Source: an uncultured Anaerolineae bacterium (GTDB lineage: Bacteria; Chloroflexota; Anaerolineae; Anaerolineales; Villigracilaceae). Taken from it: a stretch of 64,000 bases of DNA. Position numbers and translations under genes: made by a program. The notes under the pieces are model-generated. The model was not told where the DNA came from, ran no database searches, and worked only from the letters and a program-made list of their open reading frames with translations. The stretch covers positions 62,001 through 126,000 of the forward strand of contig CAIQVH010000018.1 of assembly GCA_903875215.1 (NCBI GenBank). The letters are read 5' to 3'. Shown piece after piece: positions 1-64,000 of the stretch (the first letter of the stretch is position 1; each line of letters begins with the position of its first letter).

Positions 1-1023
1 GCCATCCTGGCCGTTGGGATGACGCTGGTAATCGTCATCCGCCACATTGACCTGTCCGTCGGCTTCCTGGCGGGCTTCCTGGGCGCCGTGGCGGCCACCG
101 CGCTGGTTTTCTGGAAACTACCGTTGATCGTCGTCATTGTGCTCGTACTGCTGCTGGGCATCCTGGCCGGGCTGATCACCTCCTTCCCGGTGGCCCAGTT
201 AAAAATACCGTCCTTCGTCGCCTCGTTGGCCGCCATGCTCATCTATCGCGGCGCGCTGGTGCTGGCCACGATCAAAACCGGCACAATCGTCATCCCCGAC
301 CCAATCTTTAACGCCATCGGCAACGGCTACATCCCCGACCTGCCCATCCTGGCCGACTTCCTGCCCAATATTCACAAACTGACCCTGCTGATTGGCCTGC
401 TGGCAGTGATCCTGTTCGTCATCAGCGAGATCAGCTCACGCCGCAAAAAACAGGCCTACAACTTTGAAGTCCTCTCCATGGATATGTTCATCCTGAAACT
501 GGTCTTCGTCTCGGCTCTGGTGGGCGGCATCACCTGGGTGCTGGCCGGCTACAATGGCATCTCGTGGACGCTCGTGATCGTGCTGGTCGTCGTCGCACTG
601 TACCACTTTATCACCACCCAGACGGTGCTCGGCCGCCACATCTACGCCATTGGCGGAAACCCCGAAGCCGCCGAGCTGAGCGGTATCAGCGTCAAAAACC
701 TAACCTACATTGTCTTCGGCTCGATGGGCCTGCTGACAGCCCTCTCCGGCATCCTGTTCACCTCGCGTCTGCAATCGGCCACCACCACCGCCGGAACGCT
801 CTTCGAACTTGACGCCATCGCTGCGGCTTACGTTGGCGGCGTCTCTGCGGCAGGCGGCGTAGGCAAAGTAACAGGCTCCATCATTGGTGCCTTGGTGATG
901 ATGTCGCTGACCAGTGGCATGAACCTGATGGGCATCGACATCTCGCTGCAATACATCGTCCGCGGCGCAGTACTCGTTGCCGCCGTGGTATTTGATGTCA
1001 CGACCCGCACCAGCAGCAAATAA
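1..1023 (+). CDS. Sugar ABC transporter permease, XylH/RbsC family (5' truncated)
   Basis: Inner-membrane permease of a carbohydrate ABC importer (BPD_transp_2 family, xylose/ribose/galactose type). The reading frame is open to the window edge, so the start is missing. About 340 residues remain of a family that usually runs 330-400. The first visible segment carries the family signature around the words HIDLSVG, typical of XylH/RbsC proteins near the second membrane helix. Several very hydrophobic stretches follow, with a polar loop near residues 140-150 (SSRRKKQ), and a C-terminal Gly/Ala-rich region (AAYVGGVSAAGGVGK) that is also typical. The ATPase and binding protein are presumably upstream, outside the window. 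The sugar cannot be named from sequence. A strong terminator follows directly. Confidence 0.9.
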   Translation, partial: AILAVGMTLVIVIRHIDLSVGFLAGFLGAVAATALVFWKLPLIVVIVLVLLLGILAGLITSFPVAQLKIPSFVASLAAMLIYRGALVLATIKTGTIVIPDPIFNAIGNGYIPDLPILADFLPNIHKLTLLIGLLAVILFVISEISSRRKKQAYNFEVLSMDMFILKLVFVSALVGGITWVLAGYNGISWTLVIVLVVVALYHFITTQTVLGRHIYAIGGNPEAAELSGISVKNLTYIVFGSMGLLTALSGILFTSRLQSATTTAGTLFELDAIAAAYVGGVSAAGGVGKVTGSIIGALVMMSLTSGMNLMGIDISLQYIVRGAVLVAAVVFDVTTRTSSK

Positions 1024-1036
1024 CCCCAGTTCATCG

Positions 1037-1067
1037 AACTGCCGGAGCATAACTCCGGCAGTTTTTT
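1037..1067 (+). terminator. Intrinsic terminator of the sugar permease operon
   Basis: A perfect 11-bp stem (AACTGCCGGAG / CTCCGGCAGTT) with a 5-base loop is followed by six T residues, directly after the permease stop codon. The next gene converges from the other strand and ends inside the T tract. Confidence 0.9.
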
Positions 1068-2073
1068 ATTTAAACCCGTGCCACTCTCTCTCGCGCGCCA
1101 GGCGACTGTCCAGCTCCGGTTCACGCCACGGGCAGGCATCGTCCACTTCCGGCTGCGGATGTCCCGTCAGCGCACAGAGACCGGCCCGAATGCCGTTGGC
1201 CACATTACGGGCTTCATACCCGCCCTCGAGCAGGAAAAGAATCCGGCCCCGGCAGTTTTCCTCCGCCAGATCAACCAGACCCTGCGAGAGCCGCCCAATC
1301 CCAGCCGAGGAAAGCCCCAGCCCCGCCAGCGGATCACGCCAGTGGGCATCATACCCGGCGGAGATGATCAACAACTCCGTCTGAAAACTGCGCACAAAAG
1401 GAGACACCACCTGCGCCAGAATTTGACGAAACCCTTCATCTCCGGTACCCGGCGGCAGCGGCAGGTTGACCAGGCGTCCGCGCAGATCAGGGCTGTCGGC
1501 ATCCTCCAGCCAGCCGGTGCCGGGGTAAATCCCCTCCTGGTGCGTGGAAAGATAAGCGGCGCGCGAATCACGCAAAAAGGCAGCCTGTGTCCCATTCCCG
1601 TGGTGAACATCAAAATCAACCACCGCCACCCGTTTCAGACCATGTGCCAGCGCATCCTGGGCCACAATGGCGGCATTGTTGAACAGACAAAACCCCATCG
1701 CGCGGGCCGGTTCGGCATGGTGCCCTGGTGGGCGTACAATGGCAAACCCGTTGCGAGCCGTCCCATCCAGCACGGCCCGCAACGCGCTGAGGGCGGCCCC
1801 GGCGGCCAGGCAGGCTGCGACATACGAAGCCGGCGTGACATAGGTCGGAGCGTGATCAATAATCCCCGGCCCGCGCAAACAGGCCTGCTCCAGACTGGCA
1901 ATCATGGCCGCCGAGTGAACACGGCGGAGAGCTTCCAGGCTGGCTGGCTGAAACGGGAGCTCCACGCAGCCGGGCAGTCCAGCCAGCTGGAGCAGTTCCA
2001 GGCGGGCCGGGCGCTCCGGATGGTCGTGAAAGTGATGATCAGGGGCAGTGGCGAGGGTATAAATGGTAGTCAT
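1066..2073 (-). CDS. Histone deacetylase family protein (zinc amidohydrolase)
   Basis: A 335-residue member of the arginase/deacetylase fold, the class II HDAC, AcuC and acetylpolyamine amidohydrolase family, which removes acetyl groups from lysine or polyamines. The catalytic signatures are visible: RPPGHHA near residue 114 (tandem His charge relay), DFDVHHGNGT near 153 (zinc ligands Asp and His), SAGYDAH near 238 (third ligand Asp) and EGGYE near 283 (active-site Tyr). Length is normal for bacterial homologues. It is a single gene between convergent and co-directional neighbours. The ATG has no Shine-Dalgarno sequence. A TAAAAT box at 2080-2085 lies 6 bases before it, so a leaderless mRNA is likely. 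The substrate (protein, polyamine or other) is not deducible. Confidence 0.93.
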   Translation of the reverse strand: MTTIYTLATAPDHHFHDHPERPARLELLQLAGLPGCVELPFQPASLEALRRVHSAAMIASLEQACLRGPGIIDHAPTYVTPASYVAACLAAGAALSALRAVLDGTARNGFAIVRPPGHHAEPARAMGFCLFNNAAIVAQDALAHGLKRVAVVDFDVHHGNGTQAAFLRDSRAAYLSTHQEGIYPGTGWLEDADSPDLRGRLVNLPLPPGTGDEGFRQILAQVVSPFVRSFQTELLIISAGYDAHWRDPLAGLGLSSAGIGRLSQGLVDLAEENCRGRILFLLEGGYEARNVANGIRAGLCALTGHPQPEVDDACPWREPELDSRLAREREWHGFK

Positions 2074-2079
2074 ATTGCT

Positions 2080-2085
2080 ATTTTA
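2080..2085 (-). promoter_or_regulatory. Putative -10 box of a leaderless promoter (HDAC gene)
   Basis: TAAAAT on the minus strand is separated by 6 bases from the ATG at 2073, and no ribosome-binding sequence is visible. I see no convincing -35 box. The same layout recurs at four other genes in this window. Confidence 0.45.
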
Positions 2086-2096
2086 AGGGATTAAAC

Positions 2097-2131
2097 GACT
2101 AACCGGCATGCTTTTGGCATGCCGGTTAGTC
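2097..2131 (-). terminator. 15-bp perfect hairpin between NYN and HDAC genes
   Basis: A perfect 15-bp inverted repeat (GACTAACCGGCATGC and its complement) with a 5-base loop. There is no long T tract on either strand, so it could be a rho-independent-like end for the upstream minus-strand transcript, or only a palindromic element. The 190 bases to its right (2132-2323) contain nothing I can identify. Confidence 0.5.
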
Positions 2132-2323
2132 TTGAGGGGGAGGGACACCACCGATTCGGAGGGCATGGGGGGGATGCCGGACCGGATTTCGGTGACGACA
2201 CCTGAAATACCAATAAAGGGGAGGGTCAGGCGTCGATAGTGCTAATATACACCCAATAAAGCGGGGATTTATTAAAAGGAGATTAATATTCTGATAAAAA
2301 CAGTAGGAAATAAGTCCTATGTC

Positions 2324-2800
2324 TCAGGGCTGCTTGCCATGCGAATTGAAGAGGGCCAACCATTCGTTGATCTCACGCTCACTCAAGCCAGGCTGGCGCG
2401 GCGAGGCAGGAGGCCCGGCGCGCAGGGTATCGATGACCGTGGCGGCGAATTCATCGGACGAGATTACCGCCGCCCCGGCGGTGCGCGCCTCCGCCTGAAC
2501 GCGCTGATCGGAGGAGACCACGCTCCAGTTGCGGGCGGCGCGACCAAGTTTTTTCAGCCGCAGGCGGATGGCTTCATCGGCGATCAGCGGTTTTCGGACA
2601 AAGTGTGCCGTCAGCTGGCCGATCTTGCGCGTCTCAGGCGAGCCGGGCGGGGCGTTGTCAAAATATACTTCCAGCCCGGTTTTGCGTGAGAGACGACAAA
2701 ACTCGTTCAGACGCGCGACCAGTTCGGTTTCGTCGTCGAACGAGTTCAAGTCCAATCCCAGCTTGGGGATCAGGTTATGGCCGTCAATCAGGGTGGGCAT
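2324..2800 (-). CDS. NYN-domain (YacP-like PIN-fold) putative RNase
   Basis: A 158-residue protein beginning MPTLIDGHNL, the hallmark opening of YacP/NYN-domain nucleases (PIN-like fold). The Asp in DGHN is the first expected metal ligand. Further acidic positions include the DEAIRLRLK helix and VSSDQRVQ near the middle. YacP-type proteins are linked to RNA processing, but activity here is inferred from the family only. I chose the start at 2800 because the upstream in-frame ATG at 2908 would overlap the OsmC gene by about 70 bases and adds unconserved residues. A TATAAT box at 2808-2813 lies 7 bases before this ATG, with no Shine-Dalgarno. Confidence 0.85.
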   Translation of the reverse strand: MPTLIDGHNLIPKLGLDLNSFDDETELVARLNEFCRLSRKTGLEVYFDNAPPGSPETRKIGQLTAHFVRKPLIADEAIRLRLKKLGRAARNWSVVSSDQRVQAEARTAGAAVISSDEFAATVIDTLRAGPPASPRQPGLSEREINEWLALFNSHGKQP

Positions 2801-2807
2801 GGGCGCA

Positions 2808-2813
2808 ATTATA
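2808..2813 (-). promoter_or_regulatory. Consensus -10 box of a leaderless promoter (NYN gene)
   Basis: A perfect TATAAT on the minus strand, 7 bases before the ATG at 2800. Initiation would fall on or beside the A of the start codon. No Shine-Dalgarno is present and no clear -35 hexamer is visible. Confidence 0.5.
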
Positions 2814-2835
2814 CAACAGGGGGCGCTCAGGCCTG

Positions 2836-3228
2836 TTACGCGGCGGCTACTTCCAGGGTGGTGACGCCAATCTGTGGCGGGTTTTCGAAGTGCTTTTTTA
2901 CGGCGCATAATTCCGCCGAGCGGATCAGCGAGGGGCGGTATTTTTCGGGGAAGGTGGCGGGAACCTGGATTTCCAGGTCGATTTTCTCAACCATGCCGCT
3001 GAACGGGTTGCTGTGGATGCGCTGCAGGATTCGGATGCCTTCGGTGGGCAGTCCGCGCTGCTGGCAAAAACCGAGCACATAAATGCCGGCGCAGGTGCCG
3101 ACGGAGGCAAGGAAGGTGGCAAAAGGGGTCGGGGCGCTGGCCGCCGGGGGCTGGTCAGTGTGAACGGTGAAGCTGCCAAAGTGGGCGTCGACGCGCGCGC
3201 CGCCGGGGAAGTCGATTAACATTTCCAT
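2836..3228 (-). CDS. OsmC family peroxiredoxin-like protein
   Basis: A 130-residue OsmC/YhfA-type protein. Members of this fold reduce organic hydroperoxides with two redox-active cysteines, one in a central helix and one after a helix in the second half. Both are visible: Cys in SVGTCAGIYVLGF near residue 47 and Cys in SAELCAVKKHFENPP near residue 108. The final motif (KHFENPP) is typical of the YhfA-like branch. The start at 3228 has a good AGGAG sequence 8 bases upstream. It lies upstream of the NYN gene with 35 bases between them, but the NYN gene probably has its own promoter. A detoxification role is inference from the family. Confidence 0.88.
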   Translation of the reverse strand: MEMLIDFPGGARVDAHFGSFTVHTDQPPAASAPTPFATFLASVGTCAGIYVLGFCQQRGLPTEGIRILQRIHSNPFSGMVEKIDLEIQVPATFPEKYRPSLIRSAELCAVKKHFENPPQIGVTTLEVAAA

Positions 3229-3330
3229 GGGGTTAGTCTCCTGCTTAAAATTGAAATATGGGTGTACTTATTTCCTTGGATGTTCATGACAGGCAAAAGT
3301 TGCAATAATTCGAGAATTTCAAATTCACCC

Positions 3331-3359
3331 TTGACAGTCCAATTTGCAGGTGATATAAA
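3331..3359 (+). promoter_or_regulatory. Sigma70-type promoter of the SAM-riboswitch/metY transcript
   Basis: TTGACA at 3331-3336, a 17-base spacer and TATAAA at 3354-3359: one of the best promoter matches in the window. It lies about 50 bases before the riboswitch aptamer, in the same orientation as metY. Confidence 0.85.
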
Positions 3360-3407
3360 CGGCGAAATTCGCTGCTGGTTGGCGAATATAACTGAATACA
3401 GCAATTG

Positions 3408-3512
3408 CTCTTATCCAGAGAGGCGGAGGGACCGGCCCTGCGAAGCCTCGACAACCTGACCTATGAGTCAAGGTGCCAATTCCGGCAGTAACTTCTGGAA
3501 GATGAGAGGCGA
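3408..3512 (+). ncRNA. SAM-I (S-box) riboswitch
   Basis: The sequence follows the SAM-I consensus closely: CTCTTATC start, then AGAGAGGCGGAGGGACCGGC, GAAGCC, GGCAACC-like and AGGTGCCAATTCC segments, and the closing GGAAGATGAGAG that pairs with the start (P1 helix). The aptamer lies downstream of a strong promoter and upstream of metY, a methionine-synthesis gene, as expected. High S-adenosylmethionine should favour the terminator at 3531-3566. Confidence 0.96.
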
Positions 3513-3530
3513 CCTTCGTTCCGCTTATTA

Positions 3531-3566
3531 AGCCCTTTCATTTTCCGCAATGAAAGGGCTTTTTGT
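3531..3566 (+). terminator. Expression-platform terminator of the SAM riboswitch
   Basis: A perfect 12-bp stem (AGCCCTTTCATT and complement) with a 6-base loop runs into a T-rich tract. It sits 20-odd bases after the aptamer, where an S-box terminator is expected. Confidence 0.88.
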
Positions 3567-3581
3567 TTTGTCGTCAAACCC

Positions 3582-3668
3582 TGTACACGGATTTCGCGGA
3601 ACACACGGATAGAGCATAAAAAGAAAAAAAACCGTGTTCATCCGTGTAATCCGTCTAATCCGTGTACA
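3582..3668. repeat. 87-bp inverted-repeat element between riboswitch terminator and metY
   Basis: The element is bounded by perfect 12-bp inverted repeats: TGTACACGGATT at 3582-3593 and its complement at 3657-3668. Inside are further degenerate copies of an ATCCGTGTAA-like unit on the right arm and ACACACGGAT on the left. The left arm starts 16 bases after the riboswitch terminator stem, and the metY Shine-Dalgarno (AAGGAG) lies about 34 bases after the right arm. It looks like a small dispersed repeat of the REP/MITE kind. Whether other copies exist in this genome cannot be seen here. Confidence 0.6.
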
Positions 3669-3716
3669 AAAAGGTTTTTTACCCAAGTATTCACACTTTA
3701 TAAGGAGACTGATCTC

Positions 3717-5006
3717 ATGACCGCATCGACCCGTAAATTTGGCTTTGCCACCCGCCAGCTGCACTCCGGCTACTCGCCCGACCCCGTCACTGGCAGCCGC
3801 GCGGTGCCGCTCTACCAGACCACCAGCTACCAGTTCAAGAGCACCGAGCACGCTGCCAACCTGTTCGCGCTCAAGGAACTGGGCAACATCTACACCCGCC
3901 TGATGAACCCCACCACCGATGTGCTCGAACAGCGTCTCGCCGACCTGGAAGGCGGCGTGGGCGCGCTGGCGACCAGCTCGGGGCACGCCGCCCAATTCCA
4001 GGCCATTTTCACGCTCTGCAACGCCGGCGACCACATCGTTTCGTCCAGCCGTTTGTATGGCGGAACCTACAACCAGTTCGCCTACTCCTTCCCCAAGCTG
4101 GGCATCGACGTAACCTTCGTCGACCCGTCTGACCCGAAAAATTTCGAGGCCGCCATCCGCCCGAACACCAAGATCATCTACGGCGAAAGCCTCGGCAACC
4201 CCGATATTGCCATTTTCCCCTTCGAAGAAGTGGCCGCCATCGCCAAAAAGCACAACATCGTGCTGATGATCGACAACACCTTCGCCACGCCCTATCTCTT
4301 CCGCCCGTTTGAGTGGGGCGCGAACGTGGTCACCCACAGCACCACCAAGCTGATCGGCGGACACGGCACCAGCATCGGCGGGATCATCGTCGATGGCGGC
4401 AACTTCGACTGGACGAGCGGGCGCTTCCCCAACTTCACCGAGCCGGATCCGTCCTACCACGGCCTGGTCTACTCCACGCTGTTGGGCGTGGGCCTGCCGC
4501 CCTTCATCATCAAGGCCCGTGTGCAGGTGCTGCGCGACTTTGGCGCCTGCCAGTCGCCTTTCAACGCCTGGCAGACCATCCAGGGCATCGAGACGCTGTC
4601 AATTCGCGTCGAGCGGCATTCCCAAAATGCCCAGGCGGTGGCGGAATATCTCGAAAAGCACCCCAAAGTCAGCTGGGTCAAGTACCCCGGCCTGAAGAGC
4701 CATCCCGACTATGAGCGCGCGCAGCGGTATCTCCCCAAGGGAGCGGGCGCAGTGCTCGGGTTCGGCGTCAAAGGCGGGGCCGAGGCTGGGAAGAAATTCA
4801 TCGAGAGCCTGCAACTCTTCAGCCACCTCGCCAACGTCGGGGATGCGAAATCCCTCGCCATCCACCCCGCCACCACCACCCACAGCCAGCTGAGCGATGA
4901 ACAGCTCGTCTCTGCCGGTGTCAGCCCCGATTTCATCCGCCTGAGCATTGGCATTGAAGACATCGATGACATTTTGTGGGATCTGGATCAGGCGCTGAAC
5001 GCGTAA
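3717..5006 (+). CDS. metY: O-acetylhomoserine sulfhydrylase (aminocarboxypropyltransferase)
   Basis: A 429-residue PLP enzyme of the Cys/Met metabolism family that makes homocysteine from O-acetylhomoserine and sulfide. The PLP-binding lysine is K211 in HSTTKLIGGHGT, and the cofactor-contacting Asp is D186 in MIDNTFATPY. The N-terminal SYQFKSTEHAANLFALKE segment and the length above 420 residues favour MetY over cystathionine gamma-synthase (about 380). AAGGAG lies 9-10 bases before the ATG. It is controlled by the SAM-I riboswitch upstream and followed after 66 bases by metA, so the two genes supply successive steps. The gap holds a REP-like palindrome. Confidence 0.96.
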   Translation: MTASTRKFGFATRQLHSGYSPDPVTGSRAVPLYQTTSYQFKSTEHAANLFALKELGNIYTRLMNPTTDVLEQRLADLEGGVGALATSSGHAAQFQAIFTLCNAGDHIVSSSRLYGGTYNQFAYSFPKLGIDVTFVDPSDPKNFEAAIRPNTKIIYGESLGNPDIAIFPFEEVAAIAKKHNIVLMIDNTFATPYLFRPFEWGANVVTHSTTKLIGGHGTSIGGIIVDGGNFDWTSGRFPNFTEPDPSYHGLVYSTLLGVGLPPFIIKARVQVLRDFGACQSPFNAWQTIQGIETLSIRVERHSQNAQAVAEYLEKHPKVSWVKYPGLKSHPDYERAQRYLPKGAGAVLGFGVKGGAEAGKKFIESLQLFSHLANVGDAKSLAIHPATTTHSQLSDEQLVSAGVSPDFIRLSIGIEDIDDILWDLDQALNA

Positions 5007-5011
5007 TTTTG

Positions 5012-5058
5012 CCCTCACCCCAACCCCTCTCCCGACGGGAGAGGGGCAAGGGGTGAGG
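5012..5058. repeat. REP-like palindrome between metY and metA
   Basis: A 47-base GC-rich imperfect palindrome: CCTCACCCC and CCCCTCTCCCG on the left arm pair with CGGGAGAGGGG and GGGGTGAGG on the right. This sequence type is a familiar dispersed intergenic palindrome in many bacterial genomes. It ends about 14 bases before the metA start and would fold in the mRNA between the two genes. Confidence 0.75.
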
Positions 5059-5072
5059 AAGAAAGAGGAACC

Positions 5073-6014
5073 ATGCCTGTCCGTATCCCCGCCACCCTGC
5101 CCGCCCGCGCCGTTCTCGAAAGCGAAAACGTCTTCGTGATGGGTGAAGAACGCGCCGAACACCAGGATATCCGCCCGCTCAAGGTCGCCATCCTGAACCT
5201 GATGCCGACCAAAATCACCACCGAAACGCAGCTTTTGCGCCTGCTGGGCAATTCCGCGCTCCAGGTGGATGTGACCCTGCTGCACACCGTCACCCACGAG
5301 GCCAAAAACACCGACGCCGAGCACCTGCTCAACCACTACGCCACCTTTGACGAGATCCAGGGCGAAAAATTCGACGGCCTGATCATCACCGGCGCGCCAG
5401 TGGAGCAAATGCCGTTCGAGCAGGTGGATTATTGGGAGGAACTGACCCGCATCATGGATTGGGCCGACACCAACGTGGAATCAACCTTCAACATTTGCTG
5501 GGGAGCCCAGGCCGCCCTGTATCATCGCTACGGAATCCCGAAATATGATCTGCCCCGCAAAATGTTCGGCGTCTTCGAGCACTACAACCTGATCCCCACC
5601 GAAAAGCTGATGCGCGGCTTCGACGACATTTTCCTGGCCCCGCACTCGCGCCACACCGAAATCCGCCGCGCCGATATCGAAAAGGTTCCTGACCTTCAAA
5701 TTTTGGCTGAATCTGATGAAGCGGGCGTTTACATCGTCGGCTCGAAGGATGGCCGCCAGCTCTTCATCACCGGCCACTCGGAATACGACCCTTTCACACT
5801 CAAAACCGAATACGACCGCGACGTGAACAAGGGCCTGCCCATCCACGTCCCGGCCAACTACTACCCCAAAGACGACCCGACCAAAACACCCAACGTGCGC
5901 TGGCGCGGACACGCCAACCTTTTATATGTCAACTGGCTGAATTACTACGTTTACCAGGTCACGCCGTATGACCCGACTCAAATTCCCCAGGGCAGCATCC
6001 ACAGTGATTTTTAA
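5073..6014 (+). CDS. metA: Homoserine O-acetyltransferase (MetA family, acetyl type)
   Basis: A 313-residue MetA-type homoserine O-acyltransferase (class I glutamine-amidotransferase-like fold). Catalytic residues are in place: Cys142 in NICWGAQA, His235 and Glu237 in TGHSEYD, and Lys47 in LMPTK. The residue that sets acyl specificity is Glu111 (TGAPVE); established work on Bacillus MetA links Glu111 to acetyl-CoA and Gly111 to succinyl-CoA. The enzyme is therefore predicted to make O-acetylhomoserine, the substrate of MetY encoded just upstream. AGAGGAA precedes the ATG. Co-transcription with metY under the SAM riboswitch is likely, as only a palindrome separates them. Confidence 0.95.
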
Positions 6015-6051
6015 CCCGGCGCCTGGACTCTACAAAACCATCCAAATTTTG

Positions 6052-6057
6052 TAAAAT
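6052..6057 (+). promoter_or_regulatory. Putative -10 box of a leaderless promoter (FAD reductase gene)
   Basis: TAAAAT lies 6 bases before the ATG at 6064, with TCTACA (4 of 6 consensus bases) 17 bases further upstream. No Shine-Dalgarno sequence is present. Confidence 0.5.
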
Positions 6058-6063
6058 AACCGC

Positions 6064-7224
6064 ATGGATAAAGACATTCTCATCCTCGGAGGAGGCCCTG
6101 CCGGCCTTTCGACAGCTCTGCACCTGCAGCAGCAGGCCCCAGAATTCACCTCACGCCTGCTGGTGCTAGAAAAGGCGCATTATCCGCGCCCCAAGCTGTG
6201 CGCAGGCGGGCTGGTGGCCGATGCCGAAATCCTGCTGGAGCGTCTCAACCTGGACGTGCGCGAAATCCCGCACACCGACGCGCAATCTGCGCATTTTGAC
6301 TTTCGCGGGCGGGGCATATCCGTCTCGGTGCCGGGCTCGCACACCCTGCGCATCATCCGTCGCGACGAGTTTGATGCCTGGCTGGCCGAAAAAGCCCGCA
6401 GCCGGGGCATTGAAATCCGCGAAGGCGTCACCGTGCAGAGCGTGCGCCCCGATGAAGACGGGGTTACCGTCCTGACCAATCAGGGCGAATTTCGCGCACG
6501 CGTGGCAGTTGGCGCGGATGGCTCCAACGGGCAAACGCGCCGCGCCATTCTGCCTGGCGAACCACTCTACACCGCGCGCGTGCTGGAATTACTCACGCCC
6601 ACCTACAAGGACCCGTCCAGACCAGCGCTCGAAAAAACCCGCGGCCAGGTGGCCTTTTTTGAATTTTCCCCCGTGCCGCAGGGCATCGCCGGGTACACCT
6701 GGGATTTCCCCACCCAGATTGGTGGACAACCCAAACGCTGCTGGGGCATTTACGATGCCAACCTGCCTGCCAGCGGCCAGCGCCCCGCTCTCAAAGAGAC
6801 TCTAGCCGCCGAAATGAAAAACTGTGGGCTGGAACTGGCCGACTATGAATTAAAAGGCCATCCCATCCGCTGGTTTGACCCGTTCACACGCATGTCGGTG
6901 CCGCGCGTCCTGCTGGTCGGCGATGCCGTCGGCGCTGACCCGATTTTTGGCGAGGGCATCAGCATGGCACTGGGCTACGGCAAGGTGGCCGCCACCGAGC
7001 TGGCGCAAGCCTTCAAGCGAGAGAATTTCAGTTTTACGGGATACCGGCAGCGGGTGCTGACAAGTCCGCTGGGAGGCACGCTGCTCGCGCGCTGGCTGCT
7101 CACATATCTGATCTACACCTTCCGCTGGTCCTGGTTCCAATCCCTGCTCTGGCGGGTGCTCAAACCCTTCGTCATCCTGGTAGCCTGGTTCCTGGTGCTA
7201 AACTGGGCCAGGCGCATGCGCTGA
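6064..7224 (+). CDS. Geranylgeranyl-reductase-family FAD-dependent oxidoreductase
   Basis: A 386-residue flavoprotein of the geranylgeranyl reductase / p-hydroxybenzoate hydroxylase fold. The N-terminal Rossmann motif is ILGGGPAGLSTALHL (residues 6-20). The substrate-side motif RPKLCAGGLV follows near residue 42, and the second FAD motif VLLVGDAVGADPIFGEGI lies near 282. The Cys in KLCAGG matches archaeal and chloroflexal homologues that hydrogenate isoprenoid chains of lipids or quinones. The last 40 residues are hydrophobic and aromatic, suggesting membrane association. The true substrate (menaquinone tail, carotenoid or lipid) is not known. The ATG follows a -10-like box with no Shine-Dalgarno. 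Confidence 0.85.
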   Translation: MDKDILILGGGPAGLSTALHLQQQAPEFTSRLLVLEKAHYPRPKLCAGGLVADAEILLERLNLDVREIPHTDAQSAHFDFRGRGISVSVPGSHTLRIIRRDEFDAWLAEKARSRGIEIREGVTVQSVRPDEDGVTVLTNQGEFRARVAVGADGSNGQTRRAILPGEPLYTARVLELLTPTYKDPSRPALEKTRGQVAFFEFSPVPQGIAGYTWDFPTQIGGQPKRCWGIYDANLPASGQRPALKETLAAEMKNCGLELADYELKGHPIRWFDPFTRMSVPRVLLVGDAVGADPIFGEGISMALGYGKVAATELAQAFKRENFSFTGYRQRVLTSPLGGTLLARWLLTYLIYTFRWSWFQSLLWRVLKPFVILVAWFLVLNWARRMR

Positions 7225-7227
7225 AAA

Positions 7228-7256
7228 CAAAAAATCCCCGCAAAGGGGATTTTTTG
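7228..7256 (+). terminator. Intrinsic terminator after the FAD reductase gene
   Basis: A 12-bp stem CAAAAAATCCCC / GGGGATTTTTTG with a 5-base loop and T-rich right arm. It lies between the reductase stop and the tRNA-Lys gene, which converges on the opposite strand, so the A/T-rich arms may serve both directions. Confidence 0.85.
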
Positions 7257-7328
7257 TGAGCGTGGAGAGGCTCGAACTCTCAACAAACGGCTTAAAAGGC
7301 CGCTGCTCTGCCATTGAGCTACACGCCC
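7257..7328 (-). tRNA. tRNA-Lys (anticodon TTT)
   Basis: A complete cloverleaf can be drawn on the minus strand. The acceptor GGGCGTG pairs with CACGCTC (one G-T pair) and is followed by discriminator A. The anticodon stem GCGGC / GCCGT carries loop CTTTTAA, giving anticodon TTT. The T arm is GAGAG-TTCGAGC-CTCTC. CCA is not encoded. Confidence 0.95.
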
Positions 7329-7430
7329 GACCAGCGAACGTGGATTTTATCACGCTCACCCATCTGCGTCAACCATAAAAGACCGTGCCGGGTGGTACAA
7401 TCTCACGACTTTGGAAAAAGGATAACCAGC

Positions 7431-8111
7431 ATGATTGCAGGCCTGATTTTCGATTTTGACGGGGTCATCCTCGATACAGAAACGCCCGAATACGAGGCGC
7501 TTAACGAAGTCTACCGCGACCACGGCCAATTTTTACCGGTGGAAATGTACGGGTTGGTGGTCGGCTCCCAATATGACCAGAACTTCGAGCCGGTCGCCCA
7601 CCTGCAAAAGCTGACCGGCCGCACGCTGGACGCGGACAAATTCTGGCAGCGCGTCAACCAGCGGCGCCTGGAAATCATCCACGCCAGCCAGCCCCTGCCC
7701 GGCGTGGAAGCCTGCCTGCGCGAAGCCCGCGCGCGCGGGTTGAAGCTGGCCGTAGCCTCCAGTTCGTCTCACAGCTGGGTGGATGGACATCTGCACCGCC
7801 TGGGATTTTTCCATTATTTCGATGTTATCAAAGCCCAGGAGGATGTCCGCCATATCAAACCCGACCCGGAGCTTTTTCTCTCTGCCCTGCAGGCCCTCGG
7901 GCTGCAGGCCTCGCAGGCGTTGATCTTTGAAGATTCGCTCAATGGTGTGCTGGCGGCGCAGCGGGCAGGAATCCGTGTCGTGACCATCCCCAACCCGGTA
8001 ACGCTGCATCTCAACATCAAAGGGGAAACCCTGCGCCTGGCCTCGCTGGCCGATCTGCCGCTGCCCGTCCTGCTCGAACAAGTCAACCACCCCGACCGTC
8101 AGAGACTGTAG
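7431..8111 (+). CDS. HAD-superfamily hydrolase, beta-phosphoglucomutase-like
   Basis: A 226-residue HAD phosphatase of the PGMB/GPH subfamily. Motif I is LIFDFDGVILDTE with the nucleophile Asp8 and acid/base Asp10. Motif II is the SSS stretch (VASSSSHSW), motif III a Lys in HIKPDPELF, and motif IV EDSLNGVLAAQRAG. An alpha-helical cap lies between motifs I and II. The start at 7431 has GGAT/AAAGGA upstream and begins right at motif I. An earlier in-frame start at 7314 overlaps the tRNA gene and is unlikely. A TACAAT -10-like box at 7396-7401 precedes it. The substrate is probably a small phosphorylated metabolite but cannot be named. Confidence 0.9.
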   Translation: MIAGLIFDFDGVILDTETPEYEALNEVYRDHGQFLPVEMYGLVVGSQYDQNFEPVAHLQKLTGRTLDADKFWQRVNQRRLEIIHASQPLPGVEACLREARARGLKLAVASSSSHSWVDGHLHRLGFFHYFDVIKAQEDVRHIKPDPELFLSALQALGLQASQALIFEDSLNGVLAAQRAGIRVVTIPNPVTLHLNIKGETLRLASLADLPLPVLLEQVNHPDRQRL

Positions 8112-8155
8112 TGATGCGCCAGCGGAAGGGCTCTCACAGTCACAGAGGCACCCCT

Positions 8156-9169
8156 ATGCCCAGAAACCACCCTCGCGCTGACCGGCTATTCTGGCTTTTG
8201 ACCTTCCTGCTGGCCGCCTGCGCACCTGCCGCCAGCGCGACCCCAACCGCAACCCTTCCCGCACCCTCCCCAATTCCACCTACCAGCACGCCTGCGCCCA
8301 CGCTAACGCCCAGCCCTACCGTGCTCCTGACGCCCACCGATCAGGCCGGCTGTCTTGATTCGGCTCTTTACCTGGCCGATCTAACCATCCCGGATGACAG
8401 TGTGCTCGCGCCGGGCGCCGGGTTCACCAAAACCTGGCGGCTAAAAAACACCGGTTCCTGCACCTGGAACGAGCGTTACAGCCTGGTTTTCATCGGCGGG
8501 GAACGCTTAAACAGCCCGGCGGAGATTCCGCTGGTCGAAACGGCACCTGGCGCCAGCCTGGATATTTCCCTCCCGCTGACTGCGCCCACCACCAACGGGA
8601 CCTTCACCAGCCTGTACGCCCTCCACACCCCGCGCGGCCTTCCCATACCGATTGGCGCACTGACCAGCATGTGGGTCAAAATCCGCGTAGAACAGGGCAC
8701 ACCGGCTCCCTTGGCGCCGTCTACCGCGCCCATCGCGCCACTGCCAGCCGGCGAGGGGATTGCCAGCTGCCAGTACAGCCTGGATGGGGCGCAAGTCAGC
8801 GAACTGGCCGGGCTGATCAACTCAGCCCGGGCCGAGGCCGGTATGCCCGCGCTGACGCTGAATGCCGCGTTGAGTGCCGCGGCGCAGGGCCACAGCCTGG
8901 ACATGGCCTGCAACAACTTCCTCGACCACCGCGGCTCGGATGGCTCGTGGATTGGCGACCGGCTGGCGGCGGCCGGCTACGGCACGTTCCATTATGTGGA
9001 AATCATCGCCATCGGCAGCCCGCAAAATGCCATGAGCCAATGGCGCAACAGCGCCTCGCACTGGGAAGCCGTGCTCGATGCCTCGATGTCCGAGTTCGGG
9101 GTGGGGTACATTTACGCACCGGGCAGCAGTTTCGGCGGATATTTCACGGTGGACTTGGCCAGCCCATAA
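8156..9169 (+). CDS. Lipoprotein with NBR1-like Ig domain and C-terminal CAP/SCP domain
   Basis: A 337-residue exported lipoprotein. The signal peptide ends in the lipobox LLAAC (Cys22), followed by a Thr/Pro-rich linker to about residue 60. Residues 65-180 resemble the NBR1 Ig-like (next-to-BRCA1) domain common in Chloroflexota (ADLTIPDDSVLAPG, FTKTWRLKNTGSCTW, PAEIPLVETAPGA). Residues 215-337 form a CAP domain (LINSARAEAGMPALTLN, LDHRGSDGSWIGDRL), related to SCP/PR-1 proteins. Its function at the cell surface is unknown; CAP proteins bind lipids or act in the wall. Starts at 8111 or 8114 are possible but place extra charged residues before the signal. It follows the HAD gene closely. Confidence 0.85.
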   Translation: MPRNHPRADRLFWLLTFLLAACAPAASATPTATLPAPSPIPPTSTPAPTLTPSPTVLLTPTDQAGCLDSALYLADLTIPDDSVLAPGAGFTKTWRLKNTGSCTWNERYSLVFIGGERLNSPAEIPLVETAPGASLDISLPLTAPTTNGTFTSLYALHTPRGLPIPIGALTSMWVKIRVEQGTPAPLAPSTAPIAPLPAGEGIASCQYSLDGAQVSELAGLINSARAEAGMPALTLNAALSAAAQGHSLDMACNNFLDHRGSDGSWIGDRLAAAGYGTFHYVEIIAIGSPQNAMSQWRNSASHWEAVLDASMSEFGVGYIYAPGSSFGGYFTVDLASP

Positions 9170-9244
9170 CGGGAAACAGCACCAGCCAGGAATTTTTCCA
9201 TCAACTCACAACCAGTCCCGCTCAATCTGGCCAGCGTTAAATAA

Positions 9245-9272
9245 AGAGTGCAGGCCCTTCGACCTGCACTCT
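9245..9272 (-). terminator. Intrinsic terminator of leuS
   Basis: A 10-bp stem AGAGTGCAGG / CCTGCACTCT with an 8-base loop. On the minus strand it lies 6 bases after the leuS stop and is followed by TTTATTTAA. It may also stop the convergent CAP-lipoprotein transcript. The rest of 9170-9278 holds no gene. Confidence 0.8.
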
Positions 9273-9278
9273 GCCACG

Positions 9279-11780
9279 TCAGATCACGACACTGACAATG
9301 GATTTCTTCACCACGATCACCTTTTTGGGCGTTTTGCCTTCCAGGTAGCGCTCAACCACTTTCAGGGCCTCGGCCTGGATGAAGTCTTCGCTGGCATCAG
9401 CGGCCACGGTGATGCGCTCGCGCACCTTGCCGTTGACCTGCACCGCCAGCGTGATCTCGTCCTCTTGGGCGGCTTCCTCGTCCACTTTGGGCCAGCTCTG
9501 GGTATGGATGGAATAGGGCTTGCCATATTCAGCCCACAGTTCTTCGGCGATGTGCGGCGCCACCGGCGCCATCATACGCAGGTAAATGTCGATGGCCTCG
9601 CTCCATTCCTTTGAACCGGCCGCGCCGTTTTCGCGCGCCTTGTACATCTCATTCAGCAATTCCATCAGCGATGAGACAATCGTATTGAACTCAAACTGCT
9701 CAAAGTTGCGGGTGACACGCTTCAAGGTCTGGTGCACTTTTCGGCGCAAGGCACGCAAAATCTCGGGCGTGGGGCTGCCGTTCTTCACTTCATCAGTGAA
9801 CAGCGTCCAGGTGCGGCGCACCCAACGCGCTGATCCTTCGATGCCCTGGCTATCCCACGGCGCGCCCATCTCCCAGCGCGCAAAGAACATCAGGTAAGCC
9901 CGCACCGTATCCGCGCCGTAACGCGCCACCAGCAGATCCGGCGCGACGACGTTGCCGCGGCTCTTGGACATTTTTTCGTTATCTTCGCCCAGCACCATGC
10001 CCTGGTTGCGCAGCTGCGTCATCGGCTCATTGCCTTGGGTGATGCCCATATCGCGCAGCGCCTTGTGGAAAAAGCGCGTGTACAGCAGGTGCATGGTGGC
10101 ATGTTCAATGCCGCCGGTGTAAGTGTCGACCGGCATCCAGTAGTCATATTCGGCCGGGTCAAAGGGGCCCTGATCGTACCAGGGGCTCAGATAGCGCAGG
10201 TGATACCACGACGAGCACATGAACGTGTCCATCGTGTCGGTTTCGCGCGTTGCCGGGCCGCCGCACACCGGGCAGGTGGTCTTGGACCAGGTCGGGTGCA
10301 GTTTCAGCGGGCTTTCGCCGGTCGGCTTCCACTCCACGTCCTCGGGCAGAGTCACGGGCAGTTGGTCATCCGGCACCGGGTTCCAGCCGTGGGTTTCGCA
10401 GTAAATCATCGGGATCGGCGATCCCCAGTAGCGCTGGCGGCTGATCAACCAGTCGCGGTAGCGATAGTTGACCGTTTCCTTGCCGGTGCCCTGCTTTTCC
10501 AGCCAATCAATCATCGCCGCAATGGCAGGATTCTTGCGTCCCTTTTCGGTGTTGACCTTTGTTCCGTTAAAATGGCCGGAATTGATCATCACGCCGTCGC
10601 TGATGAAGGCGGCTTCCATCGTGGCCCCGTCCGGAGTTGGACTCCCCTCCGCCTGGAAGACCGGGATAATGGGCAGCTCAAACTTCCGGGCGAAGGCAAA
10701 ATCTCGCTCGTCGTGCGCTGGGACGGCCATGATCGCGCCGGTGCCGTAGCTCATCAGCACATAATCCGCGATCCAGATCGGGATTTTTGCTCCATTAACC
10801 GGGTTGATGGCGTATCCGCCGGTGAAGACGCCGGTTTTTTCCTTGTCCACAGCCCCGCGTTGGATGTCGCTCTGGCGCGCAGCCTGAGCTTTGTACGCTT
10901 CGACGGCTTCTTTCTGCGCTGCGGTGGTGATTTTATCCACCAGTGGATGCTCGGGGGAGAACACCATGAACGTCGCGCCAAACAAGGTGTCGGGGCGGGT
11001 GGTGAAAACGGTAACGCGGGAATCGGGTTCTGGTACCTTGGAAGCATCCAATTTACCATTTTCCCAATCTACCTTGAAATAAACTTCTGCTCCTTCCGAC
11101 CGATCAATCCAATTCGTTTGCAGGGTCTTGACACGTTCTGGCCAGTCGATACCTTCGAAACTCAGCAGTTCGTCGGCATATTTGGTGGCCTGGAAAAACC
11201 ACTGCGACAGGTCTTTCTTGATGACGGGCGTGCTGCAGCGCTCGCAGTGGCGGTCATCGCCCCAGACCTGCTCGCGTGCCAGGGTGGTGTTGCACTTCGG
11301 GCAAAAATCCACCGGCGACAGTTTTCGGTAGGCCAGGCCTTTTTTGTACAGCTGGATGAAAAACCACTCGGTCCATTTGTAATACTCGGGTTCGCACGAG
11401 ACCATCTCGCGCCGCCAATCGAACATGGCGCCCATCGAGCGCAGCTGCTTGCGCATCCGCACGATATTGTCGCGTGTCCGCACCATCGGGTGGATGCCGC
11501 TCTTGATGGCGGCGTTCTCGGCGGGCAGGCCAAAGGCATCGAAGCCCATCGGGAACAGCACGTTATAGCCCTTCATGCGCATGTAGCGCGCGCGGGCATC
11601 GGAGGGGGTCATGGCGTACCAGTGACCGATATGCAGGTCGCCGCTCGGGTAGGGCAGCATGGTCAGGGCGTAGTGCTTGGGCTTGCTCTCGTCAATATCC
11701 GAGTGGTACAGGCCGTCGGCTTCCCACTTCTCCTGCCATTTGGGTTCAATTTCTTTCGGGGTGTAGGCTTTAGGGGCCAT
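9279..11780 (-). CDS. leuS: Leucyl-tRNA synthetase
   Basis: An 833-residue class I aminoacyl-tRNA synthetase that charges tRNA-Leu in the cytoplasm. HIGH is at residues 50-53 within PYPSGDLHIGHWYAM, and KMSKSRGN lies near residue 600. Between them is the editing (CP1) domain with the Thr-rich TTRPDTLFGATFMV. Two zinc-binding segments are visible, CPKCNTTLAREQVWGDDRHCERC and CPVCGG. Length is normal for bacterial LeuRS. The start has a GGAGC-like sequence upstream (AAGGAGCAAAAATG). A T-box leader lies 260 bases upstream, so expression probably responds to uncharged tRNA. Confidence 0.98.
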   Translation of the reverse strand: MAPKAYTPKEIEPKWQEKWEADGLYHSDIDESKPKHYALTMLPYPSGDLHIGHWYAMTPSDARARYMRMKGYNVLFPMGFDAFGLPAENAAIKSGIHPMVRTRDNIVRMRKQLRSMGAMFDWRREMVSCEPEYYKWTEWFFIQLYKKGLAYRKLSPVDFCPKCNTTLAREQVWGDDRHCERCSTPVIKKDLSQWFFQATKYADELLSFEGIDWPERVKTLQTNWIDRSEGAEVYFKVDWENGKLDASKVPEPDSRVTVFTTRPDTLFGATFMVFSPEHPLVDKITTAAQKEAVEAYKAQAARQSDIQRGAVDKEKTGVFTGGYAINPVNGAKIPIWIADYVLMSYGTGAIMAVPAHDERDFAFARKFELPIIPVFQAEGSPTPDGATMEAAFISDGVMINSGHFNGTKVNTEKGRKNPAIAAMIDWLEKQGTGKETVNYRYRDWLISRQRYWGSPIPMIYCETHGWNPVPDDQLPVTLPEDVEWKPTGESPLKLHPTWSKTTCPVCGGPATRETDTMDTFMCSSWYHLRYLSPWYDQGPFDPAEYDYWMPVDTYTGGIEHATMHLLYTRFFHKALRDMGITQGNEPMTQLRNQGMVLGEDNEKMSKSRGNVVAPDLLVARYGADTVRAYLMFFARWEMGAPWDSQGIEGSARWVRRTWTLFTDEVKNGSPTPEILRALRRKVHQTLKRVTRNFEQFEFNTIVSSLMELLNEMYKARENGAAGSKEWSEAIDIYLRMMAPVAPHIAEELWAEYGKPYSIHTQSWPKVDEEAAQEDEITLAVQVNGKVRERITVAADASEDFIQAEALKVVERYLEGKTPKKVIVVKKSIVSVVI

Positions 11781-11810
11781 TTTTGCTCCTTGGATGATAA
11801 TGTCTATAAA

Positions 11811-11878
11811 TTTACCACCAAGACCACCAAGGCACTAAGTTTTAAATTCTTTGTGACTTCGTGACTTTGTGGTGAAAG
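11811..11878. repeat. Imperfect palindromic repeat in the leuS leader
   Basis: On the minus strand, near-direct repeats of an ACAAAGTC/ACGAAGTC-like 9-mer (CACAAAGTCACGAAGTCACA) are followed by a complementary-looking stretch (GGTGGTCTTGGTGGT). It resembles small dispersed intergenic repeats of environmental bacteria. It lies between the small Arg-rich ORF and leuS. Confidence 0.45.
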
Positions 11879-11884
11879 TTCTTG

Positions 11885-12016
11885 CTATCGCCGCCGATAA
11901 ACGCGGCGTGAATGGACGGGAACAGGTCGAAGGGCGGGCCTCGGTTGGAGAAGGCGGCCAAGCGCGGCACGGATGTTTTGCATCGCGTTGCGAATATTTC
12001 GAATCACCTTTTTCAT
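11885..12016 (-). CDS. Short Arg-rich ORF between T-box and leuS (43 residues, hypothetical)
   Basis: I do not recognise this product. It has an ATG at 12016 preceded by AAGGAGG at an ideal 7-base spacing, the strongest Shine-Dalgarno of the neighbourhood. It encodes 43 residues opening MKKVIRNIRNAMQNIRAALG and ending in SRRVYRRR. At least twelve Arg and no acidic residues make it strongly basic, and the first half could form an amphipathic helix. It starts about 25 bases after the T-box terminator and ends about 105 bases before leuS, so it would be translated only when the T-box allows read-through. It may be a real small protein, a leader peptide, or chance; the good ribosome site argues against chance. 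Confidence 0.5.
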   Translation of the reverse strand: MKKVIRNIRNAMQNIRAALGRLLQPRPALRPVPVHSRRVYRRR

Positions 12017-12042
12017 TTCGGCCTCCTTGTTGCCAGAATTAA

Positions 12043-12385
12043 ACAAAAAACCCTTCATCCACTACTGGGACGAAGAGATTCTCCGCGGTACCACCCGGTT
12101 TGTTCTTTAGTCTGACTGCCTGGTATTTTGCTGGTCTGCTGGTCAATGGACTAGCAGATTCAATGGCAAGCCAACTAAACAACCACTTTGGCGCTGTAAC
12201 GGGCCCACCCGGCGCTGACTAATGGATTCACCAGCGCAGCCCCCTTTGATTTCTCGCAGGGTAACAGGCGAGTTCGGTCTGTTCCCTGCAACGACGCTCA
12301 GGGGCGCTCCCACGGGGCGCTGTGTTGGGCTTCCACCTCACATTCCCAACTCGCTGGCGGGATGACCTACTACTCCTGCTCTGAC
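12043..12385 (-). ncRNA. T-box leader RNA upstream of leuS
   Basis: On the minus strand the T-box core GGGTGGTACCGCGG occurs at about 12083-12096. Its hallmark terminator follows: CTTCGTCC pairs with GGATGAAG at 12053-12074 and runs into TTTTTT at 12045-12050. The upstream part shows a GAGTAGTAGG (AGTA, stem I base) segment near 12375 and a GTGGAAGCCC apical-loop-like segment. A hairpin CAGGGAACAG / CTGTTACCCTG follows, and a GGGCCCGTTAC segment lies before the antiterminator. A TACAAT -10-like box lies just upstream. Leucine is inferred as the ligand tRNA only from the downstream gene; I could not fix the specifier codon. Confidence 0.88.
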
Positions 12386-12399
12386 TATTGATTGTAACA

Positions 12400-12422
12400 G
12401 GGGCGGGTCTGAGACCCGCCCC
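12400..12422 (-). terminator. Hairpin after tRNA-Ala(GGC)
   Basis: A perfect 11-bp GC-rich palindrome (GGGGCGGGTCT and complement around a single base) directly downstream of the minus-strand tRNA-Ala. There is no long T tract. It lies immediately upstream of the T-box leader promoter and may insulate the two transcripts. Confidence 0.55.
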
Positions 12423-12433
12423 AACTGTACTTG

Positions 12434-12506
12434 TGGACCCAGCGAGATTCGAACTCGCGACCTTCTCAATGCCATTGAGACGCGCTCCCAACTGCGCTAT
12501 GGGCCC
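12434..12506 (-). tRNA. tRNA-Ala (anticodon GGC)
   Basis: A 73-base cloverleaf on the minus strand. Acceptor GGGCCCA / TGGGTCC has discriminator A. Anticodon stem TCTCA / TGAGA holds loop ATGGCAT, giving GGC. The T arm contains GTTCGAATC. CCA is not encoded. Confidence 0.95.
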
Positions 12507-12562
12507 ATTTCTTTTTACAAGGCGACGGCTATTCTACAACCAAACCTGTATTTCGTCAACAC

Positions 12563-12584
12563 TGCCGCAGCTTTCGCTGCGGCA
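12563..12584 (-). terminator. Hairpin between the two tRNA-Ala genes
   Basis: An 8-bp stem TGCCGCAG / CTGCGGCA with a 6-base loop, just after tRNA-Ala(CGC) on the minus strand. Without a T run it may be a processing or weak termination signal. Confidence 0.4.
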
Positions 12585-12588
12585 AAAG

Positions 12589-12661
12589 TGGACCTGAGGG
12601 GATTCGAACCCCTGGCCTCCTCAGTGCGATTGAGGCGCGCTCCCAACTGCGCTACAGGCCC
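12589..12661 (-). tRNA. tRNA-Ala (anticodon CGC)
   Basis: A 73-base cloverleaf on the minus strand. Acceptor GGGCCTG / CAGGTCC has discriminator A. Anticodon stem CCTCA / TGAGG holds loop ATCGCAC, giving CGC. Its D arm region is the same as in the neighbouring tRNA-Ala(GGC), showing a paralogous tandem pair. Confidence 0.95.
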
Positions 12662-12718
12662 GCAAATAAGCCTGATGATTCTATCTGATAGGGAGACGAA
12701 TGTCAAGAAAAAATCTGG

Positions 12719-12724
12719 TATATT
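12719..12724 (+). promoter_or_regulatory. Putative -10 box of a leaderless promoter (glycosyltransferase gene)
   Basis: TATATT lies 6 bases before the ATG at 12731, and no Shine-Dalgarno is present. I see no convincing -35 sequence. Confidence 0.4.
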
Positions 12725-12730
12725 TTGAGC

Positions 12731-13888
12731 ATGCGACTACTCTTCGTGGCCGATGGCCGCTCACCCATTGCCCTGAACTGGCTGCGTTATTTTGTCGAGC
12801 GCGGCGATGAAGTTTATCTGGCCTCCACGTTTGCCTGCCAGCCAGAGATCAGGCTCGCAGGCCTGGAAATTGTGCCGGTGGCCTTCTCAGGTGTGAAATC
12901 TGGCGCGGAAACTGGATCAAAGCCGCGGCGCGGGATTTGGGGAGCTTCCACGCTGAAGCTGCGTACCGCGCTCCGGCAGTGGGCCGGCCCGTTGACGATT
13001 CCGCGCGCCTCCCGCCAGTTGCGCGGGTTCATCGAACGTGTCCAACCCGACCTGGTGCACGCCATGCGGATTCCGTACGAAGGGATGCTGGCGGCAGATG
13101 CCGCCGGGCTGGCGCCGCTGGTGGTTTCCGTCTGGGGGAATGATTTTACCCTGCACGCGCCAGCCACGCCGCTGATGAGCCACTACACCGGCTGGACACT
13201 GGCTGTGGCGGATGGGCTGCACGCCGACTGCCAGCGCGATATCCGGCTGGGGAAGCAGCTCGGGTTCCAGGCCAGCCGCCCGACGCTGGTGACGCCCGGC
13301 AATGGCGGCATCCGCGCGGAGGTGTTTTTCAGGCCGCAGAAGCCACCCAGCGCGCCGCTGGTGGTCAATCCGCGCGGGTTCCGCGCCTATGTGCGGAATG
13401 ATGCGTTTTTCGCTGCAATTCCGCTAGTGCTGAAGGAATTCCCTGGGGCGCGGTTTGCCTGCGTCTCCATGGCGGGCGAACGGCAGGTGCTCGAATGGAC
13501 TGAAAAGCTGGGAATTGGCGCTTCTGTTGAACTGCTGCCCGCCCGCCCGCATGCCGCAATGGCCGAATTATTCCGCGCGGCGCAGGTGGTGGTTTCTCCC
13601 ACCACACATGATGGCACGCCCAACAGCCTGCTCGAAGCCATGGCCTGTGGCTGTTTTCCCGTCGCCGGGGATTTGGAATCGATCCGCGAGTGGATTACGC
13701 CAGGGCAAAATGGACTGCTCGTCGATGCCGGTGACCCGGTCGCGCTGGCGGCTGCCATCCTGCGCGGATTAAAGGAATCCGCCCTGCGAGAGCTGGCCGC
13801 GGAACAAAATGCGGCGATCATCGCAGAGCGGGCAGAATATGGGCGCAATATGGCGCGCGTGGTGGAATTTTACGAGCAGTTAGGCTGA
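12731..13888 (+). CDS. Glycosyltransferase family 4 protein
   Basis: A 385-residue GT-B fold glycosyltransferase. The N-terminal half opens MRLLFVADGRSPIALNWLRYF, the acceptor-side Rossmann domain. The C-terminal half carries the nucleotide-sugar motif SPTTHDGTPNSLLEAMACGCFPVAGD with the conserved Glu of the E-X7-E pattern (residues about 290-330). HAMRIPYEGMLAA near residue 115 resembles GT4 proteins acting on lipid-linked or secondary-metabolite acceptors. The sugar and acceptor are unknown. I chose the ATG at 12731 over a TTG two codons earlier. The last 9 bases overlap the convergent YtxH-like gene. Confidence 0.88.
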   Translation: MRLLFVADGRSPIALNWLRYFVERGDEVYLASTFACQPEIRLAGLEIVPVAFSGVKSGAETGSKPRRGIWGASTLKLRTALRQWAGPLTIPRASRQLRGFIERVQPDLVHAMRIPYEGMLAADAAGLAPLVVSVWGNDFTLHAPATPLMSHYTGWTLAVADGLHADCQRDIRLGKQLGFQASRPTLVTPGNGGIRAEVFFRPQKPPSAPLVVNPRGFRAYVRNDAFFAAIPLVLKEFPGARFACVSMAGERQVLEWTEKLGIGASVELLPARPHAAMAELFRAAQVVVSPTTHDGTPNSLLEAMACGCFPVAGDLESIREWITPGQNGLLVDAGDPVALAAAILRGLKESALRELAAEQNAAIIAERAEYGRNMARVVEFYEQLG

Positions 13889-14110
13889 TTTTTCGGTGGT
13901 GCGCGGAGCGCGCAAAGCCGCCAGCTGATCTTCGAGTTGCTTGCGGCGCGTTCCCGCGGCGGTTTTAATCTCGCCGACGAAGCCACTGGAGCGGGAGCGC
14001 AGGTCGGTGCGCAGTTTTTCTCCGCTGGCAGGGGCCAACAAGAGGGCCAGGGCGGAACCAACCAGCCAGCCGACAAAGATACCGATTAAAAACCCAAATA
14101 TGCGGCGCAT
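13880..14110 (-). CDS. YtxH-domain small membrane protein
   Basis: A 76-residue protein with one N-terminal membrane helix (GFLIGIFVGWLVGSALALLLAP). The YtxH signature LLAPASGEKLR follows, then a charged, probably coiled tail (RRKQLEDQLAALR). YtxH-like proteins are stress-associated in Firmicutes, but their role is poorly known. The start at 14110 has AAGGAG 7 bases upstream. A TATAAT box at 14144-14149 with TTCCAA 17 bases further gives a promoter divergent from and overlapping that of panB. Confidence 0.85.
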   Translation of the reverse strand: MRRIFGFLIGIFVGWLVGSALALLLAPASGEKLRTDLRSRSSGFVGEIKTAAGTRRKQLEDQLAALRAPRTTEKSA

Positions 14111-14143
14111 AGACTCTCCTTGTATGTATGAATTCCATAAATC

Positions 14144-14172
14144 ATTATAGAACAAAATTGGGCGCTTTGGAA
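14144..14172 (-). promoter_or_regulatory. Promoter of the YtxH gene
   Basis: On the minus strand: TTCCAA, a 17-base spacer, TATAAT at 14149-14144. It overlaps the divergent panB promoter, so the two may compete for polymerase. Confidence 0.6.
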
Positions 14173-14186
14173 GATTGACGTATAAT
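14158..14186 (+). promoter_or_regulatory. Promoter of panB-panE
   Basis: TTGGGC at 14158-14163, a 17-base spacer and a perfect TATAAT at 14181-14186. An untranslated leader of about 110 bases precedes the panB ATG; I could not recognise a riboswitch in it. Confidence 0.65.
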
Positions 14187-14302
14187 GTTTTTGCACGCAC
14201 GTATCTTTTGAACGTGACGGGCAGGCTGTCAATTTTATTCGACCTTCCGGCGCGGGGTTGAAACTGCCGGGATGGACTCTACCATTTTATCGGAGGGTAC
14301 CT

Positions 14303-15214
14303 ATGTCAACCACAAATGTTGGGCCTGTTATGGCTGCGGCGCGCCGAAAAGTGACCACGCTGACGTTTGCCGAGAAAAAGGAACGCGGTGAGCCGCTGAC
14401 GATGCTGACCGCGTATGATTATCCGACCGCGCTGGCGTTAGATCAGGCCGGGGTGGATGCGATCCTGGTTGGTGATTCGCTGGCCATGGTGGTATTGGGC
14501 TATGAAACCACACTACCGGTGACCATGGACGAGATGCTGCATCACGCCCGGGCGGTGGCGCGCGGGGCCAGGCAGGCGCTTTTAATCGGTGATCTGCCTT
14601 TTCTGTCGTACCAGGTTTCGGTGGAGGAGGCGGTGCGAAATGCCGGCCGGTTCCTTCAGCAGGGCGGGATGGATGCCGTCAAGCTGGAGGGCGGGCGCGA
14701 GCGCGTGGAAACGATCCGCGCGATTGTGGGAGCGGGCATTCCGGTGATGGGGCATTTAGGGCTGACGCCGCAGTCGGTGCACCAGCTGGGCGGATTCCGG
14801 GCACAGGGCAAGACGGCGCAGGCGGCGCAGCGCTTGTTGGAAGATGCGCTGCGGCTGGAGGCGGCGGGTTGTTTCAGCCTGGTGCTCGAGTCGATCCCGG
14901 CGCGGCTGGCGGAGGTGATTTCGAGGCGGCTGACCATCCCGACCATCGGGATCGGGGCGGGGGCGGGGACGGATGGGCAGGTGCTGGTGACGCACGATCT
15001 GCTCGGTTTGTTTGATCGCTTTACGCCAAAATTTGTCAAAAAATATGCCAATTTGCACGACGAGATGCAAAGGGCGTTTGGGATGTACCTGGCGGAGGTG
15101 CAGAGCAGGCAGTTCCCGGCGCCGGCCCATACGGTGGAAATGACAGACGAGGCCTGGGAGGCGTTTTCTGCCGGCCTGGCCGAGGATGATTTTAAAATGC
15201 TGGAGAGGATCTAG
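14303..15214 (+). CDS. panB: 3-methyl-2-oxobutanoate hydroxymethyltransferase
   Basis: A 303-residue TIM-barrel enzyme that transfers a hydroxymethyl group from methylene-tetrahydrofolate to ketoisovalerate, the first step to pantothenate. Family motifs are present: [30 protein letters not shown] (metal ligand Asp in VGDS), then [16 protein letters not shown] and the [15 protein letters not shown] segment; the catalytic Glu lies in SLVLESIP. The start at 14303 has GGAGGG 7 bases upstream; an earlier in-frame start at 14258 lacks a ribosome site. The stop codon is immediately followed by the TTG start of panE, so the two are coupled. Confidence 0.96.
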
Positions 15215-16147
15215 TTGCGAAAGGTGCTGATTGCGGGGACGGGCGCGCTGGGAACGTTGTTCGCGGCTCGCCTAGCGCTGGCGGGCAATCCAGTCGTGAT
15301 GCTGGGAAGCTGGGCGGCCGGGCTGGAGGCCCTGAACCGGGCGGGAGCGCGCCTGTTGACAGAGCAGGGCGAGGAACGAAGGGCGGCAGTGCAAGCGGCG
15401 AGCGACCCGGCGATAGGCGGCGGGGCGGAGGTGGCGCTGGTGCTGGTCAAGGCCTGGCAGACGGAGCAAGCAGCCAGGCAGCTGGCGGCGAGCCTGCCGG
15501 CGGGCGCGCTGGTGGTGACGCTGCAAAACGGGCTGGGGAACCGGGAAATCCTGGCAGGCACATTGGGGGCTGAACGAGTGGCGCTGGGTGTCTGCACCTA
15601 CGGGGCGAACCTGCTCGGGCCGGGAGTGGCGCGTTCCGGCGGAGAAGGGGTCATCTCGCTCGAAGCGCATCCACGCTGCGGGGAGGTGGCTGATCTATTG
15701 CGCGGCGCCGGGTTCCAGGTGGAAATCGTCGCCGGGGCGCAGGCGCTGGTTTGGGGCAAGCTGGTGATGAACGCGGCCATAAATCCGCTGACGGCGCTGC
15801 TGCGGGTGCCCAACGGGCGTCTGCTTGAGTTGCCGGCAGCACGCTGGGTAATGATCGCGCTGGCGCTTGAAACAGCGCGGGTGGCGCGGGCATGCGGCGT
15901 GGAGCTGCCGTTTGACGATCCGGCCGGCACGGTGCTGGCAGTGGCACGGCGCACGGCGGCCAACCGGTCTTCCATGCTCCAGGATGTGGAGCGCGGCGCG
16001 CCAACCGAGATTGAGGCCATCTGCGGGGCAGTGGTCCGCGCGGCGCGCGCGCAGGGGCGGGCAGCGCCGCTCAACTGGCTGATGTGGCGACTGGTGAGCG
16101 CAGATTTCCCCGGCAAAAGGCGTGAAAAGCGCGGCAAATCATGGTAA
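15215..16147 (+). CDS. panE: 2-dehydropantoate 2-reductase (ApbA/PanE family)
   Basis: A 310-residue NADPH-dependent ketopantoate reductase, the step after PanB. The N-terminal Rossmann motif is GTGALGTLFAARLALAG. The catalytic Lys lies in VWGKLVMNAAINPLTALL (about residue 185), and the C-terminal signature is NRSSMLQDVERGAPTEIEAI. The start is a TTG directly after the panB stop, with GAGAGGA inside the end of panB as the ribosome site. No other start fits the Rossmann motif. The gene is richer in GC than panB. Pantoate from this pair would feed CoA synthesis; panC and panD are not in the window. Confidence 0.93.
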   Translation: MRKVLIAGTGALGTLFAARLALAGNPVVMLGSWAAGLEALNRAGARLLTEQGEERRAAVQAASDPAIGGGAEVALVLVKAWQTEQAARQLAASLPAGALVVTLQNGLGNREILAGTLGAERVALGVCTYGANLLGPGVARSGGEGVISLEAHPRCGEVADLLRGAGFQVEIVAGAQALVWGKLVMNAAINPLTALLRVPNGRLLELPAARWVMIALALETARVARACGVELPFDDPAGTVLAVARRTAANRSSMLQDVERGAPTEIEAICGAVVRAARAQGRAAPLNWLMWRLVSADFPGKRREKRGKSW

Positions 16148-16180
16148 TATCCGCTCACTTTGTCTTTGTGGAGGCTGTAA

Positions 16181-17083
16181 ATGCGTAAAAGTGTCCTTCT
16201 GTTTGTGATGGCTGTGTTGCTGTGCATGCCGGTTGCGGTCCAGGCCCAGGCGGCGGCTGCGTTTGACCATCTTACGATTCAGCTCTGGCCAGAATATGAC
16301 AAACCGGCGGTGCTGGTCATCTATGACTTTAGTGTTTCGGCCGAAACAGCCCTGCCGGGCCAGATCCACCTGAAACTGCCTGCCCAGGCAGAGCTGCTGG
16401 CGATAGCCCGCCAGGAAAGCGGTGGCTTGATGAACCTGGAGTATGACCTGCCCGCTTCACAGGGGGATTTTACAGTGCTCAGTTTTGCGGTTACAGATCG
16501 TTCCGTTTACCATATTGAGTTCTATCTTCCCTATGTGCGTAAAGATCAGAACCGCAGTTTTCGATATACCTGGACGGGCGATTATGCGGTCCAGACCCTG
16601 GATCTTTCGGTGCAGGAACCGGTTGGGGCGATCAATTTCACCACCGATCCGGTCATGTCGGCCAGCAATCCCGGGCAGGATGGGTTCACCTATTACCGGG
16701 CCACGGTGGAAAATATCAGCGCCGGGAAGAGCCTTGACTTTAACATCCAATATGACAAAGATAACGAAACCCTGAGCGCCTCCACGCTGGGCGTGCAGCC
16801 TACCGCCCCATTGGATCAACCCGTCAGCGGGCAATCTGCCACGCTGAATTTTCTGCCATGGATTTTGGGCGGGCTGGGCGTGGTGCTGATCGTCGGCGGC
16901 GGCGCCTGGTATTGGCTGGCGAGCCGGACGCAGGCCCCCGGCAACTCGCGCAAACGACACACCTCCCGCTCAGGAGAAAGCAGCGGGGCAGAAGTGTACT
17001 GCTCACAATGCGGCAAACGCGCCCAGGGCGCCGACCGGTTTTGCCGGGCCTGCGGAGCCAGGATCCAACCCCGCGAGGAATAA
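16181..17083 (+). CDS. Secreted/membrane protein with C-terminal zinc ribbon (unknown)
   Basis: A 300-residue protein I cannot assign to a named family. A signal peptide ends around VQAQAAA (residue 25). Residues 28-220 look like extracytoplasmic beta-rich domains (YDKPAVLVIYDFSV, YHIEFYLPYV). A single membrane helix lies at about 227-247. The C-terminal tail carries a double CXXC zinc ribbon (CSQCGKRAQGADRFCRACG), which would be cytoplasmic. GGAGG precedes the ATG and a TAATAT -10-like box lies about 30 bases upstream. The extracytoplasmic part faintly resembles domains that accompany cytochromes and carboxypeptidase-like regions in related bacteria, but that is only an impression. It ends with a strong terminator. 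Confidence 0.75.
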   Translation: MRKSVLLFVMAVLLCMPVAVQAQAAAAFDHLTIQLWPEYDKPAVLVIYDFSVSAETALPGQIHLKLPAQAELLAIARQESGGLMNLEYDLPASQGDFTVLSFAVTDRSVYHIEFYLPYVRKDQNRSFRYTWTGDYAVQTLDLSVQEPVGAINFTTDPVMSASNPGQDGFTYYRATVENISAGKSLDFNIQYDKDNETLSASTLGVQPTAPLDQPVSGQSATLNFLPWILGGLGVVLIVGGGAWYWLASRTQAPGNSRKRHTSRSGESSGAEVYCSQCGKRAQGADRFCRACGARIQPREE

Positions 17084-17096
17084 GCACAAGAAAACC

Positions 17097-17130
17097 AACC
17101 GCCCACCTATTATTCCGGTGGGCGGTTTTT
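17097..17130 (+). terminator. Intrinsic terminator after the zinc-ribbon protein gene
   Basis: An 11-bp stem AACCGCCCACC / GGTGGGCGGTT with a 9-base loop and a T tract, 13 bases after the stop codon. Confidence 0.9.
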
Positions 17131-17151
17131 GATTGAGCCATGTCACACCGC

Positions 17152-17448
17152 TCAGCGCGGCCGGCGGGTAGACGAGTAGCCTTGCTGCGCCGGCTTGCGT
17201 ACAAACAAATACACGGCGTAGATCACCACCATCCCGATGATCATGCCCGCCAGTTCAGGCAGCCGCTGGCCGGTTTCTTCCAGCCAGCCGCGCCCACCGG
17301 CAGTGGTGAGCACTTCCAGGCCGAGAACAGCCCGGACAATCTCACTGAAATGCAAATTGATGTACGCCACACCAGCCAGGGCAACGAATGTGGCAGGCAA
17401 AGCCAGGGCAAAGAACCAGAAAACAGCGATGAAGGGGATTTTTCGCAT
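17152..17448 (-). CDS. Small two-helix membrane protein (hypothetical)
   Basis: A 98-residue protein of unknown function. It has an N-terminal membrane helix (FIAVFWFFALALPATFVALA), a polar loop of about 35 residues, and a second helix (LAGMIIGMVVIYAVYLFVR) before a basic tail (YSSTRRPR). AAGGAGG at ideal spacing precedes the ATG. It lies downstream of the cytochrome/sensor operon, but a terminator-like hairpin at 17504-17535 separates them, so it is probably transcribed separately or by read-through. Confidence 0.65.
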   Translation of the reverse strand: MRKIPFIAVFWFFALALPATFVALAGVAYINLHFSEIVRAVLGLEVLTTAGGRGWLEETGQRLPELAGMIIGMVVIYAVYLFVRKPAQQGYSSTRRPR

Positions 17449-17503
17449 GTCAACCTCCTTTCAGGTTGAGGCACATCCATCTTTACTTCCACCTTCATCA
17501 TAC

Positions 17504-17535
17504 GCAAAAAGAAAACCACCTGACAATAGGTGGTT
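17504..17535 (-). terminator. Terminator of the cytochrome/two-component operon
   Basis: An 8-bp stem AACCACCT / AGGTGGTT with a 6-base loop, followed on the minus strand by TTCTTTTTG, about 35 bases after the response-regulator stop. Confidence 0.75.
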
Positions 17536-17571
17536 CACGGTATCTTTCAATAGGGTATTTTCTGGCCAGTT

Positions 17572-18222
17572 CTAGGGCTTGATCAGACCTTTGCGGATGG
17601 CGTATTTAACCAACTCGCTGCGGCTGTGCAGTTCCAGCTTCGACATCAGATTCTCGCGATGGCGCGCAACCGTATGCGGACTGATGACCAGAGCCGCGGC
17701 AATTTCATCATTGGTTTTCCCTGCAGCCAGCAAAGATAAAACCTGCTGTTCGCGCCCGGTCAGACCATCCATCGTGGTGCGCGTCTCCTCGGTGGAGCGG
17801 GAAAGAAAGTCACTGACCAGCAGTTTCGCCAACGAAGGGAAAATATACACATCCCCACGATGCACCGTCCGAATGGCGGCGATCAGGTCATCGGGCGCGG
17901 CCCGTTTGGGCACATACGCCGCAGCCCCCGCCTGGAGCATCTCAAAAAAATACTGATGATCCTCGTGGATTGTCAGCGCCACCACACCCAACTGCGGATA
18001 CATCTGCTTCAAGCGCCGGGTCACCTCGATGCCAGAAAGATCCGGCAGGCTGATATCCATAATCACAATATCCGGAACCAGCGTCGAAACCAGCTGAATC
18101 GCCTGCAGCCCACTGCTGGCTTCGCCCACAATCTCCATTTCGCCCTCGTTTTCGAGCAACATGCGCAGACCGCTCCGCACCACGGCATGATCATCAACCA
18201 ACAGCAAAGTTATCTTGCTCAT
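17572..18222 (-). CDS. NarL/FixJ-type response regulator
   Basis: A 216-residue two-component regulator. The REC domain spans residues 1-120, with the acidic pair DD at 10-11, phospho-acceptor Asp56 (VIMDISLPD) and Lys105 in YVPKRA. A GerE/LuxR-type helix-turn-helix follows (LTGREQQVLSLLAAGKTNDEIA, then SPHTVARHRENLMSKL). It binds DNA as a dimer when phosphorylated. Its ATG overlaps the kinase stop by 4 bases (ATGA), so the pair is translationally coupled. It is the last gene of the operon that starts with the multiheme cytochromes, and likely controls them or other respiratory genes. Confidence 0.95.
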   Translation of the reverse strand: MSKITLLLVDDHAVVRSGLRMLLENEGEMEIVGEASSGLQAIQLVSTLVPDIVIMDISLPDLSGIEVTRRLKQMYPQLGVVALTIHEDHQYFFEMLQAGAAAYVPKRAAPDDLIAAIRTVHRGDVYIFPSLAKLLVSDFLSRSTEETRTTMDGLTGREQQVLSLLAAGKTNDEIAAALVISPHTVARHRENLMSKLELHSRSELVKYAIRKGLIKP

Positions 18223-19667
18223 GCAACTTCCCCCCGCTGGATCGGAATCAGCACTTCAACCTGTGTCCCCGCCCCAGGCTGAGAGCTGACCCGGCATTGA
18301 CCACCCACCAGCGCCGCCCGCTCGATCATGCCCAGCAAGCCCCAGCAGGGGTAACCTGGCTGCTTCAACGTCGCGTCCGGGTCAAAACCCCGGCCCTGAT
18401 CCGAAATCCAGGCAGAAACCTGCTGCGCCTCAAAAGTGATGCGCACGCTGGCCCGGTCAGTTCCGGCATGCCGGATGACATTTGTCAGCGCCTCCTGCAC
18501 AATCCGGTACAAAACGACGCGCACCTCCACCGAAAGAGGCGGCTCGTCGCCCTGGCTGGTCAATTCCACTGCCAACGAATAACGCTCCCCCACCTCGCGC
18601 AAATACCAGCGCAAAGCCGCCATCACGCCGAAGTCATCCAGTTGGGGCGGGTGCAGCCCGGTGATCAGGTTTTGCAGACCGGAAAAACTGCCATCGACCA
18701 GAGCCTGCAATTCACGGGCCTGCTCGCGCACCCGTTCCGGCCGCGAAAAATTGCCCGAAATGGCGCGCAGCCCCAGACCAATGGCGGTCAACCTTTGGCC
18801 AAGCTCATCATGCAGCTCGCGGGCAATGCGCTCGCGTTCCGCTTCCTGTGCGCGAACCGTGCGGCGCAGCAGCTCGCCGCGCAGGTTTTCAAGCCGCTCG
18901 CGCTCGGCCAGCTGGGCCTCGCGCAGACTTTCAATCTGCCGGTTGGTGTGTTCCTCAAACGAACGCAGAGAGCGGATAATGGCAATCGCCGCAATCCAGG
19001 CCATCAGCGACCGGAAGAATTGGATCGGGAAGCCGAACCACTGCAAAAAGACGGCTGAATTCAAAATCTGTGAGGGGAAGATTGAACTTTGCGCAGCGAA
19101 CAGCTGGCCGATCCCGCCATACAGACCAAAGGCCAGCGCCGCCAGGGTGACATCGCGCCCGAAACTCTGCATGCCAGCCTGGTAGAATTTCCGCTGCTGC
19201 AAGACCAGCCCCCAGGCGGTCAGCGCAGCGCCGGGAATGGCGAGCGAATAACGGGTGTACACATCCGCAGCGATGATGGCGCCAGGCAAAGGCTGGGCGG
19301 CGAAGACCCAGAGCAAGCCTGCCAGCCAGAGCGTGCCCACGACGGCGAGCAGTCGCAACCGGGTGATGAGTCCCGCTCCAGCAATCAGGCGGGTGCCGAA
19401 ATCCAATAAAAAGAAAAAGGAAACCGCCAACAGGAAAACCCGGATGGGTCCGATCCATGCGGCGAACGGGGGTTCCTGCAAATGGGTGTGAATGAGCAGG
19501 GACATCTCCAGCCATTCGTGGCTGCCATGGATCAGGCCAAAAGCGGCCAGTGGCCGAAGCGCGCGGGCAAAGTCATATTTAGCAGAACGGCCTACTTCCA
19601 CCATCACAGCCAGCCCCATGCTGAAAAAGGACAGGCCGTACAGGAAGTAGACCGTTATGATATCCAC
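18219..19667 (-). CDS. NarX-type sensor histidine kinase with polytopic membrane input domain
   Basis: A 482-residue kinase. Residues 1-250 contain about seven hydrophobic segments, a membrane-embedded sensor without an obvious extracytoplasmic domain. A coiled linker (QIESLREAQLAERERLENLR) leads to the HisKA_3 domain with the phospho-acceptor His in ERERIARELHDELGQRL. The HATPase_c domain follows, with N box EALTNVIRHAG, G1 DQGRGFDPD and G2-like GLLGMIERA. The start is uncertain: GTG at 19667 avoids overlapping the cytochrome gene, while an ATG at 19712 would overlap it by 31 bases and add hydrophilic residues. It is cotranscribed with cytochromes. The signal may be the quinone-pool redox state, which is inference. 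Confidence 0.88.
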   Translation of the reverse strand: MDIITVYFLYGLSFFSMGLAVMVEVGRSAKYDFARALRPLAAFGLIHGSHEWLEMSLLIHTHLQEPPFAAWIGPIRVFLLAVSFFFLLDFGTRLIAGAGLITRLRLLAVVGTLWLAGLLWVFAAQPLPGAIIAADVYTRYSLAIPGAALTAWGLVLQQRKFYQAGMQSFGRDVTLAALAFGLYGGIGQLFAAQSSIFPSQILNSAVFLQWFGFPIQFFRSLMAWIAAIAIIRSLRSFEEHTNRQIESLREAQLAERERLENLRGELLRRTVRAQEAERERIARELHDELGQRLTAIGLGLRAISGNFSRPERVREQARELQALVDGSFSGLQNLITGLHPPQLDDFGVMAALRWYLREVGERYSLAVELTSQGDEPPLSVEVRVVLYRIVQEALTNVIRHAGTDRASVRITFEAQQVSAWISDQGRGFDPDATLKQPGYPCWGLLGMIERAALVGGQCRVSSQPGAGTQVEVLIPIQRGEVA

Positions 19668-19681
19668 GGAAAAACTCGCGG

Positions 19682-20857
19682 CTATTTCTCGGGTGCCCCT
19701 GCCTGGATCCACTCGCTCAAGCGGGCCAATTCGTCGGGGCTGAGCATGCCGGGGTGACCTCCAGCGGTTTGCAGCACGACGATTTTGCTGCTCGCGCTGT
19801 TTCCGGCCACCACAACCGGGCCGTTTTTGCCGCCCTGCATGAAGTTTGCATAGCTGTCATAAGACAGGCCGGTGGGAGATGCGGCGCCATGACACATGCC
19901 GCATTTCGTCTGCAATAGCGGGCCAATCGTGTCGTTCCAGGTCAGGCTGGCCGAAGCGTTGGGCGTGGCAGTCGGCGAAGGAACGGGGCTGGGGGTCAGC
20001 GTGGCGGGGACGTAAACGGGGGCGGTTTCTCCGAGAAGCGGAGTGGTAACCGCGGTCGTTTCGTAGCCGATAAAGAAGTAGAAGCCGTAGCTGAACAGGG
20101 CCAGCAGGATGAAGGCGATGGGCAAATAAAGCATTTGCCGGCGGCGCAGTTCGGCGGGTTGGATGGGCGCGGTAGGCCTGGCGGCCTCCAGCGCGGCCAG
20201 TTCAGCCGGGTGTTCATGCTGCATCTCCTCACGAGTCAGCCTGCCGGTGAACATGCTCTTGTTGAAATGCTTGATGTGGACGTGGTAGAAGTGCCAGATG
20301 ATGATGGCCAGCACAGCCAGGACGGCTTCGCCGCCATGTGCGGCCTTGGCGGCGGGAATGGCTTCGCCGGGCAGGAAACGCACGGTGGAAATCGGGTTCC
20401 ACATCATAAAACCAGTCGCGCCCATGACGATGGTGCCCCAGATCAGGGCCAGGTATTCGGCTTTTTCGGCGTAGGAATAGCGCCCATAGTAGGCTTTGTG
20501 TTTGCGAAAGCCCAGGTAGTAGAGCACATCCTGGTAGACATGCAGGATGTCGTCGATCCAGGGGATCATGCTGATGGGGGTGCGCTGGACCATGATGCGG
20601 TAGAGCGCTTCGAGGACATGCACCAGGCTGACGATCATCATCACGATGGCCGAGGTGTGGTGAATGGCGCGCGCGTTTTCGATTCCACCGACCAGGTTGA
20701 AGATGGCGGTGCTAGCCCAGGCGAGTGGGTATTTTTGCGGGAGGCCAGTCATCCCCAGGACGGAAAAAGAAATCAGGAAGATGATGTGCTGGATGCGTTG
20801 CAACAAGTCAAAGCGGACGAAGGTCTGGCCCGGCGAGGATGGGGTGGAGTTAGTCAT
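19682..20857 (-). CDS. Cytochrome b (HydC/FdnI-like) fused to a C-terminal cytochrome c domain
   Basis: A 391-residue membrane protein. Residues 10-215 match the di-heme cytochrome b fold of formate dehydrogenase and hydrogenase gamma subunits: four or five helices with His in RIQHIIFL, AIHHTSAIVMM and IIWHFYHVHIKHF. TM5 near 245-270 is followed by a Pro/Thr-rich linker and a single CXXCH (TKCGMCHGA, about residue 320), typical of a PSD1/DUF-like mono-heme c domain. Its start overlaps the upstream nonaheme gene by 8 bases with GAGGAG as ribosome site. The b-part is clearly paralogous to the protein at 22049-22762 (shared GLPQKYP, SMFTGRL). It probably passes electrons between the quinone pool and the nonaheme subunit. 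Confidence 0.88.
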   Translation of the reverse strand: MTNSTPSSPGQTFVRFDLLQRIQHIIFLISFSVLGMTGLPQKYPLAWASTAIFNLVGGIENARAIHHTSAIVMMIVSLVHVLEALYRIMVQRTPISMIPWIDDILHVYQDVLYYLGFRKHKAYYGRYSYAEKAEYLALIWGTIVMGATGFMMWNPISTVRFLPGEAIPAAKAAHGGEAVLAVLAIIIWHFYHVHIKHFNKSMFTGRLTREEMQHEHPAELAALEAARPTAPIQPAELRRRQMLYLPIAFILLALFSYGFYFFIGYETTAVTTPLLGETAPVYVPATLTPSPVPSPTATPNASASLTWNDTIGPLLQTKCGMCHGAASPTGLSYDSYANFMQGGKNGPVVVAGNSASSKIVVLQTAGGHPGMLSPDELARLSEWIQAGAPEK

Positions 20858-22049
20858 GGCGGATCTCCTCATCAGTGGGATGGTCGCCTGCCTGAGGATG
20901 CGCGGGGGAGGCCTGGTGCTGGGGCTTGCGGAAGCGGTTAATCAGCATGCGCACAAAATCCATCACAACGAGCAAGCCCATGGGGCCCAGGACGCCCGGA
21001 ATGAGGAATTTGTAAAACAGGTTGATGTAATAGACGAGCGGGTATTTTTCCTGTGAGGGAATGTAATGTGATAGCCAGGCATCCGTGTAGGTTTCGGTGG
21101 TCGCATCGGGGTGGCATTTCTGGCAGGCCAGGAGCAGGTTGGCCTTGACTTCCAGACCTTTCTGCGGATCCTTGACCGAGGCAATATTGTGAATACCGTG
21201 GCAATCGAAGCAGACGGGCTTGTTGGAGACCTGGTCTGGGGATTGTTTCTGAAAGATGGTCACCGTGGTGCCGTGGAAATCGGCCACATAGGTGTTGAGC
21301 ACCTGGGTGGAGATGCCGTATTTGTCCATGATGGCGGGGTTGGTGTGGCATTTCCCGCACATCTCCGTCGGCGACTTTAGGCGAAAGGCCTGGGTGGTGG
21401 GGTCAGTGATGTTGTGGACGCCGTGGCAATCGATGCAGGTCGGTACATCCGCGTTGCCCTCGCTCAGGGCCAGACCATGCACGCTTTCCTTGTATTGGTT
21501 AAAGATGGCGCTGTGGCAACGTGAGCAAATGACCGGAATCTCGCTGCGCGGCATGTCTTTGATCGGTTTTTGGGTGTGCGGATTGTGGCAGTCGGCGCAT
21601 ACAGCGGCGTTTTTGTTGCCGGAAGCCAGGGCGCGTTGATGAACACTATCCAGGGTTTTGTTGAATTCATCCGAATGGCACTGCTGGCAGGAGGTGTAAT
21701 ATTTCAGTTTGACATCGCGCAGGGTTTCGGTGGTTCGATCGGGATGCGGGAAACCGGAAATTTCAGTATGGCAGGTGACGCAGGGGATGTTGTTGATGCC
21801 ATGGACGCCTTCCGAAAAGGCGGTCGCGTTAATGGTAAGTGGCAGGATTTCACCGCTTTTGAGTTGAACACTCATGCCATCCTGGTCATGGCAGGTCAGG
21901 CACATGCTATTGGCGGCGGCATCATAATGCTGCCCGCTGGTATGCGCGGCTGGAGGTTGAGGGGCTGCCGTTACCGGCGAAGCGGCCAGGCCAAGCGCAA
22001 GCAGCAGCAAAACCGCCCCAGCGCTCAAGAGGAAGGTTTTTATTCGCAT
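20850..22049 (-). CDS. Nonaheme c-type cytochrome with C-terminal membrane anchor
   Basis: A 399-residue exported cytochrome. A signal peptide ends near AAPQPP (about residue 29). Nine CXXCH motifs follow: CLTCH, CVTCH, CQQCH, CADCH, CSRCH, CIDCH, CGKCH, CFDCH and CQKCH. No CXXCK or catalytic signature of nitrite or tetrathionate reductases is present. A C-terminal helix (VLGPMGLLVVMDFVRMLI) anchors it, with a His/Pro-rich tail. It is a paralogue of the cytochrome at 22759-23865, with the same motif order and spacing. Overlap with the cytochrome b genes on both sides implies a b/c complex. The nine-heme plus di-heme-b content recalls Geobacter CbcL, but split into two proteins (inference). 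Confidence 0.92.
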   Translation of the reverse strand: MRIKTFLLSAGAVLLLLALGLAASPVTAAPQPPAAHTSGQHYDAAANSMCLTCHDQDGMSVQLKSGEILPLTINATAFSEGVHGINNIPCVTCHTEISGFPHPDRTTETLRDVKLKYYTSCQQCHSDEFNKTLDSVHQRALASGNKNAAVCADCHNPHTQKPIKDMPRSEIPVICSRCHSAIFNQYKESVHGLALSEGNADVPTCIDCHGVHNITDPTTQAFRLKSPTEMCGKCHTNPAIMDKYGISTQVLNTYVADFHGTTVTIFQKQSPDQVSNKPVCFDCHGIHNIASVKDPQKGLEVKANLLLACQKCHPDATTETYTDAWLSHYIPSQEKYPLVYYINLFYKFLIPGVLGPMGLLVVMDFVRMLINRFRKPQHQASPAHPQAGDHPTDEEIRHD

Positions 22050-22762
22050 CAGCTTTTCTCTCCCGGCTGGTTTTTTTTGCCTGTCAGGCGCTCATATTCT
22101 TTGGCGTGGTAGGCCTGCATTTCTTCTTCGCTCAGGCGGCCCGTGAACATGCTCAAGTTCAGGCGTTCAAAGTGAACATGATAGATATGCCAGACGAGGA
22201 TGAAGATGGCGGCGACGATTGATTCGGTGCTGTGTGCCAGCTTGGCGGCCGGCACCACTCCTCCGGGCAGAACCTGGGTGACCTGCACCGGGAACCAGAT
22301 GATGAAGCCGGTGAAAGTCATGATCCCGAAACCGAAAAATAGGAACCAGTAGGTGACTTTCTGCTCGAAGTTGTATTTTCCAAAGCGAGGCTTATCTTTG
22401 CGAAGAAAAAGCAGGTACTGGAGCATTTGCCAGGCGTCCAGCACATCTTGCCAGGTAGGCAGCATATCACCCGGGAGCTTGCGGCGGACGAGCAACACGA
22501 TGGCGCGCCCAAGGTGATAGAGCAGTTCGAGGGTCAGCACCAGTGCGGCGATGTGATGTACCTGGCGGATCAGGTTTACTTGCTCGGGCGTGGAGAGAAT
22601 ATCCTGGCTGATGGCAAGCGATGGGTATTTTTGCGGTAAACCGGTCAGTAAAAGAACCAGCCCGCTCAAGATCAGGAGCAAGTGTTCCCATCGCTGGCCG
22701 AGGTCAAAGCGCGGGAAGGATTTATGCTGAATGATGGTGGGGGTTTTTTGCTTGGCTGTCAT
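22049..22762 (-). CDS. Di-heme cytochrome b (HydC/FdnI-like)
   Basis: A 237-residue integral membrane cytochrome b of the formate dehydrogenase gamma / Ni-Fe hydrogenase b type. Histidines expected to bind heme are visible in QRWEHLLLIL, LIRQVHHIAALVL, KLAHSTESIV and ILVWHIYHVHFERL. It ends with the SMFTGRLSEEEMQ motif, seen also in the paralogue at 19682-20857. Its last base is the first of the next gene's start region (1-base overlap), and its start overlaps the preceding nonaheme gene by 4 bases. It likely oxidises or reduces menaquinone and hands electrons to the nonaheme partner. Confidence 0.92.
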   Translation of the reverse strand: MTAKQKTPTIIQHKSFPRFDLGQRWEHLLLILSGLVLLLTGLPQKYPSLAISQDILSTPEQVNLIRQVHHIAALVLTLELLYHLGRAIVLLVRRKLPGDMLPTWQDVLDAWQMLQYLLFLRKDKPRFGKYNFEQKVTYWFLFFGFGIMTFTGFIIWFPVQVTQVLPGGVVPAAKLAHSTESIVAAIFILVWHIYHVHFERLNLSMFTGRLSEEEMQAYHAKEYERLTGKKNQPGEKS

Positions 22763-23865
22763 GGCAGGCTGTTCCTCACACGATCAACAATGGCGCGGAT
22801 GATTTGCAGGGCCACATAGAGGATGCAGGCCCAGAGAACCAGCGGCGTGAGTGATGTATAGAAAGTATTGACGTAGTACAGGAAGGGCGTCCGCTCCAGG
22901 CTGATCTGGTTGTGGCCTGTCCAGGCGTCCGTCCAGTTGGGCCCGGCAGCCGGGTGGCATTTCTGGCAGGTGGCCAGCAGGTTGGTCGGGTTGACGTGCG
23001 AGTTGGGATCATCTGCTTTGCGAATGTCGTGGATGCCGTGACAATCGGTGCAGACCGCGCTGCTATGCTGAATGGTAGGCCAGCGGGCTTTGTAAACTGA
23101 AATATCCACCCCATGCCAGGAGCGCTTGTAGATATCGTAGACATCGGCATTCAGGCCATATTTGGCCATTAACTCTTTATTGGCATGGCAGCCGGCGCAC
23201 AATTCAGGGCTTTGGACTCGGAATTGGGCGGTACGCGGATCCTGGATATTATGCACCCCGTGGCAATCGGTGCAGACCGGCACATCCGGGTTGTTGGCCA
23301 ACAGGGCCTCGCCGTGGACGCTCTGCTTGTATGTGTTGACGATATCCGTGTGGCACTGGCTGCAAGTCTCAGAGATCAGGGAGCGGGGCTGGTCGGGTAT
23401 TTTGACGTCGTGCGCGCCGTGACAATCGGTGCAAACCGGGGCTTCGGCGTTTCCGGCTGTGGCGGCCTGGGCGTGCATGCTATCTTGCGCTTTTTTGTAA
23501 TTTTCAGAGTGGCACTTCTGGCAGGCCTGGTATAAAGCCCGCGAGAGTTCGCGCTTGTTTTGATATTCCACCGCCGGGTGCGGATATGTGGAGAGGTTGG
23601 TATGGCAGGCCTCGCACTCAATCCCCAACGGGCTGTGAACGGAATCTTTGATGACATCCTGAGAGACGTATAGCGAGAGAGTCTCGCCGCTCGGCAGGGT
23701 CATGTGCAAGTCGGGGTTACCGTGGCAGGAAAGGCAATATTTTTCGGTTTCCTGGGCCGGCTGTCCGGCGGAGGCCCGGGTGGTCAGGGATATTCCCAGC
23801 AACAGGGCCAGCATGCCCGCGGCAATCCACCAAATCGTCCGGCGTTGAGAGGATGGGGTTGTCAT
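22759..23865 (-). CDS. Nonaheme c-type cytochrome with C-terminal membrane anchor (paralogue)
   Basis: A 368-residue exported cytochrome. The signal sequence ends near TRASAGQPA. Nine CXXCH motifs occur in the same order as the downstream paralogue: CLSCH, CEACH, CQKCH, CTDCH, CSQCH, CTDCH, CAGCH, CTDCH, CQKCH. A C-terminal helix (PLVLWACILYVALQIIRAIV) anchors it. The shared segment PVCTDCHGVHNI corresponds to PTCIDCHGVHNI in the paralogue, showing tandem duplication of the whole c/b module. The Shine-Dalgarno AAGGAG overlaps the stop of the preceding 64-residue gene. Confidence 0.92.
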   Translation of the reverse strand: MTTPSSQRRTIWWIAAGMLALLLGISLTTRASAGQPAQETEKYCLSCHGNPDLHMTLPSGETLSLYVSQDVIKDSVHSPLGIECEACHTNLSTYPHPAVEYQNKRELSRALYQACQKCHSENYKKAQDSMHAQAATAGNAEAPVCTDCHGAHDVKIPDQPRSLISETCSQCHTDIVNTYKQSVHGEALLANNPDVPVCTDCHGVHNIQDPRTAQFRVQSPELCAGCHANKELMAKYGLNADVYDIYKRSWHGVDISVYKARWPTIQHSSAVCTDCHGIHDIRKADDPNSHVNPTNLLATCQKCHPAAGPNWTDAWTGHNQISLERTPFLYYVNTFYTSLTPLVLWACILYVALQIIRAIVDRVRNSLP

Positions 23866-23868
23866 GAG

Positions 23869-24063
23869 CTAAGACTCCTTCTCGTTCTGGCGCAGATCGG
23901 CTTCCGTTTCATCGGCATCATCGGGTGGTTCGGGCGGAGGCGTGGCGACCAGCCCCAGCTTGCGAAGCAAGTACGAAATCCCGAATAATATTGCCAGCGG
24001 AACCAGGCAGCGCAAGGCAAATAGTAAAACCACAAATATTGGGTTGCCAGATGTTTCATTCAT
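23869..24063 (-). CDS. Small single-pass membrane protein, first gene of cytochrome operon
   Basis: A 64-residue protein of unknown function. It has one hydrophobic helix (IFVVLLFALRCLVPLAILFGISYLL in two parts around residues 9-33) with a Cys inside, then a short acidic Pro/Glu/Asp-rich tail. GGAGG lies 8 bases before the ATG, and the stop is 3 bases before the next start. The position and size suggest an assembly factor or small subunit of the b/c complex. The overlapping frame with a start at 24059 has no ribosome site and is not preferred. Confidence 0.7.
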   Translation of the reverse strand: MNETSGNPIFVVLLFALRCLVPLAILFGISYLLRKLGLVATPPPEPPDDADETEADLRQNEKES

Positions 24064-24152
24064 CGGGTATTCCTCCCCGGCAGGATCTCATCACTGCGCT
24101 CAATGTGGGTGTTAATGTTGTTTCTCCGGATAACCAAGATTAATACAGTATT

Positions 24153-24158
24153 AGTATA
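24153..24158 (-). promoter_or_regulatory. Possible -10 box upstream of the nonaheme cytochrome operon
   Basis: TATACT on the minus strand, about 90 bases before the first ATG at 24063, in an AT-rich stretch (24140-24200). I could not find a good -35 hexamer, so an activator may be needed. Confidence 0.35.
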
Positions 24159-24206
24159 ATGCATAAGAATAATTCTTGCTGATAATTTTTGCTGAAGTTA
24201 ACACGA

Positions 24207-24239
24207 AATTGCGAGGCAGGGAACGCCTGCCTCGCAATT
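24207..24239 (-). terminator. Hairpin after the NrfD-type gene
   Basis: A perfect 14-bp stem (AATTGCGAGGCAGG and complement) with a 5-base loop, 17 bases after the stop at 24256 on the minus strand. The T tract is short. It separates the octaheme/FeS/NrfD operon from the nonaheme operon. Confidence 0.7.
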
Positions 24240-24255
24240 GATATTTGGTCGAGGC

Positions 24256-25479
24256 TTAGTGTTCGTGCCGGTCGAAGAGCGGCAGCAGCCAGACGGCCAG
24301 AGTCACCACTGTCAGCGCGTACCCTATCACCAGCAAGCCTACCCCCCACTCATAGAGAGATGGGAAATACGTTCCGGCTGGCAATGTGTACAGCGTCCCA
24401 GGAGAATAGCTGAGCGGAACGAATAAACCGCCCACGGTGACATTCCAGCGGTGGACAACAATCCCGATCATGGCAGAAAGTGCCCCAATCACGGCATAGA
24501 CCTGGCTCTTGTTGAAGTGCGGCACCAGGAACAGGATGGAGGGGATGATGATGCCGAGAATCACTTCGCCAACCCAGAAGCTGAAGTTGAAGGGGGTTTC
24601 CTGCCGGAGCAGGGCAAAGGCGGAGGTGACGCCAGCCGTGCGGCCGTAGTAGGTCACTGCCGCCATATCCCAGAACTTGATATACCCATAGGCCAGCAGC
24701 GCCACACCGCTGAAGCGCGTCACAATCTGCAAGACTTCATGCGGGATGGTGCGTTTGCGCGTGACCCACTCCACAACATAGGCCAGCCCAACCGTGACCG
24801 CCGGACCGGCGGCGATTGCGGAAAGCACAAACATGATCGGCATGCTCGGTTTGAACCAGATCGGGCGGGATTTGATGACACCATACGCGGCGCCGAGCGA
24901 GGATTGGTGCAGTAGGGAAATCACCAGGCCGAGCGCGGCAAAGAACGGGGTCGCCTTGTGCAGGGCGTGAGCAATGGTGCGCAGGAAGGGCCAGCGGTCA
25001 AAAAATTTTGCTTCTACGATCACCGGGGCGAATTCGGCGAGCAGAATGGTCAGATAGATGGTGATGCACATCGTCACTTCCCAGAGCACCGAATGGACGT
25101 TCCAGAAGACCCATGGATGCCAGAAGCGATCCGGGCGGCCGATATCCATCACCAGGGTGAGCAGGGCCGAGGTGTACCCGGCAAAACCCACCAGCACGGC
25201 CAGCCGGATGATGGGCTGGAGACGCTTGATGCCAAAGATGTAGACGATCGCCGAGAGGGTGAAAGCGCCGGCGCCGAGGGCGATGGAGGACAGGTCAATC
25301 GTGATCCACAAACCCCACGGAACCGAGTTGCTCATATTGGTCAGGATCAGCCCATGAATGAAGACCTGGATGGCGGCATACAGGCCAATTGCCAGGCAGA
25401 CGGCCAGAAAGCTAAACCAGATCAGCAGCCCGGTGGACGGCAACTGCAAGGGCTTGCGTTCCATATTTGAGATAGCCAT
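24256..25479 (-). CDS. NrfD/HybB-type polytopic quinol-interacting membrane subunit
   Basis: A 407-residue integral membrane protein with about ten helices, of the NrfD/PsrC superfamily and closest in feel to HybB/DmsC-like subunits. The opening LLIWFSFLAVCLAIGLYAAI, the segment NSVPWGLWITIDL, and MDIGRPDRFWHPWVFWN are characteristic; the latter region lines the quinone site in PsrC-like proteins. Such subunits couple quinol oxidation or quinone reduction to a ferredoxin-like partner. Here that partner is encoded two bases upstream. The terminal DRHEH tail is cytoplasmic. No heme b is expected. Confidence 0.93.
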   Translation of the reverse strand: MAISNMERKPLQLPSTGLLIWFSFLAVCLAIGLYAAIQVFIHGLILTNMSNSVPWGLWITIDLSSIALGAGAFTLSAIVYIFGIKRLQPIIRLAVLVGFAGYTSALLTLVMDIGRPDRFWHPWVFWNVHSVLWEVTMCITIYLTILLAEFAPVIVEAKFFDRWPFLRTIAHALHKATPFFAALGLVISLLHQSSLGAAYGVIKSRPIWFKPSMPIMFVLSAIAAGPAVTVGLAYVVEWVTRKRTIPHEVLQIVTRFSGVALLAYGYIKFWDMAAVTYYGRTAGVTSAFALLRQETPFNFSFWVGEVILGIIIPSILFLVPHFNKSQVYAVIGALSAMIGIVVHRWNVTVGGLFVPLSYSPGTLYTLPAGTYFPSLYEWGVGLLVIGYALTVVTLAVWLLPLFDRHEH

Positions 25480-25481
25480 TT

Positions 25482-26318
25482 CTACAGCCCCTCCTTCGGC
25501 GGAATGTAGTAGACGCTGGTTTCGGTTCCCAGCTCGTCGCGCAGGCGGAAGGTGGCATTTGCCTCGATCACTTGCGTCACTTTGCTGTTGGGGTCTTTCA
25601 GGTTCCCAAAGGTGCGCGCCTTGACCGGGCAGATGTTGACGCAGGCCGGGGAAGCTTCGCGGTCCTCACCAGGCGTCAGGCCCAGAGCCAACCCGGCATC
25701 GATGCGCTGAACACAGAAGGTGCATTTTTCGACCACGCCGCGCGGGCGGCGCTTAACTTCTGCTTCGCCCCAGGCTGGGATGAACGCATTATCATCATCG
25801 GGCCGGGATTCCCAGTTGAATTTGCGGGCGTCGTAAGGGCAGGCCACTTCACAATAACGACAGCCGATGCAGCGCTGATAATCCATCACCACCAGGCCGT
25901 CTTCACGGTGGTAGGTAGCCTTGACCGGGCAAACTTCCACGCAGGGGGCATTCTGACAGTGCAGGCAGGGCCGGCTGAAGAAGAAGGTGTGCCCAGCGGT
26001 GGTTTTTTCTTTGACGACGATATTCCAGGTTTTATCGGGCGCGACATCGTTGGCAGCCGAGCAGGCCCGCACACAATATTCACAGCCGATGCACTGGTCT
26101 AGGTTGATCACCATACCCCAATGATATTCGCCCGTCACAGCGCCATGACCCGGCTGGGCAGCGCCCTCCAGTTGTTGTTGCTTCAGCGCCCCGAAGGGGG
26201 AGAGCGGGCCAGTGGTCAGCAACGGAGCGGCAACGATCGAACCAGCTGTCGCAAGCGCCATTTTCAGAACATCACGGCGGGTAAGGTCGATGACGATTTT
26301 CTTCTTTTTATTGGCCAT
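25482..26318 (-). CDS. TAT-exported 4x[4Fe-4S] ferredoxin-type electron carrier (HybA/NrfC-like)
   Basis: A 278-residue protein with a twin-arginine signal (LTRRDVLKMALATAG near residue 10), so it folds before export and works outside the membrane. Cys clusters follow: CIGCEYCVRAC, CLHCQNAPCVEVCP, CIGCRYCEVACP and CTFCVQ...CVNICP. Together they ligate four [4Fe-4S] centres as in HybA, NrfC and PsrB. I chose the ATG at 26318, which has GGAGG 9 bases upstream inside the end of the octaheme gene; ATGs at 26324 and 26336 are alternatives. It should link the NrfD-type subunit with the octaheme cytochrome. Confidence 0.93.
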   Translation of the reverse strand: MANKKKKIVIDLTRRDVLKMALATAGSIVAAPLLTTGPLSPFGALKQQQLEGAAQPGHGAVTGEYHWGMVINLDQCIGCEYCVRACSAANDVAPDKTWNIVVKEKTTAGHTFFFSRPCLHCQNAPCVEVCPVKATYHREDGLVVMDYQRCIGCRYCEVACPYDARKFNWESRPDDDNAFIPAWGEAEVKRRPRGVVEKCTFCVQRIDAGLALGLTPGEDREASPACVNICPVKARTFGNLKDPNSKVTQVIEANATFRLRDELGTETSVYYIPPKEGL

Positions 26319-27294
26319 CTTCATCCACCTCCACAAAGCGGATGCGGCGGCTGACGATCCAGGCAGCGGCGCCGCCGGTAATTAACCCGACGATTGCGCC
26401 CTGGATCAAGCCAGTATACAGGCGCACATTGCTCTGCGCTTCCAGAGTCTGGATGGTTTGCTCATCGGTCTGAACTTTTTGCTGCAGTTCTTCCATGGTG
26501 GCTACATTTTCCGCTGCGCTTCCGCCGGAAAGCTTTACGATGGTATCGCGCGTATGAACGGTGTCCTTGTGACAGTTGATGCAGGCTTCAGAGCCGACCG
26601 AGAAGGTATGCCCGGTGGCAAACAAGCCGCCGGTGGAAGAGGTGTGCGAGCTGGTGGCCATGTGGCAATCGCTGCATTGCAAGCCGGCATTGGAATGGGT
26701 TCCATGCGTGAATGAAGAGCCAGTATCCTTGTGACAGTTGCCGCACAATTCGTTGATGCTGGCGGCTTTGGGCTGCTGGCTGTGCGGATTGTGGCATGAC
26801 TGGCAGTTGATACCCGCCTGACCATGCTGGCTGGCTTTCCATTCATCGGTTGTAGTTTTGTGACAGCGCGCGCACAGGCTGGCATCTGGCGTAATCGGCA
26901 TGGGATTCTTCGGGTGTCCGGGTTGCAGAGGCCCATGGCAGGCTTCGCAGGTCACGCCTTCTTCGAAGAATTTCCCGCTGGCAGGGTCAAAACCGGTTGT
27001 GTGGCATTCCAGGCACAGGTTGCTGGTACCCTGTTTGACCCAGTCCTCTTGAAAGATAGGAGATGAATAGGCTTTGGCATGCAACGTCCCCGACCAGGTA
27101 TCATGGATGTCTTTATGGCATCCTGCGCAGGAATCGGAGCCGCCATACCCGCTCGTCTGAGCCGCCGCAACGGGTGCCGGGGCTGCTTGGGCCGGATGTG
27201 TCAGACTGCTGGCTAAGCCCAGGGCCAGGCTAAAGCCAAAAACCAAAATGAACGTCATCCAAACCAGTGTCTTGTTCGCTTTGTATCGTTCCAT
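26308..27294 (-). CDS. Octaheme c-type cytochrome with coiled coil and membrane anchor
   Basis: A 328-residue exported cytochrome. A signal peptide ends near AQAAPAP. Eight CXXCH motifs follow: CAGCH, CLECH, CEACH, CARCH, CQSCH, CGNCH, CSDCH, CINCH. There is no CXXCK, so it is not an NrfA-type nitrite reductase. Residues about 250-285 form a short coiled coil (TMEELQQKVQTDEQTIQTLE), and a helix near 292-312 (GLIQGAIVGLITGGAAAWIV) anchors it. AGAGGAG precedes the ATG. With the Fe-S protein and NrfD-type subunit it would form a three-part membrane complex resembling Cbc4- or Qrc-like quinol dehydrogenases (inference). Confidence 0.92.
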   Translation of the reverse strand: MERYKANKTLVWMTFILVFGFSLALGLASSLTHPAQAAPAPVAAAQTSGYGGSDSCAGCHKDIHDTWSGTLHAKAYSSPIFQEDWVKQGTSNLCLECHTTGFDPASGKFFEEGVTCEACHGPLQPGHPKNPMPITPDASLCARCHKTTTDEWKASQHGQAGINCQSCHNPHSQQPKAASINELCGNCHKDTGSSFTHGTHSNAGLQCSDCHMATSSHTSSTGGLFATGHTFSVGSEACINCHKDTVHTRDTIVKLSGGSAAENVATMEELQQKVQTDEQTIQTLEAQSNVRLYTGLIQGAIVGLITGGAAAWIVSRRIRFVEVDEDGQ

Positions 27295-27417
27295 TGTGCA
27301 TTCTCCTCTGCAAAATCATATTCTGCGATCGAGCAGCTTCTCTTATAAGCTTTTCTTTTCAAGGAATAGGGCCAATAAGTCCAATCCTTATTCTAGTTTT
27401 TTGAAGCTTAACCCGAT

Positions 27418-27433
27418 AGTGCTAAATATCACA
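27418..27433. promoter_or_regulatory. CRP/FNR-superfamily-like operator
   Basis: AGTGC-TAAATA-TCACA matches the CRP consensus TGTGA-N6-TCACA at 8 of 10 positions. It sits in the middle of the divergent respiratory promoter region, about 125 bases from the octaheme start and 170 from ccmE. The regulator is not identified. Confidence 0.35.
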
Positions 27434-27487
27434 TTATTGGCATGATTGGCTGTGTCATCTCTATTAGGATGAAAAAGGTGTATTTTC

Positions 27488-27501
27488 ATGACATTCGTCA
27501 T
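27488..27501. promoter_or_regulatory. Short perfect inverted repeat (possible operator)
   Basis: ATGAC-ATTC-GTCAT, a 5-bp perfect repeat about 45 bases upstream of the putative ccmE -10 box. It could bind an activator dimer such as a response regulator. The match is short. Confidence 0.3.
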
Positions 27502-27603
27502 CCCTTCAAGTGCGTCCATTTTCAGCATTTCTTAATCTAGGCGTGTAGAATCTAAATCGTCTTAACAGATGTATACATGTAATCAATCAATGAGGAGAAA
27601 CGA

Positions 27604-28098
27604 ATGTCCCAATCCCCACGCATAAAATTTATCCTGGGCGGCTTGCTCATCCTGGGCGCAGTGATCTACCTGATCGCTTCATCCACGCAGGCGAACGCCC
27701 AATATTTCATGACAGTCGACGAACTCCAGGCCAAGGGCGCCAGCATTGTCGGCAAGAACGTGCGCATTTCCGGCGCCGTGCTGGGCGATTCGATCCAGTA
27801 CAATCCCCAATCGTTAACGCTCCAATTCACCGTGGCGCATGTCAGCGGTGATAATGCCGAAATTGAGAAAAACGGCGGCCTGGCCGAAGTGTTGCACCAG
27901 GCGGTGGTGGATACCAACCGCGCCCATCTCCAGGTAGTTTACAACGGCCCCAAACCAGACCTGATGCGCAACGAAGCACAAGCCATTATGACCGGTAAAA
28001 TGGGAGAAGATGGCATTTTCTACGCCGACGAACTCCTGCTGAAATGCCCCACGCGCTACGAGCAGGCGGTTCCTGAACAATCCCAACAGGGAAACTAG
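27604..28098 (+). CDS. ccmE: Cytochrome c maturation heme chaperone CcmE, CXXXY variant
   Basis: A 164-residue membrane-anchored heme chaperone: one N-terminal helix (FILGGLLILGAVIYLIASS) followed by the OB-fold domain. The core VVYNGPKPDLMRNEAQAIMTGKM matches the CcmE consensus. The heme-binding site normally reads HXXXY; here it is C148-P-T-R-Y152, the cysteine variant known from archaea and some bacteria such as Desulfovibrio. The apoprotein would bind heme through Cys148 and pass it to CcmF. GAGGAG precedes the ATG. It is the first gene of the ccm operon but is followed by an intrinsic terminator before ccmF. Confidence 0.93.
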   Translation: MSQSPRIKFILGGLLILGAVIYLIASSTQANAQYFMTVDELQAKGASIVGKNVRISGAVLGDSIQYNPQSLTLQFTVAHVSGDNAEIEKNGGLAEVLHQAVVDTNRAHLQVVYNGPKPDLMRNEAQAIMTGKMGEDGIFYADELLLKCPTRYEQAVPEQSQQGN

Positions 28099-28106
28099 CC
28101 ATCGCG

Positions 28107-28140
28107 ATGTAGTAACGACCTCGTCGTTACTACATTTTTT
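28107..28140 (+). terminator. Intrinsic terminator inside the ccm operon, between ccmE and ccmF
   Basis: A perfect 13-bp stem ATGTAGTAACGAC / GTCGTTACTACAT with a 3-base loop and six T residues, 9 bases after the ccmE stop. It ends 13 bases before ccmF, so it should attenuate downstream expression relative to ccmE. Confidence 0.85.
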
Positions 28141-28153
28141 ACAGGGAGTCTTT

Positions 28154-30271
28154 ATGTTTGCAGATTTTGGTTTTGGCGTTCTGGTGATCACCTTCCTGCT
28201 GTCGCTCTACGGCATCAGCGCCGCGTTAATCGGCCACTTTAAAAAGAAACAGGCCTGGGTGGAAAGCGCCCGTCTGAGCATGCTGCTGACCTTTCCGCTC
28301 CTGACCCTTGGGGCCCTGACGCTCATCTACCTGCTGGTAACCAATGACTTTACAGTCAAATTTGTTTACGATGTCATCAGCTTCGATATGCCCCTGTATC
28401 TGAAGATTACCGCGCTGTGGGGCGGGCAATCGGGATCACTGCTGTTCTGGTCCTGGCTGATGGCAGCCTTTGCCACCGCAGTAACCCTGCGCAAATGGGA
28501 TCGCGATCGCGAGTTCCTGCCCTGGGTGGTCATCGTATCCTGCGTGACAATCGCTTTCTTTCTCGGCCTGAACATCTTCTTCGAAAACCCGTTTGCCCAT
28601 TTTTGGGTCAGCGTCAGCGGAGAAATTTTCCCGGCCACCTTCCAGCCTGCCAACGCGCGGCTGGTCACGCTGGATGAAATCGGCAACGGCACCGGTCTCA
28701 ATCCACTGCTACGCCACCCCGGCATGATCATCCACCCACCCATGCTCTACCTGGGATTCGTCGCCTTCGTCATTCCATTCGCCTTCGCGCTGGCCGCCCT
28801 GGTGACCGGACGCACCGACGACCGTTGGATCCGTCTCACCCGCCGCTGGACGCTGATCGCCTGGCTGTTTCTCTCGCTCGGGCTGGTGCTGGGTGGGCGC
28901 TGGGCCTACGACGTACTCGGCTGGGGCGGGTACTGGGGCTGGGACCCGGTCGAAATTGCCGCCTTCATGCCCTGGCTGACGGGAACCGCCTTCCTGCACT
29001 CGGTCATGATTCAGGAAAAACGCGGCATGCTCAAGCACTGGAACATGATCCTGATCATCCTGACCTACGCCCTGGTCATCTTCGGCACCTTTCTGACACG
29101 CTCCGGCGTGCTCTCTTCGGTGCATGCCTTTGCCCAGAGTGCCATTGGGCCATCCTTCTTCATCTTTATCGGCGTCACCTTCGTGATTTCCGTCGCCCTG
29201 CTGATCTACCGCTGGGCCGAACTGAAATCCGAAGGGCAAATGCAGTCCATGTTCTCGCGCGAAGCCCTGTTCCTGCTTAACAACCTGCTCTTTATGGGCA
29301 TTCTGGTGGTGTGCTTCTGGGGAGTGATTTCTCCGCTGATTTCAGAACTGCTCACCAACCAGAAAGTGACCGTCGGCCCACCCTACTATGAACGCGCCGC
29401 CGGCCCGCTCTTTGGCGCGCTGCTGCTCCTGATGGGCATCGCCCCGCTTTCGGCCTGGGGACACACCACCCTGAAGAACCTGGCCGCCCAAAGCAACCTG
29501 CAGCTCGAAAAGCGCTACGCGCTCGCCATTGCCAGGCTGCTCTGGAAACCCGCCGTGCCAGCCCTGCTCGTGCTGATTGGCCTGTTCGCCAGCGGTATCC
29601 GCGACATTTACGCGCTGATTGGCCTGACCCTGGCCGCGCTGACCACCTCCATCACCGCCTACGAATTCTGGCGTGCAGCGCGGGCCCGCAGCCGGGCCCA
29701 GCAGGAGAACTTCTTCGTAGCCCTCTGGCGCCTGGCAGGCCGCAACCGCCGGCGCTACGGCGGCTACACCATTCATCTGGGCGTGGTGTTGATGGCGCTC
29801 GGCATCATCGGCATCGAGATGTTCCAGACCCAGACGCAGAAAAGCATGGCGGTCGGAGAAAACATCCAGATCTCGGGCTACACCCTGCGCTACGACTCGC
29901 TGGCCCAATTCCCATCTGAAGATGGCCGCCAGGTCACCCGCGCCGTATTGAGCGTCTTTGACAAAAACGGCGCATTGCTGGGCGAACTTCATCCACGTTA
30001 CGATGTTTACCCGAGTGGCGAACCCATGACCATCCCGGGTGTGCGCTCCACGCTGGCCGATGATCTGTACGTGGTGCTGGTCAACTGGGAAGGGGTCAGC
30101 GAGCAAACCACGCCGTTCAAGATTTACCACAACCCGTTGGTCAACTGGCTCTGGCTGGGCGCATTCGTCTTCATCTTCGGAACGTTGATCGCCGCCTGGC
30201 CCGACGAAGAACGCGAGACTATCCCGGCCCAGGCGCGCTCCACGCAAGCCGCGTTCCAACCGGGCGATTAA
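28154..30271 (+). CDS. ccmF: Cytochrome c heme lyase subunit CcmF
   Basis: A 705-residue polytopic protein that attaches heme to apocytochromes outside the membrane. The heme-handling WWD domain is visible near residues 255-270 (WGGYWGWDPVEIAAFMPWL), flanked by conserved histidines in RHPGMIIHPPMLYLG and AFLHSVMI. About 15 helices are expected, with a large extracytoplasmic domain near residues 560-660. GGGAGT precedes the ATG. It is essential for Ccm system I, and its presence beside nonaheme and octaheme cytochromes fits a cell with a high c-heme load. Confidence 0.96.
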   Translation: MFADFGFGVLVITFLLSLYGISAALIGHFKKKQAWVESARLSMLLTFPLLTLGALTLIYLLVTNDFTVKFVYDVISFDMPLYLKITALWGGQSGSLLFWSWLMAAFATAVTLRKWDRDREFLPWVVIVSCVTIAFFLGLNIFFENPFAHFWVSVSGEIFPATFQPANARLVTLDEIGNGTGLNPLLRHPGMIIHPPMLYLGFVAFVIPFAFALAALVTGRTDDRWIRLTRRWTLIAWLFLSLGLVLGGRWAYDVLGWGGYWGWDPVEIAAFMPWLTGTAFLHSVMIQEKRGMLKHWNMILIILTYALVIFGTFLTRSGVLSSVHAFAQSAIGPSFFIFIGVTFVISVALLIYRWAELKSEGQMQSMFSREALFLLNNLLFMGILVVCFWGVISPLISELLTNQKVTVGPPYYERAAGPLFGALLLLMGIAPLSAWGHTTLKNLAAQSNLQLEKRYALAIARLLWKPAVPALLVLIGLFASGIRDIYALIGLTLAALTTSITAYEFWRAARARSRAQQENFFVALWRLAGRNRRRYGGYTIHLGVVLMALGIIGIEMFQTQTQKSMAVGENIQISGYTLRYDSLAQFPSEDGRQVTRAVLSVFDKNGALLGELHPRYDVYPSGEPMTIPGVRSTLADDLYVVLVNWEGVSEQTTPFKIYHNPLVNWLWLGAFVFIFGTLIAAWPDEERETIPAQARSTQAAFQPGD

Positions 30272-30280
30272 AACCCTGCG

Positions 30281-30318
30281 GCGGGCGTGAAAATGAGCAA
30301 GCCCGTTTTCACGCCCGC
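30281..30318 (+). terminator. Hairpin between ccmF and ccmH
   Basis: A perfect 13-bp stem GCGGGCGTGAAAA / TTTTCACGCCCGC with a 12-base loop. Only a weak T-rich tail (TTATTG) follows, so partial termination or mRNA processing is more likely than a full stop. Confidence 0.5.
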
Positions 30319-30337
30319 TTATTGATTGGAAATGACC

Positions 30338-30841
30338 ATGAAAAAGCTCTTTTCAATTTTGCTCTTTGTCACCCTGTTCGCCGCCGCCTGGACGAGCAAA
30401 GCCGCCGCGCAAGACCCGCAGCCGCCCAGCGATGACGACGTTAACCGGGTGGCGCGGCAGTTATTCTGCCCGGTCTGCGAAAACACTCCCCTGGACGTCT
30501 GCCCGACGGAGGCCTGCCGCCAATGGCGTGCCCTGATCCGCGAAAAACTGGCCGCCGGCTGGAGCGATGAGCAGATCAAGCAATATTTTGTGGAACAATA
30601 CGGCGCGCGCGTGCTGTCTGAGCCGCCCCGCCAGGGCTGGTACTGGGCCTTTTACCTGATTCCCGTCGTTTTGCTGCTATTGGGCGTCTACATCCTTTAC
30701 CGCGCCTTCACCAGCATGCGCCAGCCACTGTCCGAATCTGCGCAGGTGGAAGCCGCTCCAGAGAGTCCGGCCGCGGTAGAAACCCAGGGGCAGCAAGATT
30801 ACCTGCGCCGGGTGGAAGAAGAACTCAAAAAACGGAATTAA
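30338..30841 (+). CDS. ccmH: Cytochrome c biogenesis protein CcmH with four-cysteine motif
   Basis: A 167-residue apocytochrome thioreductase. It has a signal peptide, then the redox loop normally written LRCXXC. Here the motif is FCPVCENTPLDVCPTEAC (C44, C47, C55, C60), with an extra pair of cysteines. A three-helix bundle follows (KLAAGWSDEQIKQYFVEQYG is the conserved GXSDXXI region), then a membrane helix near residues 105-125 and a charged tail. The ATG at 30338 is preferred over 30332 and a TTG at 30326 because a GGAA site is best spaced. It works with CcmG and CcmF to present reduced CXXCH apocytochromes. Confidence 0.92.
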   Translation: MKKLFSILLFVTLFAAAWTSKAAAQDPQPPSDDDVNRVARQLFCPVCENTPLDVCPTEACRQWRALIREKLAAGWSDEQIKQYFVEQYGARVLSEPPRQGWYWAFYLIPVVLLLLGVYILYRAFTSMRQPLSESAQVEAAPESPAAVETQGQQDYLRRVEEELKKRN

Positions 30842-30893
30842 CGCTGGAGCCGGGAGCCCCATTCCCGATCTCCATGAGATGAGGAGAATGTTC

Positions 30894-31466
30894 ATGTCTG
30901 AATCAACTGTAGCACCCCGCCGGGGAATGCCGGTCTGGATCCAGGTGCTGGTTTGGGTAGGCCTGCTGGCCCTGCTCGGGCTGGTAGCCTTTGGGCTGCG
31001 CCGCGCCCAACAAGGCACCGTCCAGCCTGGAGATACCATCCCCGATTTCACGCTGACACTGTTCGACGGTTACCAATACGCCGGCAAAAGCGAAGTGAAG
31101 TTTTCTGAGCTGCGCGGCAAAGTCGTGGTGATCAACTTCTGGGCCTCATGGTGCAAACCCTGCGAGCAGGAAGCCGCCGAGCTGGAAACTGCCTGGCGTG
31201 ACTATCAGGACGACGAGCGGGTGGTCTTCCTCGGCATCGATTACACCGATACCCCCACCCCGGCGCTGGGCTACCTGACCAAGTTTGAAATCACCTACCC
31301 CAACAGCCCCGACCTGGGCAGCCGCGTTTCACAACTGTTCCGCATCAAAGGCGTGCCCGAAACCTATTTTGTCGACCCGGATGGGAAATTATCCTATGTG
31401 CAGGTCGGCCCCTTCGCGTCCGCCGCGGAAATCCACTCGATCATTGACCCGTTATTGAAACCTTAG
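30894..31466 (+). CDS. Thiol:disulfide oxidoreductase (CcmG/ResA/TlpA-like)
   Basis: A 190-residue membrane-anchored thioredoxin-fold protein. One N-terminal helix (residues 15-35) precedes a TlpA-type domain with active site WASWCKPCEQE (C87, C90). The cis-Pro region is KGVPETYF, and FWAS/ELRGKVVVINFW is typical of ResA/CcmG. It would reduce the cysteines of apocytochromes or CcmH outside the membrane. I chose the ATG at 30894 because AGGAG lies 7 bases upstream; an ATG at 30879 overlaps that ribosome site. It is in the ccm operon between ccmH and the CcmI-like gene. Confidence 0.93.
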   Translation: MSESTVAPRRGMPVWIQVLVWVGLLALLGLVAFGLRRAQQGTVQPGDTIPDFTLTLFDGYQYAGKSEVKFSELRGKVVVINFWASWCKPCEQEAAELETAWRDYQDDERVVFLGIDYTDTPTPALGYLTKFEITYPNSPDLGSRVSQLFRIKGVPETYFVDPDGKLSYVQVGPFASAAEIHSIIDPLLKP

Positions 31467-31473
31467 AGGCCGC

Positions 31474-31995
31474 ATGGAACTGGGAGCTCTTTTTCTTCTT
31501 TTAGCACTGCTCGTCCTGGTCGGCTTGTTCATCAGTCGCCCATTCATGGAAAATCGCCGCCTGAAAGTCGTCTCCAGCGCGGAACACGAACACTCCTCGC
31601 TGCTGGCCGAACGCGACCGGCTGATTACCGCCCTGCAAGAACTGGATTTTGACCACGTACTTGGCAAGATCCCTGCCGAAGATTACCCCAACATGCGCGG
31701 CAACCTGCTCGCCGCCGCCGCCGACGTGCTGCGCCGCCTGGATGAATTCCAGCCGCCCAGCAGCGGTGCCAGCAACGCCGAAAACCGCGTAGAAGCCGCC
31801 ATCGCCGCGCGCCGCGCCGACGCATCCAACCGTAAACCAGTCGCCCAAGCCTTTTCGGATGACGAACTGGAAGACCTGCTCGCCAGCCGCCGCGCCCAGC
31901 GCAAGGAAAAATCCGGTGGTTTTTGCCCAAATTGTGGCAAACCCATTCTGCGCTCCGACCGTTTCTGCCCCGCCTGCGGCAAACCCGCCAAATAG
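31474..31995 (+). CDS. CcmI-N-like membrane protein with C-terminal zinc ribbon
   Basis: A 173-residue protein. It has an N-terminal helix (LFLLLALLVLVGLFI), a helical segment with the pattern ERDRLITALQELDFDHVLGK and then AEDYPNMRGNLL, resembling the N-terminal part of CcmI/CycH. An acidic linker follows, and a zinc ribbon FCPNCGKPILRSDRFCPACGK at the C terminus. CcmI normally uses TPR repeats to hold apocytochromes; here a zinc ribbon replaces them. The start lies 7 bases after the thioredoxin stop, with AGAGG. The ribbon resembles that of the protein at 16181-17083. Confidence 0.8.
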   Translation: MELGALFLLLALLVLVGLFISRPFMENRRLKVVSSAEHEHSSLLAERDRLITALQELDFDHVLGKIPAEDYPNMRGNLLAAAADVLRRLDEFQPPSSGASNAENRVEAAIAARRADASNRKPVAQAFSDDELEDLLASRRAQRKEKSGGFCPNCGKPILRSDRFCPACGKPAK

Positions 31996-32003
31996 GAAAT
32001 TCA

Positions 32004-33887
32004 ATGAAACTCCGCCTGCTGATCCTGCTCACCCTGCTGACCGTCCTGCTAGCCGCCTGCAACTTCTCGCTGGCCGAGGATGTCACCCCGCCACCCGATT
32101 ACGTTCCACCCGCCCCGGCCCCCACCCTTGCCCCGGCCTTCCCTGCCAGCGCGCCCGATGTCAACGCCGGAGCCGCCCTCTACGCAGAAAAATGCGCCCC
32201 CTGTCATGGCCCCACCGGCCAGGGCGATGGCCCGCAGGCCGCCATACTGGGTGTCAATGTCCCGGCACTCGGCACCAGCGCCGAAGCTGCCGCGGCAATC
32301 CCGGCCCAGTGGTACAACATCGTCACCCAGGGCAACATGCCCAAAATGATGCCGCCTTTCACCAGCCTGAGCGACCAGCAGCGCTGGGATGTCGTCGCAT
32401 ACGCACTCTCGCTCAGCACCCCAGCCGAACAGATCCAGGCCGGCAAAGCCCAATACGAAACCTATTGCGTCGAATGTCACGGCCTGGACGGCAAATTGAA
32501 CCCCAAAGCCGACCTAACCAATCAGGAAAGCATGGCCCAGCTCTCACTCAATGATCTGGCCTCCATCATCCAGAACGGAAAACAGCCAGGCATGGAAGCC
32601 CTGCCGCTGGCAAGCGCCGATGCGCAAAGCGTCGCCGCCTACACCCGCACCTTCACCCTGGCCACATCCCAGCCGCAGGCCTCCAGCGCCCCCAGCACAG
32701 AACCTGCCCCCGCCGCCACTCCCGCCACAGGAACAGACACAGCCTCCACCCCCAATGGCCTGATCAGCGGCACCGTCATCAACGGCTCAGGCGGCAGCAT
32801 CCCGACCGGGTTAAAAGCCACTCTGCACACCTTCGAGCACGACCTGACCACCCAACAATTCAACGAAGGCAAATCGCGCGAAGCCACCGTTGCGCCCAAT
32901 GGCCGCTTCCTCTTCACCGCCGTGCCAATGACGCAAACCAGCGCCTACTTCGTCTCGATCGAATTCAGCGGAACGACCTACGAATCATCCCCCGCCGTGC
33001 CCGGGCAGGATGGCCAGACCGAATATGATCTGCCCATCACCATCTTCGAAACCACCACCGACCAATCTGCCCTGACCATCAGCACCGCCCACCTCCTGCT
33101 CGATTACTCCCAGCCAGGAAAAATCCAGGTCGTGGAATTCTATATCATCTCCAACCCCGGCACCCAGGCGGTCGTCGCCGCCCAGCCCGGCCAGGCCGTG
33201 CTCACCGTCAGCCTGCCAAAAGGCTACCAGAACCTGCAATTCGACAGCGGCAGCCTCGGCGACCGCTTCCTGCAAACCGCAGATGGATTCGCTGACACCC
33301 TCTCCATCCCCCCCACCAACGAAACCTCGCAATACTCTCTGGTCTTCGCCTTCGACATGCCCTATACGGCAGACAACTCCCCGCTGGCCTTCCTGACCGG
33401 CCAAAAATTTGAACTGACCCAAGCCTTCCCGCTCCAAACCGAAAAAGTCAACCTGCTCATCCCGCTCGGGCTCCAGGCAGAAGGCAGCAACCTGACCGCC
33501 GGCAAGACCCAGGAAATGGGCGGCGGCGTCACCTACCAGCTCTACAGCAGCAGCGCCATCGCCGCCGGCCAGCCCTTCAGCGCCCGCATCAGCGGAAAAC
33601 CCCAGGCCGCCGCCACCAGCGCCAGCCCCACGACCAACCAGAATCTCCTGATCGGCCTCGGCGCCTTCGGCCTCGTCCTGATCCTGGCCGGCGCCTTCCT
33701 CTTCTGGCGCGAACGCCGCACCGCCCAGGCCGACGAAGAGGAGCAAGAAGAAGATGCTGATCTCAACGAAGACGAAATTCTCGACGCCATCATCGCCCTC
33801 GACGACCAGTACAAAGCCGGCAACCTCTCCGAAGCCGCCTACAAACAACGCCGCGCACAACTCAAAGCTCGTCTACAAGATCAATAA
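32004..33887 (+). CDS. Diheme cytochrome c lipoprotein with Ig-like region and CcmI-like tail
   Basis: A 627-residue lipoprotein: signal with lipobox LLAAC (about residue 16), then two cytochrome c domains with CAPCHGPTGQG (near 65) and CVECHGLDGK (near 155). A Thr/Pro-rich linker is followed by a carboxypeptidase-regulatory-like beta domain (about 255-350), further beta-rich regions, and a membrane helix near 550-572. The cytoplasmic acidic tail ends NEDEILDAIIALDDQYKAGN and AYKQRRAQLKARL, similar to the CcmI-N helical unit seen in the neighbouring gene. I chose the ATG at 32004, which directly precedes the lipobox signal. An electron-shuttle or assembly role in the ccm operon is inferred from position. 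Confidence 0.85.
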   Translation: MKLRLLILLTLLTVLLAACNFSLAEDVTPPPDYVPPAPAPTLAPAFPASAPDVNAGAALYAEKCAPCHGPTGQGDGPQAAILGVNVPALGTSAEAAAAIPAQWYNIVTQGNMPKMMPPFTSLSDQQRWDVVAYALSLSTPAEQIQAGKAQYETYCVECHGLDGKLNPKADLTNQESMAQLSLNDLASIIQNGKQPGMEALPLASADAQSVAAYTRTFTLATSQPQASSAPSTEPAPAATPATGTDTASTPNGLISGTVINGSGGSIPTGLKATLHTFEHDLTTQQFNEGKSREATVAPNGRFLFTAVPMTQTSAYFVSIEFSGTTYESSPAVPGQDGQTEYDLPITIFETTTDQSALTISTAHLLLDYSQPGKIQVVEFYIISNPGTQAVVAAQPGQAVLTVSLPKGYQNLQFDSGSLGDRFLQTADGFADTLSIPPTNETSQYSLVFAFDMPYTADNSPLAFLTGQKFELTQAFPLQTEKVNLLIPLGLQAEGSNLTAGKTQEMGGGVTYQLYSSSAIAAGQPFSARISGKPQAAATSASPTTNQNLLIGLGAFGLVLILAGAFLFWRERRTAQADEEEQEEDADLNEDEILDAIIALDDQYKAGNLSEAAYKQRRAQLKARLQDQ

Positions 33888-33918
33888 CGTTGCACACCCC
33901 TGCAACCTCGAGAAAGCC

Positions 33919-34617
33919 ATGATCGAAGTCAAAAAACTCTACAAACGCTTTGGGTTAAAAACCGTACTGCGCGGCGTCGATTTCAGCGTCCAGCCGGGAG
34001 AATTCGTGGCCCTGCTCGGCCCCAACGGCGCCGGAAAAACCACCTTCCTGCGCATCCTGGCCTCGCTCTCGCGCCCCAGTCTCGGGCAGGTACACGTCGC
34101 CGGGTACGCACTCCCCGGCCAATCCGCCGCCGTCCGCCAGAGATTAGGCGTCGTCTCACACATGCCCCTGCTCTACGGCGACCTGACCGCCGAAGAAAAC
34201 CTGCAATTCTACGGACGCATGTATAACCTGCCCGCCCTCGACGAACGCATCAGCGCCGTCCTCGAGATGGTCGGCCTGACCACCCGCCGCCGCGACCTGG
34301 TTCGCACCTTCTCACGCGGCATGCAACAACGCCTGGCCATTGGCCGCGCCGTCCTGCACGACCCCGATGTGATGCTCTTTGACGAACCCTACACCGGCCT
34401 CGACCAGGACGCCTCCGAAATGCTGGATGCCGTGCTCAAAAACGTCGCCGCCGCCGGACGCACCGTCGTCATGACCTCACACGACCTGGCCCGCGCCGAA
34501 GACCTCGCCACCCGCTTCGACATCCTCTCGCGCGGAATCATCGCCGCCTCTGCCCGGCCCGCCGACCTGGGCAACACCAATCTCCTCGCCTTCTACAAAC
34601 AGGCACTGGCAAGCTGA
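33919..34617 (+). CDS. ccmA: Heme exporter ATPase CcmA
   Basis: A 232-residue ABC ATPase of the CcmABC(D) complex, which releases holo-CcmE. Walker A is GPNGAGKTT (residues about 34-42), the signature FSRGMQQRLAIGRAVL (near 136), Walker B VMLFDEPYTGLD (near 156) and the switch His in VMTSHDLARAE. The start at 33919 is preferred to upstream in-frame starts that overlap the preceding gene; GAGAAAG is the likely ribosome site. It ends directly at the ccmB start. Confidence 0.95.
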   Translation: MIEVKKLYKRFGLKTVLRGVDFSVQPGEFVALLGPNGAGKTTFLRILASLSRPSLGQVHVAGYALPGQSAAVRQRLGVVSHMPLLYGDLTAEENLQFYGRMYNLPALDERISAVLEMVGLTTRRRDLVRTFSRGMQQRLAIGRAVLHDPDVMLFDEPYTGLDQDASEMLDAVLKNVAAAGRTVVMTSHDLARAEDLATRFDILSRGIIAASARPADLGNTNLLAFYKQALAS

Positions 34618-35319
34618 ATGAACCCCACCCCCGATTCTCCCCGCCCGTCCAGCTACCTGCGTGCCACCCTGGCCGTCGCCTGGAAAGACCTGGCCGCCGA
34701 ACTGCGCTCACGCGAACTGCTCTCAGCCATGCTGGTGTTCTCCACCCTGGTCATCCTGATCTTCTACTTCGCCCTCGAACTGGATGTTAAAGCCCGCAAC
34801 GGCATCACCGCCGGAGCCCTCTGGGTCACCTTCGCCTTTGCCGGCACCCTCGGCCTCAACCGCTCAATGGCCATCGAAAAAGACCGCGGCTGTCTCGACG
34901 GCCTGCTGCTCGCCCCGGTTGACCGTTCAGCCATTTACTTCGGAAAAGCCCTCAGCAACCTGGCCTTCATGCTGATCGTGGAAATCATCGTCCTGCCACT
35001 CTACAGCGTGATGTATAACATCAACCTGTTCAACCCCGGCCTGTTGGCCGTCACCCTGCTCGGATCCATCGGCTACACCGCCGTCGGCACCCTGCTCGCC
35101 ACCATGTCCGTCCAGACCCGCACACGCGACGTTCTGTTGCCCATCCTGCTTTTTCCCGTCGTCATCCCGGTGCTGGTCGCCGCCGTCAAAGCCTCCAGCG
35201 GCTACCTGACCGGCGCAGACATCAACGAAATCACACCCTGGATCAACATCCTGATCGTCTACAACATCATTTTCATCGCCGTCGCCTTCATGGTATTTGA
35301 TTTTGTCGTTGAAGAATAA
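34618..35319 (+). CDS. ccmB: Heme exporter membrane protein CcmB
   Basis: A 233-residue integral membrane protein with six predicted helices, the permease-like partner of CcmA. The cytoplasmic N-terminal segment VAWKDLAAELRSRELLSAMLVF matches the CcmB start, and the segment FAGTLGLNRSMAIEKDRGCLDGLLLAP is the family's most conserved part. The ATG abuts the ccmA stop with no gap, indicating translational coupling. Confidence 0.95.
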   Translation: MNPTPDSPRPSSYLRATLAVAWKDLAAELRSRELLSAMLVFSTLVILIFYFALELDVKARNGITAGALWVTFAFAGTLGLNRSMAIEKDRGCLDGLLLAPVDRSAIYFGKALSNLAFMLIVEIIVLPLYSVMYNINLFNPGLLAVTLLGSIGYTAVGTLLATMSVQTRTRDVLLPILLFPVVIPVLVAAVKASSGYLTGADINEITPWINILIVYNIIFIAVAFMVFDFVVEE

Positions 35320-35334
35320 CAAAAGGAGTCTGAA

Positions 35335-36024
35335 ATGCCCTCTCAACCCCGCGCACTACAACTGCTGAATATCCTCTCCGCCCTGCTGCTGGCCGCCGCC
35401 GCCATCATGGTATTCACCTACGCCCCGACCGAAAAAGTCATGGGCGAGGTGCAAAAAGTCTTCTACTTCCACGTCGCCACCGCCTGGGTCGGAATGCTGG
35501 GCTTCATCGTCGCCGCCGTGGTCGCCATCATCTACCTGCGCACCAAAGACCTGAAGTGGGACGCAATTGGCCTGGCCGCCGTTGAAATCAGCCTGGTCTT
35601 CTTCTTCGTCGCCATCTTCCTGGGCTCCATCTGGGCCCGCCCGGCCTGGGGCACCTGGTGGACCTGGGAACCACGCCTGACCACCGCCGCCATCCTCGAA
35701 ATGGTCTACCTCGCCTACCTGCTGCTGCGACAGGGCCTCGAAGACCCCGAACGCCGCGCCCGCTTTGGCGCCGTCTACACCATCCTGGGCGGGTTGAGCG
35801 TCCCCCTGACCTTCATCTCCATCCGCATCTTCCGCACCATCCACCCGGTCATCATCGGCACCGGCGGAAGTGAAAAAATGAACATGGAACCCGCCATGCT
35901 CACCACCATGTTCTTCAGCATCTTCGTCTTCTCGATCATCTTCGTCACCCTGTTCTGGCACCGCATCCGACTCGGGCAATACGCCGAAAAAATCGAGCAC
36001 CTCAAACTCAAGCTGAGCCAATAA
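35335..36024 (+). CDS. ccmC: Heme exporter/handling protein CcmC
   Basis: A 229-residue polytopic protein with six helices that loads heme onto CcmE. The heme-handling WWD motif is WGTWWTWEPRLTT (near residue 104), flanked by the conserved His in VFYFHVATAW (near 44) and His in IFRTIHPVII (near 167). AGGAG lies 7 bases before the ATG. It is co-transcribed with ccmB upstream and the short ccmD downstream. Confidence 0.95.
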   Translation: MPSQPRALQLLNILSALLLAAAAIMVFTYAPTEKVMGEVQKVFYFHVATAWVGMLGFIVAAVVAIIYLRTKDLKWDAIGLAAVEISLVFFFVAIFLGSIWARPAWGTWWTWEPRLTTAAILEMVYLAYLLLRQGLEDPERRARFGAVYTILGGLSVPLTFISIRIFRTIHPVIIGTGGSEKMNMEPAMLTTMFFSIFVFSIIFVTLFWHRIRLGQYAEKIEHLKLKLSQ

Positions 36025-36048
36025 AAAAAGAAAACCAGGAGTCCCAAA

Positions 36049-36195
36049 ATGGAAGCAACCCCCGATACCGTCAACTACATGCTCGGCGGCTACATCTTCT
36101 TCACCGTCGTCATGCTCGCCTACGTCATCAGCCTATACCTGCGCTGGAACAACCTTAAACAAGAAGAAACCGCCCTAAATTCTCTCGAAAAGTAG
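36049..36195 (+). CDS. ccmD: Small heme-exporter subunit CcmD (48 residues)
   Basis: This 48-residue ORF is too short for standard ORF lists. It starts ATG at 36049 with AGGAG 8 bases upstream. It has one helix (GGYIFFTVVMLAYVISLYL), a basic RWNN step and an acidic C-terminal tail, the usual layout of CcmD, which tethers CcmE to CcmABC. Its place 24 bases after ccmC and before the operon terminator supports the call. Sequence conservation in this family is weak, so identity rests on size, topology and context. Confidence 0.85.
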   Translation: MEATPDTVNYMLGGYIFFTVVMLAYVISLYLRWNNLKQEETALNSLEK

Positions 36196-36219
36196 GAAAA
36201 AAGGGTATAGTCCCTCCCC

Positions 36220-36262
36220 AAGGAGTACGTTATACTAGAAAAGTAACGTACTCCTTTTTTTA
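36220..36262 (+). terminator. Intrinsic terminator of the ccm operon
   Basis: A perfect 13-bp stem AAGGAGTACGTTA / TAACGTACTCCTT with an 11-base loop and a T tract, 25 bases after the ccmD stop. Confidence 0.93.
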
Positions 36263-36265
36263 TTC

Positions 36266-37939
36266 ATGGGGCAATCTGGCCCGCTCATGAAACCAACTCT
36301 CAGATTGCAATTGCTAATGAACGTGGCCCTCGGCCTGGTAACGATTTGCGCCTCCTTCGTCCAGCCCGGCCTGGTTCACGCTGCCGCAGAAGCCCCCAGC
36401 GGCCCCGACCGCTACACCACCATTCGGGTGGATATTACCCTGCATGAATGGTGGCTGATCGCCTGGAAGGATAACAACGTCTACTGTTCCTTCTACGCCG
36501 ACCACGAAGGCCTACCCAATTCCAACGACATCCTCTCCGCCTGCGGCGAACAACTCTTCGCAGAATGGCAGGCCTATTCCGCCCCCTGCTCCCAGCAGGA
36601 AATTTCCGCCTGCCCGGGCTATTACCTGCTCGAAATCTCCAGCAAAGCCTCGCAAAAAGAAATCACCGTCAAGCTGCCTCCTCCGCAGGTCTGGGTATCG
36701 CTCGAGAACTGCAATCCCGACCCCGACGGCTGGTGCGCCACCCAGCCGACGCTCGTCTTGACCGGTGAAGAACCCCTGCCCGACGAAGTCATCACCAGCT
36801 TACAAGGCTTTGCCGGCGACGATGCATTTTCCTGCACCGGCAGCCGCTGCACCTTCAACCTGGAGCAGACCGATTCGGAAGGCATTGAACTGCAATTCTG
36901 GGCCAACTCCTCCTACGGAGACACCAGCCAGAGCTTCAGTGCCTCGGTGCGGGTGCTCACCCAGGGCGGCGGCGAAAATGACGCACAACTGGTACAACGC
37001 TGGTACGTGGATGTACTCAGTCCGCAGTGGACCGGCTCGCAGATCGCCTCCTGCGCGCTCAGCTGGGATGCATTTCCCCCCGCCGAGGGACTGCCACAGT
37101 GGCTGACCACACCCGATTCGCCGGAAGAACTGGTTTCCAGCGTATCCTACGCCTACCTGGCTGGCAACCTGATTTCGCAGGGCCAGGTGGATGTCAGCGC
37201 CTGCCTGGATGGCGGCCTGGATGAAAGCGGCGCCGCCTCGGCCTGCGGCCTGACCGCTGCCGAAACCGCCGTGCGCGACTGGCAAAACCAGTTCGACAAA
37301 CTGATTTTGGATACTTCGCAAACAACCAACGTGCCAGCCCAGCTATTAAAAAACCTATTCAGCCGCGAAAGCCAGTTCTGGCCGGGCGCCGCCCGCCCCG
37401 GCACCGACTCTGGCCTCGGCCAGCTGACAGAAAACGGCGCTGATACCGCCCTACTCTGGAACCACACCTTCTATCTCGAATTTTGCCCGCTCGTCCTCGA
37501 TCGCGACGTCTGCGTGGCCACCCCCTATTCCAACCTGTCGGCAGGGCAACAGTCCCTGCTCCGCGGAGCACTGGTCGCCAGCGTAGATGCATCCTGCCAA
37601 AACTGCCCGCTTGGGCTCGATCTTTCGCGCGCCAATTTCAGCGTGGCGGTCTTTGGCCGCGCCATGCTCGCCAACTGTGAACAAACCGGCAAAATCGTCC
37701 AAAACCTGACCGGAAAAGTACCCGGGCAGGCGCTCAGTTATGAAGACCTGTGGCGGCTGACGCTGGTGAATTACAACGCCGGGGCGGGCTGCCTGTCTGA
37801 CGCGCTGGAAATCGCCCAGGATCAAGCCACCGACGCCGCGCCGCTCGGCTGGGAGAGCATCTCCGGCGCCCTCGCGCCAGCCTGCCAGGGCGCAATCAAC
37901 TACGTGGACGATATCAGCCAGCCACCCGCCAGCCCGTAA
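36266..37939 (+). CDS. Secreted protein with lytic-transglycosylase-like C-terminal domain
   Basis: A 557-residue exported protein. The N-terminal hydrophobic segment (LLMNVALGLVTICASFV) and a cleavage-like HAAAEA mark a signal peptide. Residues 40-300 are rich in Cys, Trp and Pro and look like disulfide-bonded extracellular domains of unknown kind. Residues about 350-540 resemble an SLT/goose-lysozyme fold: LFSRESQFWPGA holds the likely catalytic Glu, followed by DSGLGQLTENGAD and NYNAGAGCL. The start is uncertain: 36266 or ATG 36287. Neither has a strong ribosome site, and the gene begins right after the ccm terminator. A wall-lytic role is inference. Confidence 0.75.
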   Translation: MGQSGPLMKPTLRLQLLMNVALGLVTICASFVQPGLVHAAAEAPSGPDRYTTIRVDITLHEWWLIAWKDNNVYCSFYADHEGLPNSNDILSACGEQLFAEWQAYSAPCSQQEISACPGYYLLEISSKASQKEITVKLPPPQVWVSLENCNPDPDGWCATQPTLVLTGEEPLPDEVITSLQGFAGDDAFSCTGSRCTFNLEQTDSEGIELQFWANSSYGDTSQSFSASVRVLTQGGGENDAQLVQRWYVDVLSPQWTGSQIASCALSWDAFPPAEGLPQWLTTPDSPEELVSSVSYAYLAGNLISQGQVDVSACLDGGLDESGAASACGLTAAETAVRDWQNQFDKLILDTSQTTNVPAQLLKNLFSRESQFWPGAARPGTDSGLGQLTENGADTALLWNHTFYLEFCPLVLDRDVCVATPYSNLSAGQQSLLRGALVASVDASCQNCPLGLDLSRANFSVAVFGRAMLANCEQTGKIVQNLTGKVPGQALSYEDLWRLTLVNYNAGAGCLSDALEIAQDQATDAAPLGWESISGALAPACQGAINYVDDISQPPASP

Positions 37940-38121
37940 AGTCTCAGGAGACTTCTCACTGCCCTGGCTGCCATTTGTGGGACAACCCGGCTTTGCTATT
38001 CAATTTTGTACAATTACTCATGCCAGATTGTGATTATTGTCACTTATTTGACACTTAAGTTTGCCTTATGATTAAGCTTGGCAAGATTATTTTTTCTGAT
38101 AATGCGACGGAGAGAACGAGC

Positions 38122-39066
38122 ATGCTTAATCTGTCTGAACTACGGGTCTTCATCACTGCTGCCGAAGAGCTGAATTTTAGCCGCGCAGCACAGCGCCTGC
38201 ACCTTTCGCAATCCGCCGTCAGTCAGAACATCCAGTCACTGGAACGAGCCTACGGCATCGAACTCTTCGTCCGGCATGGACGCTCGGTGCAACTCAGCGA
38301 AGCCGGGCAAGCCATCCTGCCGCTGGCGCACGAAATGTTCAACGCTGCCCGCCTTCTCGAAGATGCGCTCATCAACGCCAATGGTGAAGTCTCGGGGGAA
38401 TTGAGCTTCGGCTGCGCCACCACTTCCGGGCGCTACTTCATCCCCAACCTGCTGGCTTCATTCCAGGGAACCTATCCCCATGTGCGCACACGCCTGAGCC
38501 TGATGAGCCGCCCGGCTGTCATTGAGGGCATCCTGGGGCAGGGCATGAATCTGGGCATGGTCAGCCGCCTGGTCGAACATCGCGATATTGAAAGCCAGCT
38601 TATCTTTGAAGACCGCGTCATCATGATCGTCCCGCCCAACCATATTTGGGCGCATCGCGCCAGCGTCCGCCCCGAGGAAGTCCTGGAGCAACCCTTCATC
38701 AGCCGCGAAAACGGCTCGGGAACCTACCAGGTGCTATATGATCACATGCGACAGCACGGCATTGACCCGGAAAATCTCAACATCGTCACCGAACTGGGCG
38801 ACGCCGAAGCCGTCCAAATGGCTGTCGAAAAAGGCCTGGGCATCACCTTCATCTCCGAAATGATGGCCGCCCGCAGCCTGGCACTCGGACGTGTAAAAAG
38901 GATCAAAGTGGAAGGCTTCAATCTCACCCAACAAATCTACCTGATCCGCCATGTGGCGCGCAATTTCACCCACGCCGAAACCAAATTTTGGGAATTTATC
39001 CAGCAGCACCGCGAAGAACTGACTTCAGATCTGCTCTACAACCTCGCCAACGTCACACCCGCATAA
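38122..39066 (+). CDS. LysR-family transcriptional regulator
   Basis: A 314-residue LTTR. The N-terminal winged helix-turn-helix is clear (MLNLSELRVFITAAEELNFS and AAQRLHLSQSAVSQNIQSLE), followed by a substrate-binding effector domain (about 90-300). It is most like the CysL/YeiE/CbbR-type group by the sequence pattern LSFGCATTSGRYFIPNLL. GGAGAG precedes the ATG at 38122; an in-frame start at 38068 gives an unconserved extension. A TTGACA motif lies about 65 bases upstream, but I see no well-spaced -10. The next gene downstream is an Fe-S oxidoreductase after a large hairpin; regulation of it is only a guess. Confidence 0.93.
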   Translation: MLNLSELRVFITAAEELNFSRAAQRLHLSQSAVSQNIQSLERAYGIELFVRHGRSVQLSEAGQAILPLAHEMFNAARLLEDALINANGEVSGELSFGCATTSGRYFIPNLLASFQGTYPHVRTRLSLMSRPAVIEGILGQGMNLGMVSRLVEHRDIESQLIFEDRVIMIVPPNHIWAHRASVRPEEVLEQPFISRENGSGTYQVLYDHMRQHGIDPENLNIVTELGDAEAVQMAVEKGLGITFISEMMAARSLALGRVKRIKVEGFNLTQQIYLIRHVARNFTHAETKFWEFIQQHREELTSDLLYNLANVTPA

Positions 39067-39107
39067 AAACCTGTGCTACACTTTATGGATGAAACGCAAA
39101 ATCAACC

Positions 39108-39148
39108 CCAGGCGGTAATTTTCTGAGCCCCAGAAAATTACCGCCTGG
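39108..39148 (+). terminator. 18-bp hairpin between LysR gene and Fe-S oxidoreductase
   Basis: A perfect 18-bp stem (CCAGGCGGTAATTTTCTG and complement) with a 5-base loop. The tail (CTGTTTCCC) is not a T tract. It is either the end of the lysR transcript or a structured leader of the downstream gene, whose AGGAG lies about 25 bases after it. Confidence 0.55.
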
Positions 39149-39184
39149 CTGTTTCCCGGCCCAATCATTACAGGAGAACCCGCC

Positions 39185-41170
39185 ATGTTAACCAGCCTCG
39201 AAAAAATCCTGTTTGCCCTAGCAGTCGCCGCCTCGCTCTTCTACACCTGGCAGGGCGTCAAACGCATCCTCGCGAACATCGGCAGCGGAAAAGGCCAGCC
39301 GGATTGGAAACTGGTGGCCCGAAAAGCCTCCGGTGCGATCTATAAATTCCTGACCTTTCAGCCGGTTTTCCGTTTTCGTTTGATTCCCTCTGTTTTACAT
39401 GGGTTCATCGGCTGGGGCTTTCTCGCCTTCCTGCTCATTAACCTGGCCGATTTAATCTACGCCTACACCGGATGGCGCCTGCTCGACCAGACCGGCATTT
39501 TTGGTGACTTGTACCGCCTGCTGGCTGATGTGGCCAATGTGCTCATCCTGGTTGGGATCGTGGCCATGGCAGTGCGACGGTTTTTGCTCAAACCGGCCAC
39601 ACTATCCACCCGCCAGGCAACCCTGCTCGACCCGCAGGCCCGCGCTGGCATCACGCGCGATTCGGCCATCGTGGCGGGGTTTATCTTCCTGCACAACTCG
39701 GCGCGGTTATTGGGAGAATCTTTCAACATTGCCTTAAGCGGCAAAATTGACAGCTGGCAGCCCTTCATTTCAACGGTATCAAAGCTGTGGGTGGGGGTGG
39801 ATCCGGCGCTATTAACTGCCGGGGAGCATCTGGCCTTCTGGCTGTCGATTGGCGCGGTGGTGGCGTTCCTGCCCTATTTCCCGTACAGCAAACACCTGCA
39901 TTTATTCTTCGCGCCGATCAATTTCGCGCTCAAGCCCGAGCGCCGCTCAATGGGCGAGCTGGGTTACATCAACCTCGATGATGAGACGGTTGAGCAGTTT
40001 GGGGCAGCCAAAATCAGCGACCTGGGGTACGAGCAGATTTTAGATAGCTACGCCTGCATCATGTGTTTCCGCTGCCAGGAAGTTTGCCCGGCCTATAACA
40101 CGGGTAAGCGCCTGAGCCCGGCGGCGCTGGAGATCAACAAGCGTTACAACTTCAACCACGGCGGCGGGACGGAGAAAGCGCTGCTGGAGTTGATCCCTGA
40201 GGAAGCGGTGTGGGCCTGCACAAGCTGCGGCGCGTGCGTGGATATTTGCCCGGTGGGCAACGAGCCGATGCGCGATATTTTGGAGATTCGCCGCAACCTG
40301 GCGATGATGGAGAGCGCCTTCCCGAAGCAGTTGGAGACGGCTTTCAGGGGCATGGAACGCAACATGAACCCCTGGAACGTGCCGCAGGCCGACCGGATGA
40401 AGTGGGCGGCCGGCTTGAATGTGCCGACGATTGAGCAAAACCCGGAACCGGAGATTTTGTGGTGGGTGGGCTGCGCGGCGGCGACGGATGCGCGGGCGCA
40501 GAAAACTGCCCAGGCGTTCGCCAAAATCCTGAACGCGGCGGGCGTCAATTATGCGGTGCTGGGCAAAAACGAATCCTGCAGCGGTGATTCGGCGCGGCGC
40601 GCCGGGCGCGAGGATATTTTCTTTGGGCTGGCGATGGGCAACGTGGAGCTGTTGAACGAAATCCAACCGAAGCGGATTGTGACCGCCTGCCCGCACTGCC
40701 TGCACACGTTAAAAAATGAATACCCGGCTTTTGGCGGGCATTACGAGGTGATCCATCACACCCAGTTGATCAATGAACTGGTGGGGGCGGGGAAAATCAA
40801 GCTGGAAGTTACCAGCGAAGAATTAAAGGTCACATTCCACGACCCATGCTACCTGGGCAGGCACAATGGCATCGTCGAGGCGCCGCGCGCGGCATTGCAC
40901 AGCGCCGGGCTGTTGACGGTGGAGATGCCGCGCCACAGCGCCCAATCGTTCTGCTGTGGGGCGGGCGGCGCACAAATGTGGAAGGAAGAAGAAGCGGGCC
41001 AAGCCAAAGTGAACAACGTGCGGTTTGACGAGGCGCGCGCCACCGGCGCGGCGACCGTGGCGGTCGGCTGTCCCTTCTGCCTGACGATGCTGACGGATGC
41101 CTCCAAAGCCGCGGGCGACAGCCTGCAGGTCAAAGATGTGGCCGAAATCGTCGCCGAGAGATTGCATTAA
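39185..41170 (+). CDS. Membrane (Fe-S)-binding oxidoreductase, HdrD/GlpC-type with NarI-like helices
   Basis: A 661-residue fusion. Residues 1-260 hold five or six helices resembling HdrE/NarI-like membrane domains. Two [4Fe-4S] motifs follow: CIMCFRCQEVCP (about 289) and CTSCGACVDICP (about 344). The C-terminal half has two CCG-type domains (NESCSGDSARR, CPHCLHTL, then FCCGAGGAQMW and CPFCLTML), as in HdrB/D, GlpC and GlcF. Such proteins pass electrons between a quinone pool and a soluble dehydrogenase or thiol/disulfide partner. AGGAG precedes the ATG. No dehydrogenase partner lies next to it. Confidence 0.9.
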   Translation: MLTSLEKILFALAVAASLFYTWQGVKRILANIGSGKGQPDWKLVARKASGAIYKFLTFQPVFRFRLIPSVLHGFIGWGFLAFLLINLADLIYAYTGWRLLDQTGIFGDLYRLLADVANVLILVGIVAMAVRRFLLKPATLSTRQATLLDPQARAGITRDSAIVAGFIFLHNSARLLGESFNIALSGKIDSWQPFISTVSKLWVGVDPALLTAGEHLAFWLSIGAVVAFLPYFPYSKHLHLFFAPINFALKPERRSMGELGYINLDDETVEQFGAAKISDLGYEQILDSYACIMCFRCQEVCPAYNTGKRLSPAALEINKRYNFNHGGGTEKALLELIPEEAVWACTSCGACVDICPVGNEPMRDILEIRRNLAMMESAFPKQLETAFRGMERNMNPWNVPQADRMKWAAGLNVPTIEQNPEPEILWWVGCAAATDARAQKTAQAFAKILNAAGVNYAVLGKNESCSGDSARRAGREDIFFGLAMGNVELLNEIQPKRIVTACPHCLHTLKNEYPAFGGHYEVIHHTQLINELVGAGKIKLEVTSEELKVTFHDPCYLGRHNGIVEAPRAALHSAGLLTVEMPRHSAQSFCCGAGGAQMWKEEEAGQAKVNNVRFDEARATGAATVAVGCPFCLTMLTDASKAAGDSLQVKDVAEIVAERLH

Positions 41171-41196
41171 CTTGGCCTTTTCTCTCCAAATGGACA

Positions 41197-41202
41197 TATA
41201 AT
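41197..41202 (+). promoter_or_regulatory. -10 box upstream of the 128-residue secreted protein gene
   Basis: A perfect TATAAT, 33 bases before the ATG. TTGGCC lies upstream but with a 19-base spacer. Confidence 0.45.
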
Positions 41203-41234
41203 ACAGGCAATCTCAACTCAAGAAAGGATCCTCC

Positions 41235-41621
41235 ATGTACAAGCGTCTATTTTTGATAGTTGCGTTAATTTCAATCCTGGGCCTCGCTCTGGCAACGGCT
41301 TTTACCGTCAATCCCCTGCAGATTGACAAACAGGATCGATCTGTAAAAATGACCCTGATGAAGTATATTCCAGGCAAAGGGATCGTTTTCCGCTTCCAGT
41401 TATATGGCCGGTTTACCAGCGCCGAACTGAAAGGCAAGATCCAGCTCACGCGCGGCGGTGATACCCGCAGCCTGTACTGCATCCCCAAGGATAGTTCGGA
41501 CAAGGTGGTGCAATGTACCGCCCAGGCGGCCACAGCCGGTGTGTATGGCGGAGAAGCGGCAGTAGTCACTTTTGCCGGATTCACGTTCCCGATCACGATC
41601 CCGAACACCCCCACACCGTAA
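41235..41621 (+). CDS. Small secreted protein (hypothetical)
   Basis: A 128-residue protein with a signal peptide or N-terminal anchor (LFLIVALISILGLALATAF). The mature part of about 105 residues is beta-rich and basic, with two cysteines (LYCIPKD and VQCTAQ, about 12 apart) that may form a disulfide, and a Pro/Thr-rich end. I do not recognise the family. It has AAAGGAT about 8 bases before the ATG, a TATAAT box upstream and a terminator behind, so it is a single-gene transcript. Neighbours give no clue to function. Confidence 0.65.
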   Translation: MYKRLFLIVALISILGLALATAFTVNPLQIDKQDRSVKMTLMKYIPGKGIVFRFQLYGRFTSAELKGKIQLTRGGDTRSLYCIPKDSSDKVVQCTAQAATAGVYGGEAAVVTFAGFTFPITIPNTPTP

Positions 41622-41635
41622 TCCAACTTCCGATC

Positions 41636-41668
41636 AAAAAGACGGCCCCGCACTGGAGCCGTCTTTTC
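41636..41668 (+). terminator. Terminator between convergent genes
   Basis: Stem AAAAGACGGC / GCCGTCTTTT with an 11-base loop. A runs on the left and T runs on the right make it usable in both directions, between the small secreted protein gene and the convergent EamA transporter gene. Confidence 0.85.
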
Positions 41669-41703
41669 GATTCCGGGCGAATAAACACCCGGCACTGATT
41701 CCT

Positions 41704-42600
41704 TTACTGCAGAAAGAGCAGAGCCACCCCGCCAATCGCAACCAGCGTCCCGGCGACAGACTGCCAGGTGAGTCGTTCCCTGTAAAAAAAACGGCTGATC
41801 GGCAGCATGATGATCGGCGGGAGAGCCATCAACGTGCTGGCCACCCCCACCTCGGCGTGCTGGACAGCCAGCAGCGAGGCGCTGACGCCCAGCACCGGGC
41901 CAAAAAAGGCTCCAAAGAGCGCCCATCGTAACCCGCGCGGATGAGAACGCACAGTCTGCAGGGTCGTCGCGGCCTGGCCTTGCACGGCGGCCACACCCCA
42001 CAGGGCGATCACCGCAGCCAGCATCCGGATCAACGTGGCGGCAAACGGCGAAAAATTGTCGCCCAGGGCCTGCTTGGAGAATACCAGCCCGGCCGCCTGG
42101 CAGGCAGCCGCCAACACTCCAAACAGCACGCCCTTGCGCCAGTCATGCTTGCTGGTGGTACTATCCTCGCCGCGCGAAAACACCACCCACGAGATTCCAA
42201 CCAGTGTGATGACGATACCCGTCAGCTGGAGCACGGTCAGGGTCTCACCGAACAGGCCCCAGGCAATGGCCGCGCCAAAGATCGGCGCCAGGCTGAGCAG
42301 CAGCAGCCCCAGGCGCGGGCCCAGGTGCCGGTAACTGCTGAAGAGAAAGGCGTCACCCAGCGCAAGACCGAGCAGACCCGAGAGTGCCAGCCAGCCCCAG
42401 CGCGCCAGCCCGGCATCGAAAGGGATCGGCCTGGCGTACAAGAAGGTATTAATCAGAATCAACGCCACCAGCGCCAGGACAACGCGCAGCCGGTTGGTTA
42501 CCTGCGCGCCAAACTCACTGGTGGCAGTGCTGAACCCCACGGCAGACATGGTCCAGCAAAAAGAGGTGAACAGGGCGGCAATTTCGCCAATCGGGAGCAT
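41704..42600 (-). CDS. EamA/DMT-family transporter
   Basis: A 298-residue permease with ten predicted helices as two EamA repeats (about 5-140 and 155-295). Family-typical segments include LGLALGDAFLFSSYRHLGPRL in the first half and PRGLRWALFGAFFGPVLGVS in the second, and the end YRERLTWQSVAGTLVAIGGV. Substrates of DMT exporters range from amino acids to metabolites, so none can be named. AAGGA lies 6-7 bases before the ATG. It is the last gene before the convergent terminator and lies downstream of ferritin, separated by a terminator. Confidence 0.9.
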   Translation of the reverse strand: MLPIGEIAALFTSFCWTMSAVGFSTATSEFGAQVTNRLRVVLALVALILINTFLYARPIPFDAGLARWGWLALSGLLGLALGDAFLFSSYRHLGPRLGLLLLSLAPIFGAAIAWGLFGETLTVLQLTGIVITLVGISWVVFSRGEDSTTSKHDWRKGVLFGVLAAACQAAGLVFSKQALGDNFSPFAATLIRMLAAVIALWGVAAVQGQAATTLQTVRSHPRGLRWALFGAFFGPVLGVSASLLAVQHAEVGVASTLMALPPIIMLPISRFFYRERLTWQSVAGTLVAIGGVALLFLQ

Positions 42601-42611
42601 ATCATTCCTTA

Positions 42612-42642
42612 AAAGAAAAATAATCGGGAGCCAAGGCTCCCG
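42612..42642 (-). terminator. Intrinsic terminator of the ferritin gene
   Basis: An 8-bp GC-rich stem CGGGAGCC / GGCTCCCG followed on the minus strand by ATTATTTTTCTTTT, about 70 bases after the ferritin stop. Confidence 0.85.
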
Positions 42643-42714
42643 GGCAGAGTATATCGCAAAACAGCACCGCCCCGGTCATTTTCATGCCGGGGCGGGAAAG
42701 CGGAGGCAGAGGGG

Positions 42715-43209
42715 TTATTCTTTCCCTCGCTTGCGAAGTTGATGATCGAGTTGTAAAACAGCCGTCTCGTGCGCTTCAATGCGCTGCATGCTGGCAATAA
42801 TCTCCGCCGCATTTTTTTCTTCCTCCACCTGCTCATTGATGTACCACTGCAGCAGAATTTGGGTGGGATAATCCTTCTCCTTCAATGCCAGTTCATACAA
42901 GCTGGTAATTGATTGCGTCACCAGCTGCTCATGGGCATAAATCGCCTGGAAAGCCGCCATCGGGCCGGCCCAGCTGGTTTCCGGCGCTGCAATCGCCTTC
43001 AAAGTCACCTGGCCGCCGCGATCGAGCAAATGCCCGAAAAACTTCATGGCATGCTCCTGCTCTTCCGCCGCCTGGGCGCGCACCCAGCTGGCTGCCCCTG
43101 GCAATCCGGTGCTTTCAAAGTAGGCTGCCATCGAAAGGTACAGGTACGCGGAGAACATTTCCTTGTTGATCTGTGCGTTGATTGCCTCTTGCATGGTTTT
43201 ACTGATCAT
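42715..43209 (-). CDS. ftn: Bacterial non-heme ferritin
   Basis: A 164-residue four-helix ferritin that oxidises and stores iron as a 24-subunit cage. Ferroxidase ligands of the FtnA type are present: Glu17, Glu50 and His53 in AAEEQEHAMKFF, with Glu126, Gln127 and Glu130 in the YINEQVEEE segment (B-site and C-site). The start at 43209 has AAAGGAGC 7 bases upstream; the reading frame stays open far upstream, but that extension is antisense to the neighbouring gene. The promoter is TGGAAC-17-TATAAT. No Fur box was recognised. Confidence 0.96.
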   Translation of the reverse strand: MISKTMQEAINAQINKEMFSAYLYLSMAAYFESTGLPGAASWVRAQAAEEQEHAMKFFGHLLDRGGQVTLKAIAAPETSWAGPMAAFQAIYAHEQLVTQSITSLYELALKEKDYPTQILLQWYINEQVEEEKNAAEIIASMQRIEAHETAVLQLDHQLRKRGKE

Positions 43210-43245
43210 AATTCGCTCCTTTACGGGTAAGAGAATGGTAAATTT

Positions 43246-43274
43246 ATTATAGTACAATCTTGCGCCCTGTTCCA
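43246..43274 (-). promoter_or_regulatory. Promoter of the ferritin gene
   Basis: Minus strand: TGGAAC at 43274-43269, a 17-base spacer and perfect TATAAT at 43251-43246. It lies about 37 bases before the ferritin ATG. Confidence 0.65.
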
Positions 43275-43430
43275 GACCAGCCCGGGCAGGTCGCTGCCCC
43301 CGGCTTCCCCCCCCTTGTCCTAAAAATGAAATTTCCGCCTGAATTGTATGTACAATAAATGGGAACCACCGCAGACAGGCTTCCCGTGCCGGAAACCCCC
43401 ACCCTGCCACAAATCTGCCGAGGAAAAACC

Positions 43431-44345
43431 ATGCCCACCTTGAAAGGCGACCCACTCCCCTGGCTTCTGGAAGAAGAAAACCCTTCCATCCGTTACTGGG
43501 CACTGCTAGACCTGCTCGACCGCCCGGCCACCGACCCCGACGTGCAAGCCGCGCGAGCCGCCATCCCGCGCCAACCACTGGTGATTGAGCTGTTTGCCCG
43601 GCAGCATGCCGCAGGCCATTGGGGCGTGGACGAAACCAGACCCTACACCGCCCAAGGTGCCCTGGCCGCGCTGAGTCTGCTCGCCATGCTGGGCGTCCCC
43701 CCCGATTCACGCACCCGCGCCGGCTGCGAATCCTTCCTGAATTTTTGCCAGCACACCAGCGGCGGCTTCTCGATGACCCAAAAACTGCGCAGCGGGATCT
43801 TCCCCTGCACCACAGGCGAACATCTGCCCTTCCTGGTTTACTTTGGGCTGGCAAATGACCCACGGGTGCAAGCCGCCTTTGACTTCCTGATTGAAGACCT
43901 ATCCACCCCCAACCCGCTGGAGTGCGGGCGCTACCAGCACCAGGCCTGCCTGTGGGGCGCAATTTCGGCGCTGAATGGGTTGGCAACACTGCCCGCCGGT
44001 TTGCGCACGGCGCAAACGCAACAGGGGGCGGCGCTCCTGGCTGAATTACTGCTGGCAACAGACTACGATTTTACTGGCGAACACAAACGCTGGCTCAGCT
44101 TCAGCGTCCCCCACGGCTGGAATCTTCTCAGCGCTCTGCGGGCGCTGTCTGCGCACGGCTATGCCGGTGACCCGCGCTTTCTCCGCCTGCTGGAGCGCTT
44201 TTTGGAATGTCAGGACGGGCAGGGGCGTTGGCATTGCGGTGGTGTCTCGCAGACCTGGCCGCTCGAGAAGCGCAACGCGCCAAGCAAATGGGTGACGCTT
44301 GATGCGCTGAGGCTGCTCAAAAACAGCCAATCCTTCCCAAAGTGA
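43431..44345 (+). CDS. Predicted alpha/alpha-toroid protein (prenyltransferase/squalene-oxidase-like repeats), unknown
   Basis: A 304-residue soluble protein I cannot name. Repeats of helical hairpins with small turns occur, for example ARQHAAGHWGVDETRPYTAQ, then LNFCQHTSGGFSM, and the end FLECQDGQGRWHCGG. These recall the QW-like turns of prenyltransferase and squalene-cyclase alpha/alpha barrels. Scattered Cys and His (SGIFPCTTGEH, ECGRYQHQACLWG) could bind a metal. I chose ATG 43431 with GAGGAAA 7 bases upstream rather than 43359. TACAAT at 43351-43356 may be its -10 box. It is a single gene with its own terminator. Confidence 0.7.
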   Translation: MPTLKGDPLPWLLEEENPSIRYWALLDLLDRPATDPDVQAARAAIPRQPLVIELFARQHAAGHWGVDETRPYTAQGALAALSLLAMLGVPPDSRTRAGCESFLNFCQHTSGGFSMTQKLRSGIFPCTTGEHLPFLVYFGLANDPRVQAAFDFLIEDLSTPNPLECGRYQHQACLWGAISALNGLATLPAGLRTAQTQQGAALLAELLLATDYDFTGEHKRWLSFSVPHGWNLLSALRALSAHGYAGDPRFLRLLERFLECQDGQGRWHCGGVSQTWPLEKRNAPSKWVTLDALRLLKNSQSFPK

Positions 44346-44359
44346 ACTTCTGAATCAGC

Positions 44360-44396
44360 AAGACAGGACGCCCAATCACCTGGCGTCCTGTCTTTT
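44360..44396 (+). terminator. Terminator after the toroid-like gene
   Basis: A 13-bp stem AAGACAGGACGCC / GGCGTCCTGTCTT with a 9-base loop and a T run. It ends 17 bases before the convergent PBP-like stop codon. Confidence 0.9.
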
Positions 44397-44412
44397 GCAT
44401 ATGTCGCGGGCT

Positions 44413-47202
44413 TTACTTGACCGTAAACCAGACTTCAAGCGTATTCTGGTTTCCCAGCCGGTCGCGGGCCAGGAGGCGCAGATGATGCCTTCCCGCGCTG
44501 GCCGGCCAGGAAACGGTAAATGGCTCGGCAGTGAAAGATCGCAGCAGGTTGTCATCCAGGTAAACATCCACCTTTTGGAGCGAGAAATTATCCTGAACAT
44601 GCGGCTGGATGATCAGGCGGGGATTTTCGGCTAATGAGATTTCCGCGCCATCAGCGGGGAAATCAAGCTGGAGGTTCGGTGGCTGGTTGTCGACCAGAAC
44701 CTGTGTGCTGAAAGTTTCCACACGCTGGCTGGCATGCACCAGGAGCAATTGCAAGACATACAGGCCATTCAGGCTGCTGGTATCCCAGGCAGCCAGCGTC
44801 CCGCCGGTGACCGGAGCGTGATTTTCGGCGATCATCACCCAGTTGGCCGGGTTGAGGCCCTGCCCGTATTGCAGACGATAATACGAGAAATCATCTGCGC
44901 TGACACTGCCGGTAACGGTGACCTGGCCCTTGAGTTCAGAAAAAATAGCGGGGGAGGTAATGGCAAAGTTGGGATTGATGGCCGGGGCGCGCAGGGTGTC
45001 GTAGGTGTCGGGCGGCGATTCCAGGCCCTGCTCAGCCGCCCAGGCAGCGGCTTCGGGTGGAACCTGCAAATACACGCGAGTCTCGATCAGTTGTGGGGGA
45101 GTGTAAACGGTGGCAAGGTAACCAGTTTCGCGGTTAATGGCATATGAGCGGTACAGCGTATCGGCCTGGACAGGCTGGTAACCGTCAATAAACGTCTCGT
45201 TTACCAGGTTGGGACAGGTGGAGGTTGGCAGCAAGCCGGACGGGTCGCAGACGGTCAGACGCAGGATACCGGGGGGCGTTTGCCAGCTTTCGGGCGGCAC
45301 TGCGCGGCTGGCGGCCTGCATCACGGCTGACCATAAGCCGGCGGCAGGCCGCGCAGATAATTGCGGGCCGCCCAGCCAGACGACGGCCACACGCTGGGGC
45401 GTGTACCCGGCCACCCAGGCTTCTAAGCCAGCCGGGCTGGATGCGGGCTTGACGGCGGCCGGCCGGCCAATTTCATACAGGCCGGCAGCCCCGGAACGAA
45501 TGGCCGCATCGGAGAGCACATCGCTGACGAGGTAGGCAAGCGGCGGGCTGACAACCTGTTCGGCGGCGGGAACGCTCCAATCGGCATATTCGCGCCCATC
45601 GGTGCCGCGCAGGGCCAGCAGGGCTGAATAAGTCAGCGCGCCGCCAGTGGTACTGGATCCAACCAGGGCGCCTTCTGCGGCGAAAATTCCGTAGGCGCGG
45701 GCCAGGTCCAGGACGGTGTAGCGATGCTCAGTGGCGAGTAAATCGGCCAGGTTGGCGGCGGGCAGGTCGAAGCCGAAAGGCCGCAGGGTCTGCTGTACCA
45801 GGCTGGCACCCAGGTCATCAAAAAGCTGGGCGGCGGGAACCGGGTAGTCGTTGGCAAGTGCAACGCGCAGTCGCAGCGGGCCATGAAAAACGCCGTCGAG
45901 GTTGGCCAGAGTGGAGTTTTGGCGAGGGATGTCCCAGACGAGGGTGGCCGGAGACAGGCCGCGGGTGAATCCGGCCAGGTAGACAAAGGGGCTAAGGAGC
46001 GTGCCGGGGCGGTGAGGGGCCAGGTAGCCGGCTTCCAGGCCGTTTTTGGTTTCTCCAACCAAAGCCAGGATCTGCCCGGTGCGCGGATTGATAACGACGG
46101 CGCTGGCGGAGGCTTCGGGAGCGGCGGAGCCGGGCGGCAGTGGGGCCAGGGCGGCAGAGCCTTCACACGGGTCGGAGCTCGTCTCTGCCAGGCGGGCAAG
46201 CTGGGTGCGCATGGCACAGGCGACGCGAGCCTGCATCTCCAGGTCGAGGCTGGTGATCAGGTCCATGCCACCGCGCTCGACGCGGGCGCGGTTGAAGCGG
46301 GTTTCGAGCTGGGCCAGCACAAGGGGGGTGAAGGCCGGGGCCAGGCTGGCGGGCGTCGAATCGGGTTGAAAGATGAGCGGGGTAAAGCGCGCCAGGTTGA
46401 CTTCCTGCGCGCTGACCAGGCCGGAGGTTTCGAGCAGGTCGAGCGCTTGTTGCTGGCGCTGGGTGGCGGCCTGCGGAGCATCGAGCGGATTGATGGCGGG
46501 GGACTGGTTGACGGCAGCCAGCAGGGCAACTTCGGCCAGGTTAAGCCGGGCGGCAGGTTTGCCGAAATAGAGCTGGGCGGCATCTTCGATGCCGTAGGCG
46601 TAGCGACCATACCAGGCTGTGTTGAGATACCACTCGAGGACTTGTTCGCGGCCATAGCGGCTGACAAGCTGGGCGGCGAGGATGCGCTCACGCAAAGCGC
46701 GGCGCAGGCCGGGCGGTTCATCCCAAAGCACCAGGTCGGCGATCAGGGCCTGGGCCAGGGTGGGGTGATCATCGGGATTGGTCAGGCCGGCCAGGGTGTA
46801 GCCGGGATGTTTCCAGAATCCGGGGTCGATCAGCGCTATGGTGGCGGCTTGCAGGCTGGCAGGGAGATGTTCCGGGGCGCCCGGCTGCACGCTTACGTAA
46901 TGGCGCCGCGCATCACGAGTGCCCAACACGGCAATCAGCTGGGTGCCGGTGCGATCATAGAGACGGGTGGGCTGCAGCAGGGGGCCGTTTTCCGGGTCCA
47001 GCAGGGTGGGGATCAGTTCAATGGATGGCAGCCCGGCCGTCAGGGAGGCGTAGAATAATGTCCCGCCGAGGATGAGGCAGGCCGCCAGGATGGATAAGAT
47101 CAAACCGAATCCAACCAGGCTGCCGGTGGTGCGGACACTTTGGCTCTGGCGCTCGAGCATGCGGCGGGCGCGGCGGCGGCGTAAGAGAGGAATTGCCGAC
47201 AT
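44413..47202 (-). CDS. PBP1C-like protein with degenerate glycosyltransferase and transpeptidase sites
   Basis: A 929-residue bifunctional penicillin-binding-protein homologue: an N-terminal membrane helix (about 27-50), GT51-like domain (about 75-260), transpeptidase-like domain (about 300-640) and a C-terminal PBP1C-type beta domain (about 760-860). The overall fold is kept (REQVLEWYLNTAWYGRYAYG, YFGKPAARLNLAEVALLA), but the active sites are not. The GT51 motif EDxxFxxHxG reads I125-D-P-G-F-W-K-H-P-G. The SxxK motif reads T401-L-L-S404, SxN reads D452-Y-P, and KTG reads K585-P-A. It may be a scaffold or regulator rather than an enzyme. A TACAAT box lies 7 bases before the ATG, without Shine-Dalgarno. 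Confidence 0.9.
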   Translation of the reverse strand: MSAIPLLRRRRARRMLERQSQSVRTTGSLVGFGLILSILAACLILGGTLFYASLTAGLPSIELIPTLLDPENGPLLQPTRLYDRTGTQLIAVLGTRDARRHYVSVQPGAPEHLPASLQAATIALIDPGFWKHPGYTLAGLTNPDDHPTLAQALIADLVLWDEPPGLRRALRERILAAQLVSRYGREQVLEWYLNTAWYGRYAYGIEDAAQLYFGKPAARLNLAEVALLAAVNQSPAINPLDAPQAATQRQQQALDLLETSGLVSAQEVNLARFTPLIFQPDSTPASLAPAFTPLVLAQLETRFNRARVERGGMDLITSLDLEMQARVACAMRTQLARLAETSSDPCEGSAALAPLPPGSAAPEASASAVVINPRTGQILALVGETKNGLEAGYLAPHRPGTLLSPFVYLAGFTRGLSPATLVWDIPRQNSTLANLDGVFHGPLRLRVALANDYPVPAAQLFDDLGASLVQQTLRPFGFDLPAANLADLLATEHRYTVLDLARAYGIFAAEGALVGSSTTGGALTYSALLALRGTDGREYADWSVPAAEQVVSPPLAYLVSDVLSDAAIRSGAAGLYEIGRPAAVKPASSPAGLEAWVAGYTPQRVAVVWLGGPQLSARPAAGLWSAVMQAASRAVPPESWQTPPGILRLTVCDPSGLLPTSTCPNLVNETFIDGYQPVQADTLYRSYAINRETGYLATVYTPPQLIETRVYLQVPPEAAAWAAEQGLESPPDTYDTLRAPAINPNFAITSPAIFSELKGQVTVTGSVSADDFSYYRLQYGQGLNPANWVMIAENHAPVTGGTLAAWDTSSLNGLYVLQLLLVHASQRVETFSTQVLVDNQPPNLQLDFPADGAEISLAENPRLIIQPHVQDNFSLQKVDVYLDDNLLRSFTAEPFTVSWPASAGRHHLRLLARDRLGNQNTLEVWFTVK

Positions 47203-47209
47203 GCGGATG

Positions 47210-47215
47210 ATTGTA
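47210..47215 (-). promoter_or_regulatory. Putative -10 box of a leaderless promoter (PBP-like gene)
   Basis: TACAAT on the minus strand, 7 bases before the ATG at 47202; TTCAAC lies 16 bases further upstream. No Shine-Dalgarno is present. Confidence 0.45.
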
Positions 47216-47262
47216 AAGGATTCGCAGGAAAGTTGAAAGGGCTGGAGGGCGCGGCGGGTGGA

Positions 47263-48855
47263 TCAGGGTTGAACAGCGCGGAAGCCGGAACGCAGGGTCG
47301 GGCCGCGCAGTTCGACCCAGTAACGCGCTGAAGGCGTGCAGGGCAGGTCAGCGTAGGAGCAGAAGCCAAAGTCGCGGGCACACCAGGCCTGACCATTGGC
47401 CAGGCCGCAGGCCTCCACCGGAGCGCGGTCGTAGCCGGCCGGCAGCAACAGGCGCGCAGTGAACGTCTGCGGCTCAAAGGCCAAGACCAGTGTGAGGCCC
47501 AGGTAAGCCAACAGCAGCCCGGAGGCCAGCGCTGCGCTGCGGGTCGGCAAAAGCGGCCAACGGCGGAGCAGCGGCGGGAACCAGGGCGCCAGCGCCGTCA
47601 GCAGAGTGGCAAGCAGGAAACCGTAGCCAAAGCGGTAGTCGGGCGCGCTGAACAGCCAGAACAACACCCCGGTATACAGGGCGGCCCAGCCAGCCCACAA
47701 GCGCGGACGTTTGAAGCGTGCCAGCAGCGCAGAAAGCGGCGTGAGAAGGGCGGCGATAAAGATGATGCGGCGATTGAGAGTCTGCCTCAGCCACCAGAGC
47801 GGGAACCACTCTGCAAAATGAGCCGGCAGCTCACCGGGGCCGCCCAGCCGGCCAAAGCGCAGCACATCCAGCCGATCATCTTCCACGCGCTGGAAAGGGA
47901 TTTTCCAGTCGAAAGAGAACCAATCCAACGCGGGGAAGGGATAAAGCAGATAGCCGCTTAAAATCACATTCCGCGCCAGGAAAGGCAGCAGCACCAGGCC
48001 AGCACAGGCCGCCACCTGCCAGAGCTGGCGGCGTGCTGCCCCCCACAGGGCTGGCAGGCAGAGTAACAGCAGGGGCAAAGCCGAGAGTTTGACCGTCACG
48101 GCAAAACTGGCCAGCAGGGTGATGAGCAGCAGCTGTCCGGGCTGATCTGTTTCAGCGCTTTCAACAGACAGCAGCGTCACCACCCAGATCAGAAGGCTGA
48201 CGGGTAGATCAGTGCCAGGCGAAGACAATTCGCCACCCAGGACATAAAACCCGAGCGGCAGAAATCCCAGCCGGAGCAGGGAGGCTGCCGAGACGCGCCC
48301 GGTCTGCAGATCGCGCAGCCCTGGCCAGAAGAGCGCAAAAGCGGACAGAAATAGCACGCTGGCGCTTAAATGCAGGGAGCCCAACCCGAGAAAAGCAAAG
48401 CTGAACAGGGCATTCGTCACCAGCCAGGCGGAATTAAAAGCCAGCCGCCCATGCAAGTTACCCAGACCTGGCACCGCCGGGTACGTCTCGAGCCAGCGAA
48501 TGGCCTGGGCATGATAGAGGCTGGTATCGGGGTTGGACGGGCGGGAAGTGGCGCTGACCAGAACCAGCACTGCGGCAGTCAACAGAACGAGCAGAGGCAG
48601 CCAGCCTGGCACAGACAGGTTGAATTCAGGCCGGGGCAGGCGGTGCGTGGCAAGCAGAAAAATAGCCCCAGCCAGCAGGATCAGGTGAATCAGCCAGCCG
48701 AGCGGGAAAAAGAGCGAAAAGAATTCGGCAAACACGGTCAACACCGCCATGCCGGCGATGACCGTCAGCGCGGGAGGCTGGTTTTTGAAGAACCACGCGC
48801 CATAGATCCAGCAGAGAAACAGGGTATACGCCCAGACGAGCAGGGTCAGGAGCAT
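47263..48855 (-). CDS. Polytopic membrane protein, LIC_10190-like (possible glycosyltransferase)
   Basis: A 530-residue integral membrane protein with about 12 helices. The extracytoplasmic loop after the third or fourth helix carries NPDTSLYHAQAIRWLE and the segment VPGLGNLHGRLAFNS, the strongest signature of the LIC_10190-type family; the Asp in PDT and the overall plan recall GT-C glycosyltransferases, but activity is unproven. The C-terminal 60 residues form a Cys-containing outer domain (CGLANGQAWCARDFGFC). The start at 48855 lies one base after the upstream stop (TGACATG), showing coupling. An in-frame start at 48936 overlaps the previous gene and is rejected. Confidence 0.82.
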   Translation of the reverse strand: MLLTLLVWAYTLFLCWIYGAWFFKNQPPALTVIAGMAVLTVFAEFFSLFFPLGWLIHLILLAGAIFLLATHRLPRPEFNLSVPGWLPLLVLLTAAVLVLVSATSRPSNPDTSLYHAQAIRWLETYPAVPGLGNLHGRLAFNSAWLVTNALFSFAFLGLGSLHLSASVLFLSAFALFWPGLRDLQTGRVSAASLLRLGFLPLGFYVLGGELSSPGTDLPVSLLIWVVTLLSVESAETDQPGQLLLITLLASFAVTVKLSALPLLLLCLPALWGAARRQLWQVAACAGLVLLPFLARNVILSGYLLYPFPALDWFSFDWKIPFQRVEDDRLDVLRFGRLGGPGELPAHFAEWFPLWWLRQTLNRRIIFIAALLTPLSALLARFKRPRLWAGWAALYTGVLFWLFSAPDYRFGYGFLLATLLTALAPWFPPLLRRWPLLPTRSAALASGLLLAYLGLTLVLAFEPQTFTARLLLPAGYDRAPVEACGLANGQAWCARDFGFCSYADLPCTPSARYWVELRGPTLRSGFRAVQP

Positions 48856-48856
48856 G

Positions 48857-50122
48857 TCAGGATCCGATGAATTCGTTGATCCAGCCGAGCAGCCCGCGCG
48901 GAGGAATTTCGCAGTGCAGGCTGCCCTGCCGGCCATTGATGATGACCGGGTATTCCTGCCCGTCGTAGGGAAAGTTCGTCAGCCAGAGCGGGACCAGGAT
49001 CAGTTGGAAGGTTTGGATCGCCAGGCCGGCGGTGCTGTATCCCAGGTCACTGACCGGGCCAATCTCGGTGCGCAGCAGGCTGCGTAAGCGCTGGGCAGCC
49101 TGTTCGCGGGCCTCCAGCGAGGCGTCGGCCAGGGCCAGGGTGGGAAGTTCGGCGGGCCAGCCGGCCAGGTAACGGGGGTCGTAGGCCGGGGCGTTGGCGG
49201 TGTCAAAACCGCTCATTATTTTCGGCAGTAAATCTGCCAGTTTGGGCGCACCGGGGACGCAAATCTCGTTGAAGCTGACCAGTTTTTCGCCGTTAACCGG
49301 TACGCGTTGCCTGTCGCGCTGCAGCGTGCCACGCCAGGGGATGTTTCCGAGCAGGTCAAAGCTCCAAACCGGCGCGTATACGCCGCGCGGAGCCTGGACT
49401 TTGCCCTGCGGGGTGAGTTCGCGCTGCTGCGCCCACGCGACGAGCCGCTGGGCGGCCTGGCGCTGGTCAAGTGTCATGGGAATGATGGCGTCTGGTGCGA
49501 TCAGGTCGTGGGTGCCGTGAACGACATGATTCGAGCCACAGTAGGGGCAGGCTGAGGCCATCTGCTCGGGCGGCAGGACAAATTGCGCGCCGCAGCCCTG
49601 GCAGGAGACGGTTTTAACCGTCTGCGGGGGGCGATGTCCGCGCCGGGTAGCCATGCTCAGAATAAAATCCTGCTCCTGTTGCGGGGCAGCCGCGGCAAGA
49701 GTCTGGTTGCGGGAACAAAAGTCGCAGACCAGGGAGCGGCCATCAGGCGCAAAAGCCATCCGCCCGCCGCATGTGGGGCAGGTGAAGCGGTCGGTAGTTG
49801 CCGCCTGGGTCTGGGCGGCTGGCCCTGGGAGCGCATCCGGGTTGATGAGTTCCCCCGGCTGCAGGCGGCCATCCAGCAAGGCCAGCGCCCGGCGCGCTTC
49901 GGGGTGGGTCGGCTCATTGGCCAGAGTTTCTTCCAGGTATTTTCGCTTTTCAGCCGGGTCGCGGATGACCACGCTCATCCAGTAATTGGACTGGACGCGC
50001 GTTTCATGATCATCGGCCAGCTCAATGGCGCGCTCGAGATAGCGCTGCGCCAGGTCATATTCACCCACTCTGGCGTGGAGAATAGCCTGGCGCAGAAGGT
50101 TATTATCGTAATCGGAAGGCAT
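48857..50122 (-). CDS. TPR and double zinc-ribbon protein (hypothetical)
   Basis: A 421-residue soluble protein of unknown function. Residues 5-85 hold TPR-like helices (AILHARVGEYDLAQRYLERAIE). Two zinc ribbons follow: CPTCGGRMAFAPDG...CDFC near 115-140 and CQGCGAQFVLPPEQMASACPYC near 175-196. The rest is an alpha/beta region with VPLWLTNFPYDGQEYPVIING near the end. The layout is like bacterial proteins annotated as zinc-ribbon domain-containing or helicase-related. It sits in a run of minus-strand genes behind folP with 15 bases between, and no clear Shine-Dalgarno. Co-transcription with folP is likely. Confidence 0.78.
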   Translation of the reverse strand: MPSDYDNNLLRQAILHARVGEYDLAQRYLERAIELADDHETRVQSNYWMSVVIRDPAEKRKYLEETLANEPTHPEARRALALLDGRLQPGELINPDALPGPAAQTQAATTDRFTCPTCGGRMAFAPDGRSLVCDFCSRNQTLAAAAPQQEQDFILSMATRRGHRPPQTVKTVSCQGCGAQFVLPPEQMASACPYCGSNHVVHGTHDLIAPDAIIPMTLDQRQAAQRLVAWAQQRELTPQGKVQAPRGVYAPVWSFDLLGNIPWRGTLQRDRQRVPVNGEKLVSFNEICVPGAPKLADLLPKIMSGFDTANAPAYDPRYLAGWPAELPTLALADASLEAREQAAQRLRSLLRTEIGPVSDLGYSTAGLAIQTFQLILVPLWLTNFPYDGQEYPVIINGRQGSLHCEIPPRGLLGWINEFIGS

Positions 50123-50137
50123 GCGCGGGAACCAGCT

Positions 50138-51022
50138 TCACGCCCGCGCCTGGCGGACAATGGCATCCGTCATTTTGGCCACGCGCGCCATCACTTCAAC
50201 ATCGTGGACGCGGACAATATCTGCGCCGCGCACAATCCCCACTGCAACGGCGGCGGCAGTCCCTTCCACGCGTTCAGCGGGAGGCAGGTTGAGGGTATAC
50301 CCGATAAAGGATTTGCGCGAGGGGCCGAGCAGAACAGGAAACCCCAGGGCGCGGATCTCGTCCAGGCGATTGAGCAGCTCCAGGTTTTGCTCCACGGTTT
50401 TGCCGAATCCGATGCCGGGGTCGAGCAGAATCTTCCCATCCGGGATGCCAGCGGCACGTGCCAGGGACACCGACTCGAGCAGTTCGCGCCTGGTGTCTGC
50501 CAGCAGATCGACATATTCCATGCCGATATAACGCCCGCCGAGATTGGCCTGCACCTGGGCGTTGGACGGTTGGCTGCGATTGTGCATCAGGATAACCGGC
50601 ACCCCGGCCCGGGCCACCGTGCCGGCCAGCTGTGGGTCGGCACGCAAGCCCCAGACATCGTTCACCAGTTGCGCGCCTGCGGCGATGGCCGCCTCGGCGA
50701 CGACCGCCTTGTAGGTGTCGATGGAAATCACCACGCCGGGGAATTCTTTCACCAACGCCGCGATGACCGACACCACCCGTTCCAGTTCCATTGCGGCGCT
50801 GACGGTCTGCGAGCCGGGGCGGGTGGATTCGCCGCCCACATCCAGCAGGTCGGCGCCTGCAGCCAGGAAACGGCGGGCCTGTTCCAGGGCGGCATCCTGC
50901 GCCTGGTGTGGGGCCAGCAATCCATCCCCAGAGAAGGAATCGGGGGTCAGGTTGAGGATCCCCATCACATACGTGCGCACACCCCACTCGAAGGTTTTTC
51001 CACCCACCTGCAAAGCCATCAT
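50138..51022 (-). CDS. folP: Dihydropteroate synthase
   Basis: A 294-residue TIM-barrel enzyme that joins p-aminobenzoate and hydroxymethyl-dihydropterin pyrophosphate, a folate-pathway step. Signatures: VMGILNLTPDSFSGDG (residues 19-34), LLDVGGESTRPGS (near 60), SIDTYK (near 100), and LLDPGIGFGKTVEQNL (near 200). The ATG overlaps the stop of the upstream STAS-like gene by 4 bases. With folK two genes upstream, this is a small folate cluster. Confidence 0.96.
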   Translation of the reverse strand: MMALQVGGKTFEWGVRTYVMGILNLTPDSFSGDGLLAPHQAQDAALEQARRFLAAGADLLDVGGESTRPGSQTVSAAMELERVVSVIAALVKEFPGVVISIDTYKAVVAEAAIAAGAQLVNDVWGLRADPQLAGTVARAGVPVILMHNRSQPSNAQVQANLGGRYIGMEYVDLLADTRRELLESVSLARAAGIPDGKILLDPGIGFGKTVEQNLELLNRLDEIRALGFPVLLGPSRKSFIGYTLNLPPAERVEGTAAAVAVGIVRGADIVRVHDVEVMARVAKMTDAIVRQARA

Positions 51023-51438
51023 ACCATTTGTTCCAACGGCTTCATCAGCCAGGCTTCGGCTTCGGCCATGCTGGTAAAAATGCGAATGGCCGCGCCGCTG
51101 CCAACCGCGCCGGCGGCAATTTTCATGATGGCCGTGCGCACGTCTTCGGTGGGCACCAGCACCGCCACGCGCAGGTTGCGGGTAACGGGGTCATTGTTGA
51201 CTTCCATGGCCATTTTGATGGCTTTTTCGGGGATGACCTGCACGTCGCGCAAGTCATACAGGTTGCGGGTCAGCCGGTCAGAGCCGAGCAAATGCTCGAG
51301 GGCAAAATCACGCCAATCGGCAAGGGTGGCTTCCGAGAGATCTGTAAAGGTCAGGTTCATGCCCCCGTCAGCGCGGCGCGCCACCGAGTAGCCGATTCCG
51401 GGCTTCTGGGCCCAATTAAGGGGTTTGAGTTCCGTCAT
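51019..51438 (-). CDS. STAS/SpoIIAA-like small protein (hypothetical)
   Basis: A 139-residue protein with a pattern like SpoIIAA/STAS-type alpha-beta folds: GMNLTFTDLSEATLADWRDF, LYDLRDVQVIPEKAIKMA, then VAVLVPTEDVRTAIMKIA. The start at 51438 has AAAGGAG 8 bases upstream; the in-frame start at 51492 is upstream of the promoter elements. A strong promoter (TTGATT-17-TATACT) lies just upstream, inside the 3' end of folK. It is translationally coupled to folP. Its role in the folate cluster is unknown. Confidence 0.7.
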   Translation of the reverse strand: MTELKPLNWAQKPGIGYSVARRADGGMNLTFTDLSEATLADWRDFALEHLLGSDRLTRNLYDLRDVQVIPEKAIKMAMEVNNDPVTRNLRVAVLVPTEDVRTAIMKIAAGAVGSGAAIRIFTSMAEAEAWLMKPLEQMV

Positions 51439-51463
51439 GTGCAACTCTCCTTTGAACAATCGT

Positions 51464-51492
51464 AGTATAGCGGGTTCAGCACCGGGAATCAA
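51464..51492 (-). promoter_or_regulatory. Strong internal promoter for the STAS-like/folP genes
   Basis: Minus strand: TTGATT at 51492-51487, exactly 17 bases, TATACT at 51469-51464, then AAAGGAG and the ATG at 51438. It overlaps the last codons of folK. Confidence 0.75.
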
Positions 51493-51997
51493 CCGGATGC
51501 GGACTGATTTTAAGCGTTTCTGAAAATTTCCGGATGCCGCTACGATCGACCCCGGCCAGCAGGGAGGCCACGCTCAAGCCCAGGCGCGGGTGAATCAGGC
51601 CGGGGGCCAGGTCGGCCAGTGGTACGAGCACAAAGGCGCGCTCGTGCAGGCGCGGGTGTGGCAAGGTGAGGGGAGGCGTATCCAGTTGCAGGTTGTCGTA
51701 GAAGAGAATGTCCAGATCGATCAAGCGCGGACCGTTGCGGAAGGTGGGCGTACGGCCCTGGTCGGCTTCGAGTTTTTTCAGGAACGAGAGCAGGCGGGCG
51801 GGTGAAAGGCGGGTGGCGGCGCGGACGACCATGTTCAGAAAAGCCGGCTGGTCGGCAAACCCCCAGGGATCCGTCTCGTAAACGTGTGATTCGGTCACGA
51901 CATGCACGTTCGGCGCAAAAGCATCCAGCGCAGCGCGCAGGTTGTAGAGACGGTCACCAAGATTGGTGCCCAGGGCGATATAAAGGGTGTGGGTCAT
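51476..51997 (-). CDS. folK: Hydroxymethyl-dihydropterin pyrophosphokinase
   Basis: A 173-residue HPPK that pyrophosphorylates 6-hydroxymethyl-dihydropterin for FolP. Family motifs: YIALGTNLGDR at the N terminus, SHVYETDPWGFADQPAFLN, LEADQGRTPTFRNGPRLIDLDILFYD with the Mg-binding Asp pair, and HPRLHERAFVLVPL. The start at 51997 begins the core fold; the upstream in-frame extension from 52171 is antisense/unconserved. No good Shine-Dalgarno was found. It is followed by the STAS-like and folP genes. Confidence 0.95.
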   Translation of the reverse strand: MTHTLYIALGTNLGDRLYNLRAALDAFAPNVHVVTESHVYETDPWGFADQPAFLNMVVRAATRLSPARLLSFLKKLEADQGRTPTFRNGPRLIDLDILFYDNLQLDTPPLTLPHPRLHERAFVLVPLADLAPGLIHPRLGLSVASLLAGVDRSGIRKFSETLKISPHPVDSRC

Positions 51998-52026
51998 GAT
52001 CAGGAGAGACGGGAAGATTTCCAGGG

Positions 52027-52437
52027 TCAGGGTTGTAAATGTTCCGGGGTAAAGGCACCCGGGAGCAGGTCGCGGACGGTGCTGCGCTCCACCAGGCGGC
52101 CGTTTGCATCCGCCACCAGCACAATCATCTCCAGACCGAATTCGGCCATCACCTGCCGGCAGCCGCCGCACGGGAAACCGCCATTCGAGGTGACAACGGC
52201 CAGGGCTTCAAATTCACGCTCGCCTTCAGAAACGGCCTTGAAGATGGCCACGCGCTCGGCGCAGATGGTGGTCGGGTAGGCGGCGCTCTCGATGTTAACT
52301 CCGGTAAAAATGCGGCCTGAGCGGGTGCGCAATGCTGCGCCAACCAGGTACTTGGAATAGGGCGCATAGGCCTTCAGGCGGGTTTCGGCCGCCAGTTGGA
52401 TCAGATCGCGGGTCTCCAGGTCTGAAATCACGCTCAT
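52027..52437 (-). CDS. cdd: Cytidine deaminase
   Basis: A 136-residue tetrameric-type cytidine deaminase of the pyrimidine salvage pathway. The zinc site is Cys59-Ala-Glu61 (with catalytic Glu61) plus Cys90 and Cys93 in FPCGGCRQVM, as in Cys-type (not His-type) CDAs. The N-terminal segment YAPYSKYLVGAALRT is the substrate-binding signature. CAGGAGAG precedes the ATG. It lies between glmU and folK on the same strand. Confidence 0.97.
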   Translation of the reverse strand: MSVISDLETRDLIQLAAETRLKAYAPYSKYLVGAALRTRSGRIFTGVNIESAAYPTTICAERVAIFKAVSEGEREFEALAVVTSNGGFPCGGCRQVMAEFGLEMIVLVADANGRLVERSTVRDLLPGAFTPEHLQP

Positions 52438-52462
52438 GGCACTCTCCTGTCGTTCCAGCGGG

Positions 52463-53824
52463 CTAATGGCCCGGCTTGTCCTGTCCCGGCAGCGGCTTGA
52501 TGACTCGCGCCGGTACCCCTACCGCCAGCGCTCCGGCCGGGATATCGCGGGTGACGACCGCGCCCGCGCCGGTGCGGGCCTGCTCGCCCAGGCTGACCGG
52601 GGCAACAAGCATGGTATCCGAACCGATGAAGGCGCCAGCCCCAATTTCGGTGACGTTTTTCTTTTCGCCGTCAAAATTGCAGGTGATTGTGCCGGCACCG
52701 ATGTTGACCTGCGCGCCAATGTGGGCATTGCCGATGTATGAGAAATGACCCATCTTGGTGCCCGGCCCGAGCGTAGAGTCTTTGACTTCGCCAAAATTAC
52801 CCATGTGGACATGTTCACAGAGATGCGCACCTTTACGCAGCCGGGCAAACGGCCCAATCTCGACATGGTTTTCGAGCAGCGCGCCCTCCATCACCGACAT
52901 GAAAACGCGGCAGTGCGCGCCAATTTGCGAATCGCGGATGTGGCTGTTCGGGCCGATCTCGCAGCCCGGCCCGATGGAAGTCTGCCCTTGCAGGTAAGTG
53001 TTCGGCCAGATGACGGTATCCGCAGCGAGGCTGATGCCCGCTTCGATGTAGGTCGATGCCGGATCGAGCAGGGTCACACCGTTGAGCATGTGCGCATTGT
53101 TGATGCGCTGGCGCATGGCCGCCTCCGCCTCTGCCAGGTGAATGCGGGTGTTCACGCCGATCGTCTCGACAAAATCCTCCAGCACGATGGGCTGCACCGC
53201 CAAATGCTCTCTGGCGGCCAGTTCCACCGTATCCGTCAGGTAATACTCGCCTTTTTTCGACATCGGAATGCGATGCAGCGCCTGCCACAGCCACTCCGCG
53301 CTGAAACAATACGCGCCGACATTTAGTTCCTTGATGGCCAGCTGTTCGGGGCGGGCCACGTATTCCTCGACAATTTCAGAAACCGTCCCATCCGTTTTGC
53401 GAACGACACGTCCAAACCCGCGCGGATTATCGTGAACCACGGTCAACAAAGACATCGGCCCCGAATTGGCGCACTGCACTTCGACCAGCTTTTGCAGGGT
53501 TTCCCCGCGCAACAGGGGCATGTCGGCATAGGTGACGATGACGTAATCCGTTTTCCCTTTTAACAGACTTTCGGCCTGCAAGACGGCATGGCCGGTACCC
53601 AGCGGCTGTTCCTGCAACACGTAATCCACACCGCCCAGGGTTTGCCGCACCGCTTCGGCGCCCACTCCAACAACCAGCACCGGGGGTTCCGTGCTGGCCG
53701 AACGCGCCGCATCCAGCCCATAGAGGGCCATGGGCCGCCCGCAGATCGGGTGCAGCACCTTGGGCAGCTCCGATTTCATGCGCGTGCCCTGTCCGGCGGC
53801 CAGGAGAACAGCTGTAATTTTCAT
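52463..53824 (-). CDS. glmU: Bifunctional GlcNAc-1-P uridyltransferase / GlcN-1-P acetyltransferase
   Basis: A 453-residue GlmU that makes UDP-GlcNAc, the entry to peptidoglycan and envelope glycans. The N-terminal pyrophosphorylase domain starts VLLAAGQGTRMKSELPKVLHPICGRPM, with GTGHAVLQAE further in. The C-terminal left-handed beta helix carries hexapeptide repeats and ends TGAGAVVTRDIPAGALAVGVPARVI. Length is normal. The ATG has CAGGAG about 11 bases upstream. The tRNA-Gln terminator lies just upstream, so it has its own promoter. Confidence 0.97.
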   Translation of the reverse strand: MKITAVLLAAGQGTRMKSELPKVLHPICGRPMALYGLDAARSASTEPPVLVVGVGAEAVRQTLGGVDYVLQEQPLGTGHAVLQAESLLKGKTDYVIVTYADMPLLRGETLQKLVEVQCANSGPMSLLTVVHDNPRGFGRVVRKTDGTVSEIVEEYVARPEQLAIKELNVGAYCFSAEWLWQALHRIPMSKKGEYYLTDTVELAAREHLAVQPIVLEDFVETIGVNTRIHLAEAEAAMRQRINNAHMLNGVTLLDPASTYIEAGISLAADTVIWPNTYLQGQTSIGPGCEIGPNSHIRDSQIGAHCRVFMSVMEGALLENHVEIGPFARLRKGAHLCEHVHMGNFGEVKDSTLGPGTKMGHFSYIGNAHIGAQVNIGAGTITCNFDGEKKNVTEIGAGAFIGSDTMLVAPVSLGEQARTGAGAVVTRDIPAGALAVGVPARVIKPLPGQDKPGH

Positions 53825-53854
53825 CGGTCATTCACTCCTGCATGGTTGGTTTTA

Positions 53855-53896
53855 GAAAGAAAAGGCTTTGCGCCAGCCTGGGGCGCAAAGCCTTTC
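53855..53896 (-). terminator. Terminator of tRNA-Gln
   Basis: A 14-bp perfect stem AAAGGCTTTGCGCC / GGCGCAAAGCCTTT with a 7-base loop, followed on the minus strand by TCTTTCT. It lies between tRNA-Gln and glmU. Confidence 0.85.
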
Positions 53897-53941
53897 GATT
53901 GTATGCCACCCGCGGATGGGGTCTCTCTTGCACAAAAAAGG

Positions 53942-54012
53942 CTGGGGCGCCTGGACTCGAACCAAGATCCACAGATCCAAAGTCTGGTGTGCTGCCGTTG
54001 CACCACGCCCCA
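53942..54012 (-). tRNA. tRNA-Gln (anticodon TTG)
   Basis: A 71-base cloverleaf on the minus strand. Acceptor TGGGGCG / CGCCCCA has discriminator G, as in most bacterial tRNA-Gln. Anticodon stem CCAGA / TCTGT holds loop CTTTGGA, giving TTG. The T arm contains GGTTCGAGTCC. CCA is not encoded. Confidence 0.95.
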
Positions 54013-54064
54013 ATAACTCGTCTTGAGTCTGACGAAGGATTGAGCGGGGCAAATTGTATCACAA

Positions 54065-55114
54065 CTATTCTTTTTGCGGCGTATCGGGGGTCAATCCCAA
54101 GCGGGAAGCCTGCTCATAAGTCAGCTTGTCTGGTTCGCTGTAGGAGGTGCCTTTTTCGATGGCTGATTCCCAAAAGGCATCTGCATCTCTGGCAGTCTGT
54201 CCCAACTGATTCAGGATCGATAGGAACTCTCCGGGCACGGTCTCTACCGGCATGGCCGGTTCGGAGCTGGCGGGCGATATCCCGTCAGAGTCCGCCTCGG
54301 GTTCGGGAGTCAGCCCGAGATTCTTCAAAGCATCCAGGATTTTGGAGTGGGCCTCCTCCAGCGCATCGAGCCTGCCAGCCAGTTTGTGCGCATCCGCCAG
54401 GTCTTTTCCGGCCACAAAAAGGGCCTGTGTTGAGCCGACTGGCAGAAAAAGAGCCTCCAGGGTCCCGCCGCGAAACAGGTGCAGCTGGCTGCCGCCCGGC
54501 TCGAGCAGGCTGGCAGCTTTTTGAGCGGCGTTGGACATGCCCAACAAGGCGGCAGTCAATGTTGCGGTGCTTTCCGGGTCGGGTAATTCCCCTGCCTGGG
54601 CCTGCACATGCCCCTGGTTGTCGAGCAAGAGCACCGCTTGAGAGTCCAGACGGTGGCGCAGCCCGCTCAGGAGTTCACCCAGCCCCGTCACAGGGGCGGG
54701 CAGTTGTGTTTCAGCAGAAGTTTCCGTCCGGGCCAGGATGGTGCGCGTCATGCCCAGCGTACGTTCCACGGTGGCGAGAAAATCTCCCATCGGGACAGGT
54801 TTTGTAAAAAAGGCATCTGCGCCGGCATTTTGGACTTCCTGGAGCAGCCGGGGGTCGGAAATGCCCGTGATCATAATAATTTTTACCTGCGGATTCAGGA
54901 TGCGGAATTTGCGCATCAATTCCAGGCCAGTAATGCCTGGTAAACGGAAATCGGCAATGAGGAGATCAACCGGCTGGAGGCTGGCAACCAGCAGGGCTTC
55001 TTCACCCGAAGGTGCTTCGGTCACATCCAGCCCTTGTTCAATCGTTTCCAGGGCCGACCTTAACAGGCGGCTGAATTCCCTCTGGTCATCGACAATTAAA
55101 ACGCGATATCTCAT
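54065..55114 (-). CDS. Response-regulator receiver protein with roadblock-like C-terminal region
   Basis: A 349-residue protein. Residues 1-120 are a REC domain: VLIVDDQREF with the acidic pair, phospho-acceptor Asp in LLIADFRLPG (near 55) and Lys in FFTKPVPM (near 104). Residues about 140-265 have the pattern of a roadblock/LC7 domain (SQAVLLLDNQGHVQAQAGE, then QALFVAGKDLAD), often found with small GTPase-type switches. The last 80 residues are acidic and Pro-rich. There is no DNA-binding domain. The start at 55114 is preferred to the 36-residue longer frame. It lies 25 bases after the ABC ATPase gene and may share its transcript. Confidence 0.8.
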   Translation of the reverse strand: MRYRVLIVDDQREFSRLLRSALETIEQGLDVTEAPSGEEALLVASLQPVDLLIADFRLPGITGLELMRKFRILNPQVKIIMITGISDPRLLQEVQNAGADAFFTKPVPMGDFLATVERTLGMTRTILARTETSAETQLPAPVTGLGELLSGLRHRLDSQAVLLLDNQGHVQAQAGELPDPESTATLTAALLGMSNAAQKAASLLEPGGSQLHLFRGGTLEALFLPVGSTQALFVAGKDLADAHKLAGRLDALEEAHSKILDALKNLGLTPEPEADSDGISPASSEPAMPVETVPGEFLSILNQLGQTARDADAFWESAIEKGTSYSEPDKLTYEQASRLGLTPDTPQKE

Positions 55115-55139
55115 TCGCTCGCTCCGCCGGGTGGGTTTG

Positions 55140-56120
55140 TCAGGCCTTCCAGCAGGCCACCCGATGTTCCGGCGCAATTTCCCGGAATTCGGGTTCCTGT
55201 TCTGAACAAATCTTCTCGGCAATTGGACAACGCGGGTGGAACCGGCAGCCGGTGGGTGGGTTAAGCGGGCTGGGCACGTCGCCCTTCAGGATCATGCGCT
55301 CACGCTTCAGAGTCGGATCCGGGATCGGGATGGCAGACATCAGGGCGGTGGTGTACGGGTGCCGAGGGTTGCGGAATAATTCATCGCGGTCGGCCAGTTC
55401 CACCATTTTTCCCAGGTACATGACCGCCACGCGGTTGGAGATGTGCTCCACCACGCTCAGGTTGTGGGCGATGAACAGGTAGGTCAGGCCAAATTCGGCC
55501 TGCAGGTCTTTTAAAATATTGAGCACCTGCGATTGGATGGAGACATCCAGCGCCGAAACCGGCTCATCGCAAATAATGAATTTCGGGCGCAAAGCCAGGG
55601 CGCGGGCAATGCCAATGCGCTGACGCTGACCGCCGGAGAATTCGTGCGGGTAACGGCGCGCGTGGTAGTCTTCCAGGCCGACTTTTTTGAGCGTATCGAG
55701 CATGACCTCGTAACGCTCCTTCGGTGTGCCGATCCGGTGGATGTTCAGGCCTTCCATGACCGATTCGCCGATGGGCATGCGCGGATCAAGCGAGGCGTAG
55801 GGGTCTTGAAAAATGATTTGCATGTTGCGGCGCATCGCTTTCAGTTCCTGCCCGGCCAGCTTGAAGACATCCTGGCCATCAAAAAGCACCGCACCCGAGG
55901 TGGGCTCAATCAGCCGCAGGATGGTGCGGCCAATCGTCGTCTTGCCGCAGCCCGATTCGCCCACCAGCCCGAGCGTTTCACCTTCGCGCACAACAAAGCT
56001 GACGTTATCCACTGCGCGTACATAGTCCTTGACACGCTGCAACAAACCTTCCCGCACGGGAAAGTACTTGACAATGTTCCTGGCCTGTAAAAGCTCTCTG
56101 GTTGCAATAGTTGTGGTCAT
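55140..56120 (-). CDS. Oligopeptide/dipeptide ABC transporter ATPase, OppF/DppF type
   Basis: A 326-residue ATPase. Walker A is [15 protein letters not shown], the signature [14 protein letters not shown], Walker [13 protein letters not shown] and the switch His in [11 protein letters not shown]. The C-terminal oligopeptide-transporter extension with [15 protein letters not shown] (Fe-S-like Cys cluster) is typical of OppD/DppF. The start at 56120 has GGAG about 8 bases upstream; an ATG four codons earlier is possible. It is 18 bases after the OppD-type gene, and the two form a heterodimer pair. Confidence 0.94.
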
Positions 56121-56138
56121 CCAAAACTCCACGGTGAA

Positions 56139-57164
<1,026 letters not shown>

Positions 57165-57194
57165 TGGCTTCTCTCCATCAATCAAGGTGTACCG

Positions 57195-57200
57195 ATTATA
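57195..57200 (-). promoter_or_regulatory. -10 box upstream of the second ATPase pair
   Basis: A perfect TATAAT on the minus strand about 30 bases before GTG 57164. No convincing -35 is visible. Confidence 0.5.
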
Positions 57201-57228
57201 GCAAAGATTCAGCGTGGAAAGATGAACC

Positions 57229-57268
57229 AGACCTGTTCCCACCGCACAGGATCGGTGGGAACAGGTCT
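57229..57268 (-). terminator. Hairpin inside the ABC locus
   Basis: A perfect 15-bp stem AGACCTGTTCCCACC and its complement with a 10-base loop, followed on the minus strand by GGTTCATCTTTCC. It lies about 30 bases after the small membrane protein stop and before the promoter of the second ATPase pair. Confidence 0.65.
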
Positions 57269-57296
57269 GTGGATAAGACTTCTACCGGCGCAGGCA

Positions 57297-57509
57297 TTAT
57301 TCGCGTGGTTTACGATGCTCCCGAAAATACAGGGCCAGACCGGTCATTCCCAGCAACAGTCCGCCCATCGAGGCGCCGACGGCCAGAAAATTCAGGCACA
57401 GGGTGGAAGGCAGCAACTTGAGGATGGTCAGGAGCGGCAAGGCCACACCAAGAAGCATGGCAGCCACCGCGATGATCATCATCCATTGTGGGCTAATCTG
57501 CGCGGGCAT
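57297..57509 (-). CDS. Small two-helix membrane protein in the ABC locus (hypothetical)
   Basis: A 70-residue protein with two hydrophobic helices (MMIIAVAAMLLGVALPLLTI and FLAVGASMGGLLLGMTGLAL) and a short basic tail. It overlaps the 3' end of the ATPase gene by 17 bases, so it is likely co-translated. I do not recognise the family. It could be an accessory subunit or simply a passenger gene. No clear Shine-Dalgarno is seen. Confidence 0.55.
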   Translation of the reverse strand: MPAQISPQWMMIIAVAAMLLGVALPLLTILKLLPSTLCLNFLAVGASMGGLLLGMTGLALYFREHRKPRE

Positions 57510-58512
57510 TGTTGTATAACCAGCAGGCTACCTGGTGGCGCGGTTCAATTTCGATATCCACCGGGATCTGCGCATCACACACGCCCGCAATCACGCGCGA
57601 GCAGCGAGGATGGAAGCGGCAGCCAGCCGGCGGATTGACCAAGCTGGGAGGTTCTCCGGGCGGAAGTTCCTTGAAAGTCTTGGCGTTGTTGGCATCCGGC
57701 TCGGAAGTGCCCGTCAGCAGGGCCATGGTATACGGGTGACCGGGATTATTCAACAGGCTGCGTACCTTCGATTTTTCTACCAGGTTCCCGGCATACATTA
57801 CGAAGATGCGTTCCGAGAAATAGCTGACTGTCGAAAGGTCATGCGTGATGTAGATGACCGCCAGGTTATGCTTTTCCTGCAGCCCGCGCAGCAGCTTGAG
57901 AATTTCGACGCGCACCGAAGCATCCAACATGGAAACCGGTTCATCTGCAACGAGCACCTTGGGGCCCATAATCATCGCCCGGGCAATCACCACACGCTGC
58001 TGCTGTCCGCCGCTCAGCATGTGGGGATACTTGGGCAAAAAGTCCCGGGCCGGGATCAACCTGACTTCTTCCATGACCTTTTGCACGCGGGCTTCGCGCT
58101 CTTCCGCGCTGCGCACCCCGCCGACAATCAGGGGTTCTTCGAGAATGCGCTGGATCGTCATGAAAGGCGGCAGGGCGCCAAACGGATCCTGCTGGACATA
58201 GCCCACCTGGGTGTTGTGATACCAGCGCATTTTGGCCACATCATATTCGGCCAAGTCCTCGCCGTTGAACAGGATGCTGCCCTTGGTGGGCTTATGCAAA
58301 CCCAGGATGGCGCGCATCAGGCTGGACTTGCCGCACCCGCTCTCGCCCACCACGGCCACGGCTTCACCGGCGTGCAGGTCAAAGCTGACACCGTCCACGG
58401 CGCGCACATAGCCGGCATGACTGAAGCCCCAGCGGCGCAGTTCAAACCAGACGTGCAGGTCACGAACGGAGACCAGGATATCTTTTTCTTCTTGTTTTAA
58501 TTCTGCAGACAT
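57493..58512 (-). CDS. Peptide-type ABC transporter ATPase (OppF/DppF-like)
   Basis: A 339-residue ATPase. Walker A is GESGCGKSSLMRAIL, signature SGGQQQRVVIARAM, Walker B VLVADEPVSMLD, with Q-loop VQQDPFGALPP. The C-terminal oligopeptide extension ends with [20 protein letters not shown] precedes the ATG at 58512. It pairs with the ATPase upstream (58525-59481) to energise the two permeases. Compared with the ATPase at 55140 it has a longer N-terminal segment (DLHVWFELRRWGFSHAG). Confidence 0.93.
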   Translation of the reverse strand: MSAELKQEEKDILVSVRDLHVWFELRRWGFSHAGYVRAVDGVSFDLHAGEAVAVVGESGCGKSSLMRAILGLHKPTKGSILFNGEDLAEYDVAKMRWYHNTQVGYVQQDPFGALPPFMTIQRILEEPLIVGGVRSAEEREARVQKVMEEVRLIPARDFLPKYPHMLSGGQQQRVVIARAMIMGPKVLVADEPVSMLDASVRVEILKLLRGLQEKHNLAVIYITHDLSTVSYFSERIFVMYAGNLVEKSKVRSLLNNPGHPYTMALLTGTSEPDANNAKTFKELPPGEPPSLVNPPAGCRFHPRCSRVIAGVCDAQIPVDIEIEPRHQVACWLYNNARAD

Positions 58513-58524
58513 GAGGCACTCCGA

Positions 58525-59481
58525 TTATTGGTGTAACCAGCACTTGACCTTGCGGCCTTCTTTGAGAAAAACAGGCGGTTCCTGGTCGCATTTTTCAAAG
58601 CGCAGGGCACAACGTTCGGCAAACCGGCAGCCCGTAGGCAGGTCTATCAGGCTGGGGGGCTGGCCGCTGATGAATTCCAGGTCTTTTTCCTGGCGCAGGC
58701 GCGGGACGCTGGCCATCAATTTGCGCGAATATGGGTGCAGGGGTTCGTTGAAAAAGCGCTCGGCGTCCCCCATTTCCACGATCTGGCCAGCATACATGAC
58801 CGCCACATCGTCGGCGAGTTCGCTCGAGGTGGCGATATCGTGCGTGATCAGGATAAAGCTGGTGCCCAGTTCTTTTTTGATGCGCTTCAGAACGTTGAAA
58901 ATATTGGCCTGGGTGAGCACATCCAGGGCTGAGGTGGGCTCATCGAGAATGATCAAATTGGGGGAGGTGACCAGCGCCATGGCAATAGCCACACGCTGGC
59001 GCATGCCACCGCTTAATTCGAAGGGATAACGCGCGAGGAAATCATCCGGCACACCGACATGGCGGAACATTTTCCGGGCCTGCTCAAGCGCTTCCGCCTT
59101 TTGCACACCGAGGTGAATCATGGCTGGTTCGGCCACCTGGTCACCCACCGTGAGCACGGGGTTGAGCGCGTTCATGGCGGCCTGCGGCACCAGCGACATG
59201 GCGATCCAGCGCACGTTCTGACGAAAGTCTTCGTCAGAGAGCTTCATAATGTCCTTGCCATCCAGGTAGACGCGGCCGCGATAGGAGTCGATGTTGCGCG
59301 GCAACAAACGCAGGATGGCTTTGGCCAGCGAGCTTTTTCCGCAGCCCGATTCGCCCAGAACGACTACGGCGCGGTTGTAATCCAATTCAAACTCGACGCT
59401 GTCGACGGCCTGCACCACGCCGCTGCCGGCGCGGAAGTATAGGACCAATTCCTCGACTTTGAGTAGTTTATTGTCAGCCAT
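58525..59481 (-). CDS. Peptide-type ABC transporter ATPase (OppD/DppD-like)
   Basis: A 318-residue ATPase. Walker A GESGCGKSSLAKAIL, Q-loop MSLVPQAAMNALNPVL, signature SGGMRQRVAIAMAL, Walker B LIILDEPTSALD, switch His LITHDIATSSE. The C-terminal end has CRFAERCALRFEKC. Start at 59481, 3 bases after the permease stop region, so the genes are coupled. The Arg/Met-type signature (SGGMRQR) and the presence of a partner ATPase directly downstream indicate a hetero-dimeric motor. Confidence 0.93.
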   Translation of the reverse strand: MADNKLLKVEELVLYFRAGSGVVQAVDSVEFELDYNRAVVVLGESGCGKSSLAKAILRLLPRNIDSYRGRVYLDGKDIMKLSDEDFRQNVRWIAMSLVPQAAMNALNPVLTVGDQVAEPAMIHLGVQKAEALEQARKMFRHVGVPDDFLARYPFELSGGMRQRVAIAMALVTSPNLIILDEPTSALDVLTQANIFNVLKRIKKELGTSFILITHDIATSSELADDVAVMYAGQIVEMGDAERFFNEPLHPYSRKLMASVPRLRQEKDLEFISGQPPSLIDLPTGCRFAERCALRFEKCDQEPPVFLKEGRKVKCWLHQ

Positions 59482-59484
59482 GGG

Positions 59485-60831
59485 TTACATTCCTCTCAGG
59501 CGCGGATTGAAGATGCGATCGAGCGCAAAACCCAGCATGGAAAATGCCAGGCCAGTGATCATCAGCAAGATCGCCGGTTCCATCACCCAGTAATACATGC
59601 CCTGGTATAAGGCGCCGTTGAATTCTGCGTCCTGGATGATCTTGCCCCAGGTGGGCAGAACCGGGTCGCCGAGCCCCAACACGGAGAGGGAGGCTTCCAG
59701 GAACACGTAGCTGGGGATACCGGTCACCAGGCCGGGCACCAGCAGCGGGATGATGCGCGGAACGAGGTAATTCAGAATGATGCGGGAATTGCTGGCCCCG
59801 TAGGCGCGCGCGGCTTCGATGTAGGGCATTTCACGCACCTGCAAAAATATCGCGCGGTAATTCTTGATTGAAAGCCCAAAAATACTGAGCAAAATGGTGA
59901 CAGCCAGGATGGTAAAAATACTGCGCGAATAGAAGGTGCCGACCATAATCAGGATCGGAAGGAAGGGCAGCACGCTGTTGATTTCGGTCACGCGCTGGAT
60001 CAGTTCATCGATCCAGCCGCCGAACCAGGCCCCAAAGGCGGCGATGATCATCGAGGCAATCGAAGTGCCGAGCGCAGCGATCAACCCGAATGAAAGCGCA
60101 ACCGGCATGCCCCACAGCAGGGCAACCATCAGATTGCGGCGCATATGGTCGGTGCCGGCAATCCCATAAACCTTGCCATATTCGATAAATTCAACGTTGA
60201 TCTCTGACTCTTTTTCGAAGGTAATGGCCTGCACCTGGAGCTTATATTGGCCTTTTTCAACCTGCAACGGGTCAGAGCCTTTGACCGCCAACAGGGCTTC
60301 CTGCGGTTGAACCTCCCCAAAGCGGTTTTTCAGCTTGGGATCCTGCGAGAAACGGAAGTTTTGGGTGGCGCCCTGCATGGAAAAATTGCCCAGCGATATC
60401 TTACTGCCGTCCGGCTTGAACCAGGTCAGCGAGACAAAGGGGGCTTTTTCGTCATATTTGGCCTTGAGGTAGAGCGACATTTCCTGGGGAAATTCATCAT
60501 ATGGAAAATCGAAGGTAAATTCCATGTTGATACGCTTGCCATCGCCGGAAGGTTCTTCGCCTGTTTTTAAGCTGGGATCGGTGGCGGTGTTGAGGATGAT
60601 TGTGTCTGGCAACTTGGTTGCGCTGAATGAGTTAACCCAGGCCGGGGGGACGGTTTTGGGAAGCTGATACCAGACATCCTCGCCGCCGCGCCAGAGCCGA
60701 ACCGCCTCGGCATAGGGGATGGTGACCAGGGTGTAGACGGAGATTCCAAGCAGGATGAGGATGATCACCATGCTGGCAATCGCCGAAGGATATTGTTTTA
60801 GATCATTGAAAAAGCGCAGTAAAGACTTCAT
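59485..60831 (-). CDS. Peptide-type ABC permease (DppC-like) with large extracytoplasmic insert
   Basis: A 448-residue permease. The first helix lies near 16-38. Then about 170 residues (about 40-215) form a polar, beta-rich extracytoplasmic domain (DVWYQLPKTVPPAWVNSFSA and similar) instead of the short loop of usual DppC. The normal core follows with about five helices, the EAA-type loop in YIEAARAYGASNSRII (near 340), and the ending ALDRIFNPRLRGM. Its start overlaps the upstream permease stop by 4 bases. The insert may dock the equally unusual binding protein, or recognise substrate itself (inference). Confidence 0.9.
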   Translation of the reverse strand: MKSLLRFFNDLKQYPSAIASMVIILILLGISVYTLVTIPYAEAVRLWRGGEDVWYQLPKTVPPAWVNSFSATKLPDTIILNTATDPSLKTGEEPSGDGKRINMEFTFDFPYDEFPQEMSLYLKAKYDEKAPFVSLTWFKPDGSKISLGNFSMQGATQNFRFSQDPKLKNRFGEVQPQEALLAVKGSDPLQVEKGQYKLQVQAITFEKESEINVEFIEYGKVYGIAGTDHMRRNLMVALLWGMPVALSFGLIAALGTSIASMIIAAFGAWFGGWIDELIQRVTEINSVLPFLPILIMVGTFYSRSIFTILAVTILLSIFGLSIKNYRAIFLQVREMPYIEAARAYGASNSRIILNYLVPRIIPLLVPGLVTGIPSYVFLEASLSVLGLGDPVLPTWGKIIQDAEFNGALYQGMYYWVMEPAILLMITGLAFSMLGFALDRIFNPRLRGM

Positions 60832-61970
60832 GCGGATTTCCCTTCCCCGCCGATTTTGACGCGCGGATCGACCAGCGCGTAAATGAAATCAAGCAGAAAG
60901 ACGGTAATGGCCAACAGGTAGGCAAATAAAACCACCGAGGCGACAATTACGGGGGTGTCATACAGGCCAACGGCCTGGAAGATGACACGTCCAAGACCGG
61001 GCCAGTTGAAGACGGTCTCAAAAATGGGGGCGCCGGTCCACAGGCCGATCAGGGTAAAGGCAAAACCGGTGATAATGGTCGGCAGGGTGGGGCGCAAGAC
61101 ATAGCGGCGTTCCACATCCTGCGATTTCAGGCCTTTCGCCTTGGCCATTTCAACATAATCTTCGCTGGAATAGATCAGGAAGAAGGTGCGGTTGCCGTAG
61201 GCGCTGATAAAGATGGAGCTGACCGTGATGGCCAAGACGGGCAGGATCATGTGGTAGAGCAGGCTGATGAAATAATCCAGGCGGTTGTCGGGTGGGGGAA
61301 CGGCCACCATGCCGCCAAAGGGCAGGATGCGTAAATAGGCGGAGAAGAAGGCGATCAGGAATATGCCGAAGAACCAGCCTGGCGCAGCGGAGAGCGGTGA
61401 GAGTGTGACGATGAATTTATCCCAAAAGCTGCCATAACGGCGGGATAGCGCCAGCCCGATAAAAAGGCTGACAAAAAATAGCAGTAAATCTGCCGTTCCA
61501 AACAGGAGTACGGTGGCGGGCAGACGTTCCAGCAGAATGAGCCGTACCTGGCGCGAGCCGCTGTCGCTGGAGATGTTCTGTGAGCGTCCCAGGCTGAGGG
61601 TGACAGCATCAGAGAGGTAGCCCATGCTGCGTACCACGAAAGGTTTGTCGAGGCCGTAGCGTTTTTCTTCGAGCTTGATAATCTCTTCCAGGCGTTTGGT
61701 GCGCGCCTCGGGAGGCAGGTTCTTGAGGGCCTGGTCGGTCAGCACGCGTTGTTGGGCAGCTTCTTGAATCTCTCCGCGGCGGATTTGATCGACATAACCG
61801 CCCATATTGGCGATGAGAATAGTGAGATAGACCCCAATGACGACTGTAATGAACAGGGTGACCAGCCGGACGGCCATGTATTTCATGACACGGCCAACCC
61901 CGCGAGAGGCTGATTCGGCTTTTTGGGGTTTATTTTGCGCTTGAGGTGTAGCCTGGGGCGATTCGCTCAT
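60828..61970 (-). CDS. Peptide-type ABC permease (DppB-like)
   Basis: A 380-residue permease with six helices. A cytoplasmic Gln/Pro-rich N-terminal tail precedes the first helix (about 34-54). A loop of about 100 residues follows, with the QDRYGLDKP-like segment EEKRYGLDKPFVVRSMGYL, then the core. The EAA loop reads YVEMAKAKGLKSQDVERRYV (near 270), and the typical VFNWPGLG segment lies near 325. GGAGG lies 6 bases before the ATG. The binding-protein gene is upstream with about 190 bases between. Confidence 0.93.
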   Translation of the reverse strand: MSESPQATPQAQNKPQKAESASRGVGRVMKYMAVRLVTLFITVVIGVYLTILIANMGGYVDQIRRGEIQEAAQQRVLTDQALKNLPPEARTKRLEEIIKLEEKRYGLDKPFVVRSMGYLSDAVTLSLGRSQNISSDSGSRQVRLILLERLPATVLLFGTADLLLFFVSLFIGLALSRRYGSFWDKFIVTLSPLSAAPGWFFGIFLIAFFSAYLRILPFGGMVAVPPPDNRLDYFISLLYHMILPVLAITVSSIFISAYGNRTFFLIYSSEDYVEMAKAKGLKSQDVERRYVLRPTLPTIITGFAFTLIGLWTGAPIFETVFNWPGLGRVIFQAVGLYDTPVIVASVVLFAYLLAITVFLLDFIYALVDPRVKIGGEGKSA

Positions 61971-62109
61971 CGCGACCTCCGGTAAACAGTTTTTTTGACT
62001 TGCATCCAGATAATTGGGACAGAGTCATTTGCAATTGGCCTGAAAATAACAAGCACAGGGCCAACTTGATGCGACCGCTGTGCTCATCTTAATCAATAAA
62101 ACAGGGATG

Positions 62110-62143
62110 TGCCAGGGGCAAGGCTTGCGCCCCGCCCCTGGCA
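62110..62143 (-). terminator. Hairpin after the solute-binding protein gene
   Basis: A 10-bp stem TGCCAGGGGC / GCCCCTGGCA with a 14-base loop, 20 bases after the binding-protein stop on the minus strand; CTGTTTTATT follows a few bases later. Partial termination would lower permease expression relative to the binding protein, a common arrangement. The remaining gap to the permease (61971-62109) shows no gene. Confidence 0.65.
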
Positions 62144-62162
62144 ACCGATTCACAGCAGAGAG

Positions 62163-64000
62163 TTACGGAGCCGTAACGAATTCGAAGCTGGAGAAGGTCG
62201 GGATGCTGACCACGGCGGAGGAGACCGCCACTTCGAGCTTGTTACCGCCGGATTCGAGGCCCTTGGTCACATCGGCGCTGAGGGAGACGGTGTAAGCGCC
62301 ATCGCCCGCGGCAGTCGCGTCGCCGGTGGAAACGAGCTCACCCTTGGCGTTGAAGAGCAGGTACTTGGCAGCAGAGATTTCCGCAGCCGGGTAGGGCTGA
62401 TCTTTGAAGGTGACGGTGACGGTGAATTCAGCCGGGTCGCCAATCTTGACCTGTCCGGGGCCATCCACAACCACGGTCGAGATCTTGGGTTCACCGAAGC
62501 GATCCCATTTATCGGCCTTGTCGGGGAAGTCGGCAAAGCGGGCCAGGGTGACGGTCTTTTCAGTCGGGAATACCTTCTCGAGCACGAACGGGCCGGTGCC
62601 GATCCAGAAGTGGCCGTGGGCGGCATAGAAGGCCTGCAGGTTGGCGTAACGCGCCTTGGCTTCGTCAGCGGTGACGAACTGGCCGAGGGTGGGGGCGTAC
62701 GGGATAAAGGCCGAGCCGGCATCCTGTTCGAGGTAACCGTTGAGGATATCCAGGCTGGGGCCAGCCACGTAGCTCATCCACTCGATCGTCAGTGTGTCGG
62801 CTTTGGAGGAGGTGAAGGCGAGTTTGGATTCGCCATCCGCCTGGACGCCGAGAGCAAGGTTGTGCCAGGCGCCAGTGCCATAGGAGTAGGCCGGCCACCA
62901 GGTGCTGGGCATCAGTTCGGCATCGAGCAGATAGAAGTCATCATAGGTTTCGATGGTGAGCGGGTCGGTCGAGACGATCTTGACGCCCTTGAAGTGCGAG
63001 AGGAAGCTCTCGAGGCTGGAGGCAGCCGATTCGTCGTAGATGGCGCTGGCGGGTTTGCCCTGGTCGAAGCCCAGGATCATGCCCATGACGAAGTCGCCCA
63101 TGCTGAGCGGGGAGCCATCATGCCACTTGACGGTGCTGAAGAGGTCCTTCGGGTAAACAACGGTGGTTTTGGTGAGGGCGGTGGAGACGTCGCGCTGGCC
63201 GAGGCCAAAGACGAAGCCACTGTCCAGACTGCCAACAGTATCCATGGCAAAGGATGCAATGGCGGCTTTCTTTTCGTCATCGCTGGCCAGGGCCTTGATT
63301 TCTTCCACCTTGGCAGTCACAGCCGCCTTGGCATCATCGCTGCCGGTCAGAGCAGCCGCAACGTCAACGGTCGAACCAGTGATGGTGCCGTAAGCGGTGG
63401 CCAGATCGGTGGCAGCCTGCACGAGGGCAGCGTCATTCAACTTGGCGAGATCGACGGCGCCGGCAATTTCAGCCGATTTGGCTTCCACCTGGCCATACTG
63501 ATCCTTGGCCTTGGCAGCATCGGCAGCGGTCCAGAACTTCTGACCAATGGGATCCCAATCGACCCAGGCATCTTCCGGAACGGCGATGGCATCGGCCTGG
63601 AATTGCAGGTCAACCCAGTCCAGGGTCTTGGAAATCGGCAGGCCTTCCTTGGCCAGCACGGAAGCGCTTTCGAAGCGCTGCGGCCAGGCCAGACCGGTGT
63701 AGGGATCGGGCATGGCAGCCACGTCGGAGGTGGCGCGCTGGATCATCGAGTCGGAGATCCAGTTCGAGCCGCCGAGCGGGTTCCACGGGTCGATCAAAAC
63801 GCCGTTCATCGCGATGCGAAGTTCGCCGCCTTCTTTATCAGAGAAGCGGGCGGTGTAGGGCCACAGGCGGGAGCCAGAAATGCCACCAGCCAGGTCGTAG
63901 GCCAGGGTCACATTGGCTTTCTTGGGGGAGAAGGCTTTCTGATCCACCAACCAGACGCGGACGGAATCCTGCAGGGCAAGTTCCATGGCTTTGCGGAAGA
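62163..64000 (-). CDS. Peptide-type ABC solute-binding protein (N-terminus outside the window)
   Basis: The frame is open to the right edge, so about 612 residues are seen and the signal peptide is missing. It is an SBP_bac_5-like protein (TVVYPKDLFSTVKWHDGSPL, LTIETYDDFYLLDAELMP, WIGTGPFVLEKV). Two additions stand out. An Ala/Lys/Glu-rich, probably coiled region of about 90 residues (for example TAADAAKAKDQYGQVEAKSA, then TAKVEEIKALASDDEKKAAI) sits inside the fold. At the C terminus an Ig-like beta domain of about 110 residues follows (KISTVVVDGPGQVKIGDP, then FEFVTAP). It partners the permeases downstream. Confidence 0.88.
   Translation of the reverse strand, partial: FRKAMELALQDSVRVWLVDQKAFSPKKANVTLAYDLAGGISGSRLWPYTARFSDKEGGELRIAMNGVLIDPWNPLGGSNWISDSMIQRATSDVAAMPDPYTGLAWPQRFESASVLAKEGLPISKTLDWVDLQFQADAIAVPEDAWVDWDPIGQKFWTAADAAKAKDQYGQVEAKSAEIAGAVDLAKLNDAALVQAATDLATAYGTITGSTVDVAAALTGSDDAKAAVTAKVEEIKALASDDEKKAAIASFAMDTVGSLDSGFVFGLGQRDVSTALTKTTVVYPKDLFSTVKWHDGSPLSMGDFVMGMILGFDQGKPASAIYDESAASSLESFLSHFKGVKIVSTDPLTIETYDDFYLLDAELMPSTWWPAYSYGTGAWHNLALGVQADGESKLAFTSSKADTLTIEWMSYVAGPSLDILNGYLEQDAGSAFIPYAPTLGQFVTADEAKARYANLQAFYAAHGHFWIGTGPFVLEKVFPTEKTVTLARFADFPDKADKWDRFGEPKISTVVVDGPGQVKIGDPAEFTVTVTFKDQPYPAAEISAAKYLLFNAKGELVSTGDATAAGDGAYTVSLSADVTKGLESGGNKLEVAVSSAVVSIPTFSSFEFVTAP

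Follow-up and report, generated by a model that had tools for sequence, protein, structure and literature searches.

A class A penicillin-binding protein homolog conserved across the Anaerolineales with both active sites lost, a probable non-catalytic component of peptidoglycan synthesis

RESULTS

The locus and the domain architecture of its product

The stretch of DNA analyzed here (64,000 nucleotides, hereafter the window) carries, on the minus strand, a gene for a protein of the penicillin-binding protein (PBP) 1A/1C type. Its open reading frame of 929 codons plus a stop codon is uninterrupted at positions 44413 to 47202, as in the initial annotation, to which we add the strand (read from 47202 to 44413). 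The features discussed below are as follows ("dead" denotes the state of the catalytic motifs).

44413..47202, minus strand: dead class A PBP gene (PBP1A/PBP1C type), 929 aa; open reading frame, Pfam and NCBIfam
47053..47118, minus strand: N-terminal transmembrane segment, about residues 29-50; the top 19-residue hydropathy windows start at 27-34, and the model has a helix at 4-55
46429..46974, minus strand: GT51-like pseudo-glycosyltransferase lobe, residues 77-258; PF00912, 91.5 bits
46828..46830, minus strand: I125, replacing the GT51 catalytic Glu; motif reading and alignment
45358..46110, minus strand: transpeptidase-like pseudo-domain, residues 365-615; PF00905 borderline, fold like that of class A PBPs
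45991..46002, minus strand: TLLS (401-404) at the SxxK position; motif reading and alignment
45841..45849, minus strand: DYP (452-454) at the SxN position; motif reading and alignment
45442..45450, minus strand: KPA (585-587) at the KTG position; motif reading and alignment
44689..45357, minus strand: C-terminal module, residues 616-838; constraint comparison and structure models
44416..44679, minus strand: C-terminal Ig-like domain (Big_7/BiPBP_C), residues 842-929; Pfam
47263..48936, minus strand: upstream hydrophobic protein, 557 aa; no Pfam match
48857..50122, minus strand: upstream TPR/zinc-ribbon protein; three weak Pfam matches, all below the cut-off, and synteny
50138..51022, minus strand: folP (dihydropteroate synthase); PF00809, 259.6 bits
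51019..51492, minus strand: conserved 157-aa protein, between folK and folP; synteny
51476..52171, minus strand: folK (HPPK), start codon uncertain; PF01288, 136.2 bits

By descent the product is a class A PBP, a membrane-anchored single chain in which a GT51 domain is followed by a transpeptidase domain, as judged from Pfam, the structure model and Foldseek. The PF00912 match covers residues 111-255, and PF00905 is borderline, with 19.5 bits in the protein search and 22.2 in the genome search against a cut-off of 22.1. Among the NCBIfam models, the best match was PBP_1a_fam (TIGR02074), whose 244 bits fall far short of the cut-off of 508.75, followed by PBP_1c (TIGR02073) with 175.4 bits against a cut-off of 494.2. 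At the C terminus, the PBP1C-type domain named in the initial annotation is borne out by BiPBP_C (PF06832; 27.5 bits, cut-off 26.8), although Big_7 scores higher there (37.6 bits); this Ig-like domain is missing from many orthologs.

Loss of the catalytic motifs

Each of the four substitutions first reported was found letter for letter: I125-D126 in place of the glycosyltransferase (GT) Glu, T401-L-L-S404 in place of SxxK, D452-Y-P454 in place of SxN and K585-P-A587 in place of KTG. GT51 motif 2 is gone as well, HPTLAQA standing where GGSTITQQ is expected, and so is the Lys of motif 3 (A169). The protein retains the second GT Glu (motif 3, E172) and the Lys of KTG (K585), so that the statement that every catalytic motif has been lost holds for the main motifs, for GT motif 2 and for the Lys of motif 3 but is too strong for these two residues.

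We considered whether intact motifs could be hidden by misalignment. Regular expressions run over the whole chain gave no match to E[DE]..[FYW], matches to S..K only at 755 and 874, outside the transpeptidase domain, and a match to S.N only at 810. The KTG-like triplets are RTG at 84, RTG at 374 and RSG at 569; since the active ortholog L037 has counterparts of both RTG triplets at matching places together with a KTG, these two are not the KTG site. Taken together with aligned active orthologs and other active PBPs, which place no intact Glu, SxxK or KTG elsewhere in the chain, these searches ruled out misalignment. A sequencing error, which the initial annotation had argued against, and an isolated pseudogene are ruled out by orthologs in other genomes with the same loss. 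Judged from its sequence, the window protein is almost certainly catalytically dead and would be expected to show no activity in vitro.

Predicted structure

The fold is confidently predicted to be retained: AlphaFold2 with 66 sequences gave a mean pLDDT of 93.3 over the 929 residues. The top solved match in Foldseek was PBP2 (3dwk, E value of 8.9e-32), with other class A PBPs next, and VIA-align superposed the model on Haemophilus influenzae PBP1A (5u2g; Z of 35.9, 514 aligned residues, rmsd of 8.1) and on 7u4h (Z of 35.8, 389 aligned residues, rmsd of 2.7). In the model, the SxxK position lies on helix 400-413 and the KTG position on strand 583-588. The C-terminal 296 residues modeled alone reached a pLDDT of 94.2 and matched the FN3-like modules of CbhA (3pdd, E value of 3.3e-12, TM-score by target of 0.44), with weaker matches to many Ig-type proteins, a likeness of fold that says nothing on function.

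Distribution of the loss within and beyond the order

Homologs were collected as the best matches from genome searches plus one scan of named genomes. Among named genomes, a single-sequence query returned none, and an alignment query returned 253 related stretches, 80 of which were kept; these named relatives are mostly labeled Anaerolineales or Anaerolineae, and the others Chloroflexi or Chloroflexota. After 36 duplicates with identical last 400 residues were dropped, the alignment held 149 distinct rows, of which 144 form the order set (99 genome-derived, including the window, and 45 named records; L007, L008 and three class-level rows were excluded). Matches were present in 294 of 400 genomes of the order, and motifs were read only where loci were fetched.

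The transpeptidase site is dead in 134 of the 144 distinct order homologs and intact in 10; the motif loss in the window protein is therefore not a matter of chance. Lys404, whose absence defines the dead group, and SxN are lost in all 134 dead rows, and K[TS]G is lost in 123 and still spelled in 11. On the glycosyltransferase side, position 125 has a residue other than Glu in 130 of the 143 order rows readable there, the exception being L084, a contig-end fragment without a GT lobe that is nevertheless counted among the 131 rows of the GT counts. Three rows (L069, L187 and L190) retain E125 with a dead transpeptidase site. E172 is present in about three-quarters of the dead order rows (102 of 133 readable; 101 of 131 in the smaller count) and R168 in 120 of 131 rows; most of these rows have lost GT motif 2 and the Lys of motif 3. 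The dead rows that carry a family code belong to ten families (f1, f2, f3, f62, f63, f64, f65, f66, f69 and f70 in our codes), which agrees with the earlier view that the protein is non-enzymatic by its sequence; the intact order rows belong to five (f4, f61, f67, f68 and f71).

Of 43 class-level homologs from beyond the order, hand-picked across families from the upper part of the match list with f38 over-represented, 40 are intact; the exceptions are L039, L211 and L231. Of two further class rows, L259 (f38) is dead and L260 is intact. Beyond the class, all 12 rows have Glu, SxxK and KTG in place, and SxN reads SED in one of them (L257).

The gene is not universal. In family f1, a match at 1e-90 was obtained for 108 of 118 genomes, where most copies were counted by match alone with motifs unread, and the other 10 have none (hand count). 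Three f2 genomes (G243, G320 and G334) have one GT51 each, and copies in families f3 and f69 are heavily eroded. The gene is thus absent or unrecognized in some lineages, and it is therefore dispensable in part of the order.

Origin of the loss

Trees were computed with the motif columns removed. In a 90-row tree made by a quick method and rooted on L007 and L008 (L084 and the long rows L068, L086, L089 and L093 were omitted), the distribution of active and doubly dead copies takes one change without the mixed rows and two with them, and the f38 pair L039/L231 appears as a separate loss. In a more careful tree of 39 hand-picked rows, support was 98/100 for the clade that typically has D452 with K585, 92/88 for the broader clade of dead rows and 100/99 for L039 with L231 of f38; this tree leaves L211 unresolved, and its join of two long rows, L090 and L259, is doubtful. 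Most dead copies are explained by one main loss, with a second loss in family f38.

Selection and the shift of constraint

The four substitutions had been taken as an argument for selection. Alone they prove little, and it is the pattern across the order that makes the case. Whole-gene dN/dS (NG86), a test proposed at the outset, was computed for 11 pairs of dead orthologs and two active pairs; the pairs consist of other orthologs, the relatives of the window gene being too distant for measurement. Values in the dead pairs are well below 1 (0.073 to 0.340). They range from 0.073 to 0.168 in nine of the 11, among which L041/L042, with a dS near 1.9, is a poor estimate; the other two are L012/L051 (0.306) and the nearly identical pair L136/L139 (0.340, dS of 0.005). 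The active pairs gave 0.093 and 0.086. The dead orthologs are under strong purifying selection, in keeping with the original statement that this is not a decaying gene, to which the confidently predicted fold also conforms.

The distribution of constraint along the chain differs between dead and active copies. When row pairs, which are non-independent, were binned by identity, residues 616-740 were conserved above the transpeptidase domain in six of six bins in dead pairs (+0.038 to +0.134) and below it in six of six bins in active pairs (-0.021 to -0.129). This segment is the most constrained of the compared parts in dead homologs. The C-terminal module of dead copies is conserved at least as well as in active proteins, whereas their catalytic domains are relaxed compared with active copies. 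From the comparison of bins, it is therefore the C-terminal module, and not the old transpeptidase, that is best held by selection.

Substituted residues in the old transpeptidase cleft

Two of the residues at the old motifs recur throughout the dead order rows: D452 in 120 of 134 and K585 in 119. Both occur together in 116 rows, neither in 11, Asp alone in four and Lys alone in three, counts whose statistical weight is reduced by kinship among the rows. In active PBPs, the side chains of the SxN Ser and the KTG Lys adjoin in the cleft, and because of this a salt bridge between Asp452 and Lys585 is a natural reading; the sequences thus suggest that such a bridge may lie in the old cleft. Other positions are also kept. 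W596 is invariant in the 136 transpeptidase-dead rows (two of them from outside the order), R446 is present in all but two of these, Ser or Thr occupies position 401 in 128 of 134 dead order rows (Ser in 86), and position 397, which is Arg in 98% of active rows, is His in 75% of the 114 rows with D452/K585 (weighted). Position 404 (T, D, S, A or L) and position 125 (for example A, S, L, Q, T or I) are variable in dead rows.

Other PBPs of the genome and the gene neighborhood

The initial annotation had left open whether active PBPs exist elsewhere in the genome. The genome of the window (3.77 Mb, 38 contigs) encodes two more strong GT51 proteins, L008 and L007 (203.8 and 190.1 bits), both class A PBPs with Glu, SxxK, SxN and KTG intact, as well as three further proteins with a strong transpeptidase domain by Pfam score (motifs unread). 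Another strong GT51 was found in 36 of 36 checked order genomes with a dead copy (hand count; G167 and G253 excluded), and one such PBP, read in each of 20 of these genomes, was motif-intact in all 20 (15 by strict patterns and five by looser ones).

Among 58 named loci with at least 4.5 kb of upstream sequence, folP was found in 30, the gene of the 157-aa protein in 29, that of the zinc-ribbon protein in 23 and folK in 19; neighbors in the named loci that we take, by eye from their translations, to be glmU, cdd and ferritin genes were also seen. Each of four f1 loci (L250 to L253) has folP, the 157-aa protein and the zinc ribbon, and none has a folK match. The window's neighbors were not found around the three dead f66 and f2 copies L247 to L249 or around 13 active orthologs (L234 to L246, with upstream DNA of just 0.7 kb in L236 and 3.4 kb in L244). 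A conserved operon partner was rejected, as the upstream genes of the window recur in only about half of the 58 named loci; with synteny this patchy, the neighborhood names no partner. No beta-lactamase was found among the six neighbors scanned by Pfam.

DISCUSSION

The initial annotation considered a non-enzymatic scaffold, a regulator and an antibiotic decoy as possible roles for this protein. On balance of the analyses presented here, we consider it probable that it is a conserved pseudoenzyme that supports peptidoglycan synthesis as a scaffold or regulator and not as a catalyst. Its ancestor would have been an active orthologous class A PBP that lost both catalytic sites early in the history of the order, and the dead protein, anchored in the membrane, would have been retained in the machinery of peptidoglycan synthesis in a non-catalytic role. 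Most likely, the two pseudo-domains, and the C-terminal module (616-838) more than either of them, would hold or regulate partners, for example, the elongation complex or an active class A PBP, and the ruined transpeptidase cleft would be locked by the Asp452-Lys585 pair.

The old clefts might instead work as a receptor or sensor that binds lipid II, the stem peptide or glycan without turnover and so signals to, or positions, the synthesis machine. The hydroxyl kept at position 401, the conserved W596 and R446 and, in the glycosyltransferase lobe, the frequent retention of R168 and E172 are consistent with such a function. However, SxN, KTG, GT motif 2 and the Lys of motif 3 recognize the substrate in active enzymes, and SxN is lost throughout, the full K[TS]G in nearly all dead rows and the two GT elements in most, which makes this reading rather unlikely. 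A related view, that the cleft has been rebuilt into a new pocket formed by S/T401, D452 and K585, with H397, and that the protein is either an enzyme of a novel type or a receptor dedicated to the cell wall, seems to us a distinctly long shot. In its narrower form, in which S/T401, D452, K585 and perhaps H397 make up a rewired active site of an enzyme of another kind, it is very improbable: the high retention of the three residues and the switch from Arg to His at position 397 would fit, but in the model S/T401 lies at the start of helix 400-413, where it may simply cap the helix, and position 404 varies. We know of no such S/T-D-K triad in this fold.

It could also be proposed that an unneeded paralog is decaying lineage by lineage into a pseudogene and that its frame is open by chance. 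The variable letters at position 125, the relaxed catalytic domains, the lineages without a recognized copy and the erosion in f3 and f69 are what decay would produce. However, open frames persist in ten families, dN/dS is low in nine of the 11 pairs, D452 and K585 are kept in most dead rows, and the C-terminal module is no less conserved than in active proteins, so that we regard decay as highly improbable. Least credible of all is the decoy for beta-lactams or moenomycin raised in the initial annotation: although Ser401 persists in many dead rows, the Lys of SxxK, which activates the Ser and is needed for acylation, is gone, the window protein itself has Thr401, and the scanned neighbors include no beta-lactamase, so the idea is unsupported.

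Compared with class A PBPs of the PBP1A/PBP1C type, the putative scaffold or regulator has the same domain order, fold, N-terminal anchor and C-terminal Ig-like domain; it differs in that both of its active sites are dead and its NCBIfam scores lie far under the cut-offs. To our knowledge, no natural family of class A PBPs has been described that has lost both activities and yet is kept across an order. A search of the literature, mostly open-access and largely at the abstract level, found no naturally inactive class A PBP that is dead in both domains. The closest parallels come from other systems. In Bacillus subtilis, a catalytically inactive mutant of PBP 2B is reported to support division still, with another PBP giving the activity (PMC5656894). 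PBP 2B resembles the window protein, whose role would be similar, in being a PBP with a structural role while catalysis is provided by another; unlike the window protein, in which the loss is natural, ancient and of both class A activities, it concerns a laboratory mutant and a transpeptidase role. The second parallel is DipM, reported to be an inactive LytM-type regulator (PMC10336132). Both are degenerate cell-wall enzymes that have been retained, DipM as a regulator and the window protein probably in a comparable capacity; however, DipM has another domain and regulates hydrolases, not synthases.

Because PF00912 still scores above its cut-off on dead copies, counts of class A PBPs based on domains may be inflated for these genomes. 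If the window protein and its orthologs are indeed non-catalytic parts of the synthesis machinery, they would represent a natural experiment in which the structural role of class A PBPs is set apart from the catalytic one, a distinction that cell-wall biology has yet to settle, with the active orthologs from five families of the order as built-in controls.

Catalytic lobes in related proteins

Despite ruined transpeptidase sites and a ruined glycosyltransferase (GT) motif 2, three proteins of the dead clade (L187, L190, and L069) carry Glu, either retained or regained, at GT position 125, the first catalytic Glu of GT51. In L090-L092 of family f3, the GT lobe is barely recognisable, although the reading frame is open over approximately 950 codons. 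Degeneration was also observed elsewhere in the class, in the PBP1C-type proteins L039, L231, and L259 (family f38) and L211 (f51). The L039/L231 pair was placed as an independent loss in both the 90-row and the 39-row trees.

Neighboring genes and the C-terminal domain

47263-48936, (-), hydrophobic 557-aa protein, directly upstream of the dead PBP
51019-51492, (-), 157-aa protein, flanked by folK and folP
44416-44679, C-terminal Big_7/BiPBP_C Ig domain

The 557-aa protein, which is probably polytopic, and the 157-aa protein had no match in the Pfam scan. The former is likewise located upstream in two genomes of the window's genus (L252 and L253), and, of the 58 named loci with at least 4.5 kb of upstream DNA, 29 carry the latter on the upstream side of the dead PBP. 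The Ig domain may have been lost on more than one occasion among the f1 orthologues, since many of them lack it, including two from the same genus as the window (L045 and L050).
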